Virus record (IMG/VR): IMGVR_UViG_3300021356_000075
Coordinates: 1 to 34,156 of that record
Strand: one strand, 5' to 3'
Length of the DNA stretch: 34,156 nucleotides
Origin: a virus
Part shown: in pieces, positions 1-34,156 of the stretch
How positions within the stretch are numbered: the first letter of the stretch is position 1
How the letters are laid out: each line of letters begins with the position of its first letter
Position numbers and translations under genes: made by a program
Notes under the pieces: model-generated
What the model saw: only the letters and a program-made list of their open reading frames with translations
Told to the model about the DNA's origin: nothing
Database searches by the model: none

Positions 1-7
1 TGGGTCT

Positions 8-442
8 TCAGATCTTCTCTTCACAGGGACCCGAAAACCCGGAAAATCCGGAATTTTTCAATTTTTCTGCCTGATTGGCACGCTCAACTATTTTTCTGCA
101 CCACTCCAAAAACACTTGCTCGGTCATGGTCCGCTTCATTGCGTTTGGAATTCGGTGCACTAGCTGGACATTGCTCAAAACGTGTGCTCCGCCTTTACTC
201 AATGGGATAATATGATCCAGCTCTGTGTTTTTTGCGGATTGGCTTAGATCCACTCCGCTCAAGGCACATCGCCAGTCTTGTTCCTGCATTTTCTGGCGTA
301 GCCCTGTCGCTGTGACAGCCTCCCCGACGCCAGCTTCCTCCTGATTCTCTTTCTCGAATTGCTCGCCATGTTCAGGAATTTCCGATCCCAGATGCTTTTC
401 TGCCTGGGCGAAATCGAAAGAGAATAGAACACGCTGGCCCAT
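8..442 (-). CDS. HNH endonuclease
   Basis: A 144-residue protein with an HNH nuclease core. Trp57-Arg-Cys-Ala-Leu-Ser-Gly precedes the catalytic Asp76-His77 (ELDHIIPLSKGG), followed by Asn91, His96 and Asn100 in the usual beta-beta-alpha metal spacing. HNH proteins nick or cut DNA with one metal ion. In HK97-like phages an HNH protein beside the terminase genes is needed for DNA packaging, while others are homing enzymes. The start is ATG with an AAGGA element six bases upstream. It is the last gene of the leftward unit. If the molecule is circular it would sit next to the holin end of the packaging module, which would favour a packaging role. That placement is inference. Confidence 0.85.
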   Translation of the reverse strand: MGQRVLFSFDFAQAEKHLGSEIPEHGEQFEKENQEEAGVGEAVTATGLRQKMQEQDWRCALSGVDLSQSAKNTELDHIIPLSKGGAHVLSNVQLVHRIPNAMKRTMTEQVFLEWCRKIVERANQAEKLKNSGFSGFSGPCEEKI

Positions 443-627
443 GATCTTTCCTTCTTAACGCTTTCCCGAAACACTCCGTGTTGCGCAGTGACTAACGCAT
501 ATTTTTTTGCAGATGCCCGATGCTGATTCACTGCAACCATCGAAGCGAAACGCCGCTCCCACTCCGTCAGCAAATGCTGAGTTGGCTCTTTTGCCAGTGT
601 GTGAAAACGCCGCTCCCACCTGCTCAC
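259..627 (-). CDS. Candidate small gene overlapping the HNH gene
   Basis: Possible GTG-started gene of 122 residues. Its GTG overlaps the stop of the preceding 56-residue gene (ATGTGA context), the coupling style used throughout this genome. The first 60 residues contain two copies of WERRF, from a 15-bp direct repeat at 548-562 and 605-619, in frame 19 codons apart. The segment LTEWERRFASMV followed by ASAKKYALV resembles small phage proteins of unknown role. The last 60 residues lie over the HNH gene in another frame, are very basic and look non-coding. The true product may end earlier through a frameshift, or the ORF may be spurious. No function is assigned. Confidence 0.4.
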   Translation of the reverse strand: MSRWERRFHTLAKEPTQHLLTEWERRFASMVAVNQHRASAKKYALVTAQHGVFRESVKKERSWASVFYSLSISPRQKSIWDRKFLNMASNSRKRIRRKLASGRLSQRQGYARKCRNKTGDVP

Positions 628-794
628 ATCAACACCCCATTCCACCGTTTGTCCAGCTTGACCACCTGAGCTTGTACTGCTGGCTCCTCCGGCAGTTCTT
701 TCGCCCATCGGTGCTCTGGCCACTCGGCCCTGATTTTGGCCGCTTCCGCTGCGATCTCTTCCGGTGTGGGATCTGCCCGCTTTGGCTTGCTCAT
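624..794 (-). CDS. Small charged protein (56 aa)
   Basis: A 56-codon gene that starts ATG inside the stop of the preceding gene (ATGA at 791-794). The product begins MSKPKRADPTPEEIAAEAAK and continues with an acidic, helical-looking stretch (IRAEWPEHRWAKELPEE), ending VKLDKRWNGVLM. The pattern DPTPEEIAAE..KIRAEW is typical of short uncharacterised phage early proteins. It has no Cys pairs and no membrane segment. The exact four-base overlap and the protein-like composition support it as real. Function unknown. Confidence 0.75.
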   Translation of the reverse strand: MSKPKRADPTPEEIAAEAAKIRAEWPEHRWAKELPEEPAVQAQVVKLDKRWNGVLM

Positions 795-1084
795 GGCGCT
801 TCATCCTCCGGCAGTTGCTTGATGGTCTCGACTGGCTGTGACTGCGCCTCGACCGGATACCAGTGTTCGGGAATGTCGCCGCTGGGATACCATGAGGTCA
901 ACACAGTAGGGACGCTGTCTTCCCATGGTTCAATCCGCACACACTTTCGCCACGTTATGAGCTTCGGTTTTGGCTCTGGTTCCGGCCCTGCCATTGGTTC
1001 CACCTCACCCTCACCCGTCAACGTGCCGCCCCTGCGAGTCTCCCGCACACCATTCCCATCTGCTTCGATCACTGTCCAGCTCAT
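791..1084 (-). CDS. Hypothetical acidic protein (97 aa)
   Basis: Starts ATG in an ATGA overlap with the gene before it and ends in an ATGA overlap with the gene after it. The product is acidic, with a short EPEPKPK low-complexity linker near residue 37 separating an N-terminal MSWTVIEADGNGVRET strand-like segment from a tryptophan-rich C-terminal part (EPWEDSVPTV, WYPSGDIPEHWYPVEA). No catalytic motif, metal site or membrane segment is visible. I do not recognise the family. Its position in the terminal early unit suggests an accessory host-interaction or DNA-metabolism role, which is only inference. Confidence 0.7.
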   Translation of the reverse strand: MSWTVIEADGNGVRETRRGGTLTGEGEVEPMAGPEPEPKPKLITWRKCVRIEPWEDSVPTVLTSWYPSGDIPEHWYPVEAQSQPVETIKQLPEDEAP

Positions 1085-1392
1085 TTCTTACTCTCCTTCA
1101 GGAACTTCTTCCTGGCTGCCCAGCATTCCACCTCATCAGCCACCCTAACCACCATCGTGGCCTCGATCACTTCCCCATTGACGCGGGCCAGCGTTGGCTC
1201 CAGATAGAGCCACGGGACCTCCTCGCCGCGTTCCATTTTCCCCGGCCTGTCTCGGTTGTACCAAACGCTTTTGAGCAGAACGTAGGCCATTTCCCGAGAT
1301 CTTAGAACCCTCGCCTCATCGCCGACCTGCATCGTATCGTAAAGCACCGTCAGGCTGTTCTGGTGTTCAGATTCCGGAATAAACCGAGCCAT
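1081..1392 (-). CDS. Hypothetical protein (103 aa)
   Basis: The start at MARFIPESEHQN is chosen because its ATG overlaps the preceding stop as TGATG; a further in-frame ATG eight codons upstream lies inside the previous gene. The product has a compact mixed alpha/beta look: NSLTVLYDTMQVGDEARVLR, then a hydrophobic VLLKSVWYN, then beta-like EVPWLYLEPTLARV and EATMVVRVADEVE, ending with a basic ARKKFLKESKK tail. No family is recognised. It is flanked on both sides by coupled small genes of the same unit. Confidence 0.75.
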   Translation of the reverse strand: MARFIPESEHQNSLTVLYDTMQVGDEARVLRSREMAYVLLKSVWYNRDRPGKMERGEEVPWLYLEPTLARVNGEVIEATMVVRVADEVECWAARKKFLKESKK

Positions 1393-1631
1393 CAGACCAC
1401 CTCCATGACCTGGCACAGCCCCAGCTGCCGGACCGCATGGTCCACCGCATTCGCTGCGGCCCGTGCCTCTGGCTCACTCCCGAACCGCCGAGCGTCTCCC
1501 TGTCGCGGGCTCCAGCCATGGCGGCTGATCGGCTTGCGCGTGATCTCCTCGGTCATGTCCCCCTCTGTTAGCTGTCCCACCAGCCACCGCCGTCTGCCGA
1601 CTGAATCCAGTTTGTAGACCATGTGAGGCAT
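1392..1631 (-). CDS. Hypothetical small protein (79 aa), first gene of the terminal unit
   Basis: First gene after the non-coding block at 1632-2058. The chosen start is MPHMVYKLDSVGRRR with a GGAG eight to nine bases upstream. The longer frame starting at 1673 would run through a terminator hairpin. The product has VYKLDSVGRRRWLVGQLTEGD, then an EARAAANAVDHAVRQLG helix near the C-terminus, a layout like small phage proteins with one sheet and one helix. Function unknown. An intrinsic terminator sits directly before its ribosome site, so expression may depend on read-through or antitermination. Confidence 0.75.
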   Translation of the reverse strand: MPHMVYKLDSVGRRRWLVGQLTEGDMTEEITRKPISRHGWSPRQGDARRFGSEPEARAAANAVDHAVRQLGLCQVMEVV

Positions 1632-1639
1632 TACCGAAA

Positions 1640-1770
1640 CTCCATAAAAAACCCGCTCGGGTGGTAGGCGCACCAGAACGGGTTCAGCCGGATTTCTCCG
1701 GGGATGTTTCGCTGTGGCCGCCTACGCCGTCGCCAAACTGTACCAGCAGCCCGAAGGACTGCAAGGCCAA
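1640..1770 (-). ncRNA. Structured leader or small RNA candidate
   Basis: Three hairpins follow each other on the minus strand. The first is a 7-bp stem at 1746-1762 (GCAGTCC/GGGCTGC). The second is a 5-bp stem closed by a GAAA tetraloop at 1688-1701 (CCGGA-GAAA-TCCGG). The third is the terminator at 1645-1684. No ORF with a ribosome site fits in this stretch. It could be a cis-acting leader controlling the downstream genes, or a small RNA ending at the terminator. Confidence 0.4.
1645..1684 (-). terminator. Intrinsic terminator or attenuator before the terminal unit
   Basis: Read on the minus strand, AACCCG at the 5' side pairs with CGGGTT, with an inner TGGT/ACCA pairing, and is followed directly by a run of six T (1646-1651). 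A competing short hairpin ACCC-GAGC-GGGT shares the 3' half. The ribosome site of the 79-residue gene begins immediately after it, so it would control that gene and the rest of the leftward unit. Confidence 0.6.
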
Positions 1771-1800
1771 ATCCTCAGGGGATTCTGCCAGCAGGGTCCA

Positions 1801-2050
1801 GCCCGGCAAAATTCCCCGTTTCCCTCTCTCGCGTATATAAGAGAACTGGAAACACGTATGGGCTTACCCCATATGGAAATATGGAAATTACTATATATAT
1901 ACTATATATACTAGTAAAAACACTGTGTTTCGTGATGGCAGTAGTTTCCCTCCGAGCAGGGAAATTACTCGGAAACTACTCCCGTCAAATTCCGTTTTGC
2001 CAGTAGTTTCCCAGTAAATTCCCCCCAAATTCCCGCCAAATTCCCTGTCC
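1801..2050. other. Candidate replication origin or control region
   Basis: Non-coding stretch directly after the replicase stop. The motif AGTAGTTTCC occurs at 1940-1949 and 2002-2011, and its inverse at 1971-1980, so the three copies start exactly 31 bp apart. AAATTCC occurs at 2016, 2027 and 2038, exactly 11 bp apart, with further copies near 1809 and 1987. An AT-rich tract at 1871-1920 (two overlapping ATATGGAAAT copies, then TATATA runs) could be an unwinding element. Phased motifs beside an AT-rich tract and a replicase gene are what an iteron-type origin looks like; a multi-site operator is the alternative. Confidence 0.5.
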
Positions 2051-2058
2051 GATTTTTC

Positions 2059-4248
2059 TCAATCAATCGCCCGAAATTTCTGTGTGGGCCTTCCACCGGC
2101 TGCACTCGGGGCCACTTCTTCGGCCTCAATGGACTTTTCTGTGAGGAGATGTTGGAGGACTTGCTGCCGATCTCGCGGGTTGAGTCGCCGCGTTTTCCGC
2201 GTCAATGTGGACAGCGTCATCCACCCACGATGGTCCTGTAATTTTCGCAGAACGTGCTGACAATCCTTGTGGAAGTCGCTCTGTGAGATGTGCCTGTCTG
2301 CTTGCCAGAGCATCTTTCTGGTGATCCAGTTGTTCAGCCGGATTGCCCTGTCTACATCGTCCAGCGTGATCTCTGGCCAGTCCTCGCCGCAGAATCTGGA
2401 ACAGGCCAGCAGCATGGCCAGCTTCGTGGTCTTCTCCGCCACTCTGGACCAGATTGCCGCCACCACCCTGTCCTCTGTCTTCCGCTTGTTGCTGATGCTC
2501 AGTGAGTGGTCTTTCAGCCGCTTGTATGCCCCCGGAGCCCAGTCGATCAGCTTTGGATGGCCTCCACCGCCGTCCAGATTGCCTCCATGAGTCTGGAGCT
2601 GTGCCCACGCCTTGGCCGCGTTTAGGATCGAATCTGGAAGCCTGTCGTCTGCCTCTGGGTCTTGGTAGTCCACGTAATCATCCACCTCGAACACAAGGAA
2701 GCGGCCAATCAGCCCGTTCTTCATGTTCTCCTCTGTGACTGCCTCCCAGAAGCCCTCGGGAACACTGGTCCCGTAGATCACGCAATGAGGATATGACAGC
2801 GTTTTGACCTTCTGCCGATCCCCGTAAGCGTCCATCGGGCAGAATGCTTTATTTGCCGAGCTGTAGATCGTCATTAGCCTGGCTGAGATCTGGGCCAGAT
2901 GTGGGGCTGATTTGTGCTGCATGGCATGGACGAGATGTGCGATTTCGTCAATCTGGAACAGCGTGCACCATTCCGCATCCATCTGACTGATGATGCCCGC
3001 ATGGCTTCCGATGGCCTCTGGGCCGATCCTGTTGGCCAGCCCACACTCTGCCAACACCCGCGTGTTGAGTTGCCTGCTGTGGTCCTTCCCGGCCCCGGAG
3101 GGAGCCAGCCCGAGAACGTAGAGATTGGTCCTTGCTCGCTTGCTGGTTTGCACCTTGCCCCCGGTCAGCGTGGACATCAGGGCAAGCGCTCCACCCAATG
3201 CCAATTCGGGGAGCGGATAGTGGGCTGTCCGCAAATTGAAGTCGATCAGATCCCCGATCAATCCGGGGATTTGCTGCAGATCATCAGGGAATCCCCCTGG
3301 ATCGGCCAGCTTCTCCGCTGGTGTGTCTGGTTTCGTGTCAGGGGCCACTTCTGCTGTGGTCCCGAGAATCCCCGAGAGATCCACACCGGGATCTGGCTGC
3401 ACGCTCACCACCTCGCTGGCCTTGTCAGCTGGTGGCGTTCCCCGGTCTTTGCCGTTCCGGACTGCCCGCTGCAGTTCCTCCTCCGGCAGTGGTGGGGAGT
3501 TGCCAGCATTCCACCCGCTCACCAGCTGGCTAACTGCTGCCATGCTCAGCCGCTCGCCCATGTCTCCCACGAGGGCCCAGAGATGCCCGGCAAGCTGGAA
3601 GGCTGCCGTCTGTCGCCCCCCCTCGGCCACATTGTCACAGTTGGCCACGTAATTGGCCGCCCGATCCCACAGGGAGCCACCAGAGCCCGCTGGGAGCCTC
3701 TGGGGTTGCGCCTGTGGTTTCGGCTGCTCCGCTGGCCACAATCGCCCACAGAGATCCCTGAGAGCTTCTGAACCGTCCCCGATGTCTGCCAAACCCTGCC
3801 AAACGTTACCAGTCATAGCCCAGAATCGGCCTTGATCGTAGATCTCAACTTGGCACTTCCCCGCCCCCATCTTTGCCACGCATCTGGAGCCCTCTGGCTT
3901 CCGGCCTCGCGTGATCAGCTTGAGCCCGGTCCCGCTGGGGGATATTTCGACATAGGCCACACCGCGGAAGGCCTCCACAATCTCCGCTGCCCAGTCTGCC
4001 AGCTGTCCATCTGCATCCAGACAGCCGTCTAGGTCAATTCCGCAGTAAGGGTAATTGATCGCCAGAGCCATCCCTGTGTAAAGATGCTCCTGCTTGCGTG
4101 CCATCTCGAAGGATGTCCACGCCGTTGGATCTGTGCTACTGCCCCTGCCTCCTCCGGTCCTGTAGGGGACTTTGGTCCCGTTCTCTGAAAGCCAGAGCAT
4201 CCAGATCTTCTTGTCCCGTAATTCTGCGGGGATGTCTTCCAGTGCCAT
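2059..4248 (-). CDS. Primase-polymerase fused to DUF3987-type ATPase (phage replicase)
   Basis: A 729-residue replication protein. The N-terminal 150 residues look like an archaeo-eukaryotic-type primase (PrimPol / NrS-1 polymerase class): GIDLDG at 70-75 gives the metal-binding Asp72 and Asp74, SPSGTGLK follows at 103-110, and VEIYDQGR at 134-141. After a helical linker comes a DUF3987-type ATPase with a Walker A-like APSGAGKD at 382-389 and Walker B FQIDE at 431-435. The C-terminus looks like a winged helix (LRKLQDHRGWMTLSTLTRKTR). Together these suggest primer synthesis coupled to helicase loading or unwinding. The ATG follows the shared GGAGTAGGCA leader. It lies next to the SF2 helicase gene and between two non-coding repeat blocks. 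Confidence 0.85.
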   Translation of the reverse strand: MALEDIPAELRDKKIWMLWLSENGTKVPYRTGGGRGSSTDPTAWTSFEMARKQEHLYTGMALAINYPYCGIDLDGCLDADGQLADWAAEIVEAFRGVAYVEISPSGTGLKLITRGRKPEGSRCVAKMGAGKCQVEIYDQGRFWAMTGNVWQGLADIGDGSEALRDLCGRLWPAEQPKPQAQPQRLPAGSGGSLWDRAANYVANCDNVAEGGRQTAAFQLAGHLWALVGDMGERLSMAAVSQLVSGWNAGNSPPLPEEELQRAVRNGKDRGTPPADKASEVVSVQPDPGVDLSGILGTTAEVAPDTKPDTPAEKLADPGGFPDDLQQIPGLIGDLIDFNLRTAHYPLPELALGGALALMSTLTGGKVQTSKRARTNLYVLGLAPSGAGKDHSRQLNTRVLAECGLANRIGPEAIGSHAGIISQMDAEWCTLFQIDEIAHLVHAMQHKSAPHLAQISARLMTIYSSANKAFCPMDAYGDRQKVKTLSYPHCVIYGTSVPEGFWEAVTEENMKNGLIGRFLVFEVDDYVDYQDPEADDRLPDSILNAAKAWAQLQTHGGNLDGGGGHPKLIDWAPGAYKRLKDHSLSISNKRKTEDRVVAAIWSRVAEKTTKLAMLLACSRFCGEDWPEITLDDVDRAIRLNNWITRKMLWQADRHISQSDFHKDCQHVLRKLQDHRGWMTLSTLTRKTRRLNPRDRQQVLQHLLTEKSIEAEEVAPSAAGGRPTQKFRAID

Positions 4249-4251
4249 CGG

Positions 4252-4261
4252 TGCCTACTCC
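4252..4261 (-). promoter_or_regulatory. Shared translation leader GGAGTAGGCA (replicase)
   Basis: GGAGTAGGCA ends three bases before the replicase ATG. The GGAG is the Shine-Dalgarno core. The TAGGCA that follows is not needed for ribosome binding, yet it is conserved before other replication-region starts. Confidence 0.7.
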
Positions 4262-4470
4262 GTGTCTTCGCTGACTTTGATTTGTGTCACCCAGAGGACG
4301 GTCCTCTCGGGCTGTTCGGTGATGTGCGTGGTCCTGCTGTGGACCACCATTGCTCGGACTTCTCCGCCCTCCATGTCCACCCGCAGAACGTCCTGCGGAG
4401 CCGCGTCTGTGCCAGTCTCTTGGCTTGTGGCGATCAGTTCCCGGCTGTGGTAGTCCCTGAATTCGATCAT
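4255..4470 (-). CDS. Hypothetical small protein (71 aa) following the tandem repeat array
   Basis: Short gene between the repeat array and the replicase. The product begins MIEFRDYHSRELIATSQETG and later has strand-like segments VLRVDMEGGEVRAMVV and TVLWVTQIKVSED; it looks like a small beta-rich fold. Only six bases separate it from the replicase, so the two are probably co-translated. Its ribosome site is poor (AGGGAAC eight or more bases upstream), unlike most genes here. Its upstream region is the 10-bp and 11-bp tandem array, so it is the first gene read after that array. No family is recognised. Confidence 0.65.
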   Translation of the reverse strand: MIEFRDYHSRELIATSQETGTDAAPQDVLRVDMEGGEVRAMVVHSRTTHITEQPERTVLWVTQIKVSEDTE

Positions 4471-4480
4471 TTGTCAGTTC

Positions 4481-4530
4481 CCTGTTGAACCCTGTTGAAC
4501 CGTGTTGAACCGTGTTGAACCGTGTTGAAC
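4481..4530. repeat. Five tandem 10-bp repeats
   Basis: Five head-to-tail copies of C(C/G)TGTTGAAC at 4481, 4491, 4501, 4511 and 4521, with variation only at the second base. The 10-bp period is not a multiple of three and the stretch is non-coding. It abuts a second array of different sequence. Confidence 0.95.
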
Positions 4531-4531
4531 C

Positions 4532-4577
4532 GGGATATCCCGGAGATATCCCGGAGATATCCCAAAGATATCCCGCC
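4532..4577. repeat. Four tandem 11-bp repeats
   Basis: GATATCCC occurs at 4534, 4545, 4556 and 4567, exactly 11 bp apart, with spacer GGA in the first two units and AAA in the third. The first copy is part of the palindrome GGGATATCCC. It follows the 10-bp array with no gap and ends just before the helicase stop codon. Roughly one helical turn per unit in both arrays suggests cooperative protein binding on one DNA face, as at iteron origins or multi-site operators. Confidence 0.9.
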
Positions 4578-4578
4578 C

Positions 4579-6291
4579 TCAAAACGGGACGCCATCGTCC
4601 CAGAATGCCTCTGCTGACTCGCTCTCGATCAGTTCTGTCGGTCGCGGATCGGTGAAGTCTGCATTGATCACCCGCCTCCACTTACCTTCCTTCTGGGTGT
4701 GGATACTGGCCGGAATCCTAACCGCGCCCCGGTCGATCATGTCCAGAGCATCTCGAACACTGGCAGGGCATTTGACCAGAGATCGCCGCTCCCACCACTT
4801 TTCGGCCTTGCTGCGTGCAAATCCCGTGTGGTTGAAACAGATCCACTCTTTCACCTCCTGCTGCTCCAGATTGCCATCCGCCCCGGGTCGGTGTATCCAA
4901 TACGTACAGCACAGCGTGGTGGGAGCGTCCGGGCTGTTTTTCTTTTCATGCTCCCTGTACCACACATCATCCACCAGCCACTCCACTGGCCCCTCCTCGC
5001 CCACCAGCTGGCTGGCAGTGTCTGCCGTTGCCTGGTGCCTGATGGCGTCTGGAATGTCTGCCCCGCATTCAGGGCAGAACGCAAACCGGGAAGGAATTCC
5101 GATCCCGCACTGCGGGCAGTCGATCTCCACTGGCCCTTGGCTCTCGCGTGGTGCTGTCTCTTCTTGGACCTGGCTCTGCGATCGTCCGCCAGTGTCCCGA
5201 CCATAGTCCGGAGAATCCAGTGATCCGTGGCGCTCGATGTTTCCGCCGAAGTCCAGAATGAGACAGTCCTGCTTCTCTGGTGAAGTTCGGAGCCCTCGCC
5301 CGACAATCTGGCAGAAGAGCCCCGGTGACATCGTGGCCCGGAGCACTGCCACGCAATCCACGCGGGGAGCATCGAAGCCCGTTGTGAGGACATCCACGTT
5401 CACCAGCCACCGCAATGACCCGCTGCGGAAGTCTCCCAGATGCTGCTTCCGCTCCTCCCTGTCTGTCTGGCCTGTGATCACCTCCACACGGTCTGTGACG
5501 ATGCCCCGGAGCGTCTCGGCTACGTGCTCAGCGTGATCCACACCGCTGCAGAACACGATGACGGACCGCCGATCGTGACAGCTGGCCACGATTTCCTGAC
5601 AAGCCGCATCCACGATGCTGGCCTGATCGAACGCCGCCTCCATCTGTCTAGCCACGAACTCACCGCCACGAATGGCCACGCTCGAGATATCAACCGGCCT
5701 CTCTGTTGGCTGATTCGTCAGCGGACAGAGAAACCCCTGCCCGATCAGATCCCCGGTGAACGCTTCGTAACAGATCAGGCCGAAAAGCCTGTCAGGGCCT
5801 GCCAGAAGTCCTTCCCCGGTTCGGTATGGCGTAGCAGTCAGCCCCACGCATCGCAGCTTCGGATTGACTTGGCTCAGATCTGTCAGGAATCGGTTGTACA
5901 TGGAGTCATCCATGTCATTGATCAAATGAGCCTCGTCAATGATGACCAGCTCACGCCGCCCGAATACCAGAGCCTTCCGGTGAACGCTCTGGATGCCCGC
6001 GCAGATCACATCTGACTCTGTGTCGTACCTGCGGAGCCCTGCCGAATACAACCCGGAGCTGATGCCCGGACAGAGCAGTTTGATCTTCTCGTGATTCTGC
6101 TCCAGCAGTTCCTTGCGATGTGCCAGGACCATCACTCTGGCCCCGTACTCCCTCGCCTGCTGGATCATCATGGCAATCACCAGAGACTTCCCCGCTCCTG
6201 TTGGCAGGACCACCAGAGGATTCTGGTCTGTGTCCCGCAATGCGTCCCAGATGGCCGCGTGTGATTCTTCTTGGTATTCCCTCGGCTTCAT
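4579..6291 (-). CDS. SF2 (DEAH-box) DNA helicase with zinc finger
   Basis: A 570-residue superfamily 2 helicase. Numbered from MKPREYQEE: motif I LPTGAGKS at 29-36, motif II DEAH at 119-122, motif III TAT at 152-154, and motif VI QIVGRGLRT at 328-336. A CPQC (392-395) and CPEC (406-409) zinc ribbon links to a C-terminal domain of unknown role. The protein ends ESAEAFWDDGVPF, very like the acidic Pro-Phe tip of bacterial SSB. This start is chosen over an ATG eleven codons upstream because the GGAGTAGGCA leader lies directly before it. Probable role: unwinding or remodelling at forks, with the adjacent replicase, DUF669 protein and RecA-like ATPase. Confidence 0.92.
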   Translation of the reverse strand: MKPREYQEESHAAIWDALRDTDQNPLVVLPTGAGKSLVIAMMIQQAREYGARVMVLAHRKELLEQNHEKIKLLCPGISSGLYSAGLRRYDTESDVICAGIQSVHRKALVFGRRELVIIDEAHLINDMDDSMYNRFLTDLSQVNPKLRCVGLTATPYRTGEGLLAGPDRLFGLICYEAFTGDLIGQGFLCPLTNQPTERPVDISSVAIRGGEFVARQMEAAFDQASIVDAACQEIVASCHDRRSVIVFCSGVDHAEHVAETLRGIVTDRVEVITGQTDREERKQHLGDFRSGSLRWLVNVDVLTTGFDAPRVDCVAVLRATMSPGLFCQIVGRGLRTSPEKQDCLILDFGGNIERHGSLDSPDYGRDTGGRSQSQVQEETAPRESQGPVEIDCPQCGIGIPSRFAFCPECGADIPDAIRHQATADTASQLVGEEGPVEWLVDDVWYREHEKKNSPDAPTTLCCTYWIHRPGADGNLEQQEVKEWICFNHTGFARSKAEKWWERRSLVKCPASVRDALDMIDRGAVRIPASIHTQKEGKWRRVINADFTDPRPTELIESESAEAFWDDGVPF

Positions 6292-6293
6292 GG

Positions 6294-6303
6294 TGCCTAC
6301 TCC
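6294..6303 (-). promoter_or_regulatory. Shared translation leader GGAGTAGGCA (helicase)
   Basis: Exact copy of the leader two bases before the helicase ATG. It decides the start of that gene. Confidence 0.75.
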
Positions 6304-6306
6304 ATG

Positions 6307-6336
6307 GAAAAGGCCCCCGGCCACAGCCGGAGGCCA
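6307..6336 (-). terminator. Intrinsic terminator between DUF669 and helicase genes
   Basis: On the minus strand GGCCTCCGGC pairs with GCCGGGGGCC around a TGTG loop, and four T follow. The T run is short, so it may terminate only partly or protect the upstream transcript. It could lower helicase expression relative to the single-strand-annealing genes. Confidence 0.6.
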
Positions 6337-6372
6337 TCAGATTGAAAAACAGTCCGCCACCAGTCCGCGGAC

Positions 6373-6837
6373 TCACCACGGACTGGCGGGCTTCTGCTGT
6401 GCAGGAGCAGCAAACGCCTCCGCGATCATATGACCGCCCGCTTCCGCTGGCCCGTAGCCCTTCACTTCGTTTTGGACCTGCCCCTTGTACTCCCGACATC
6501 CGATGCGGACTGTGAGGGTTCGCCCGTGCAGATCTGAGGAGTCTTTCGGGCTCAGCACGTTGACAGCCCTGCAGATGCTGGAGAGCGTCGCCTTTGCGAT
6601 TGCCACAGCCTGCTCGCTGGGGTTCTTCAGATTCAAATTATCGAACACCACCCGCCCAGCATGGGTGGGGCCTTCAATTTTGATCTGCAGCTTAAGGTAC
6701 TCGCCATCGCCTGCGTTGGTCGTTTTCTGTTCGCTGTGGACGATCACAGCCTGATAACTGCCTGCCGGCAGAGCCTCGTAGCCCTCGCCCGCTGGCTCCA
6801 CCTTGGTGGCGTCAAACCCTTCAAGATTCATCCCCAT
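6373..6837 (-). CDS. DUF669-like protein, probable single-strand DNA binding partner
   Basis: A 154-residue protein beginning MGMNLEGFDATKVEPAGEGY. LPAGSYQAVIVHSEQK followed by GDGEYLKLQIKI is the pattern of DUF669, a family found next to phage recombination ATPases and predicted to bind single-stranded DNA. Later segments are GRVVFDNLNLKNPSEQAVAI and TLTVRIGCREYKGQVQNEVK. The C-terminus is AAPAQQKPASPW, not an SSB-like acidic tip. The ATG is preceded by GGAGTAGGCA. It follows the ATPase gene after five bases, matching the common Sak4-DUF669 pairing. Expected role: coating replication or recombination intermediates. Confidence 0.8.
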   Translation of the reverse strand: MGMNLEGFDATKVEPAGEGYEALPAGSYQAVIVHSEQKTTNAGDGEYLKLQIKIEGPTHAGRVVFDNLNLKNPSEQAVAIAKATLSSICRAVNVLSPKDSSDLHGRTLTVRIGCREYKGQVQNEVKGYGPAEAGGHMIAEAFAAPAQQKPASPW

Positions 6838-6839
6838 GA

Positions 6840-6849
6840 TGCCTACTCC
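6840..6849 (-). promoter_or_regulatory. Shared translation leader GGAGTAGGCA (DUF669 gene)
   Basis: Exact copy two bases before the ATG of the DUF669 gene. It overlaps the end of the upstream ATPase cistron. Confidence 0.75.
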
Positions 6850-7613
6850 TTAACCTTGCTCGAACCATCAACAACAATGCCGGAGATATTCCCGGCCATA
6901 TGTTGAGCATACGCCGCCCAACTGAATCCGATCTCTGCTGGCATGGCCAGCCTGTTCTTTGCCAGTGCTGTGGCAGTCTCTGAGGTCTTCACGATTCGCT
7001 CAGTCCCACCCACTGCAATGGTCCGCTCCCGGCCAAATCCTTCGTCCTCCTTGCGTGTGTGGACCTTGTAGTGGCAGAACAGCAATTCGTCCACCCACTC
7101 CTGGAGTAAAGCCGCGCTGGCCTCATGGAGTGCTGGCGTGTACCTGTCATAGGAATCACCAGCAGGATCAGCAAACTTTGAGACTTTGGAATGGGCCAGA
7201 AGCACGATATTCAAGCCCCGCTCATTCCGCAGATAATCCAATCGCTTGAGGATCTGCTGCCACTCCCCCAGAGCCTGCTTGTACCCGTTGCCGTAGGGGA
7301 TATCGCCCACCGTAGCCTTGCCGTTCTTCTGCGCTACTCGCTGGTGAATGATCCGCTCCAGCCAATCGGCTGAGTCGATGGCCAGCGTGGTGAAGTCGTG
7401 TTCCTGCTGGGCCAGCCAGAGGAAAGCGTCTTCGATCTCGTCCATGGTGGTCAGGTGCTGGGTCTTGCTCGTGGCAATGTCAGCCAGCCCGTCCTCCAGA
7501 TCCATCATCAGCACGTTGGGGGCCTGAGCCGCCCACGTACTCTTACCGATCCCATGCACGCCGTATAACAAGCACCGGCGTGGCGTCTGCTTCTTCCCAG
7601 TCAAAATCTTCAT
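6843..7613 (-). CDS. Sak4-like / AAA_24 recombination ATPase
   Basis: A 256-residue RecA-fold ATPase. Walker A GVHGIGKST lies at 18-26, Walker B-like FTTLAIDSADWLE around 74-86, and a third strand motif in GLNIVLLAHSKV. This layout, with the conserved GDSYDRYTPAL region, matches the phage nucleotide-binding (AAA_24, Sak4-type) proteins that help single-strand annealing or strand exchange with an SSB partner. That partner is probably the DUF669 protein immediately downstream. The ATG is preceded by GAGGGTAGGC, a variant of the shared leader. The first 71 bases overlap the preceding gene in another frame. Confidence 0.88.
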   Translation of the reverse strand: MKILTGKKQTPRRCLLYGVHGIGKSTWAAQAPNVLMMDLEDGLADIATSKTQHLTTMDEIEDAFLWLAQQEHDFTTLAIDSADWLERIIHQRVAQKNGKATVGDIPYGNGYKQALGEWQQILKRLDYLRNERGLNIVLLAHSKVSKFADPAGDSYDRYTPALHEASAALLQEWVDELLFCHYKVHTRKEDEGFGRERTIAVGGTERIVKTSETATALAKNRLAMPAEIGFSWAAYAQHMAGNISGIVVDGSSKVKE

Positions 7614-7884
7614 GCCTACCCTCTTTCCGTGTTGGCTGTTCGGTTGTAATAACGCAAGTGGCCAGCCACTCCTCCCGCGTCATATCGTGTTGCTTAATGA
7701 GGAACTGATAGGCTTGGTGGCAATTCCTGTCTCGTTCCTCTTCCGGGAGATCTGCCAGGACATGCTCCCCCGGCTGGATCTCCTCCGCGTCTTCGTAGAG
7801 CAGAAACCCGGCTTCGTTTTGCCAGATCCCCATGCTGTTCGGACGCAAGCCCGGACCCTCTGCGTAAATGTGCTTGCGGGTCAT
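7543..7884 (-). CDS. Hypothetical protein (113 aa), 3' end inside the ATPase gene
   Basis: The start ATG overlaps the stop of the preceding gene as ATGA. The product begins MTRKHIYAEGPGLRPNSMG and has a hydrophobic WQNEAGFLLYEDAEEI, then an acidic helical segment (DLPEEERDRNCHQAYQFLIKQH), then MTREEWLATCVITTEQ. The final 24 residues are read from DNA that also encodes the ATPase N-terminus and Walker A motif, a 71-base overlap that is long by this genome's standards. No family is recognised. The N-terminal two-thirds look like a folded protein; the tail may be under dual constraint or dispensable. Confidence 0.65.
   Translation of the reverse strand: MTRKHIYAEGPGLRPNSMGIWQNEAGFLLYEDAEEIQPGEHVLADLPEEERDRNCHQAYQFLIKQHDMTREEWLATCVITTEQPTRKEGRHEDFDWEEADATPVLVIRRAWDR
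7613..7623 (-). promoter_or_regulatory. Variant shared leader GAGGGTAGGCA (ATPase gene)
   Basis: A degenerate copy of the leader. The core TAGGCA is intact, the SD part is GAGG, and its last A is the first base of the ATG. Confidence 0.6.
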
Positions 7885-8087
7885 TCTTGCGCCTCACACA
7901 CGCCTCCACATAAGCATCCAGTAGCGGCCATGTCGTACGCCTGCTCGGTGATCAGGTCTACAAATTTTTTCTGAGGCTCTGTTAATGCACCGCTGTTGCG
8001 TGCTGCCTTTAGGTCATCGTGGAACGCATCCAGCCGCTCCACCATCAGCCTGACCTCATGGATCACCTCGTCCCATTCTTCGCTCAT
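7881..8087 (-). CDS. Hypothetical small helical protein (68 aa)
   Basis: Begins MSEEWDEVIHEVRLMVERLD and continues FHDDLKAARNSGALTEPQKK, an amphipathic helical pair, ending with a cysteine-containing tail (TGCLCGGVCEAQE). Three cysteines within seven residues might bind a metal or form a disulfide; this is uncertain. It starts after an exact copy of the GGAGTAGGCA leader and ends in an ATGA overlap with the next gene. It is the first gene after the CsrA homologue and a hairpin-rich spacer. Function unknown. Confidence 0.75.
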   Translation of the reverse strand: MSEEWDEVIHEVRLMVERLDAFHDDLKAARNSGALTEPQKKFVDLITEQAYDMAATGCLCGGVCEAQE

Positions 8088-8089
8088 GT

Positions 8090-8099
8090 TGCCTACTCC
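8090..8099 (-). promoter_or_regulatory. Shared translation leader GGAGTAGGCA (68-aa gene)
   Basis: Exact copy two bases before the ATG. It follows an oligopyrimidine run on the transcribed strand. Confidence 0.75.
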
Positions 8100-8149
8100 A
8101 GAAAAGAAAAGAAAAGAAAAAGGAGGAGACCAGCCACCTGACTGGCTGG
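8096..8149 (-). terminator. Hairpin with oligo-U-rich tail after the CsrA gene
   Basis: On the minus strand CCAGCCA pairs with TGGCTGG around a six-base loop (8130-8149), followed by CTCCTCC and four TTTTC units (8101-8120). The T-rich run starts several bases after the stem, so termination is plausible but weaker than a classic site. It separates the CsrA-containing transcript from the replication genes. Confidence 0.4.
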
Positions 8150-8239
8150 CCCCCTCGGCTGTGGATTGGCAGGGTAAGGACTAACCCACCTCGGCCCTCA
8201 CAGCTTACCGCAGAACTGGCCCTCCATGGCCTGCGGAGA

Positions 8240-8452
8240 TCACCCGCCGCTGTGCCCGTCAGCCTCATGCTGGCCCGTGGCATTGCAGTCCTGTTTCATG
8301 TCGTCCCGGCAGATCCGGAGATCCTTGGGCGCTCTGATATTCACCTTTACCTTGTTACCCTTAACCCGGACGATGCTCACGGTGATGTCCTCACCAATCG
8401 CGAAGCAATCCCCCGGCTCTCGGGTAAACGTCAAACTTCCCTGCTCTCCCAT
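8240..8452 (-). CDS. csrA: Phage-encoded CsrA/RsmA-family RNA-binding regulator
   Basis: A 70-residue protein that lines up with CsrA over its full core. TREPGDCFAIGEDITVSIV matches the TRRVGETLMIGDDVTVTVL region, VKGNKVKVNIRAPKDL matches VKGNQVRIGVNAPKEV, and ICRDD matches VHREE, keeping the key RNA-binding arginine (Arg49 here, Arg44 in E. coli). The equivalent of Leu4 is Phe9. CsrA dimers bind GGA loops at ribosome sites and repress or stabilise mRNAs. The start is set by a GGAGG eight bases upstream. It sits between RusA and the replication genes, several of which carry a GGAG-containing common leader that could be its target. Confidence 0.85.
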   Translation of the reverse strand: MGEQGSLTFTREPGDCFAIGEDITVSIVRVKGNKVKVNIRAPKDLRICRDDMKQDCNATGQHEADGHSGG

Positions 8453-8454
8453 TG

Positions 8455-8841
8455 TCAGATCCTCCATATCCTGACCTCACACAATCCGCCGGCCACGATG
8501 ACCGGCTGTTGATTCTCGTCACATCTCCAGCGGATTCTAAGATCCTGAATCTGGCTGTCGTCTTCGTACACATCGGCATGGTCCAGGGCATCCAGCAGGG
8601 ACTTGAGCAGATTATCCAGGTCCCTCCGCCGTCTGTCTGGCCTTGTCACAATCACCTCCAGCCTGATCGGCCCGGCGATGAGCGGGAGCTCCAGCTGCTC
8701 CACATCGTGGAGGACCTGCTGCCGGTATGCTCGACCAGCCCGGCTGATCAGTGTGCTGTATCCTATGTTTCGCCAGTAGTGGTTCACCGATGGCGGGAAC
8801 GGGAGCCCGCTGATCGTCACGCTCGGGTCTGTCGCAGCCAT
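8455..8841 (-). CDS. rusA: RusA-type Holliday junction resolvase
   Basis: A 128-residue RusA homologue. GLPFPPSVNHYWR at 12-24 is the family's N-terminal signature. RPDRRRRDLDNLLK (67-80) holds the catalytic Asp74 and Asp76, and YEDDSQI (92-98) supplies the third acidic residue, probably Asp95. RusA dimers cut four-way DNA junctions symmetrically. In phages the enzyme resolves recombination or replication branches before packaging. The length is typical. The ATG lies 25 bases inside the preceding helix-turn-helix gene, and the stop precedes the CsrA start by two bases, so the three are coupled. Confidence 0.93.
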   Translation of the reverse strand: MAATDPSVTISGLPFPPSVNHYWRNIGYSTLISRAGRAYRQQVLHDVEQLELPLIAGPIRLEVIVTRPDRRRRDLDNLLKSLLDALDHADVYEDDSQIQDLRIRWRCDENQQPVIVAGGLCEVRIWRI

Positions 8842-8999
8842 CGCTCAGCCTCCTGTAATGTTGTGGCAAGCCGTCCACACCCGAGGGCGGATGTTCGCAG
8901 CTCACCACTGTCGGCTGCCCGGTATAGGCCCGTTTTGCTCACCTGCAGATGCTTGGCCAGCTTGCTGCCGATCAGCCAGATGTCACTCAGTTTCCTCAT
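8817..8999 (-). CDS. Helix-turn-helix DNA-binding protein (Xis/MerR-like)
   Basis: A 60-residue protein, MRKLSDIWLIGSKLAKHLQ, then VSKTGLYRAADSGELRTSAL and TTLQEAERWLRQTR. The pattern (A-x-x-L-x-V-S-x-x-x-L-Y-R, then GEL, then a C-terminal helix with W) is the winged helix-turn-helix of excisionase and MerR-type HTH_17 proteins. The start was chosen over an upstream frame that runs through structured non-coding DNA; GGGAG and AAGG lie within 15 bases upstream. It could be an early regulator or a recombination directionality factor. No integrase is visible, which favours a regulator. Confidence 0.75.
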   Translation of the reverse strand: MRKLSDIWLIGSKLAKHLQVSKTGLYRAADSGELRTSALGCGRLATTLQEAERWLRQTRA

Positions 9000-9089
9000 C
9001 GCCTTCGCTCCCGCTTGTTTCGTCCGGCCCCCGTGATGGCAGGGACCGGCCAGGCCAGCGCAACACACGCCAGCCCTCCTCATGGTATT

Positions 9090-9136
9090 GGACTGCCTGA
9101 GAATTGAACCCAGCAAGACGCCCGCCGCGTCAGCCC
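9090..9136 (-). other. tRNA T-arm-like structured element
   Basis: On the minus strand, CTGGG-TTCAATT-CTCAG forms a 5-bp stem with a TTCAATT loop, the hallmark of a tRNA T arm with its B-box-like GGGTTCAATTC. It sits in a three-way junction: GGGCT pairs with AGTCC as an acceptor-like stem, and GACGC-GGCGG-GCGTC forms a second hairpin. There is no D arm, no anticodon loop and no immediate CCA. It may be a tRNA fragment (as at attachment sites), a tRNA mimic, or chance. Confidence 0.35.
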
Positions 9137-9153
9137 ACCCTCTCACATTTACC

Positions 9154-9184
9154 AGCCGGGGCAAGCTACGCCGCCGCCCCGGCT
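9154..9184. other. Perfect 9-bp inverted repeat
   Basis: AGCCGGGGC (9154-9162) is the exact inverse complement of GCCCCGGCT (9176-9184) around a 13-base loop. No T run follows on either strand, so it is not an ordinary terminator. It lies right after the zinc-ribbon gene and upstream of the tRNA-like element. Confidence 0.6.
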
Positions 9185-9187
9185 TGC

Positions 9188-9529
9188 TCACGCCTTGATG
9201 GTCGTGTACGTCACTTCTGTGTGTCGCGTCAGATCAAACTTGCGCTCACAGTCGTTACAATTGCGAACACCTTCGCTCATATCCCAGCTATCACGATGAA
9301 CGTATCCGCAATGAGGACACACCGCTTCATGCGTGTATTCGTGATCGCCATTGAATTTGCTAATTCGATCTTCAACTCTCGCGCCGTGGCACGGACCGCA
9401 CAGGACGCCCTCAACGTACATGCACAATCCATCACCCGTCCCGCAATCGTCGCACTTGTAATGATCGTCGCACCGTCTCCAGCGCTGCGTTTGTTTTCCG
9501 CAAACCTCACACGCATATGGCATCGTCAT
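9188..9529 (-). CDS. Multi-zinc-ribbon protein (113 aa)
   Basis: Contains five CxxC pairs: CEVC near residue 8, CDDC near 26, CGPC, CPHC and CNDC. They would form two or more zinc ribbons. An acidic linker (KFNGDHEYTHEA) separates the N- and C-terminal halves. The start is MTMPYACEVCGKQ, with GAGG seven bases upstream; a GTG two codons earlier is possible. Such proteins in phages bind nucleic acid or protein partners, and no catalytic residue is visible. It lies directly downstream of the exported VPEP protein (nine bases), in the same transcript. Confidence 0.8.
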   Translation of the reverse strand: MTMPYACEVCGKQTQRWRRCDDHYKCDDCGTGDGLCMYVEGVLCGPCHGARVEDRISKFNGDHEYTHEAVCPHCGYVHRDSWDMSEGVRNCNDCERKFDLTRHTEVTYTTIKA

Positions 9530-9538
9530 AATCACACC

Positions 9539-10228
9539 TCACCATCCGATCAGGCCGCCGATACCGTTGCCAATGAGGTCAATCAGATCGCCGAGACTTG
9601 GCTCGGGGACTGTGCTGTACTCGTGGTACTCAATGTGCTCGATCACCCCGTCAGCTGTGCCGCTGCCGGAAAAATCGAATCGCAAACCCTCCAGCCCGTT
9701 TGGCAAATCGTGGCGGAATGTTTGTAGGTTGCTCTGATTGGTAATGTGCTCGTACAGCAGTTGGCCGTTGACGCTCCAAAGTGCATATTCATGATCGTTT
9801 CGCAACGTGATTTCTAGGAAACCGGGCTGCAGGTTGATGTCTCGCTCGGCGAACATCTCTACCATACCCCGGCTGTCGTTGCCGCCAAACTCGACTGCAC
9901 CGTCCCGGTGATGCTGAATCCAATCGACTGTAACAAACTCGCTTATGTCATCAGGCACAGCACCGGGGATACGTTTGATCCCGTAGCGGAACCCACGTGA
10001 CTCATACTGTCGCTCAAGATGATTGTTGTGAAATCCATCTGCGTTCAGCCAAACCGCCCCACCACCACCTAGATCCGTCAGGTCATACTGGATCAAATCG
10101 CCTTTGCCGTCAGTTGGCGTTGCCACAAACACGCCTCCCGCCGTGTAATCGGTTGACATTACAATCACACCCGCCTCCGCACCACCCGACAGCACTGCCA
10201 GCACTGCCAATACGTTCCACCATTTCAT
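9539..10228 (-). CDS. Exported protein with PEP-CTERM-like C-terminus (229 aa)
   Basis: Starts MKWWNVLAVLAVLSGGAEAG, a typical signal peptide with a likely cleavage after AEA. The mature part is beta-rich and begins VIVMSTDYTAGGVFVATP, with many Gly, Asn and Asp residues, like a jelly-roll domain. The C-terminus is EYSTVPEPSLGDLIDLIGNG and ends IGGLIGW. VPEPS followed by a hydrophobic helix resembles PEP-CTERM sorting signals, though the usual Arg/Lys tail is missing. Bacterial PEP-CTERM proteins are exported and processed by exosortase. The ATG overlaps the preceding stop (ATGA) and GGAGC lies upstream. Role in the phage unknown; envelope modification is possible. Confidence 0.75.
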   Translation of the reverse strand: MKWWNVLAVLAVLSGGAEAGVIVMSTDYTAGGVFVATPTDGKGDLIQYDLTDLGGGGAVWLNADGFHNNHLERQYESRGFRYGIKRIPGAVPDDISEFVTVDWIQHHRDGAVEFGGNDSRGMVEMFAERDINLQPGFLEITLRNDHEYALWSVNGQLLYEHITNQSNLQTFRHDLPNGLEGLRFDFSGSGTADGVIEHIEYHEYSTVPEPSLGDLIDLIGNGIGGLIGW

Positions 10229-10371
10229 TTCAAAAGCTCCGCATATAAAGAAAGGAAAACCACCCAAAACACCAGAACCACTGCCGCCCCAAACATTGCT
10301 CCGAGTGCCGCCCCTTGCAGGAAAGCAATGCAAACACGCTTGAAGAGCAATAACACGAGACGCCGTTTCAC
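10225..10371 (-). CDS. Small membrane protein (48 aa)
   Basis: GTG start with GAGGA eight bases upstream. The product has a basic N-terminus (MKRRLVLLLFKR), an amphipathic IAFLQGAALGAMFG, and a strong membrane segment GAAVVLVFWVVFLSLY followed by AELLK. The positive N-terminus predicts it stays cytoplasmic. Its stop overlaps the start of the exported VPEP-type protein. It could be a small holin, pinholin-like, or a membrane partner of that protein. No homologue is recognised. Confidence 0.65.
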   Translation of the reverse strand: MKRRLVLLLFKRVCIAFLQGAALGAMFGAAVVLVFWVVFLSLYAELLK

Positions 10372-10375
10372 CGTC

Positions 10376-10453
10376 TTAATCCTCGTCGAAAACTAAACAA
10401 CACAGAACCAGGAACACCGTGCCCCCGATGATCATCGCCGCCGCCACACTCAT
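10376..10453 (-). CDS. Micro membrane protein (25 aa)
   Basis: Only 25 codons: MSVAAAMIIGGTVFLVLCCL then VFDED. Nearly all of it is one transmembrane helix with a short acidic tail. Its ATG overlaps the stop of the preceding gene (ATGA) and the next gene's GTG follows after four bases, so it fits the coupled layout. It would be missed by length cut-offs. It may be a subunit of a small membrane complex with its neighbours. Confidence 0.55.
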   Translation of the reverse strand: MSVAAAMIIGGTVFLVLCCLVFDED

Positions 10454-10572
10454 GGCTCAGCCCGCTTTGCGTACCGCCACAACTCCCACGCCCCCGCAAA
10501 CAGCAGTGAGACGCCCGGCAGCGAAACCGCCGCCAGCAGGATTGCGAACGCTGTGAATTGTTCTTCAGTCAT
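10450..10572 (-). CDS. Small membrane protein (40 aa)
   Basis: Starts in an ATGA overlap and ends in another. The product is MTEEQFTAFAILLAAVSLPG then VSLLFAGAWELWRYAKRAEP: an acidic N-terminus, one membrane helix and a basic aromatic C-terminus, giving a predicted N-out/C-in orientation opposite to the 48-residue protein two genes later. The overlaps and clean membrane topology support it as real. Function unknown. Confidence 0.7.
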   Translation of the reverse strand: MTEEQFTAFAILLAAVSLPGVSLLFAGAWELWRYAKRAEP

Positions 10573-10856
10573 TCCTGTTCCCTCCCTACTTCTTGTCGCC
10601 ACCGAGCAGCAACGTTCCTTGCAAGATCGTCCAAAAAACGGGTTTGCATCAACTCGACGCCTGACACCCGGTGCTCTGCGGACACGAGCCTGTTGTTAAT
10701 TTGCATACGCCACCGATAGACAAAGCCTCGCCCCGAGATCGTGTCTGTGTCTGTCGATCGAATCCTAAGTTCATACCGCATAGTCAAATTACCAAAGGAC
10801 ACTGCAGTAAGAAGATGCCCGTAGAATTCACCAGCCGCTCGGAACTCGTCAGTCAT
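10569..10856 (-). CDS. Hypothetical protein (95 aa)
   Basis: The start at MTDEFRAAGEFYG is chosen because the ATG overlaps the previous stop (ATGA). The product continues AVSFGNLTMRYELRIRSTDT, then a GRGFVYRWRMQIN strand and a C-terminal helix LDDLARNVAARWRQEV. It looks like a small beta-hairpin plus helix domain. No signal peptide or metal site. It is coupled to the small membrane-protein cluster that follows. No family recognised. Confidence 0.75.
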   Translation of the reverse strand: MTDEFRAAGEFYGHLLTAVSFGNLTMRYELRIRSTDTDTISGRGFVYRWRMQINNRLVSAEHRVSGVELMQTRFLDDLARNVAARWRQEVGREQE

Positions 10857-11098
10857 GTCGTCGCCTCCACCCACAAATCAAAGCAAATGTCCGCCAGTTC
10901 TTCACTGGCTTCCAGATCCGCGTTTTCGGATTCGTCCCAGTATTCCGGAGCCCTGAGCAGCACAGTCACCCGCCGCTTCTCTGCTGGCCACAGCAGTTCC
11001 GCAGCCTCCCGAACCAATGGCGTGATCAGTTGCCGCCGCATCACGCTGAAGGGGAATTGAGAGACATCAGCCACAACCGTGGTTCGCGTTGCTCGCAT
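10853..11098 (-). CDS. Hypothetical protein (81 aa)
   Basis: ATG with GAGG eight bases upstream. The product begins MRATRTTVVADVSQFPFSVM, then MRRQLITPLVREAAELLWP and a strand VTVLLRAPEYW, ending with an acidic helix ESENADLEASEELADICFDL. Mixed alpha/beta, with no motif I recognise. It is three bases downstream of the preceding gene and overlaps the next start. Probably an early or accessory protein. Confidence 0.75.
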   Translation of the reverse strand: MRATRTTVVADVSQFPFSVMRRQLITPLVREAAELLWPAEKRRVTVLLRAPEYWDESENADLEASEELADICFDLWVEATT

Positions 11099-11101
11099 GG
11101 T

Positions 11102-11347
11102 TCACACCTCAACCTGCTCTGGCTGGCACTGCACAGTCAGACGGAACTCAGCCTGATCCTCTGGCGTGTCAGCAGTCCAGCCCCAGACATCCACTTTGTC
11201 ATCGTCAAGGTGGCACATTTCCCAATCGCACTTGATTGTCAGGAGCAGCAGGTCCTCCAACTGATCGGCAGGACAGTCTACAGCCACGCTGACGATCTGG
11301 CCGGACTTGCTGCTGTTTTCGATTGCTGTTCGGATTTCGTCGTTCAT
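11102..11347 (-). CDS. Hypothetical acidic protein (81 aa)
   Basis: Begins MNDEIRTAIENSSKSGQIVS, followed by VAVDCPADQLEDLLLLTIKC, an acidic DLDDDK-like turn (HLDDDKVDVWGW) and a final beta strand AEFRLTVQCQPEQVEV. AGGGTGAG lies upstream of the ATG. It is the first gene after an intrinsic terminator, so it may be expressed by read-through or from a promoter within the 65-base gap. The family is not recognised. Confidence 0.7.
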   Translation of the reverse strand: MNDEIRTAIENSSKSGQIVSVAVDCPADQLEDLLLLTIKCDWEMCHLDDDKVDVWGWTADTPEDQAEFRLTVQCQPEQVEV

Positions 11348-11374
11348 TGTCTCACCCTTTAAAAGTTACACCCT

Positions 11375-11398
11375 AAAGAAAAGCCCGCCGAAGCGGGC
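11375..11398 (-). terminator. Intrinsic terminator with UUCG loop
   Basis: On the minus strand GCCCGC-TTCG-GCGGGC is followed by TTTTCTTT. The stable UUCG tetraloop and U run make this the clearest terminator in the window. It ends or attenuates the short transcript carrying the 83-residue gene. Confidence 0.88.
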
Positions 11399-11412
11399 CT
11401 GTGTGCCGTTGC

Positions 11413-11664
11413 TCAGTTTGCCAAATCCAATGCAGTTTCGATCATTGCCCGCACCGTTGCAGACTTGTAAGCGTTGATGATTTCTGAACGGCTTGCATTG
11501 CTTGCAAATACCTTGCCACCGCCGAGCGTTCGTCGGGTTGTTGGCTGTGCCAGAACTCGCACGTAGCCGCCTGTGATTGACACGCACACGTCTCGCTTGC
11601 CGTTGCTCAGCTCGATGTATCGCAGACCGTTTTCGTCGCTGTTTTCGATAATGATGTGTTGCAT
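11413..11664 (-). CDS. Hypothetical protein (83 aa), first gene after the structural region
   Basis: Starts MQHIIIENSDENGLRYIELS with a GAGGGG upstream; a GTG three codons earlier is possible. Later segments are DVCVSITGGYVRVLAQPTTR and a helical SEIINAYKSATVRAMIETAL. It is bracketed by a promoter-like site upstream and a strong terminator downstream, so it may be a separately expressed short transcript. Such an arrangement suits an early host-takeover gene or a regulator, but I see no DNA-binding motif. Confidence 0.75.
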   Translation of the reverse strand: MQHIIIENSDENGLRYIELSNGKRDVCVSITGGYVRVLAQPTTRRTLGGGKVFASNASRSEIINAYKSATVRAMIETALDLAN

Positions 11665-11714
11665 CGTTCTCACCCCTCAAAAGTTTGTTGCTGTCACCCA
11701 CACCCGACAAGAGG

Positions 11715-11743
11715 AGTATCGGACAAACCGTCCGCCGTATCAA
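11715..11743 (-). promoter_or_regulatory. Sigma70-like promoter with operator-like inverted repeats
   Basis: On the minus strand TTGATA (11738-11743) and GATACT (11715-11720) are 17 bp apart, five and four matches to the bacterial consensus. The spacer contains GGAC-GGTTT-GTCC, and just upstream TCCGG (11750-11754) is mirrored by CCGGA (11764-11768). It faces the genes starting at 11664 and follows the structural terminator. Confidence 0.5.
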
Positions 11744-11773
11744 CCCCGCTCCGGTCATTTTGTCCGGATTGGA

Positions 11774-11814
11774 GAAAAAAAGAGCCGAGACCCAGCAGAA
11801 CGCTAGGCCCCGGC
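11774..11814 (-). terminator. Terminator of the structural gene unit
   Basis: On the minus strand GCCGGGGCC pairs with GGTCTCGGC (nine pairs, two of them G-U), followed by TC and seven T. It lies 20 bases after the last tail gene and marks the end of the late transcript. Confidence 0.8.
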
Positions 11815-11834
11815 CCATGCAGGAGGGTCAATTC

Positions 11835-13412
11835 TCACACGGTCACAGGCACCGCCACACGCCTCCGCAGATCCAGCGTTCCCTCGATCTCCGTATATTC
11901 ATCCCCGCTGCTGGATGTGCTGGCAACCTGCCAGATGTAGTCATCCGCAGGATTGAGCGACTGGCCAGCGTCGAGGATCTCAATTACCAAATTCACGACT
12001 TGATCATCGCCAGACCCGCTCTGTGTCAGACTGCTGATCGTGCCAGAGATTGCTCCAGCTGCCTGACTCTGCCGAGCTGCTCCCCAGCTGAGCCGACTGG
12101 TGCCCAGTGCCGAGAGTCGGGAGTAGATCCCGCCAGCAGGGTCTGAGATGCTCACTGTGACCTGTGTCCCGGACCTGACCTTTAGATCGTCGCCGGTGTA
12201 AATCACCATTGAGCCGCCGTCTGCGATTCGGGATGTCACACTGATCGCCGTCCCGCCCAAGGTGCCCGCGATTGCCTCCACCTGATCCTGCACCGCCAGC
12301 AGGGTGGATTGACTTGCATCTCCTGACCCTGCCTCACCCGGAGCCCATGCAGCATCACCACGGTCCCGGATGGCCTCTAGGCTGTCGGTGCTGTTCGCAA
12401 ATGTTGCCCCGGCTGTGGTGCTCTGGATCTCGGCCAGTGTGCTGGCGTCTGTGGACTTGCCCGCCAGCGCTCCGAGCCAGCTGGCCATGCTGGTGATCCC
12501 GCTGAATAGCGTGGATGTGATTCGGGCCACGAGCGTGTCCACGTTACCATCAACGGTCGCCAGTGCTGCGGATGTCGCCAGGCCGGATTGGATGTCACTG
12601 ATCGGATGCGTGTGGCTGGGAATAATCAAAAACTCATCCGCTGCACTCGGTGCCGCCGTCAGTGACTCCTGCAGCGTGATCCTGCCGTCTGTGTTGTTGT
12701 ATGTTGCGATTGGTCGAGCCTCGCCCGTCAGTGATCCAGAAACGAACACGATCAGCAAATCGTCAAACGCCCCAGTGACCGCAGTCAAATCCGTGTCAAA
12801 TGCTGACGCCGTTGGTGTCCCGGAGACCTCGCCGTCCGCACTGGCCTGACTTTTGGCGGCTTGCCAAAATGCCCGCTCGATGGTCCCGGCCGAGCCCTTG
12901 GTTATCACATGGGCGAGGAAATCCGCCACGATCGCGTCCCGGCTTGTGTTGCTCAAAGCGTACCCGGTTTTGTCGTTGTTGGTCGTCACCGTCACGCCTG
13001 CCGTCACGCTGCCGACTGCACCGCTGACGCTCGCGATTGCTTGTGATGTGCTGACAGTCGTCCCACTCAAGTCCACCGTGCTGGACGCCCCTGTAATCTT
13101 GCTCCAATCCACGCCGCTGTAACCCGCCGTTGCACTAGCCGAAGTCACCACCGTTACCTGTGCCGCCGTGCTGGACGCCTTGTACACCGCCACCAGAAAC
13201 GACTCTGCATCTGTTTCGCCCTGCGTCGGCGAGTACGTCCAGACTCCGCTTGCTGTATCGCAGGCCAACGTGCCAGCAGCCGCACCCCATGAACCGCCGC
13301 CCGTCTTGACTCTTGCAGATGCTCCGCTTGTCTGGATAGTGCCGTCTGCAAGCAAATAGATAACACCGACCGCGATCGCTGGCGGACTTGCTGCGTTTCT
13401 GGGGTAGCTCAT
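11835..13412 (-). CDS. Tail fibre-like structural protein (525 aa)
   Basis: Low-complexity Ser/Thr/Ala/Gly-rich protein of 525 residues. An N-terminal part (YLLADGTIQTSGASARVKTG) looks like a baseplate-attachment domain. Then come long stretches of degenerate beta repeats (SGVDWSKITGASSTVDLSGT, VSGAVGSVTAGVTVTTNNDK) of the kind found in trimeric phage fibres. A helical middle (SDIQSGLATSAALATVDGNV) precedes a beta-rich C-terminal domain. No enzymatic motif is visible. It is the last gene of the late unit, the usual place for a host-recognition protein. Probably the distal fibre or spike; adhesion is inferred. Confidence 0.7.
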   Translation of the reverse strand: MSYPRNAASPPAIAVGVIYLLADGTIQTSGASARVKTGGGSWGAAAGTLACDTASGVWTYSPTQGETDAESFLVAVYKASSTAAQVTVVTSASATAGYSGVDWSKITGASSTVDLSGTTVSTSQAIASVSGAVGSVTAGVTVTTNNDKTGYALSNTSRDAIVADFLAHVITKGSAGTIERAFWQAAKSQASADGEVSGTPTASAFDTDLTAVTGAFDDLLIVFVSGSLTGEARPIATYNNTDGRITLQESLTAAPSAADEFLIIPSHTHPISDIQSGLATSAALATVDGNVDTLVARITSTLFSGITSMASWLGALAGKSTDASTLAEIQSTTAGATFANSTDSLEAIRDRGDAAWAPGEAGSGDASQSTLLAVQDQVEAIAGTLGGTAISVTSRIADGGSMVIYTGDDLKVRSGTQVTVSISDPAGGIYSRLSALGTSRLSWGAARQSQAAGAISGTISSLTQSGSGDDQVVNLVIEILDAGQSLNPADDYIWQVASTSSSGDEYTEIEGTLDLRRRVAVPVTV

Positions 13413-14221
13413 CGAATCCCGCCTCCAATCACCTGGCCACGATTTAGGAATAAATAAGGCTTGACCGCTGTTGTGGGGATGCCGTAGACCCGCCGCCGTC
13501 GCTGCGTCAGTAGTCGGCCCAGACCGCCCTGCCCGGATCGGTACAGCGCCCCAACCTCTGCCCCGGTCAGCGTCCTGTGCCAGACCCCGAAATCGGCGAA
13601 CTGCTGCGTCATGTAATATCCACTGAATCCCCCTGACCGCCCGATTGCGGTGATCTGGTCGCCAAGGTCGTCTGTCTGTGGCAAAAAAGGAGCCGTCCCG
13701 GACGCTTCCAGCCTACCATTGATCCAAATGCGAGAGGCTAGCCCATCGGGATCCCGTGTCACCGCCCAGTGGACCCACTCGCCTGAGTTTACTACCGTCG
13801 CGCTGTTCAGAAACGGCCCCGTTGCACGCTGCCAAAAATTCAGCTTCCCGTTGTTGTAAAAATTTACCGAGACCAGCCAGTTTGTTCGACCGCCATTGGA
13901 GCTTACGCTGCCCACCACTGTCTGCCGGTTGTTTGTTGTCTGCGTCCACAGCCAGCCGGACAGCGTCAGCGGGTTGCTCATTAGGTTGCTCTGCGAATCA
14001 AGCACAGCGTAATCATTGCTCCCATCGAAATCCAAAGCCCACCCGCCCGGAGCACTCACCCAGTCGCCGGCCGCGTCCATGTTGGTCAGCACGCCATGCC
14101 TGCCCCGTCCGCTGCGGTCCAGCAGCGTGTAGCCGCTCGGACCGAGAGAGGGGCACCATGCACCGACAAGGCCGTGAAGCAAAGTGGGAGAGACCGCCTG
14201 GCTGGCGTTGAGCCTCATCAT
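13409..14221 (-). CDS. LamG / concanavalin A-like domain tail protein
   Basis: A 270-residue protein with a LamG/ConA-like lectin fold. HGLVGAWCPSLGPSGYTLLD and DRSGRGRHGVLTN lead into ALDFDGSNDYAVL, SNPLTLSGWLWT, GEWVHWAVTRDP and RIWINGRLEASGTAP, then FADFGVWHRTLTGAEVGALY. These are the conserved strands of the LamG_3 family. The C-terminus is basic (LLTQRRRRVYG). In phages such domains bind envelope glycans or decorate tails. The gene overlaps both neighbours by ATGA and precedes the fibre gene. Host-surface binding is inferred. Confidence 0.85.
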   Translation of the reverse strand: MMRLNASQAVSPTLLHGLVGAWCPSLGPSGYTLLDRSGRGRHGVLTNMDAAGDWVSAPGGWALDFDGSNDYAVLDSQSNLMSNPLTLSGWLWTQTTNNRQTVVGSVSSNGGRTNWLVSVNFYNNGKLNFWQRATGPFLNSATVVNSGEWVHWAVTRDPDGLASRIWINGRLEASGTAPFLPQTDDLGDQITAIGRSGGFSGYYMTQQFADFGVWHRTLTGAEVGALYRSGQGGLGRLLTQRRRRVYGIPTTAVKPYLFLNRGQVIGGGIR

Positions 14222-14706
14222 TGCAACTCATCCGGGACAGGCTGCAGGATGAACTTATGAGCGTCTGCAGTGCTCAGCAGTGCGTCTGCTGTCGCATTGT
14301 GAATGACCGGCGAAACGTATCGGTGGGCTAGCTCGACCGTCCCAGCAATTACCACGTCATCACTTGCCGTTGTCGTCTGCACAATGGCAGAACCGAGATA
14401 AAGCAGATTCGGTAGAGCATCAGTTGAGCCAGCAGCGTCTGCCGTCCCAACGTTGCCCGCCGCGTAGGTGCCATCGCTGACGGACAAATACAGATTGACC
14501 GATTCGCCAATGACCGGAGACGTGTCAAATCCATCGACAACGAGCGTCCAGGCATAGAGCCGCGAACGCGGACTGGTGCCGAGATCGCCACGAGCCCCAA
14601 CCCGGACCGCGTCAGCGGCCAGCCCGCCGAGGTCCATGGAATAATCGCCGCCGGTGTCCGTCCATGTCTTGGCTGTCTCTTCTGCCAGCTTGATTTTGTT
14701 TGCCAT
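14218..14706 (-). CDS. Tail-associated structural protein (162 aa)
   Basis: Starts MANKIKLAEETAKTWTDTGG with ATG in a TAATG overlap. The product is beta-rich with many Asp, Gly and Ala residues (RLYAWTLVVDGFDTSPVIGE, VNLYLSVSDGTYAAGNVG) and ends PVPDELQ. No cysteine, metal site or membrane segment. This composition is typical of small distal-tail or decoration proteins. It sits between two tail genes, so a virion role is likely; the exact role is unknown. Confidence 0.7.
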   Translation of the reverse strand: MANKIKLAEETAKTWTDTGGDYSMDLGGLAADAVRVGARGDLGTSPRSRLYAWTLVVDGFDTSPVIGESVNLYLSVSDGTYAAGNVGTADAAGSTDALPNLLYLGSAIVQTTTASDDVVIAGTVELAHRYVSPVIHNATADALLSTADAHKFILQPVPDELQ

Positions 14707-15185
14707 TAGACTGCATCCTCGCTCAATGCCCTCGCCATCTCCACCGTCCCTGCTCTGACTGTCCCGATTGCCAGCTCCTCCGCCCTGCTGATCATCTGCG
14801 TGGCGAGAGCATAGAGGCTTGCTCTGTCAGCATCTGACAGGATGCCGCCAGCCACCAGTCCGTCCACCATTGCCACACGATCCGCCCGAGACAGGTCCAG
14901 CTCAGTTCCGTCTCTTCGGATGGTCTCGCTGGCCACTTTGCAGATCGCGGCAATGTCTTCCACTGGCGACTGCTGGCCCTCCTCGATTTTTATGATTCGC
15001 GGCCGATCGGTATCACTGGACTTGGCTCCCGACCATGCCAGCAGATTCCCGCTAGTGATCGGGATCAGCCGCACCCTGTTGAGCGCGTTGATCTGATCGG
15101 CTGCCAGTTGTGCGTCTGCTGGATATTGTCCAGAATCGGGGTGGCCGATTAACAGCTCGTCATGCAGGGTCTGTAAGTTTGCCAT
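14706..15185 (-). CDS. Hypothetical tail-region protein (159 aa)
   Basis: Mostly helical: MANLQTLHDELLIGHPDSGQ, then YPADAQLAADQINALNRVRL, a short IPITSGNLLAWSGAKS loop, and a C-terminal SRADRVAMVDGLVAGGILSD with DRASLYALATQMISRAEEL. It has repeated Ala/Leu heptads but no strong coiled coil. It overlaps the 153-residue frame upstream by 26 bases and the next gene by TAATG. Its family is not recognised; proteins of this look occur near the tail tip in other phages. Confidence 0.7.
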   Translation of the reverse strand: MANLQTLHDELLIGHPDSGQYPADAQLAADQINALNRVRLIPITSGNLLAWSGAKSSDTDRPRIIKIEEGQQSPVEDIAAICKVASETIRRDGTELDLSRADRVAMVDGLVAGGILSDADRASLYALATQMISRAEELAIGTVRAGTVEMARALSEDAV

Positions 15186-15621
15186 CAGTGCTGATTCCCT
15201 TAATCAAGTCCGGGAGCCGTCCACCATAGGCTGCCAATTCCACCAAAGTCGTCTGCAGGACCAAAGCGTCCGCATGATCACCGCTGTCTGCTGCCTCGCT
15301 CAGACTCATCGAGCGTCGGCACATGTAGAGCCGCTCCGCTTGGTCCCTGATCTTCGGCATCAGCTTGTCTAATTGTGACAGACTCTCGTCCAGTGCGTCT
15401 GATTCCAGCTGACACTGGTCCACTCCATCGACTGCCGTACGTGTCACCTGTACCGGCCACGCTCCATCCCCCACCGTCTGCGAATCTGACACGGTTTCCA
15501 CCTTCCGTCCGAATGTCCAAAGAAGCCCAAAACGTCTCGGCCTGCTGACTCGCTGGCCTGATCTCAACTGGTTTTCTCTTTGCCAGCATCTGCTCCACAG
15601 TGCTCGTAACTTCGAGAGCAT
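15160..15621 (-). CDS. Helical protein frame, overlapped or joined by frameshift to the preceding membrane protein
   Basis: From about residue 40 this frame looks coding: KVETVSDSQTVGDGAWPVQV, then LDESLSQLDKLMPKIRDQAE, then RSMSLSEAADSGDHADALVL and VELAAYGGRLPDLIKGI. The first 35 residues are Arg-rich and look out of frame. The neighbouring frame (15278-15784) behaves in the opposite way: good at its start, poor at its end. Either the two are one protein joined by a +1 shift near 15530, or this gene starts internally. The ATG at 15621 has only a weak GGGG ribosome site. Role unknown. Confidence 0.55.
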   Translation of the reverse strand: MLSKLRALWSRCWQRENQLRSGQRVSRPRRFGLLWTFGRKVETVSDSQTVGDGAWPVQVTRTAVDGVDQCQLESDALDESLSQLDKLMPKIRDQAERLYMCRRSMSLSEAADSGDHADALVLQTTLVELAAYGGRLPDLIKGISTDGKLTDPA

Positions 15622-15784
15622 TGGTTCCCCAACAAAACAACATCAGAGGAGACAGGGCGAAAAACGCAGTTTTCAGTGGCCTCAAGACTCTGTCCCGTTC
15701 GTTCCACAGGATCAGACCAGCCAGAAAACAGACAGCCGCCGCTGCTGTCGCCCAAACGAATTCAGATTGTAAAGCGTCTGTCAT
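15278..15784 (-). CDS. Membrane protein frame, probably continuing in +1 frame
   Basis: ATG coupled by ATGA to the 63-residue membrane protein. Residues 9-27 (FVWATAAAAVCFLAGLILW) and about 38-55 (TAFFALSPLMLFCWGTNA) are two membrane helices, followed by ALEVTSTVEQMLAKRKPVEI. After roughly residue 85 the sequence becomes Gly/Arg/Ser-rich without fold-like pattern, at the place where the +1 frame turns protein-like. A fused product would be about 205 residues: two membrane helices and a soluble helical domain. It might be a holin-like or tail-tip membrane protein. Confidence 0.55.
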   Translation of the reverse strand: MTDALQSEFVWATAAAAVCFLAGLILWNERDRVLRPLKTAFFALSPLMLFCWGTNALEVTSTVEQMLAKRKPVEIRPASQQAETFWASLDIRTEGGNRVRFADGGGWSVAGTGDTYGSRWSGPVSAGIRRTGRESVTIRQADAEDQGPSGAALHVPTLDESERGSRQR

Positions 15785-15972
15785 CTTATAAGGCTCACCG
15801 CATGGGCGACCATCCAGAAAAACAGCCCCCAGAAGAACAGTCTGAGAACGATCTTCCGGTCTGGCCCCATAAATTTGAGGATATCAGAAAGTGAACGCGC
15901 AGACAGGCGGAGCCGAATTCCAAGAACTCGCAACTCCAGCCCGTCATCTTCTGGCTCTTGCTCTTGTGCCAC
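15781..15972 (-). CDS. Small membrane protein (63 aa)
   Basis: GTG start with GGGG upstream. The N-terminal part is acidic then basic (EQEPEDDGLELRVLGIRLRL, SARSLSDILKFMGPDRKI), ending in one membrane helix LRLFFWGLFFWMVAHAVSL. Its stop overlaps the next membrane protein's ATG, so the two likely work together. A 92-base gap separates it from the preceding tail gene. No cysteine or catalytic motif. Confidence 0.65.
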   Translation of the reverse strand: MAQEQEPEDDGLELRVLGIRLRLSARSLSDILKFMGPDRKIVLRLFFWGLFFWMVAHAVSLIR

Positions 15973-16064
15973 ATCATTCGCCCCGCGTGATCCACCTCAA
16001 CAGTCTGGACAGTTTCCCACCGCTTGCCACTGGTCGCAAGTCGGATAAATAGGGGAACCGATTT

Positions 16065-16889
16065 TTACGGGATCGTGCCAACTGATGGCGTCAGACTGCT
16101 GCCGTCATCCATCAGGATCTCGATCCGGCTGCTGCGAATGTTGGCGCCGTCCACCACCGTCCGCTTGTCCAGCCCCGTGGCCGCTGCCCCTGTGTCCTCA
16201 ATCATCAGCTGAATCGGTGATGTGGTGGCCCAGCTGGTGACGCCTTGCAGTTCTTCCACGATCGTGGTGATGTCAAAATACAGCAGATCCCTCGCCGCGT
16301 TGGTCGTGGCTTCAGCGTATGCCGTTGTTTTCGTCAGGCCCTGCAGGGCTGTCAGGCTGGTGACTGATGCCGCCTGGCTTGTCGCGTACTCAAGCCCGTA
16401 AACGCGGAATGTCCTGCTGGATGGCTGCCCGAGCGTGGCAATCACCAACGTGGAATTGTAGACCCCATCGGCTGCCCCCAGTCCGATTTCGTCTGTGATC
16501 AAATAGGCCGCGAATTCCGTGGTGGCCGCTCCGCTGTCGTCAAATCCCATCCACAGCTGCGGAGCCTGCTCGAAGTCGTCTGTGGTGCCGTCGTCGTAAG
16601 CGTAGCCGATCACATCCACATCCAACGGGAATCCTGTCTGTGGCTCGTAGTAGAGCGTGGCCGCTCCGCTGGTGACCCTGAACCACGGCTTGTGGCCGGG
16701 ATAGGATGACTGGAGGAAATGCCCACCAGCTGACAGAGGAACCCCGCTGGCATTACTGGAGGGCTGAGCGCTGGCCAGTCTGTACTCCACCGACCCGGCC
16801 CCCGCAATCCGCACCGCGAATAGATCAATGCCCTCCGGCCAGTCGTCTGGACTTGACCATGTGGATGAAAGCGTCTCAGAGATTGCCAT
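16065..16889 (-). CDS. Tail structural protein (274 aa)
   Basis: Begins MAISETLSSTWSSPDDWPEG and is beta-rich throughout: RIAGAGSVEYRLASAQPSSN, FRVTSGAATLYYEPQ, VDVIGYAYDDGTTDDFEQ, FRVYGLEYATSQAASV. The C-terminus has SSRIEILMDDGSSLTPSVG. Its ATG overlaps the preceding stop as TGATG. No known domain is recognised. Its place between the large distal-tail protein and the membrane-protein cluster argues for a tail-tip or fibre-network component. Confidence 0.7.
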   Translation of the reverse strand: MAISETLSSTWSSPDDWPEGIDLFAVRIAGAGSVEYRLASAQPSSNASGVPLSAGGHFLQSSYPGHKPWFRVTSGAATLYYEPQTGFPLDVDVIGYAYDDGTTDDFEQAPQLWMGFDDSGAATTEFAAYLITDEIGLGAADGVYNSTLVIATLGQPSSRTFRVYGLEYATSQAASVTSLTALQGLTKTTAYAEATTNAARDLLYFDITTIVEELQGVTSWATTSPIQLMIEDTGAAATGLDKRTVVDGANIRSSRIEILMDDGSSLTPSVGTIP

Positions 16890-18553
16890 CAGGCTGGCTC
16901 CACTGTGATGGTTGTCGGGTAGTTGTTGATCGTCGGAAGCAGGGCCGGACTTAGCACGTAGAAATAGCCCTGCACCTCCACGCCGATCGGGACGAACGTC
17001 GTGGCTGCTGCTGGGTCCCAGACTCCCGGTGTGTACGAGTTACCACTGAACAGGAATCGAGTGGTGGCATAGTCTGCAGAGTCTTCGGGAGCATAGACGA
17101 CCGCCCCTGTGTTGTAGATCGCGTCGTCTGGAAATGCTTCCGCGTCAATGTACACATAGACGATCGGGACTTCACGGTGATACTCGAAGCTCACCGCGTC
17201 GTAATTGCTGAAATACCAAACATCCTGCCCCGTGCTGCGCTGCCATGTCCAGTTTGTGGATGTCTCTGTGGTCAGCGTTGACTGCCCGCCCACCGTCACA
17301 TCTGCCAGTGTCAGATCCCAGACCTCCCGGCCTGTGAGGCTTTGGTACGCGTTGGCGTACAGCAGCTGGGTGAACGCTGCCACCCCGTCCTCTCGCGTGT
17401 ATCCCATGAAGTAGTCAGAGCTGGGCAAGATCGGACTGCCTCCGCTGTCCACGTCCGCACTGGTGACCCGGAATGTGGCATTCAGCCAGATGTCCCATTC
17501 AACCGTCTGCTTCTGGTGCTGTGCTGCTGTGATGGCTGCCGTGATCGGTGTAAGCATCCACTGCCCCGGATGATTGTCGTCCGCTGGGCTGCTTTTTTTG
17601 TTGGCGAATGTCGCAGACACCACGCCTGTCTGGTCTACTCCATCAATCCAAACCCGGTAAGCCCGCACGTCAAGGTCACAGTGATACAGCCGCCGCGTTG
17701 GCTGGCCTTCGTGGTTTCCCCACGTTTTAATCCAGAACACCGGCACCGCCAGATTGAGCTCGGACAGCGTCATGGGCCAGAGATGGGAAGTGTCGTCGAG
17801 CGTGTAACTGCTCGGGCCATAATCATCAGCCCCGCCCACCTGTGCCAGCATGGCGTATCGTCGCGCATTAGTGTAAATGTCCCGGTTGTGAAAATAGGGC
17901 CGCCAGTTCCGCGCGTACCACCGCTTCACGATATCGCTGTGATCGTCAATGCGGAATCGCATCGGGTACAGCTTGCGATTCCAGACCGCATTCCACGAAA
18001 TGCCGTTTTGCGTGATGGAGTCCGGCGTGTCACTGTAGGGACCTTGGATTTGCCAGTGAGCGAAGCCTTCAGAGCTGACGTATTGCGCAAGCCGAGTCCC
18101 CCGGACGCCATCCTCATCGTTCGGCCCGTACATGCTCCCCCAGCTCAGATCCTCATCGCCGAAATAGCCAGCCTGCGGTCCCGTGGCTCTGGTCATCCTG
18201 TTGACCGGGATCTGCACCTCTGGCCGCCCGTTGTCAGTCCGAGCAAAACACAGCCCGAGCCGTCCGCATGGCTCCACAATCACCCGCGTCTCTGCTGGGA
18301 CTGCTGATTCCCCCACATGCCTGACTGGCACCGTGTTCCCCGTGTCTTGCCACTGACCGCCCTGAACTGCCAGCAGCTTGGCCTGGTGCTGGTCATAGTC
18401 TCCCGCTGGGATCTCGCTGATGATCTCCACCACCACACCGGACTTCTGCGGGATCGCCGCTGGCTTCAACCGTTGCGGACTTGCCCCCGGACGCATCAGC
18501 CGCCCCAGTGCTCTGGCCCCCTCCCGGTCTGTGCTGATCCTGCGTGGATTCAT
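16889..18553 (-). CDS. Large distal-tail protein (554 aa)
   Basis: The N-terminal 100 residues (RRISTDREGARALGRLMRPG, then VVVEIISEIPAGDYDQHQAK, LLAVQGGQWQDTGNTVPV) match the whole preceding 109-residue protein, an apparent duplication. The rest is rich in aromatic residues and Asp/Asn (YARNWRPYFHNRDIYTNARR, WIKTWGNHEGQPTRRLYHCD), consistent with a carbohydrate- or receptor-contacting virion protein. No enzymatic motif. The length and position downstream of the tape measure suit a distal-tail or baseplate component. Function inferred from position only. Confidence 0.7.
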   Translation of the reverse strand: MNPRRISTDREGARALGRLMRPGASPQRLKPAAIPQKSGVVVEIISEIPAGDYDQHQAKLLAVQGGQWQDTGNTVPVRHVGESAVPAETRVIVEPCGRLGLCFARTDNGRPEVQIPVNRMTRATGPQAGYFGDEDLSWGSMYGPNDEDGVRGTRLAQYVSSEGFAHWQIQGPYSDTPDSITQNGISWNAVWNRKLYPMRFRIDDHSDIVKRWYARNWRPYFHNRDIYTNARRYAMLAQVGGADDYGPSSYTLDDTSHLWPMTLSELNLAVPVFWIKTWGNHEGQPTRRLYHCDLDVRAYRVWIDGVDQTGVVSATFANKKSSPADDNHPGQWMLTPITAAITAAQHQKQTVEWDIWLNATFRVTSADVDSGGSPILPSSDYFMGYTREDGVAAFTQLLYANAYQSLTGREVWDLTLADVTVGGQSTLTTETSTNWTWQRSTGQDVWYFSNYDAVSFEYHREVPIVYVYIDAEAFPDDAIYNTGAVVYAPEDSADYATTRFLFSGNSYTPGVWDPAAATTFVPIGVEVQGYFYVLSPALLPTINNYPTTITVEPA

Positions 18554-18879
18554 GTTTCCACCACTCCCCAGCCGTGCCGGCCAATTCGCCTGGCAATCCT
18601 CCGGCCTGTGGTGCTGACTGCCTGCCCTGTCAGGCTGCGGACCTCGACTGTGGCCCCCGTGGTCTCCCAGCTTCCGCCCTGCAGATGCATCACATCCGCT
18701 GTGACTCCGTCAACACTGCCAGCTGGAATGGCAGACTGGAGCCGCACCACCACCGCCTGACCTGTCGGGATGGGGGACGGAGTAAGCCCACCACCGGACA
18801 CACTGCCCTCCGACTGGATCAGCCGCTGGATAGTGCGGGCTCCCTCTTGGTCTGTGACGATGTATCGGCTTTGCGTCAT
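18550..18879 (-). CDS. Tail protein paralogous to the N-terminus of the next gene (109 aa)
   Basis: The product MTQSRYIVTDQEGARTIQRL shares an ordered series of matches with the following 554-residue protein: TDQEGAR/TDREGAR, SAIPAGSVDG/SEIPAGDYDQ, LQGGSWETTGATVEV/VQGGQWQDTGNTVPV. So it is a standalone copy of that protein's N-terminal domain. Junctions on both sides are ATGA. A repeated adaptor domain would let two components dock on the same tail-tip ring. Role inferred. Confidence 0.75.
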   Translation of the reverse strand: MTQSRYIVTDQEGARTIQRLIQSEGSVSGGGLTPSPIPTGQAVVVRLQSAIPAGSVDGVTADVMHLQGGSWETTGATVEVRSLTGQAVSTTGRRIARRIGRHGWGVVET

Positions 18880-20039
18880 GGCTGGTTATTCGGTAGGGGA
18901 AGGCTGGACCAGTCCGCAGCGTCTTCCAGAAGGAACTCGTTGACGATCACGCCGGAAGCGTAGACATCAGCCCCGAGGATGTCCGTCAGTGCTGCGGATT
19001 CCATCACGCCCGATCCGCCACCACTGGCAACTGAGACCAGCCGCGTCTCGTGGTATCGACCCTTGAGCCCAGCACCCTCAACACGAATCAGCAACCCCGG
19101 AGTCTCTGGCAGTGTTCCGGATGCCATCGTGATCGTTGTGATTCCTGAATACATATTGGCCGTTCCAATGCTGGCACCTGTCAGGCTGACCACTGGAGTG
19201 GCCTGCCCGTCTTCGTCCAGCCAGATCTCCCCGCCCAGATTCTGCTGCTCCTCAGACTCGATCGGTCGCTTGACGATTCGCCTGTCTGTGGTCGGTGTCT
19301 TGTTGTCGTAGTTTGTCTTGGTGTCATCCTGCCAGTCTGCCGTGGAGCTTGTCCGCGTCTGGTAGATCAGCTGGTTCGGGCCTTTGTTCGGCAACAGGAT
19401 GTGCCAGCCTGTTGGGTTGATCTCGATGTTATACGAGACCGGATAGTAGAGATCGCCATCCTTGTCTCGTGATGGCTCATCAGGGCAGTTGACATCCGTC
19501 AATTTGCAGCTCAAAGCCGGGTAACTAGTGCCGAGGATCGTCACCGCTGCCGCGTTGATTGTGTCGCTCAGATTGAAAATGTAATCCGGAATGCTCGTGG
19601 CGTTGTGTGTCACGTTGACGGTCCGAGTCCTGACCGGACGCCCCAGCCCTTCGTACATGTCTCCAGCCGTGTTCACCAGAGGATATCCCCTAGCATCGAA
19701 AAACGCTGGCCGCTCGATCCTGCTGGATCTCATCCCGCCTTTTGTCCGCTGGCTTGCGTACGCTGCATTTTCCCGCGTCGTGATGCTCGTCTTGTATCGG
19801 ACAGAAACCAGCCAGAACGTCAAGACCTCATCGTCCTGCGTTGCGTCGATCTCCAGAGCAATGGCTGCTGATTTTTCCGGATGGCTGTCACCCTGCGATG
19901 GCAGTCCAGACGATGCCAGGATAGAGGTGATGGTCTCGGTTTCGCTGGTCGCAATCACGCGCCACACATCCACCACAGACTCAGCACCATCTTCGGCCAG
20001 CTGGAAGTCACCGCGTCTGTAGAGCTTTGCTGTTCCCAT
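18876..20039 (-). CDS. Tail protein after the tape measure (387 aa)
   Basis: Begins MGTAKLYRRGDFQLAEDGAE, three bases after the tape measure stop, in the place of distal-tail genes in many siphophages. The sequence is mixed with many Thr, Ser and Asp residues: DDEVLTFWLVSVRYKTSITT, GYPLVNTAGDMYEGLGRPVR, YNIEINPTGWHILLPNKGP. There is no signal peptide or membrane helix. The family is not recognised, so distal-tail protein is a positional inference. Confidence 0.7.
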   Translation of the reverse strand: MGTAKLYRRGDFQLAEDGAESVVDVWRVIATSETETITSILASSGLPSQGDSHPEKSAAIALEIDATQDDEVLTFWLVSVRYKTSITTRENAAYASQRTKGGMRSSRIERPAFFDARGYPLVNTAGDMYEGLGRPVRTRTVNVTHNATSIPDYIFNLSDTINAAAVTILGTSYPALSCKLTDVNCPDEPSRDKDGDLYYPVSYNIEINPTGWHILLPNKGPNQLIYQTRTSSTADWQDDTKTNYDNKTPTTDRRIVKRPIESEEQQNLGGEIWLDEDGQATPVVSLTGASIGTANMYSGITTITMASGTLPETPGLLIRVEGAGLKGRYHETRLVSVASGGGSGVMESAALTDILGADVYASGVIVNEFLLEDAADWSSLPLPNNQP

Positions 20040-20042
20040 CTG

Positions 20043-21905
20043 TCAGACCTCCCAGGCCACCAGGCCCTTTTCCGTCACTGTGACCAACCGCTTTTGAACT
20101 TCCCGGACTTGCTGCAGAACCGTCAACTGTCGCTCTTCCACCTCGCCCTGTCGGTTGATGATGTTGGTCAGCTGTGCCGCCCCGCTGACTGTCCGCAGAT
20201 CCTGAGCTTGTGTCTGATTCTGCAAAGAGTCTGCCAGAGACTGCCCGCTCATCAGCCGAGCAAATTCCGGATTCTGCCGAAGGAATGCGTCCGCGTCTGA
20301 CTGACTCAGTAAACCCTGATTGACAAGACTCTGGAGCCGTGACTGTTCACGGCGGAACGATACTTGGACAGACTCCACAGCCCGCTGGACGTCCTGTGCT
20401 GATCTGGTCATCTCTTCCTTCTGTCGCTCCCAGAACTCCCGCCCCTCTTGCTGTTTCTGCAACCTGTCCCGCTCTGCTATCAGCTCTCGCAGCTCTTGCA
20501 GCCGCTCAGGGCTGACGCCCGCCTCTGCCATCTTGTCCAGTGCCAGGCTGGTCTCCGTGGCCTGCCCGCCGAGGATTGCCACTTGATCAGTCATGTCTCG
20601 GAACATGTCGGCGAATCCGGTTTTCTGCTCAAGGATTGCCGCCACAAAACTGTCCGCCGCACCGGACGCCAGCCAGCTCGGCCCCAGCTTTGATTCAAGG
20701 TCTCTGCGGAACTGCTCAACCTCGCCGCGTATGCCTGCGATTGGATCACGCGCCGCTGTCGCCTGCCTCTTCAGGTCGTAGAGACTGCTACCCATCTGAC
20801 CAGCTGCCTGAGCAGCCTGTGCCCCGCCTCCGGCCACATCTTGCATCAGTCCCGGCATCGTGTTCAGTTGCTCGTGGACCTCACCCGCACTCTGTGCCAG
20901 ATCCCGCTGTACAGAGCTAAGAGCCGCCACTGCCGCCGTTGCTGCAATCACCCCTGTGGCCACCGCTGCCCAGCCCTTCGGGCCTGTCAGTGCCTGAGCC
21001 ACTGCTGCCGCTTTGCTGTAGGCCATGAATGCGATTGTGGCCGCCTTGATCGCCGCGACAAAACTGACCACAGCCACGCCTGCATAGACAAACAAGCGTG
21101 GGGTGGCTTTCATCGCCGCCACCATGCCACGCATCACATTAAGAGCCATGGTGGCCGCTGGAAGCAGGACGTTCCCCATCTCTCTGGCCAGCAGGCTGAT
21201 CTCCCCCTGCATGGTGGTAAACACTCCGCCTGTCGTCTTTGCCAGCCTGTCAGTCATGCCGAAGAATCTGCCGCCCTCACTGGTTGCAGCCCGGAAGGCT
21301 TGCGTGACCTCTGCGGAGCTGATAGCCCCCTGCTCCATCCGCTTCTTCAGCTCGGCCATGGATTCCCCGGTCTGCTCGCTTATCTGCTGCAGAGGGTTGA
21401 ATCCTGCGTTGATCATCTGGAGCAAGTCCTGCCCCATCAGCCGGCCGGCTGCTGTCATCTGGCCGAATACCAGCGTCATCCGTTGCAGCTTCTCAGAGTC
21501 GCCCGCCGCAATGTCCCCGAGCATGGAAAGCGTCGGCAGAAGCTGCTGCGCCTCCATGCCGAAATTCAGCAGCACCTGCCCGGCTTGCTGGAAGTTTGTC
21601 ACACCGAATGGGCTAGTCCTCGCCAGCTCGTCAATCTGTGCCAGCACTGCCTGGGCCCGCTGAGCTGATCCGATCATCACCTCAAATGATGTTGCCACGC
21701 GCTCAGCGTCCATGGCCACTTTGAGAACGCCACCTCCAGCCGCTCCCAGTGCCGCCATGGACGCCATGAACGCCCGTCCGCTCAGCATCTTGTCCAGCTG
21801 TTTGAACTGCCCGCCGATCGTCTGCAGACTCTTCTTCAACTGCTGGTCTTCGGCGTAAATGCGGACGAATGCCCGAGCCGCTTCGATGCCTCTGGATGAT
21901 GCCAT
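20043..21905 (-). CDS. Tape measure protein (620 aa)
   Basis: The N-terminal part contains the tape measure domain (VLKVAMDAERVATSFEVMIG, then ELARTSPFGVTNFQQAGQVL, GQDLLQMINAGFNPLQQISE, GGVFTTMQGEISLLAREMGN). A hydrophobic middle (VYAGVAVVSFVAAIKAATIA and AAVATGVIAATAAVAALSSV) may insert into the host membrane at injection. The C-terminal half is a long charged helix rich in Glu, Gln and Arg. Tape measures set tail length; by the usual 0.15 nm per residue this would give a tail of about 90 nm. It follows the chaperone pair as in lambda. Confidence 0.93.
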   Translation of the reverse strand: MASSRGIEAARAFVRIYAEDQQLKKSLQTIGGQFKQLDKMLSGRAFMASMAALGAAGGGVLKVAMDAERVATSFEVMIGSAQRAQAVLAQIDELARTSPFGVTNFQQAGQVLLNFGMEAQQLLPTLSMLGDIAAGDSEKLQRMTLVFGQMTAAGRLMGQDLLQMINAGFNPLQQISEQTGESMAELKKRMEQGAISSAEVTQAFRAATSEGGRFFGMTDRLAKTTGGVFTTMQGEISLLAREMGNVLLPAATMALNVMRGMVAAMKATPRLFVYAGVAVVSFVAAIKAATIAFMAYSKAAAVAQALTGPKGWAAVATGVIAATAAVAALSSVQRDLAQSAGEVHEQLNTMPGLMQDVAGGGAQAAQAAGQMGSSLYDLKRQATAARDPIAGIRGEVEQFRRDLESKLGPSWLASGAADSFVAAILEQKTGFADMFRDMTDQVAILGGQATETSLALDKMAEAGVSPERLQELRELIAERDRLQKQQEGREFWERQKEEMTRSAQDVQRAVESVQVSFRREQSRLQSLVNQGLLSQSDADAFLRQNPEFARLMSGQSLADSLQNQTQAQDLRTVSGAAQLTNIINRQGEVEERQLTVLQQVREVQKRLVTVTEKGLVAWEV

Positions 21906-22199
21906 TCAGATATCCTCCGGGCTGTGCCCTTCGGCCCACTCCAGATCACCCGGAGCAAACCAATTCAAAACTGACCGCATCACCGCTCGGCCTGTTGGCC
22001 TTTTCTTCTGGATGTGATCCGGATGGAAGTCACCAAACCACCAGACCCGATCGCTGGCCTTTGTCCGTTGAGCATTCCAGACGCCCGCTGTGACATGGCT
22101 GGCTGTCATCAGATCGTGATAGAGTCGCCCCTGAATCATCAACCACAGCTCCCGGAATGTGAGATCGTCGAACGCATATGCGCTTGCCACGCCCATCAT
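21906..22199 (-). CDS. Tail assembly chaperone-like protein, second of pair (97 aa)
   Basis: Small helical protein between the first chaperone-like gene and the tape measure. It has FDDLTFRELWLMIQGRLYHD, then HVTAGVWNAQRTKASDRVWW. It starts ATGA-coupled to the 157-residue gene and ends directly next to the tape measure start. In lambda the equivalent gpGT is made by a -1 frameshift. Here it appears to be an ordinary separate cistron, since I see no slippery heptamer at the junction. Assignment is by position and size. Confidence 0.65.
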   Translation of the reverse strand: MMGVASAYAFDDLTFRELWLMIQGRLYHDLMTASHVTAGVWNAQRTKASDRVWWFGDFHPDHIQKKRPTGRAVMRSVLNWFAPGDLEWAEGHSPEDI

Positions 22200-22669
22200 T
22201 CCGGCTGCTCGCCAGATCCACTCTTCTGGCTCATGCCTGAGCCCTCCAAGTGGAATGCCTGATTGATTGCCTCCTGCAATTCCAGCTCGATCATCGCCAC
22301 TGATGCCGTGCGATTGACTTCCACCGCTGCCATCAGTTGGCGGATCGGTTTCTTGATCGGGCTGGAGTCGGGGAAAAAATCAATGATTGCCTCCACCATT
22401 GCCGTCGATGCAGACTCAAGGACCGTGCCATCCGCCGCAGCTTCCAGATCTGCAGCGTCTTTGCCCTCAACAATCGCAAGGAACTGAAACACGAACGCAT
22501 CGTCATCTGTGATCTTGTCAATGATCTGCTTCAGAACGTCCGGCTCTGTCGTCGCCTTCAGCAGATCAATACCGAGACTTTCGCGTAGCTTCCGAGCCAC
22601 GGCCATCGTGATCTTGAGACCATGATGGCCGCCGCCCAGATCCACATAAGACGCTGCCTGCTCCACCAT
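22196..22669 (-). CDS. Tail assembly chaperone-like protein (157 aa)
   Basis: Begins MVEQAASYVDLGGGHHGLKI. Helical segments follow: TMAVARKLRESLGIDLLKAT, DVLKQIIDKITDDDAFVFQF, and a C-terminal MIELELQEAINQAFHLEG. This alternation of short helices with acidic loops, in a gene between the major tail protein and the tape measure, fits gpG-type chaperones that coat the tape measure during tail assembly. No enzymatic motif. Coupled by ATGA to the second chaperone-like gene. Confidence 0.75.
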   Translation of the reverse strand: MVEQAASYVDLGGGHHGLKITMAVARKLRESLGIDLLKATTEPDVLKQIIDKITDDDAFVFQFLAIVEGKDAADLEAAADGTVLESASTAMVEAIIDFFPDSSPIKKPIRQLMAAVEVNRTASVAMIELELQEAINQAFHLEGSGMSQKSGSGEQPE

Positions 22670-22681
22670 TGCACCGCCCTC

Positions 22682-22834
22682 CTATTCTTCCGGTTCAACC
22701 ACCGGAGCTGGTTCTGGCTCTGGTGCAGCTGCTGGTTGGCTGGTCTTTTTGACCCCCCCCACCTGCAGCTTCACCGTTACCGTCTCACCCGCCAATGTCT
22801 CCACCTTGACCTCATCCACTCGCCCCACAGACAT
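22682..22834 (-). CDS. Small tail-region protein with Pro/Glu tail (50 aa)
   Basis: The start at MSVGRVDEVKVETLAGETVT is chosen for the GGAG six bases upstream. Residues 1-30 are a short beta domain, and the rest is a flexible PAAAPEPEPAPVVEPEE tail. It lies ten bases after the major tail protein gene. It could be a minor tail or chaperone accessory; disorder makes the fold hard to judge. Confidence 0.65.
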   Translation of the reverse strand: MSVGRVDEVKVETLAGETVTVKLQVGGVKKTSQPAAAPEPEPAPVVEPEE

Positions 22835-22844
22835 GCTCCACTCC

Positions 22845-23315
22845 TTATGATGTGACGGTTGCGAAATTGCTGGCATACGTGTTTTCGCCAGCGTGTGTGA
22901 TCTCAAACGAGACCTTCACTGTGTCGTTGTCTGGCTGGCTCTGCTCCCATCGCTTCAGCCTGCCCTCCATGCGGAAGACATACTGCCCGATATGGGTGAT
23001 GTCTCCCGTGGCCATCGCAAAGTGGAGGACAGTTCCGGCTGTGTAAGCGTCTCGCAGTGCCACAAACGTGGCCCCCACACCAGCGCTATCCCGCTTGAGC
23101 AGAATAGTCCCGGTGATGGTGTGCTTCGGCTTGCCGATCAGCTCGCCCACCTCAGCATCTCCCCGGCAGTTACTCTCGACTGCCCGGCGCTCACTGTTCA
23201 GCGTGTCGTCAATGACCACCGGAACCTCTGTGAGTGTTCCGGCTCCGCCGAGCGTGGCGGAATAGTAGAGCTTGCAATCGTCGCCGAGAACACTTCCGGC
23301 TGCTGCGTCTGTCAT
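22845..23315 (-). CDS. Major tail protein
   Basis: A 156-residue protein, MTDAAAGSVLGDDCKLYYSA. It has the beta-barrel pattern of tail tube proteins: TEVPVVIDDTLNSERRAVES, GKPKHTITGTILLKRDSAGV, FVALRDAYTAGTVLHFAMAT and DNDTVKVSFEITHAGENTYA. The length is near that of small phage tube proteins. GGAG lies upstream of the ATG. It follows the neck genes and precedes the chaperones, the canonical place. It would form stacked hexameric rings of the tail tube. Confidence 0.85.
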   Translation of the reverse strand: MTDAAAGSVLGDDCKLYYSATLGGAGTLTEVPVVIDDTLNSERRAVESNCRGDAEVGELIGKPKHTITGTILLKRDSAGVGATFVALRDAYTAGTVLHFAMATGDITHIGQYVFRMEGRLKRWEQSQPDNDTVKVSFEITHAGENTYASNFATVTS

Positions 23316-23327
23316 GTCATTCTCTCC

Positions 23328-24023
23328 TTATCTTGTGGCTTGCCGGAGATACCCGGGTAAACGTGGCTCGATCGTTTCGTAAGCTGGCACCATAAACGGA
23401 TGCTCGTCTTCCAGCTGTCTCAGATTACGCATCCCCTTCCCTGTTGCTTCCAGCACCGGGGACGTCTTTGCTTTCATGATTTCAGGGCCAATCACCACCT
23501 CATCGACAAACATTCGCTTGTGTGCAGCGTCTGCACTTTTCAGCGCGTAGTAGAGCCGATTTTTCAGCGGGCTGGTCCCGTTGTCCCATTCCGCATGGAG
23601 TAGTGGCGGCTTGCCCTTGTCGGCAGTCCGGAATGGTAGCTCTGGCTTTTCGAATGTGTTCGCCTGCCACCGCCCGCTTTTCACAGACCGCAGCTCAGCG
23701 CGTCGGCCTCTTCGGTACGCTGCCAGATCCTGCTTATACTGCCGAAGTCGCTTGTTTTGTTTTGCTCGTTGGATTGAATGCAGACGAGACGCCAGTGCTC
23801 TCGCTTCTGCCAGTTTCATCCGCTTTGCTGGCTTCAGTTTTCGCCGTCCTGTCAGCCTGATGGCCGCCCCGGCCCTGTTGAGGAATCGGAGCATCTTCGG
23901 GCTGAGATGGCTGGCAACCTTCCGGACTGCTCCCTTTTCATCAAGAAAGAATCTCGATGTCATCTTGACCATGTTGGCCTTGCTGCCGCCCAGCCCGACA
24001 AACCCGGTAAAGTTTCCGATCAT
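23328..24023 (-). CDS. Neck / tail completion protein (231 aa)
   Basis: Between the 156-residue completion gene and the major tail gene, where gp10-like neck proteins sit. The product is very basic in the middle (RLTGRRKLKPAKRMKLAEAR, RAKQNKRLRQYKQDLAAYRR), with an ordered C-terminal part: RLYYALKSADAAHKRMFVDE, then GPEIMKAKTSPVLEATGKGM. The positive helices may contact DNA or the portal complex. ATGA-coupled start. Assignment is mostly positional. Confidence 0.65.
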   Translation of the reverse strand: MIGNFTGFVGLGGSKANMVKMTSRFFLDEKGAVRKVASHLSPKMLRFLNRAGAAIRLTGRRKLKPAKRMKLAEARALASRLHSIQRAKQNKRLRQYKQDLAAYRRGRRAELRSVKSGRWQANTFEKPELPFRTADKGKPPLLHAEWDNGTSPLKNRLYYALKSADAAHKRMFVDEVVIGPEIMKAKTSPVLEATGKGMRNLRQLEDEHPFMVPAYETIEPRLPGYLRQATR

Positions 24024-24490
24024 GCCGCCGCCCCCACCGATGTGAACCAGACTCCCTCCGTCACACTGACAAAGATCTCGTTCTCGTCCAGCATGTCAGC
24101 GTCTGCCACAGTCACCGTTGAGACTGACCGCCGCTGTGCTGCCAATCCGCTCCCGAGATCCATGCTCTTGAATTGCGAGTCTGTCCGAAGCCAATCCCGA
24201 AGCTCCTCGGTGAACTCGTCCCAGCTGTCAGACTGTGCCACGGCTTCAGAATCGCAGTTCCCGATGACCGCAATTCCGACCGTCACATCCTCGGCAACAT
24301 CTCCCCGGCTGCTCTGATCCTCCACGCTGGAGACAATCACAGCCACCCGGCCCACTGCTGCCGTTGGCATATCCACCAGCAGATGGGTGACAGACCGCAC
24401 CCGAGCCACTGTCACGCCGGAGGGCAGAGACGCCCAGCCGGAAATGGCAGTCACCAGAGCATTGGCAAGTGTTGCGGATCTGCTGGCCAT
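24020..24490 (-). CDS. Tail terminator / completion protein (156 aa)
   Basis: Starts MASRSATLANALVTAISGWA. It is an alpha/beta protein with SVTHLLVDMPTAAVGRVAVI, a SWDEFTEELRDWLRTDSQ helix and VTVADADMLDENEIFVSVTE. This shape and position (after head closure, before the neck/tube genes) fit the gpU-like tail terminator class, which caps the tail tube. Overlaps both neighbours (TGATG and ATGA). Similarity is by pattern only. Confidence 0.6.
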   Translation of the reverse strand: MASRSATLANALVTAISGWASLPSGVTVARVRSVTHLLVDMPTAAVGRVAVIVSSVEDQSSRGDVAEDVTVGIAVIGNCDSEAVAQSDSWDEFTEELRDWLRTDSQFKSMDLGSGLAAQRRSVSTVTVADADMLDENEIFVSVTEGVWFTSVGAAA

Positions 24491-24858
24491 CAGACTCGCT
24501 CCTTCGTATGCACGCGGAGATATTTTCGATCTCGGTCGTGGTACATCCAGAGCTGACTGTCTGGCCCGTAGGGCATCACCCGAAACGTGACACCGTCCAC
24601 GCTGATCTCGTCGCCGCGTTGTGGCTGAATCTCAGCCGCTCCAGAGTCCACTAGATCAGCCTGCTTGATCAGCCAATCTGTGGACCTGTCGCCCACCTTC
24701 ACGCCCTGCTGTGGTGCCACTCGGCTCCAGTCCCGTGTCCCTCGCACAGCCAGCAGGGTGACCGAGTAAGCCCCACGGGAGTACGTGACGATCTCGCCAC
24801 GGACGCGCCGTGATGCCTCTCTGGCTGCTGCTGCTGCTGTTGCGACTGGGGATGACAT
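24490..24858 (-). CDS. Head closure / head-tail joining protein (122 aa)
   Basis: First gene after the capsid gene and its terminator. An N-terminal helix TAAAAAREASRRVRG is followed by beta strands GEIVTYSRGAYSVTLLAVRG, QGVKVGDRSTDWLIKQADLV and GDEISVDGVTFRVMPYGPDS. This barrel-like pattern with a DWLI segment resembles gpFII-type head-tail joining proteins. No enzymatic motif. It is TGATG-coupled to the next gene. Confidence 0.65.
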   Translation of the reverse strand: MSSPVATAAAAAREASRRVRGEIVTYSRGAYSVTLLAVRGTRDWSRVAPQQGVKVGDRSTDWLIKQADLVDSGAAEIQPQRGDEISVDGVTFRVMPYGPDSQLWMYHDRDRKYLRVHTKERV

Positions 24859-24870
24859 GGAATGCCTTCA

Positions 24871-24907
24871 GAAAAGCCCCGCCGTCAGGGTGGAGACTGA
24901 CGACGGG
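24871..24907 (-). terminator. Strong intrinsic terminator after the major capsid gene
   Basis: On the minus strand CCCGTCGTCAG pairs with CTGACGGCGGG (11 pairs, one G-U) around an eight-base loop, followed by GGCTTTTCTG. It lies about 30 bases after the capsid stop. It would make a stable 3' end and a stepped drop in transcript after the capsid gene. Confidence 0.85.
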
Positions 24908-24935
24908 AACCCGCGCGGGCTGACTCAGACGATCA

Positions 24936-25895
24936 TCACAGAAGCGTTTCTGTGTTGAGGATCGAATCGGTGTAGACGATCGGAATCCCCTCGTACTCAC
25001 GAACCAGAGGAGCAGGAGCCCCAACCGGTGAGTAAGTTGTCCGGCTGCGTTGCAGCTGGCCACCAGACCGCCGATTCATCGCAATATGAGTCGGAGGATC
25101 TGCGGACGGGAACAACTCCAGACACTGGCTCATCAGCAAATCGGTGAGACCCTTGCCGGAGTCGGCTGTCAGGTTTCCAATCCTTGCGGCCGCGTACTTG
25201 CTGCCAGCCTGGATCCCCAGATGGCCGCCAATGTGCCGGCAGAGAGCCGTCATGAGCTTACTGTTGCTGCCGGCCACTTCGCTCTGGAAGGTTTCGCCGA
25301 CAAGAAAGTTAATGTTGTCCAGTGCCAGATCTTCATCACCAGCACCAACCACGCTCATGGCTGCATCGTCTGGAGTCGATCGAATGAACCACACGCTGGA
25401 AGCCGTCCCGGCAGTGGTCCCGCCCGCGTCGATCAGCAGATCACCGCCTGCTTGGTAATTGGCATCGTCAGACAGGCCACTGAACCCGCTAGCGTCTCCT
25501 TCGGTCGTGCCGTTGAAGACCTGCTTCTCCAGCACGCTGAGAGCCTGCCGAAGCTGCTTGCGGGTCACGCGATCCAGCCACGCCTCGGACCCGCCACGGA
25601 ATGCACGGCACAAGGCGATGTCTTCGCGGATGGTGGCGTCAATGTACTTCAGGTCCACGCTGACCTGAGTGCTGGAACCGGCTGTGTAATCGGCACCAGC
25701 GTTGACCGCACGGAAGCCGATGGTGGGAGCCGTCGTTTCTTTGTTGAACTTGTGGGTAGTCCCGTTTGAGGACATCATCGCGTTGAGCTGAGCCAACACG
25801 GGAGCCCCGTTGAGGATGTCCGAGATCTCTGCTGGATTGACATCCAGAGAGTTGAACTTGACCAGTTCGGCCAAAGTGGTAAGCGTGTCCGCCAT
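24936..25895 (-). CDS. Major capsid protein
   Basis: A 319-residue protein with HK97-fold hallmarks: a helical N-arm (MADTLTTLAELVKFNSLDVN), then VDLKYIDATIREDIALCRAF in the P-domain region, DRVTRKQLRQALSVLEKQVF as the long spine helix, and a beta-rich C-terminal half (ADPPTHIAMNRRSGGQLQRS, VREYEGIPIVYTDSILNT). It has no large N-terminal delta domain; the separate scaffold encoded within the protease gene would replace it. AAGGAG precedes the ATG, and a strong terminator follows, as expected for the most abundant virion protein. Confidence 0.85.
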   Translation of the reverse strand: MADTLTTLAELVKFNSLDVNPAEISDILNGAPVLAQLNAMMSSNGTTHKFNKETTAPTIGFRAVNAGADYTAGSSTQVSVDLKYIDATIREDIALCRAFRGGSEAWLDRVTRKQLRQALSVLEKQVFNGTTEGDASGFSGLSDDANYQAGGDLLIDAGGTTAGTASSVWFIRSTPDDAAMSVVGAGDEDLALDNINFLVGETFQSEVAGSNSKLMTALCRHIGGHLGIQAGSKYAAARIGNLTADSGKGLTDLLMSQCLELFPSADPPTHIAMNRRSGGQLQRSRTTYSPVGAPAPLVREYEGIPIVYTDSILNTETLL

Positions 25896-25956
25896 TGTCG
25901 TGATCTCCTTAGATCAAGTGTGTGTATTCAGTCCGCAGCCCCTGCCGCGGATCAAT

Positions 25957-26421
25957 TCAGTTCTTCTTGCCTCGGCAAGCGTCTGCCCATGAGACATAGC
26001 CTTTGTCGGCTGCCACGTTCACGCCTTCGGCCTCATCTGGTGAGGCTTGAGCAGCTGCTGCGGCCTGCTCCCGGAGCTGTGCCATCTCGGCCTTCAGGTC
26101 CTGCAGTTCACCGGCCAATCGGTCAACGTGTGCCTGCTGTGCATCGGCCCAGCTGACACCATCGCGGAACATTGCGGCCCCTGCGGCATCGCCGAAAGCT
26201 GACATGTACGCGCCCAGATCGTGGACAGCTGCGACCGGCTCGGCCACTGGCTCTTCCACGTCCTCCAGATCTTCTTCAGCCACCGGCTCAACCTCTTCAC
26301 CGGTCTCTTCTTCGATCGTCTCAGCCACCGGCTGATTCACTTCGGGAGCAGATTCTGCGACAGCTGCCGCCTTCTCCGCTTCCGGCACAGCCTGCTCTGG
26401 CTGCAGCTTTGGCTTGGCCAT
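25957..26421 (-). CDS. Nested scaffold protein (internal start in protease gene)
   Basis: Internal ATG at codon 277 of the protease gene, same frame, preceded by GGAGG with seven bases of spacing, as good as any start in this genome. It would give a 154-residue protein, MAKPKLQPEQAVPEAEKAAA, with an acidic Glu/Ala/Pro-rich part, then a coiled coil and a short basic tail (WADACRGKKN). This is the layout of lambda Nu3 inside C. The protein would act as an internal scaffold and be removed by the protease. Confidence 0.8.
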   Translation of the reverse strand: MAKPKLQPEQAVPEAEKAAAVAESAPEVNQPVAETIEEETGEEVEPVAEEDLEDVEEPVAEPVAAVHDLGAYMSAFGDAAGAAMFRDGVSWADAQQAHVDRLAGELQDLKAEMAQLREQAAAAAQASPDEAEGVNVAADKGYVSWADACRGKKN

Positions 26422-27249
26422 GTCCGGCCCTCCATTCGCAAAACCTTGGGTTCGAATCATCTGGAGAACGTCCGCCAGACTTCCGATCCCGTCAATAAGA
26501 TCAAGTGCTTCTGCCTTACTGGCTGACCACCACCGACCATCAGCCACGCTGTTCACCGCTTCCTCAGACATCTCCCGCCCGGCCATGATGTCCCGCAGAA
26601 ATGCCTCGTTTTTTTCCTCCACCGTCTGCTGGAGGAATTCCAGCTGGGCTCTCGTCAGTGGCTCGCCCGGTGTGCCGAGCCCTTTGTAGGGGCCGGTAGT
26701 CAGCACAATGCTTTTCACTCCGGCTTTCTCATATGCCTTGGAGTAATCCAAAACCTGCCGGTAAGTGCCAATACTTCCGACCTCTGAATCCTTGCTGGCG
26801 AACACTGACCCGGCCTGTGATGCAATCCGGTAGGCTGCACTGGCTCCCATGCCGTTGATTGACGCCACCACTAGCGTCTGTTCTGCCAGCTCCCGGATCT
26901 GATCAATAACCGGATCGAGACCGGCCACCATGCCGCCAGGGCTGTCGATCTTCAGCACGATTGGCGGGAGTTGCTCCATCTGGCTGATTGCCGTCAGGGC
27001 CTCGCCAATGGCCTTGTAGTTTGAGACGAACGGGCTTTTCCGCTTGTACAATGGTCCGATCACAGAGACGATCGCGATCCCGTCTGCGGTCATCTCGTAG
27101 GGCTTGGAATCCACGCCGAGAGCGTCCGCCAAGTATTCGGTGAAGACGTCGTCCATCGTTTCAGGATCAAGGCCAGCTTTGCGGGCTGCCCGTGCTTGAA
27201 ACGCTTGGAGAAATCGCTGGTCGATTTGCCAGAGTCTGCTCGGGCTCAT
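25957..27249 (-). CDS. S49 (SppA/gpC-like) prohead protease with scaffold domain
   Basis: A 430-residue protein. Residues 50-260 are an S49 serine peptidase: IVLKIDSPGG near 97-106, catalytic Ser137 in MGASAAY (134-140), and Lys189 in GPYKGLGTPGE as the general base. The C-terminal 154 residues are acidic and then coiled-coil (VDRLAGELQDLKAEMAQLRE), a scaffold domain. This fusion matches lambda gpC, whose 3' part also encodes Nu3 from an internal start; the same is seen here. It matures the prohead and degrades scaffold. Coupled by ATGA to the portal gene. Confidence 0.92.
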   Translation of the reverse strand: MSPSRLWQIDQRFLQAFQARAARKAGLDPETMDDVFTEYLADALGVDSKPYEMTADGIAIVSVIGPLYKRKSPFVSNYKAIGEALTAISQMEQLPPIVLKIDSPGGMVAGLDPVIDQIRELAEQTLVVASINGMGASAAYRIASQAGSVFASKDSEVGSIGTYRQVLDYSKAYEKAGVKSIVLTTGPYKGLGTPGEPLTRAQLEFLQQTVEEKNEAFLRDIMAGREMSEEAVNSVADGRWWSASKAEALDLIDGIGSLADVLQMIRTQGFANGGPDMAKPKLQPEQAVPEAEKAAAVAESAPEVNQPVAETIEEETGEEVEPVAEEDLEDVEEPVAEPVAAVHDLGAYMSAFGDAAGAAMFRDGVSWADAQQAHVDRLAGELQDLKAEMAQLREQAAAAAQASPDEAEGVNVAADKGYVSWADACRGKKN

Positions 27250-28652
27250 GCTGTCACCTCACTGTCTGCACTGTCTGAGCCGTCTGTCAGCCTGACCATG
27301 GCCGCGTCTGACCACTTCTGGAGGAATCCAAACTGCTCCAGTTCCTCTCGCTCTTTGGCGATCTCGGCCACGTTGTCTAGGTAATCACCCAGACCGAACT
27401 CATCGCAGACGTCTTGCATGGACTTGAGCCCAGCCGCCACGCTGCGGAGAGCTGTGTCCAGTTCCTCTTGTGGTTTCCACCATGCGACCCCGCGCGGAAC
27501 CCACCGGAATTTAACGTCTTCGGGAGTCATGCCACTGGGCAGATTCAGCTCACCAGTGCCGCCAAATTCTGGACGAAGGAACCACCGATAAAGCCGCCAG
27601 CGTGCCATCTTGTCATGGAGGATTCGCTGGGTTTTGCGTCTGGTATGACAGGCTCGTTCGAACCCAATCCACGCCATTCTGCTCCCGCTGTAGTTCGTGA
27701 AATTTTCACTGAACATCGAGTAGGACAGATCCAAAGACTTGAGCGCGATCTGCGTGCAAAGCTGGAGGAATTCCTGTGTGCTGGTCGCCGGTGTCTGGCT
27801 CTGAATCGTCTCGACTGACTCACCCTCATCGAGATCGAAGACCGCAGGGCCATCACCGAAGTCCACCACACGAGACGCCCCCTCTTGGGCTGATGATGCT
27901 TCGTCGTCGTCTTCGTCGAAGGCTTCAGCGTCTTCTTTTCTGGCAAACGCGATCCCGAAAAGCTGGTCCAATTTGACCTTCGCTCTCATGTGATCGAATG
28001 TCTCGTCCAGATCCCGGAACTCATTGAGGGCTGCGACGATCGGAGCCACTGGCCTGATCTGATTCGGCCGCGCTTCATGCTGACAGTATTGCCAGACAGA
28101 TCCCGCCTTTATGATCCTGTCTTGGGCCTGTCCGGTTCGCGGATCTTCCTCGGCAAAATTCCAGGCCCTGACCCGACCGCCAACTAACTTCGCCCCACCG
28201 ACCCACTGACCCTGATCCCTGCGGCCTGTTGGATTTTGACAGAACGCCCCCTCCACCATCTGGAGAGATCCGTTGACTCTGACGAAAAACGCATCGCCAG
28301 CCAGCAGTTGCTGGGCTTGTGCGATCCGCCGCATATCGTCCCAGTCCATGCGGCCATAATAGTCAATGGCCTCGGCCTGTGTGTCTCGCTCCATCAGTTC
28401 CCGGAGTGCGACATTTAGCCCCCGGTCATTCGTTCGGGGTTGAAAATCGAAGAGACAGCAGTAGTCCAGCGTTCGGCGAATTGCCCACGCCAGTAGGCCC
28501 ATGTTCCGGTGAACGTCCAGAGCATTGGCCTGCAGGGCCTTGCGTCTGTTGTCGGTCAGCAGGAAATTCTCCGACCGTGGCCGGAGTCGCGTGGAGCGTC
28601 TTCGATGCTTTGGGTTCAGCGCTTGGTATGTGTCGGACTGCTGGAGACTCAC
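27246..28652 (-). CDS. Portal protein (lambda family)
   Basis: A 468-residue portal. N-terminal NFLLTDNRRKALQANALDVH and NMGLLAWAIRRTLDYCC are the family's early helices. GRMDWDDMRRIAQAQQLLAG with DAFFVRVNGSLQMVEG follows, and MFSENFTNYSGSRMAWIGFE is the conserved lambda-family region. A GTG start has GGAGG seven bases upstream. The portal forms the dodecameric DNA gate at one vertex, binds terminase during packaging and the connector afterwards. It sits between the gpW-like gene and the protease, as in lambda (W-B-C). Confidence 0.92.
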   Translation of the reverse strand: MSLQQSDTYQALNPKHRRRSTRLRPRSENFLLTDNRRKALQANALDVHRNMGLLAWAIRRTLDYCCLFDFQPRTNDRGLNVALRELMERDTQAEAIDYYGRMDWDDMRRIAQAQQLLAGDAFFVRVNGSLQMVEGAFCQNPTGRRDQGQWVGGAKLVGGRVRAWNFAEEDPRTGQAQDRIIKAGSVWQYCQHEARPNQIRPVAPIVAALNEFRDLDETFDHMRAKVKLDQLFGIAFARKEDAEAFDEDDDEASSAQEGASRVVDFGDGPAVFDLDEGESVETIQSQTPATSTQEFLQLCTQIALKSLDLSYSMFSENFTNYSGSRMAWIGFERACHTRRKTQRILHDKMARWRLYRWFLRPEFGGTGELNLPSGMTPEDVKFRWVPRGVAWWKPQEELDTALRSVAAGLKSMQDVCDEFGLGDYLDNVAEIAKEREELEQFGFLQKWSDAAMVRLTDGSDSADSEVTA

Positions 28653-28656
28653 CGCG

Positions 28657-28854
28657 TCACCTCCTCGTCATGTTGGGAGTGATGACGCGCGACCGCCGTT
28701 TGCGGATTCCTGACTCGCGCTCGAGTCTGGCCAGCTCTTTCCGGACACTGGCTAGGTCAAACGTGGTAGAGGCCCCGTCCGTGCTGTCAGAGGAGACGCC
28801 AGACTCCAGCAGCGCTCGGAGCCGGTCGATCTTTTGTCGCCTGGTTTCGCTCAT
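28657..28854 (-). CDS. gpW-like head-tail connector (65 aa)
   Basis: Small helical protein MSETRRQKIDRLRALLESGV, then TFDLASVRKELARLERESGI with a basic end RKRRSRVITP. Lambda gpW (68 residues) has the same size and lies between terminase and portal, as here. gpW fits under the portal and stabilises packaged DNA. The start is uncertain: an ATG three codons earlier exists, and neither has a good ribosome site. Confidence 0.75.
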   Translation of the reverse strand: MSETRRQKIDRLRALLESGVSSDSTDGASTTFDLASVRKELARLERESGIRKRRSRVITPNMTRR

Positions 28855-28919
28855 GGTCAGCATCGTGGAGGATGCTGGCCCGGTTTGCTATAGCATCAAT
28901 ACGGAACCCGATTTATACA

Positions 28920-29165
28920 TCAAATCCAGATGTGCCGGCGGACGATCATGGCCCCGCCGCAGTCGTTGCAGGAGCATCTCCGCAGCTCTACGCTTGAGTA
29001 TTGCTTGCCCTTGAACGTGCCGTTTCCGTTGATCCGGGACACGGATGCAAACTGGCCCCGGTTCGAGCTTCCGCAGTGTGGACACTGTGCGATTTGCTCA
29101 TCTGTCACTGGCCTGTCCTTGTGCTTGCTGCCGACTGGCCGCCCTGCTTGCTTTTTCTTTGCCAT
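28920..29165 (-). CDS. Zinc-ribbon protein (81 aa)
   Basis: Start chosen at MAKKKQAGRPVGSKHKDRPV, with GGAG seven bases upstream; the longer frame adds sequence with no protein character. CPHCGSSNRGQF and CSCNDCGGAMIV give a four-cysteine zinc ribbon after a basic N-terminal tail that may contact DNA. It sits between the second zinc-ribbon gene and the gpW-like gene. A packaging accessory is one guess; transcription or DNA binding is another. Family not recognised. Confidence 0.75.
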   Translation of the reverse strand: MAKKKQAGRPVGSKHKDRPVTDEQIAQCPHCGSSNRGQFASVSRINGNGTFKGKQYSSVELRRCSCNDCGGAMIVRRHIWI

Positions 29166-29202
29166 TGCCTGACTCCCTCCACCTAAAACAAAACGCCCTG
29201 CC

Positions 29203-29502
29203 TCAGTCGCTCCATTCGGTGCCAAGTGGGTCCATCTCGGCACCGCAGTTCTTACAATATTTTGTGCCATTAGGCATTGGCCGCTGGCACCGCGGGCACC
29301 CGTTAAGGCCGACCATCGTCTCTCGCTTGATGTGATCTGGCACCCAGCCACGTTCCGTTCGGCGGTACATCTGCCACTCGATGTAACCGTCCATGATTGC
29401 ATTGCGTGCTCCGTGCCCGAACGTCTGGCAATCACACGCTGGCTCTCCGCAGCACTCCACTAGGTCCCCATCACGAGGGCCGCCGATCAGTGGTAGTTTC
29501 AC
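29203..29502 (-). CDS. Zinc-ribbon protein coupled to terminase (99 aa)
   Basis: GTG start overlapping the terminase stop (GTGA) with GGAGG seven bases upstream. N-terminal KLPLIGGPRDGDLVECCGEP resembles small phage proteins that begin with a GGPRDG motif. The C-terminus has CPRCQRPMPNGTKYCKNCG, a clear double-CxxC zinc ribbon. The middle (WQMYRRTERGWVPDHIKRET) is mixed. Tight coupling to the terminase suggests a packaging-linked role, but no partner is known. Confidence 0.75.
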   Translation of the reverse strand: MKLPLIGGPRDGDLVECCGEPACDCQTFGHGARNAIMDGYIEWQMYRRTERGWVPDHIKRETMVGLNGCPRCQRPMPNGTKYCKNCGAEMDPLGTEWSD

Positions 29503-31574
29503 GTCCTCACCTCCGTTTTTCTGCGGACCCTTCGCTTTCGCTTTCGCTCCACCGCGTCGCTGTACTCCGGAACATTACACCCGCAAACCGAACCCAGAAC
29601 CAGGCAGCCCACCGTGGTGTCCAGCCAGTGGTTATCATGCCCCGGCTTTAGTCTCCACTCGATCACCGTCCGGCCCCTGCCCTCTGTCGGTGTGCCGAAT
29701 GCGCTTGTGATGTGCTCGGCCAGCATCCTGTGCTTGCCATCGTAGAACGTGACAGCCCCCGGACTGCCCACCCGTGCCGCCAGCTGGTCCTGCAGTGCAG
29801 TCTTCCAGAAATTCACGTCCACCGTCACCGATTTCACGTCGGTCCGGCTCTTGCGTTTCTTGATCACCCAGCCCAGCCCCACCCTGCTCCCGTGGTCGTA
29901 CTTCCGCTCGCTGATCGGCTTATCCGCTGCCCGGTACGAGTGCCCCAGATAAGCATACAGCCGATTCGCATGGTCCGACCGTGCCAGAGCTTGCTTGACG
30001 ATCTCGCCCTTCCATCTGGCATCACATCCCACCGCTTCCATCGGGATGATCCCGCCGTCCTCGGTCAGCCACTCCCGGCTGAATAGCCAGTCTGCCAGAT
30101 CGGTGATGCCCTCGCTAAGCGCTGCCATGTCGGATCTGTTGCGGTACTTGTTGCGGAGCTTCTTCCGAGCCTCCCGCAGGGTGAAGTAGCTTTCCTCCTG
30201 CTCTGGCCATGTCCCGTAACGCACGAGATGCCCAGACCCGTCATCCTTCAGGGCCATCACCGAGTAGTAGAGCAGACTTTGCTGAACGTCGATCGAGCAA
30301 ACGAGCTTGTGATAATCTCGGGGAATCAATCCCCGTTTGACTTTGACGTTTCGCCCGTCCGCCAGGTCCTGAGCATTGAGCCACGCGCGTGATTCGTTGT
30401 GATCTTGCTGTGGCTCGTTCTGCAACTCTGACCAGAAGCCTGTTCGGCTGCGGTAATACCATTCCATAGCGTGCTGGATCGCTGAGACCTCGCCACGGTC
30501 TGAGCTGAATCTGGCCTCCCAGCCAGCTTTTGCTCCGCTGTCCATCGCGGCCCGGTTTGCTTCGTAGTACGCCGTCGCCTCCCGGATGTCACCATGTGCC
30601 CGGAGGCTGTTGGCTCGAAGCTCTGCGTACTCGGCCCAGTGCCTCATGGCGTTATCATCTGGCAGACTGTAAAGAAAGCTCCTGCGGATGCCGCACCAGT
30701 CCGGATGAATCTCCGTGTTTAACAATCGGTCAGCCGCATCATCTGCCCGGATCACAGTGCAAGTGACCAACGCGCAGAACGTCGAGTCTGGGCCGGCCAT
30801 GCCCACCAGATCATTCTGGATCACCTCGGTTCTTGAATAGCATTGCATGGGGGACATGGCGCTTTCGCGCGTCTGGAAGTCGTCACAGAGCAGCATGGAC
30901 GGACGAATCACCCGCCCGTCTGGCAATGTGTGCAGAGCACCGCGAACCGCCTCCATCAGTCCAGCAGCTGAAACAATCGCACCGGTCCCAGGGTAACCGT
31001 CGAGCGTGGCAAAACAGATCGTCTTCGCCGATGTCATGATGTTGGTGGTCTTGCCGTTGTAGAGCTGCCCCCGTGCCCGGTTGCTGACTCCTTCCAGCTT
31101 CCTGAAGGGATAGCAGACCTCCGGGAAAAGCTCAAACAGGATCTGGTTGTGGGAGACCTCCACCACAATATCCCGAAGCAGCTTTTCCGCCTTGCCAGCG
31201 TTTGCGGCTGCGATCATGGCGAAGGGATGCCGCCGCGTGCAGATGGCCCAGATCATGGCCCGCATGATGATCGTGGACTTGCCCGTCCCGCGTGGCATCC
31301 CCACCGCCCGGAAGCCCCCGGTTGTGATCACCTTTTCGAGCTCTGCGATCAGCGTCAGATGGTCGTCAGACCAGCCCAAGCGGAACGCCTGCGGGAAGCA
31401 TTCCTCGAGGAATGTCCGCAGATCATCCTCACACTGCTGCCGCAGCTCAGGATCAGCCACGCTTGGGATCTCCCCGATCTCCCGCCCGGCTGCCGCCTGT
31501 GCCGCACTACGTGCTTTCGCCCTCGCCTTGTGGGCTTCGTAGGCTTCGGCTGTGAAATCTGCTTTCGTTGGCAT
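29499..31574 (-). CDS. terL: Terminase large subunit (GpA-like)
   Basis: A 691-residue packaging motor. Numbered from MPTKADFTAEAYE: Walker A GMPRGTGKST at 92-101 and Walker B SMLLCDDF around 226-233. The C-terminal nuclease part begins near LVCSIDVQQSLLYYSVMALK, with acidic residues to bind metal. The start is set by GGAGG four bases upstream and a TGATG overlap with the thioredoxin gene; a longer frame would be antisense-like to that gene. It cuts concatemeric DNA and drives it into proheads through the portal. No small terminase is recognised nearby. Confidence 0.9.
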   Translation of the reverse strand: MPTKADFTAEAYEAHKARAKARSAAQAAAGREIGEIPSVADPELRQQCEDDLRTFLEECFPQAFRLGWSDDHLTLIAELEKVITTGGFRAVGMPRGTGKSTIIMRAMIWAICTRRHPFAMIAAANAGKAEKLLRDIVVEVSHNQILFELFPEVCYPFRKLEGVSNRARGQLYNGKTTNIMTSAKTICFATLDGYPGTGAIVSAAGLMEAVRGALHTLPDGRVIRPSMLLCDDFQTRESAMSPMQCYSRTEVIQNDLVGMAGPDSTFCALVTCTVIRADDAADRLLNTEIHPDWCGIRRSFLYSLPDDNAMRHWAEYAELRANSLRAHGDIREATAYYEANRAAMDSGAKAGWEARFSSDRGEVSAIQHAMEWYYRSRTGFWSELQNEPQQDHNESRAWLNAQDLADGRNVKVKRGLIPRDYHKLVCSIDVQQSLLYYSVMALKDDGSGHLVRYGTWPEQEESYFTLREARKKLRNKYRNRSDMAALSEGITDLADWLFSREWLTEDGGIIPMEAVGCDARWKGEIVKQALARSDHANRLYAYLGHSYRAADKPISERKYDHGSRVGLGWVIKKRKSRTDVKSVTVDVNFWKTALQDQLAARVGSPGAVTFYDGKHRMLAEHITSAFGTPTEGRGRTVIEWRLKPGHDNHWLDTTVGCLVLGSVCGCNVPEYSDAVERKRKRRVRRKTEVRT

Positions 31575-31975
31575 CAGTCCTCCAGACTGTCCACCACCTG
31601 CTGGATCTGCTGCAATGTCCGGCCACCAACCCAGACCTTTGTCGGCTTCTTCTGGCCCTTCTTGACCAGCCAGAACGTAGGAACCCGGCTGATGGCCTCC
31701 ACTCGCTGGCCCTCGATCACTCTGGGCCTTCGTGTCTCTGGGGCCTTGTCGATGTCCACCAGCTCCACCGGGATCTCCTTCCGGACTTTTGGCAAGTGGT
31801 CCCGCTTCCACGCTTTGCACGGTGCACACCAGTCCGCCGTGAACATCACAAGCCGCCATTCTGGCTCAGCCTTCGCCGCCGCTTTCGGTTGCTCCAACAC
31901 GATCACCGTGAATTCATCGGTTGCCAGCTGCGTCAGCGTGATGGCTGTCACGAGCGCCCAAACTTTCCAGATCAT
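31574..31975 (-). CDS. Exported thioredoxin-like protein
   Basis: A 133-residue thioredoxin fold protein with an N-terminal signal or anchor (MIWKVWALVTAITLTQLATD). The active site is WCAPC at 49-53 in FTADWCAPCKAW, and the conserved cis-proline is Pro99 in SRVPTFWLV. It should act in the periplasm or at the membrane in thiol-disulfide exchange. It lies between a papain-like cysteine peptidase and the terminase, both coupled by overlaps. A natural guess is that it keeps the peptidase's Cys or another phage protein reduced, or alters host envelope disulfides. Unusual cargo beside a terminase. Confidence 0.88.
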   Translation of the reverse strand: MIWKVWALVTAITLTQLATDEFTVIVLEQPKAAAKAEPEWRLVMFTADWCAPCKAWKRDHLPKVRKEIPVELVDIDKAPETRRPRVIEGQRVEAISRVPTFWLVKKGQKKPTKVWVGGRTLQQIQQVVDSLED

Positions 31976-32760
31976 GTCATGCTTCCTGAGTAAGGCCCCA
32001 CTAAGTCATCCGCCAGCATCTTCGAGCCCCTGACGATGCCAAAACCGTAGTCTCCCCAGTTGCCCCAGCTGTTGCGAAACCGGATGGCCACTTCACCATC
32101 CAGCCAGATGGCCTCGCACAGTGTGACTTCATGGCCCCACCAATTGTATCCCGCCGCCAGTGGAATCCCGCGAAGCAACAGGCTGACCATCTGGGACAGG
32201 TTGCGTGGCTGGCATTCTACCCACTCCCGGACCATGTAATTCTTGGCCAGCTCCCGGTTGCTGTCATTGTAGTACTTCTGATCTCGTGAATTGGCCGGCC
32301 AGCTGCCGACCGGAACCGCTCCGCGGTCTGCCAGCCATCGAATGGCATCGCGTCCCCAGCCGCCGCGATTGGCGAACCGCTTGATCGGTGCCGCCACACT
32401 TGCGGGAGACAGCCGGACTAGTGGCTGGTTCTGTCGCATCCGGACCAGCTCCAGACAGTGGACTGGGGCATTGGCCCAGCAGTAGTTCGTGTTTCCTTGG
32501 TTCAACGGGGCCAGTTGCTTGTGTCGAATGAAGTCACTGATCTGGCTCTGCTGCTGCTCACGCTCCTCAATCATGCCCTGCCAGTCCGTCTCCGGGATGT
32601 ACAGGTCCTCGGAGAATCGCCCGGCAAACTGCCCGTAAGCAAACCCTTCAGCGTCTGGGAGTCGCTCGGACAGGTCCAGGCCGCCATATCCTCCTTTTGG
32701 TATCAATGCCTTATCGTCGTCCAGAATTAGCTCGTATTGGCTCACTCGGCTGCTGCTCAC
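31972..32760 (-). CDS. Papain-like (C1) cysteine peptidase
   Basis: A 262-residue member of the papain clan. LNQGNTNYCWANA at 86-98 gives the oxyanion Gln88 and nucleophile Cys94. GYNWWGHEVTL supplies His210, and FRNSWGNWGDYGFG (228-241) supplies Asn230, so the triad is complete. A 75-residue N-terminal segment (PKGGYGGLDLSERLPDAEGF) could be a propeptide. There is no signal peptide. The GTG start has GGAGG seven bases upstream and overlaps the preceding stop. Possible roles are virion maturation, cleavage of host surface proteins, or lysis; the genome has no recognisable peptidoglycan hydrolase. Confidence 0.88.
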   Translation of the reverse strand: MSSSRVSQYELILDDDKALIPKGGYGGLDLSERLPDAEGFAYGQFAGRFSEDLYIPETDWQGMIEEREQQQSQISDFIRHKQLAPLNQGNTNYCWANAPVHCLELVRMRQNQPLVRLSPASVAAPIKRFANRGGWGRDAIRWLADRGAVPVGSWPANSRDQKYYNDSNRELAKNYMVREWVECQPRNLSQMVSLLLRGIPLAAGYNWWGHEVTLCEAIWLDGEVAIRFRNSWGNWGDYGFGIVRGSKMLADDLVGPYSGSMT

Positions 32761-33551
32761 TTTGCCACCTCCAACTCTTGGACCACCTGAGACGTCAATG
32801 GCCTGACTGTGATTGTCTTGCCCTGAATGATCAGCAGCTGCGGACCCTCTGGGAGTGCTGGCCTCGCCGCCTGCCAGATCCGTCTCCAGACCGGCTCCTC
32901 TTTGTCTAGTTCGCCATCAGTTTCTGCCGTTGACCTGTCCCACCGCCGCCAGTCGTCTGTGTTTTCATCCAGCCACCGCACGGTGTTCAAGCTGTCTACC
33001 GCCGTCAGTGTGTCCGGATCTGCTGATTCATCCAGCAGGAGCAGAACCCGAAATCCGCCAGTGTCGTCCACTGGGATTCCATCCGGTTCTGGCTCCGGCT
33101 CTGTGTCTGTGTCTGTGTCTGGCTGTGGTGGTGGCCTTGGCCCTGCCTGCACCTCTACCAGCTGCCGCTGGATCTGCTCGGCCTCCGTGGCCCCCACCGG
33201 GATCACGATCAGCTCCACGGTCCCGGATTGAACCGCGTCAACGAAGTATAAGTGATCCCCGAGCAGCATTCGCGTCTCGGTCTTGCCGCCTCCGCCAGCA
33301 AACCGGCCCCGAGCCATCAGAGGCCCCTGCTCGTGTGTGATCTCCACCAGCCCCGGAGGGCTCGACACCACGAACAAGGGGGCCTCTGATTGCAGCACAT
33401 AAAACTCCTCACGCTGGACCGTCCCGATGGGGTGTGGTTCATCGGCCACTGGTGTCGGCTGGGGGGTCACGACATCTGGGACTGCTGTCATGGGGAAGGG
33501 TGAGTTTCCCTCATCCAGCAGGAGATTCAGCGCGAGGAGTAAGGTCAGCAT
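32757..33551 (-). CDS. Exported protein with Asp/Thr/Glu/Pro linker (264 aa)
   Basis: Begins MLTLLLALNLLLDEGNSPFP, a short signal-like hydrophobic stretch. A first domain is beta-rich (EFYVLQSEAPLFVVSSPPGL, MLLGDHLYFVDAVQSGTVEL). A linker QPDTDTDTEPEPEPDG comes from a TCTGTG hexanucleotide run near 33103-33120. The second domain starts FRVLLLLDESADPDTLTAVD and contains DDWRRWDRSTAETDGELDKE and LIIQGKTITVRPLTSQVVQE. No catalytic motif is seen. It precedes the cysteine peptidase and could be its substrate, anchor or an envelope-interacting lysis protein. Confidence 0.7.
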   Translation of the reverse strand: MLTLLLALNLLLDEGNSPFPMTAVPDVVTPQPTPVADEPHPIGTVQREEFYVLQSEAPLFVVSSPPGLVEITHEQGPLMARGRFAGGGGKTETRMLLGDHLYFVDAVQSGTVELIVIPVGATEAEQIQRQLVEVQAGPRPPPQPDTDTDTEPEPEPDGIPVDDTGGFRVLLLLDESADPDTLTAVDSLNTVRWLDENTDDWRRWDRSTAETDGELDKEEPVWRRIWQAARPALPEGPQLLIIQGKTITVRPLTSQVVQELEVAK

Positions 33552-33925
33552 TAGTCCACGTCCTCCACCTCACGGGCCAACGCAGCCCCGAACACTGGCT
33601 CTGTCCCGATCGCTTCGAGAATGATGGCTCTGGCCATGTCTTCGGCCTGTGCGCGGCTCAGCCGCGTCCCCTCTTCCCTCGCTCTTGATAGGCAGTTGCG
33701 CTTTGTTCGCCGCAGGAGCTTCTCTGGATTCCTGTCGTACAGCTTTTTGACGCGATTAAACACGGTGTCCGGATCTGTGTCATCATTGCGGTTTAGGCAA
33801 TTTAAAAACGCCGGGATGACCGTCTGGAGCAGGACCAGAACTGTCATGGGATCGACCCCGAAACCGTCCGGAATCCGCTTGGCCACTCGCTCCGCTGCTT
33901 GCTGGTTGTAGGTTTTGTCGCTCAT
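33551..33925 (-). CDS. Hypothetical helical protein (124 aa)
   Basis: The start at MSDKTYNQQAAERVAKRIPD is chosen for its ATGA overlap with the holin-like gene. Helical segments include DPMTVLVLLQTVIPAFLNCL, which is hydrophobic enough for membrane contact, then DTVFNRVKKLYDRNPEKLLR and a C-terminal SRAQAEDMARAIILEAIG. The stop overlaps the next start as TAATG. It could be a holin partner or a small terminase-like protein, but neither is shown by the sequence. Confidence 0.7.
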   Translation of the reverse strand: MSDKTYNQQAAERVAKRIPDGFGVDPMTVLVLLQTVIPAFLNCLNRNDDTDPDTVFNRVKKLYDRNPEKLLRRTKRNCLSRAREEGTRLSRAQAEDMARAIILEAIGTEPVFGAALAREVEDVD

Positions 33926-34107
33926 TGGTCCACCCTTTTGACCTTGTCGTTGATGCCCCAAGCAATCCCGATGACTGCCATGAGAGCCGCCACCAGTTCA
34001 TTCGCCCCGGCCTCGTCCAATTTTCCGGACGCGATCAGAGCCCCAGCCCCGAGCGTTAGCCCGTGGCGGATGATGCTCAGGACGATATCCCGTTGTTTCG
34101 TGCTCAT
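33922..34107 (-). CDS. Putative holin (61 aa)
   Basis: The product MSTKQRDIVLSIIRHGLTLG continues AGALIASGKLDEAGANELVA and AALMAVIGIAWGINDKVKR: two weak membrane helices separated by a short charged turn, with a basic C-terminus. This matches the Pam3-gp28-type putative holins, small proteins thought to make membrane lesions for lysis. GGAGG lies eight bases upstream of the chosen ATG; a further ATG five codons earlier is less well placed. It heads the packaging/lysis unit. Confidence 0.75.
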   Translation of the reverse strand: MSTKQRDIVLSIIRHGLTLGAGALIASGKLDEAGANELVAALMAVIGIAWGINDKVKRVDQ

Positions 34108-34156
34108 CTGTGACCCCTCCACTCATAAACAAATAAACTTTGCAACAAAAAACAGC
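34108..34156 (-). promoter_or_regulatory. AT-rich leader of the holin unit
   Basis: The last 49 bases are AT-rich for this genome, and on the minus strand carry TTTTTTGTTGC and TTTATTTGTTTATG before the GGAGG of the holin gene. A promoter is plausible but no clear -35/-10 pair can be assigned, and the sequence stops here. Confidence 0.3.

Follow-up and report, generated by a model that had tools for sequence, protein, structure and literature searches.

The intergenic block at positions 1871 to 2045 of the window, as the whole analyzed stretch of DNA is called here (IMG/VR viral record IMGVR_UViG_3300021356_000075, 34,156 bases, possibly incomplete), probably represents an iteron-type replication origin served by the 729-aa product of the neighboring gene, which would recognize, melt, and prime it; the probability of this reading is estimated at roughly 0.8. 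The first-pass annotation of this DNA had suggested either a replication origin or a complex operator. The present analysis supports that proposal and favors the origin, because the block lies 3' of a gene for a primase-helicase with a predicted winged helix, includes an AT tract, and recurs in many phages. The conservation of the spacing, combined with the concerted change of the repeat letters across the copies, makes the start of viral DNA replication the most likely function of this block.

The array consists of ∼10 units of 11 bp that are found in both orientations and flank the AT-richest 100 bp of the window. It had initially been described as two separate motif sets: three copies of AGTAGTTTCC with a 31-bp spacing, the middle one inverted, and three copies of AAATTCC with an exact 11-bp spacing. 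Both sets are real. The former motif is found at 1940-1949 (plus strand), 1971-1980 (minus strand), and 2002-2011 (plus strand), exactly 31 bp from center to center, and the latter at 2016, 2027, and 2038, with further copies at 1987 and 1809. Their separation was an undercount, as both are variants of a single ∼10-copy family of 11-bp units with the consensus AGTRRWTTCCC, located at 1940, 1984, 2002, 2013, 2024, and 2035 in the plus orientation and at 1882, 1959, and 1970 in the minus orientation. Similarly, the exact 11-bp and 31-bp spacings stand, but the latter had to be rejected as an independent helical period, as it equals 11 + 20 in the relatives.

The repeats had been judged hard to explain by chance, in agreement with the counts obtained here. 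With up to one mismatch, AGTAGTTTCC has 5 sites in 34 kb, all of them inside the block, whereas 100 shuffles, under the same mismatch rule, averaged 0.57 sites and never exceeded 3. AAATTCC has 10 sites in the window versus 2.5 expected, a number attained in none of the shuffles. In its repeat content, the 300-bp block ranks second among 279 windows (z = 14.3 versus dinucleotide shuffles), and this clustering of short-repeat copies in noncoding DNA is a property of iteron-type origins. The first rank belongs to an unrelated tandem insert at 4480-4560 (minus strand), which consists of four 11-bp GGGATATCTCC-like units followed by five 10-bp GGTTCAACAC units and is situated in an intergenic gap, with the SF2 helicase gene on one side and a 71-aa open reading frame (ORF) on the other. 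This stronger array is an ∼90-bp insertion that is missing from five close relatives, and it was rejected as an origin candidate for that reason.

The TATATA runs previously noticed beside the motifs form an AT tract (Table 1) within the AT-richest 100 bp of the window, which start at 1834 and are 70% AT; such an AT-rich element adjoining the repeats is another property of iteron-type origins. The GC skew of the window falls monotonically because all the likely genes are on one strand, and it is uninformative with regard to the origin.

The search with the C-terminal domain of the 729-aa protein recovered a related contig, referred to as L125, that encodes a primase with 63 to 65% identity and includes 189 bases 3' of its stop codon. 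On the gene strand, with the arrowheads showing the orientation, the units are located at >40 >51 >69 <82 <93 >113 <170 <178 bp from the stop codon in the window and at >29 >40 >57 <71 <82 >102 <158 <166 bp in L125. The steps of 11, 31, 31, 20, and 8 bp are identical in the two, and the AT tract is spanned by a step of 57 bp in the window versus 56 bp in L125; the 8-bp step of the distal inverted units is also kept in L145 and L149. The unit GGAAACTACT of the window is changed to GGAAGAAAGT in nearly all copies in L125, including those outside the hairpin described below, and the DNA flanking the units is poorly conserved. Geometry that is under selection and sites that change in a concerted fashion are the signature expected for the binding sites of one protein, and the maintenance of the repeat geometry despite the altered units likewise fits an iteron-type origin. 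The first-pass annotation had named the loss of spacing in relatives as evidence against its proposal; the exact spacing in L125 is the opposite of such a loss. The predicted recognition helices of the two proteins differ only by Q695R, Q696D, and V697I, so the change in the outer half of the unit lacks a detailed account. In the near-identical relatives L002, L003, L004, L005, and L006, all five contigs end before the block, inside the primase gene, perhaps because the repeats interrupted the assembly.

Table 1. Candidate origin region and adjacent replication genes of the window (L125 is the related contig discussed in the text)
Feature	Position	Strand	Remark
Candidate replication origin core: two opposed 11-bp iteron sets and AT tract	1871..2045		Lattice kept in L125
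Distal inverted units AGTAATTTCC and CCATATTTCC, 8-bp step, past the AT tract	1875..1892	-	
AT tract TACTATATATATACTATATATACTA (TATATA), candidate DNA unwinding element	1889..1913		Inside the AT-richest 100 bp
Unit AGTAGTTTCCC, adjoins the AT tract	1940..1950	+	Kept at +102 in L125
Two inverted 11-bp units, AGTAGTTTCCG and AGTAATTTCCC	1959..1980	-	
Degenerate unit GTCAAATTCCG, spacer between the arms	1984..1994	+	L125 counterpart at +57
Four 11-bp units, head-to-tail: AGTAGTTTCCC AGTAAATTCCC CCCAAATTCCC GCCAAATTCCC	2002..2045	+	
AEP primase-polymerase/PriCT_1/DUF3987 helicase-like protein with C-terminal winged helix, 729 aa, candidate initiator	2059..4248	-	
C-terminal winged-helix domain (predicted), residues 656-729, candidate iteron reader	2062..2283	-	
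DUF3987 part, predicted MCM-like AAA+ core, residues 326-652	2293..3273	-	VIA, Foldseek
AEP prim-pol domain (predicted fold), residues 1-174	3727..4248	-	VIA Z 23 to NrS-1 primase-polymerase
SF2 (ResIII/DEAD) helicase, replication/recombination module	4579..6324	-	
DUF669 protein, PHROG single-strand DNA binding protein, replication/recombination module	6373..6837	-	
AAA_24 ATPase, probably Sak4-like recombinase, replication/recombination module	6843..7613	-	

Positions 1959-1980 and 2002-2023 constitute a 22-bp inverted repeat with 91% complementarity, a hairpin potential that exists because the units stand opposed. The hairpin folds far better than shuffled sequences (z = -5.3 in the window and -6.2 in L125) and places a long potential stem-loop 3' of a PrimPol-helicase gene, similarly to the origin of pRN1, which depends on a stem-loop 3' of orf904 (PMC4234260). 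This structure, rather than the units, could be what is read, as has been proposed for pRN1 and for the Bordetella phage BIP-1. However, the units at 1940-1950 and 1883-1892, which are not part of the hairpin arms, change together with the others in L125, a change that pairing alone would not necessitate, and some relatives (L089 and L097) carry only or mainly direct repeats 3' of the gene. A stem-loop origin is accordingly quite improbable.

The search with three aligned primases yielded 65 loci, about 25 of them at 46 to 50% identity, and revealed different arrays in the same place. A module that can be written as < 10/11 < 19-21 > AT tract < is common to L148, L149, and L138, in which the units are GGAAAGAAGT, GAAAGAAGT, and TGACGGAAG; the 11 + 20 (±1) bp spacing is kept in distant relatives with different unit sequences. 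The gap 3' of the primase gene contains CCGAAAACA in Achromobacter phage Axy20, TTCTAATG in Sphingomonas phage Birtae, ATAAGG-type repeats in Escherichia coli phage Halfdan, ACCTGTCC in L026, AATAGGAT in L072, TGGTGTCAC in L156, and TGAAATTCA in L182, with still other repeats elsewhere. Most of these distant arrays are opposed sets beside an AT tract. In some relatives, repeats of 9 to 12 bp are replaced by direct repeats with a longer pitch, such as those of 35 bp at 8367-8500 in L097 and of 27 to 29 bp at 8373-8560 in L041. L162 (5443-5700) carries a tandem duplication of the entire array region, with the second copy ∼150 bp further on, which results in two apparent origin-like blocks.

The association was quantified in the 300 bp 3' of the primase stop codon, with z ≥ 6 taken as a strong array. 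Such arrays were found in 27% of 67 distant nonredundant relatives; the rate was 2.8% among all other windows (Mann-Whitney p = 7e-7) and 3.1% among low-coding windows (p = 2e-7). A strong array was present in 44% of 27 further nonredundant relatives versus 1.4% of control windows (p = 1e-7). All these p-values are only indicative because the loci are related. Of 90 loci, 40 have their AT-richest 100 bp between -50 and +350 relative to the stop codon, versus 3.7 expected. For three complete phages, a genome-wide comparison places the AT-richest spot in the gap 3' of the primase gene. The detrended GC-skew minimum of Halfdan (30370) lies inside the array gap. The origin reading also has weak points. 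In Birtae, the GC-skew extremum is about 1.4 kb from the gap, and in Axy20 it falls in another part of the genome. Many relatives have no detectable array directly 3' of the primase gene, where it is absent or faint in L025, L131, L132, L153, and L140. In L025 (about 48 to 50% identical), an AT tract and two tandem 11-bp TTTGAAACGAG units are found ∼1.2 kb further, after small genes.

Location in an intergenic block is normal for an operator, and two weak promoter-like sites lie within the AT tract of the window. The units might bind a phage regulator of the leftward genes (1673-8) or of the primase transcript, with the AT tract serving as the promoter, and an origin could be autoregulatory as well. 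Such a complex operator is nevertheless unlikely: the genes past the array differ among distant phages and the array stays with the primase gene, no dedicated repressor gene was recognized adjoining it, and its coincidence with the AT-richest spot of the genome suggests melting. An even more remote alternative is a phage attachment site (attP) with the units as arm-type sites of a tyrosine integrase. A degenerate DNA pattern for two tandem units had four matches, in L009, L010, L011, and L012. In L012 (2976-2998), 11-bp tandem AAGTGGTTTCC repeats, which resemble the unit of the window, are found where an integrase-like ORF has its 3' end. Three AAGTAAATTCC repeats of the same kind lie between genes of the tail/lysis region in L010 (10380-10435), a contig with an integrase-like ORF. 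Both could be integrase arm sites, and the matches in L009 and L011 look like chance occurrences in coding DNA. None of the four is placed comparably to the array of the window. The attP reading, which is very improbable, was rejected: no match to the Phage_integrase domain (PF00589) was found in the window's record, which is possibly incomplete, and in the relatives it is the primase gene, and not one for an integrase, that precedes the array. Iteron arrays also occur at partition sites, but a centromere-like function is hardly credible here, given that no ParA- or ParB-like gene was recognized among the searched proteins and that the site is linked to the primase.

The candidate initiator of the favored replication origin is encoded, as had been noted from the outset, directly upstream of the block: only 13 bases separate the end of the PrimPol-DUF3987 gene from the array, and the first unit lies less than 20 bp from the stop codon. 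The position directly 3' of an initiator-helicase-like gene is the one seen in the SaPI and SCCmec systems. Database searches with the 729-aa protein retrieved the PriCT_1 and DUF3987 domains in Pfam and DNA primase in PHROGs. Its AlphaFold model, built with 51 natural sequences, has a mean pLDDT of 86.8. The predicted prim-pol domain, of the archaeo-eukaryotic primase (AEP) type, superimposes on the NrS-1 structure over 168 to 169 residues, and a profile search matched the NrS-1 primase-polymerase with an E value of about 1e-51. The DUF3987 part, annotated in Pfam as a domain of unknown function, is predicted to adopt an MCM-like AAA+ core fold, as its model resembles MCM helicases with VIA Z scores of 17 to 19 over ∼265 residues (rmsd mostly 3.5 to 4) and a Foldseek E value of 5e-5. 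The model of the C-terminal domain comprises three helices and two strands (pLDDT of 88 when folded alone) and resembles winged-helix DNA-binding proteins with a Z score of about 10 and a Foldseek E value of only about 0.02. The combination of an AAA+ helicase core with a C-terminal DNA-binding domain, seen here in predicted structures only, is another feature of the SaPI/SCCmec type. In the profile search, which bears on a possible sequence homology of the helicase to SaPI Rep or Cch2, relatives with solved structures were retrieved for the primase part only; the matches include PDB entry 7ola, presumably a SaPI primase-helicase, on which no conclusion here rests. According to predictions by Kazlauskas et al. 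(PMC5862659), DUF3987 constitutes a novel family of helicases, and in such proteins the origin is read by the winged helix. Upstream of the primase gene, the window encodes an SF2 helicase, a DUF669 single-strand binding protein, an AAA_24 ATPase, and RusA. Searches with the neighboring 93-aa and HNH proteins as queries retrieved no useful relatives.

Two other regions of the window deserve mention. The 264-aa ORF at 9539-10333 (minus strand), with no Pfam or PHROG match, contains a signal peptide-like stretch and, near its end, a VPEPS motif reminiscent of the host PEP-CTERM proteins. In the structural gene region, 31972-32760 (minus strand), a borderline match to papain-family cysteine peptidases scored 20.7 bits, which equals the cutoff.

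The origin activity that can be inferred for the block would involve binding by the 729-aa protein, loading of its oligomers, melting, and priming. The C-terminal winged helix would bind the 11-bp units, one unit per helical turn, and the MCM-like AAA+ domain would assemble into two oligomers on the opposed sets of units. These oligomers could melt the AT tract between and beside the unit sets, and the prim-pol domain would begin DNA synthesis on the exposed strands. A more tentative and rather less probable proposal is that a widespread, as yet undescribed class of phage origins combines a fixed lattice and exchangeable repeats with one protein that recognizes, opens, and primes the DNA, and with two MCM-like hexamers on opposed iterons. 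If true, this two-hexamer class would be a bacterial-virus counterpart of MCM double-hexamer loading, fused to its own primase-polymerase.

Iteron origins located beside the initiator gene are of an already known kind. What seems to be new is the pairing of a prim-pol/MCM-like/winged-helix protein from a phage with an 11-bp lattice that retains its geometry while the repeat sequence is replaced. No description of iterons 3' of the PrimPol-DUF3987 phage genes was found in the open-access papers searched, although they may still have been described, and the open-access papers found gave neither the origin location nor the origin-binding protein of these phages. Such phages are common: matches exist in 333 phage records, in many cases via the primase part only. 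The exact coordinates, the predicted reader domain, and the natural variants with the same lattice and different units make the origin question directly testable, also in Halfdan, a phage that infects E. coli K-12. For DUF3987, the predicted MCM-like AAA+ core offers a structural reading.

The proposed origin may work similarly to those of SaPI, SCCmec, and phage P4, and the inferred mechanism also resembles the pRN1 model (PMC4234260). In the SaPI and SCCmec systems, the origin immediately follows the gene for the initiator helicase on its 3' side, and the C-terminal domain of this helicase reads it (PMC7581432). SaPI likewise carries multiple short repeats 3' of this gene, and two hexamers have been proposed to assemble there (PMC7581432). 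In contrast to SaPI, the protein from the window fuses the primase, AAA+, and winged-helix parts in one tailed-phage polypeptide, DUF3987 is a different Pfam family, and the 11-bp units form a conserved 11/31/31 lattice. The SCCmec system of Cch2 and CCPol-MP includes an MCM-like initiator helicase and direct repeats downstream of the operon, and the C-terminal domain of Cch2 binds the putative origin (PMC7581432); however, its primase/polymerase is a separate protein, there are three 5-nt AAGTG iterons, and the element is not a phage. The ORF904 protein of the Sulfolobus plasmid pRN1 also combines an AEP prim-pol, a hexameric helicase, and a C-terminal winged helix, with the origin 3' of its gene (PMC4234260), but that origin is a 100-nt stem-loop without iterons, and the helicase belongs to SF3. 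The alpha protein of phage P4 is a fused primase-helicase whose winged helix binds origin repeats (summarized in PMC4234260); its primase is of the TOPRIM type and not AEP. The primase-polymerase of Nitratiruptor phage NrS-1 has a homologous AEP domain, whereas the gap 3' of its gene amounts to only a few bases and the primase recognizes the template motif TTTGGTTA (PMC8718748). Finally, the archaeal and eukaryotic MCM helicases share with the DUF3987 part the predicted AAA+ core followed by a winged helix, at 13 to 18% identity; in the phage protein, the prim-pol domain precedes the AAA+ core in place of the MCM N-terminal domain.

Follow-up and report, generated by a model that had tools for sequence, protein, structure and literature searches.

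Why do several genes in the replication region of a phage start behind the same 10 bases, of which a Shine-Dalgarno core makes up only a part? The window, i.e., the whole stretch of 34,156 bases analyzed here, is a virus record in which all called genes lie on the minus strand, and the relatives of this virus are mostly found within genomes of Planctomycetota/PVC. In the order of transcription, the replication module consists of rusA, csrA, the 68-aa gene, the 113-aa gene, the ATPase, DUF669, the helicase, the 71-aa gene, and the primase/replicase. The genes that bear on the question, apart from csrA (see following), are:

2059–4248, minus strand: DNA primase/replicase (PriCT_1, DUF3987; phrog_3022)
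4255–4470, minus strand: 71-aa protein, found in the leader clade only, a predicted small β-barrel
4579–6291, minus strand: DNA helicase (ResIII/Helicase_C; phrog_16)
6373–6837, minus strand: DUF669 protein, similar to single-strand DNA binding proteins (phrog_6015)
6843–7613, minus strand: AAA_24 ATPase, a Sak4-like ssDNA annealing protein (phrog_124)
7543–7884, minus strand: 113-aa protein, found in the leader clade only, with C-terminal codons overlapping the ATPase start
7881–8087, minus strand: 68-aa gene, the first gene past the csrA terminator

The shared sequence is the 10-mer GGAGTAGGCA, which occurs four times in the window:

4252–4261, minus strand: leader GGAGTAGGCA, 3 bases 5′ of the ATG of the primase/replicase; the TAG within it terminates the 71-aa gene
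6294–6303, minus strand: leader GGAGTAGGCA, 2 bases 5′ of the ATG of the helicase
6840–6849, minus strand: leader GGAGTAGGCA, 2 bases 5′ of the ATG of the DUF669/SSB-like gene; the TAG within it terminates the ATPase gene
8090–8099, minus strand: leader GGAGTAGGCA, 2 bases 5′ of the ATG of the 68-aa gene

There is no further copy in the window beyond these four at gene starts. The chance expectation is 0.04, and none of 100 shuffles reached four copies; GGAGTAGGCANNATG is found three times for an expectation of 0.00. The four exact copies before start codons given in a preliminary description of this DNA are thus all recovered, at 2–3 bases from the ATG. Its assertion that TAGGCA goes beyond the needs of a Shine-Dalgarno sequence also holds: GGAG lies within 20 bases of 16 of the window's 29 remaining gene starts, yet TAGGC precedes none of the 29, and the element stays constant where neutral sites change (see following). 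The constant part of the leader is hence specific to the replication module. Homology between the copies is limited to the 10-mer plus 1–3 bases, which argues against a simple recent duplication of a longer block.

A fifth copy, at the ATPase, had also been proposed:

7613–7622, minus strand: weak variant AGGGTAGGCA, which extends into the start codon of the Sak4-like ATPase gene, inside the 113-aa frame

This one is weak. AGGGTAGGCA differs from GGAGTAGGCA by two mismatches, and the ATG begins with its final base, which gives it a register unlike that of the exact copies. The same bases code in the 113-aa frame (GGT AGG CAT GAA, for G-R-H-E), within a protein stretch E-G-R-H-E-D-F-D-W in which R-H is invariant in five of five homologs; GGAGAACGTAGGCATG is found at the ATPase start in L006, L007, and L010. 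Because R-H is invariant in the overlapping frame, dual coding can account for AGGGTAGGCA, and the ATPase copy is better left out of the count of independent leaders. The description of five replication-region genes sharing the leader must be reduced accordingly: four genes of the module have an exact leader, but one of them, the 68-aa gene (7881–8087), has no match in family scans, and its role in replication is therefore positional only.

Conservation of the leader was followed in close records (L005–L009, with ATPases 95–98% identical) and in two distant records of the leader clade (L010 and L180, 60–62%). Among the close records, the leaders at DUF669, helicase, and replicase are kept wherever the gene start is present. 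The helicase leader is identical in L005–L010 and L180, and the replicase leader is identical in L180 at 64–65% protein identity (L010 stops short of the replicase). Between the window and L180, 87 of 209 fourfold-degenerate sites are identical in the helicase and 94 of 237 in the replicase (~40%), whereas the leader is identical at 10 of 10 positions before both genes, the start codons of which both change from ATG to GTG. The 20 bases upstream of the leader are identical at 4 positions for the replicase and at 14 for the helicase, the latter because a hairpin is kept there. Once GGAG is discounted, and at the replicase also the stop-codon TAG (leaving only GCA free), all nine free positions are kept. 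If these were neutral, one would expect this with a probability of about 0.42^6 × 0.40^3, roughly 4 in 10,000, for an argument that draws on one diverged pair (window and L180), to which L010 adds the helicase alone. This comparison is the chief evidence for selection on TAGGCA, and so for a constraint on the 10-mer beyond its Shine-Dalgarno part. The leader is not indispensable gene by gene, as it is lost or altered at DUF669 (absent in L010 and L180, with GGAGGCATGANNATG there instead) and at the 68-aa gene, the start of which has a GGAGGGTGTG-type sequence in L008 and L010. In L007, an unrelated ParB-like gene occupies the 68-aa slot after csrA, with variants noted as GGAGGGTAGGCAAG / GGAGGGTAGGCAAGATG in front.

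GGAG is known to pair with the tail of 16S rRNA, and one may ask if the following bases extend this pairing. With a PVC anti-Shine-Dalgarno tail, energies are −5.9 kcal/mol for the leader, −6.4 kcal/mol for GGAG with other bases, and −18.4 kcal/mol for a full Shine-Dalgarno sequence. The tail is that of Victivallis, a PVC stand-in for that of the host, and a Planctomycetota locus has the identical GGATCACCTCCTTTCTAAG. With this stand-in, UAGGCA brings no gain (−5.9 versus −6.4 kcal/mol), and extended Shine-Dalgarno pairing was rejected. In the Planctomycetota locus, TGCCTAC (the complement of GTAGGCA) occurs once, at position 841, outside the 16S gene by our own reckoning, and 6-base complements of the GTAGGCA stretch occur elsewhere in it.

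The leader is not a widespread phage motif, judging from an exact scan of viral_contigs, in which records with multiple copies belong to the leader clade only. The scan for GGAGTAGGCANCATG returned 98 stretches. Among 97 scan loci (L192 on), 12 have at least two GGAGTAGG per strand, and 4 of these are leader-clade records; the other 8 have the full 10-mer in one copy only. In 79 loci, 58 matches of the GGAGTAGGCANCATG scan stand at an ORF of at least 50 aa, as expected for a ribosome-binding site beside an ATG. Other relatives have leaders of their own. In L076 (ATPase 56% identical), ACGAAAGYAA is present seven times for an expectation of 0.14, five times at 4–5 bases before an ORF start; a GG-type Shine-Dalgarno core is missing from it. 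Repeated start leaders thus seem to have arisen more than once in this phage group. A strict de novo search for leaders (163 sequences; 10-mers found at no fewer than three starts and having 60% or more of their occurrences there) retrieved GGAGTAGGCA in the window and L005–L009, a second 10-mer, AGATCCCGGT, also in the window, and other 10-mers in L016, L032, L076, L138, and L169. Earlier de novo searches were too noisy (the window leader had z = 0.8 in one), and inspection of L103, L104, L133, L074, and L032 for private leaders gave no clear result.

The preliminary description had suggested CsrA, whose gene it placed directly upstream in the same unit, as the ligand of the leader. The features concerned are:

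8240–8467, minus strand: csrA-like gene (PF02599, 48.9 bits against a curated cut-off of 27; likelier start at 8452)
8457–8477, minus strand: hairpin predicted at the ribosome-binding site of csrA, its loop containing CAGGA and ATGGA, a candidate autoregulatory CsrA site
8123–8156, minus strand: terminator-like hairpin of 14 pairs with a U-tract, between csrA and the first leader, with a counterpart in L010
6312–6335, minus strand: terminator-like hairpin with a U-tract, 8 bases before the helicase leader

The gene is real, and by its PF02599 score its product is a genuine member of the CsrA family. R7 is important in E. coli CsrA, and the window protein has E in its place. In the alignment with solved CsrA, it has R aligned with E. 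coli R44, a residue whose role in CsrA has been described (PMC7366521). The placement of leaders and csrA in one unit is less secure, since the hairpin at 8156–8123 intervenes. A hairpin with a U-tract is also seen by eye after csrA in L007, though the scan did not list one there. The same scan finds the helicase hairpin in L007, L010, and L180, with the stem kept in all and the loop changed in L010 and L180. Given the hairpins before the 68-aa and helicase leaders, the genes behind them would need read-through or transcripts of their own.

A CsrA regulon, in which the phage protein would bind the GGA of the leaders and repress the replication genes in common, would draw on this neighborhood: a genuine CsrA-family gene with R44 lies just upstream of the leaders, and in most relatives whose sequence extends far enough csrA is found close to the ATPase, as if it mattered to the replication module. 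The ANGGA of three exact leaders and the pair of GGA in the predicted loop at the start of csrA also speak for it. Distribution, folding, and conservation all go against it as the main explanation. Among 19 records with ATPases 53–58% identical, csrA lies 140–1800 bases upstream of the ATPase (in one case 5.2 kb) in 14, with a score above the curated cut-off in 13 of them; of the five records without csrA, four have less than 620 bases of upstream sequence. GGAGTAGGCA is absent from the csrA strand in all 19, and hence in 14 of 14 csrA-bearing records (on the opposite strand, three records show one match each). Hence, csrA is an older and broader feature than the leader, and a comparison of their co-occurrence across relatives, which had been proposed as a check, shows csrA to be far more widespread. 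GGAGTAGGCA is also absent from four csrA-bearing terminase relatives (G018, G020, G035, and G040), although these have no DUF669 match and their replication module may differ, which weakens the distribution argument. By our reading, csrA is present in all four leader-bearing records that reach its place (the window, L007, L010, and partly L008). In L007 the CsrA is 34% identical to that of the window while the leaders at the replication genes are unchanged. Concerning the sites themselves, ANGGA had been noted before three leaders. It is indeed found in three of the four exact copies, but the 68-aa copy has CTGGA, the enrichment is not significant (3/4 versus 6/21 elsewhere, p = 0.12), and ANGGA is lost at the L180 replicase (CAGGA). 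In minimum-energy folds, the leader GGA lies outside a hairpin loop in four of four exact copies. UAGGCA is not known to belong to the CsrA consensus, and E at the R7 position argues in the same direction. The weak ATPase start does have a GGA at −15 in a predicted loop, one which L008 lacks. Within the module, it is the hairpin at the ribosome-binding site of csrA itself, with two GGA in the predicted loop, rather than any leader, that most resembles a CsrA site; its ATGGA overlaps the Shine-Dalgarno sequence that would serve the likelier start, 8452, and its bases are identical in L010, but double as RusA codons. We read csrA as probably controlling itself and having no link to the repeated leader, and CsrA as the leader's ligand appears improbable.

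If the reader is not CsrA, it could be a dedicated trans factor of the phage, protein or small RNA, that recognizes UAGGCA in the manner of T4 RegA and RegB. The constancy of UAGGCA exceeds what a passive spacer would need, the T4 proteins offer precedents for action at many early starts (PMC3014915), and the leader clade has candidates: the 71-aa, 113-aa, and 68-aa proteins are found in 6/7, 6/7, and 3/7 leader-clade records versus 0/74 other ATPase relatives, counts to be read knowing that tblastn easily misses small fast-evolving proteins outside the clade. The 71-aa protein is confidently predicted (pLDDT 85.8) with five strands, which we read as a small β-barrel; the 113-aa model is poor (pLDDT 44.5). 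Against this, Foldseek found no PDB or viral match to the 71-aa model with E below 0.001, and its best VIA-align match, HisI, has Z = 5.5, with ribosomal bL25/TL5-type β-barrels at Z of about 4, values too weak to mean anything, so that naming the protein by its fold was abandoned. As for an RNA reader, the plus strand of the window contains no complement of the leader with 0–1 mismatches, hence no obvious antisense RNA in the window. Such a factor is a possibility that we consider unlikely. More doubtful still is the broader picture in which each subclade would mark the genes of its replication module with a leader peculiar to it (GGAGTAGGCA in the window, the Shine-Dalgarno-less ACGAAAGYAA in L076). 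A phage factor limited to the clade would be the reader, with the predicted 71-aa β-barrel as the first candidate, and the conserved csrA upstream would be an autoregulated switch. The repeat might, alternatively, have no regulatory role and be a linker at gene junctions, a homologous crossover point for gene swapping. The leader does lie exactly at gene borders, and in L007 the variant GGAGGGTAGGCAAG precedes an unrelated ParB-like gene in the 68-aa slot. However, homologous recombination would have little to act on in a 10-base repeat, ATPase, DUF669, helicase, and replicase follow one another in a conserved, unshuffled order, and a linker would not need a fixed distance to the start codon, all of which makes this the most improbable of the alternatives.

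We thus favor, with a probability of about two in three, the reading of GGAGTAGGCA as a clade-private start-associated leader, i.e., a putative cis-acting translation-initiation element before replication-region genes that is not primarily a CsrA site. The GGAG of the leader would pair with the 16S tail, and UAGGCA, held by selection, would fill the 8–9 bases between the Shine-Dalgarno sequence and the start codon, where it would most likely set a common initiation rate or a common control at the ribosome. The use of UAG as the stop codon of the preceding gene in two places would fit stop-restart coupling, and the genes of the two leaders directly behind terminator-like hairpins would be expressed by read-through or from separate transcripts. 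UAGGCA may be read by the ribosome alone or by a further phage factor. A coordinated translational regulon of the leader-bearing genes is plausible on these grounds. The locus raises the question of what besides the ribosome reads the bases between Shine-Dalgarno sequence and start codon.

The literature on phage csrA and on the start-associated sequences (SAS) of mycobacteriophages contains no paper on the GGAGTAGGCA leader that we could find, and several known systems can be compared with it. The leader resembles CsrA/RsmA sites in that GGA overlaps the Shine-Dalgarno sequence and a csrA gene is nearby, and differs from them by the lack of hairpin presentation, the nonconserved ANGGA, the extra constant UAGGCA, and a distribution that does not track csrA. 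Phage-borne csrA was found in 30 of 2517 phages in a 2020 survey, where its role was not known (PMC7366521); most of the sampled relatives whose sequence extends far enough have csrA close to their replication module, which gives it a specific context. With T4 RegA and RegB, the leader would share phage-wide control at many early translation starts. RegB recognizes GGAG in Shine-Dalgarno sequences with a 3′ context (consensus GGAGRAYARAA), and RegA sites are AU-rich and not conserved (PMC3014915). The RegB context is A-rich, whereas the leader has UAGGCA after GGAG and does not match the RegB consensus.

The nearest parallel is found in the SAS (GGGATAGGAGCCC) that cluster K mycobacteriophages carry, described in 2011 with its function unproven (PMC3203893), and for which a 2025 survey still asks for functional verification (PMC12699233). 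About half of the SAS sites have 17-bp inverted repeats, or ESAS (PMC3203893, PMC12699233); no such repeat was noticed at the leaders. Sequence sets the two apart, as GGAGTAGGCA plus flanks, read directly, is not within two mismatches of GGGATAGGAGCCC. The order is also different, the leader having the Shine-Dalgarno sequence first and the constant tail after it. SAS are present in 11–19 copies versus 4 for the leader, two of which lie directly behind terminator-like hairpins, unlike SAS, and the leader virus is not a mycobacteriophage, its relatives lying mostly in Planctomycetota/PVC genomes. Nevertheless, both elements are short and asymmetric, contain a Shine-Dalgarno core, and lie just upstream of start codons, at a distance of a few bases (PMC3203893). 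Both are confined to the nonstructural region in one orientation (four of four leaders are on the minus strand, none among structural genes). Both have conserved bases without 16S pairing, TAGGCA being unpaired with the PVC tail and yet kept in L180. In both, the stop codon of the previous gene sometimes lies inside the element, and abundance differs between subclades. In conclusion, and by analogy, the leader would work like SAS without being a member of that family. An SAS-like arrangement in an unrelated phage group, with another sequence and four copies, makes the question of the reader now testable.

The phage csrA gene and the Sak4-like ATPase/SSB/helicase/primase module form a conserved synteny: csrA lies upstream of the module in 14 (L065, L067, L068, L070-L074, and L076-L081) of the 19 related virus records whose ATPases are 53-58% identical. 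In one of these, L076, there is another repeated start leader, ACGAAAGYAA (at 6589, 13554, 13918, 14120, and 14518), which is devoid of a GG-type Shine-Dalgarno core.

In the window, the starts of the 68-aa and helicase genes are each directly preceded by a terminator-like hairpin, and the helicase hairpin has a conserved stem and a differing loop in L010 and L180.

Terminator-like hairpins in the window and in two more distant relatives
6312-6335, window
8123-8156, window
3175-3208, L010
4988-5009, L010
1263-1284, L180

The start of the ATPase gene is overlapped over ~70 bases by the 113-aa gene (7543-7613 in the window; 2253-2323 in the close relative L007). Comparison of homologues shows that the C-terminal sequence of the 113-aa protein encoded in this overlap is almost invariant, while the remainder diverges.

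Two tandem arrays at 4483-4575 of the window, with 5 copies of TGTTGAACCG and 4.3 copies of CCGGAGATATC, are located between the helicase stop and the start of the 71-aa gene. No such arrays are found at the corresponding site in L005-L009 and L180. The arrays are iteron-like, and this is possibly a replication origin.

At the csrA ribosome-binding site (window 8457-8477), a hairpin is predicted whose loop contains two GGA motifs, making it a candidate site for CsrA autoregulation in a phage.
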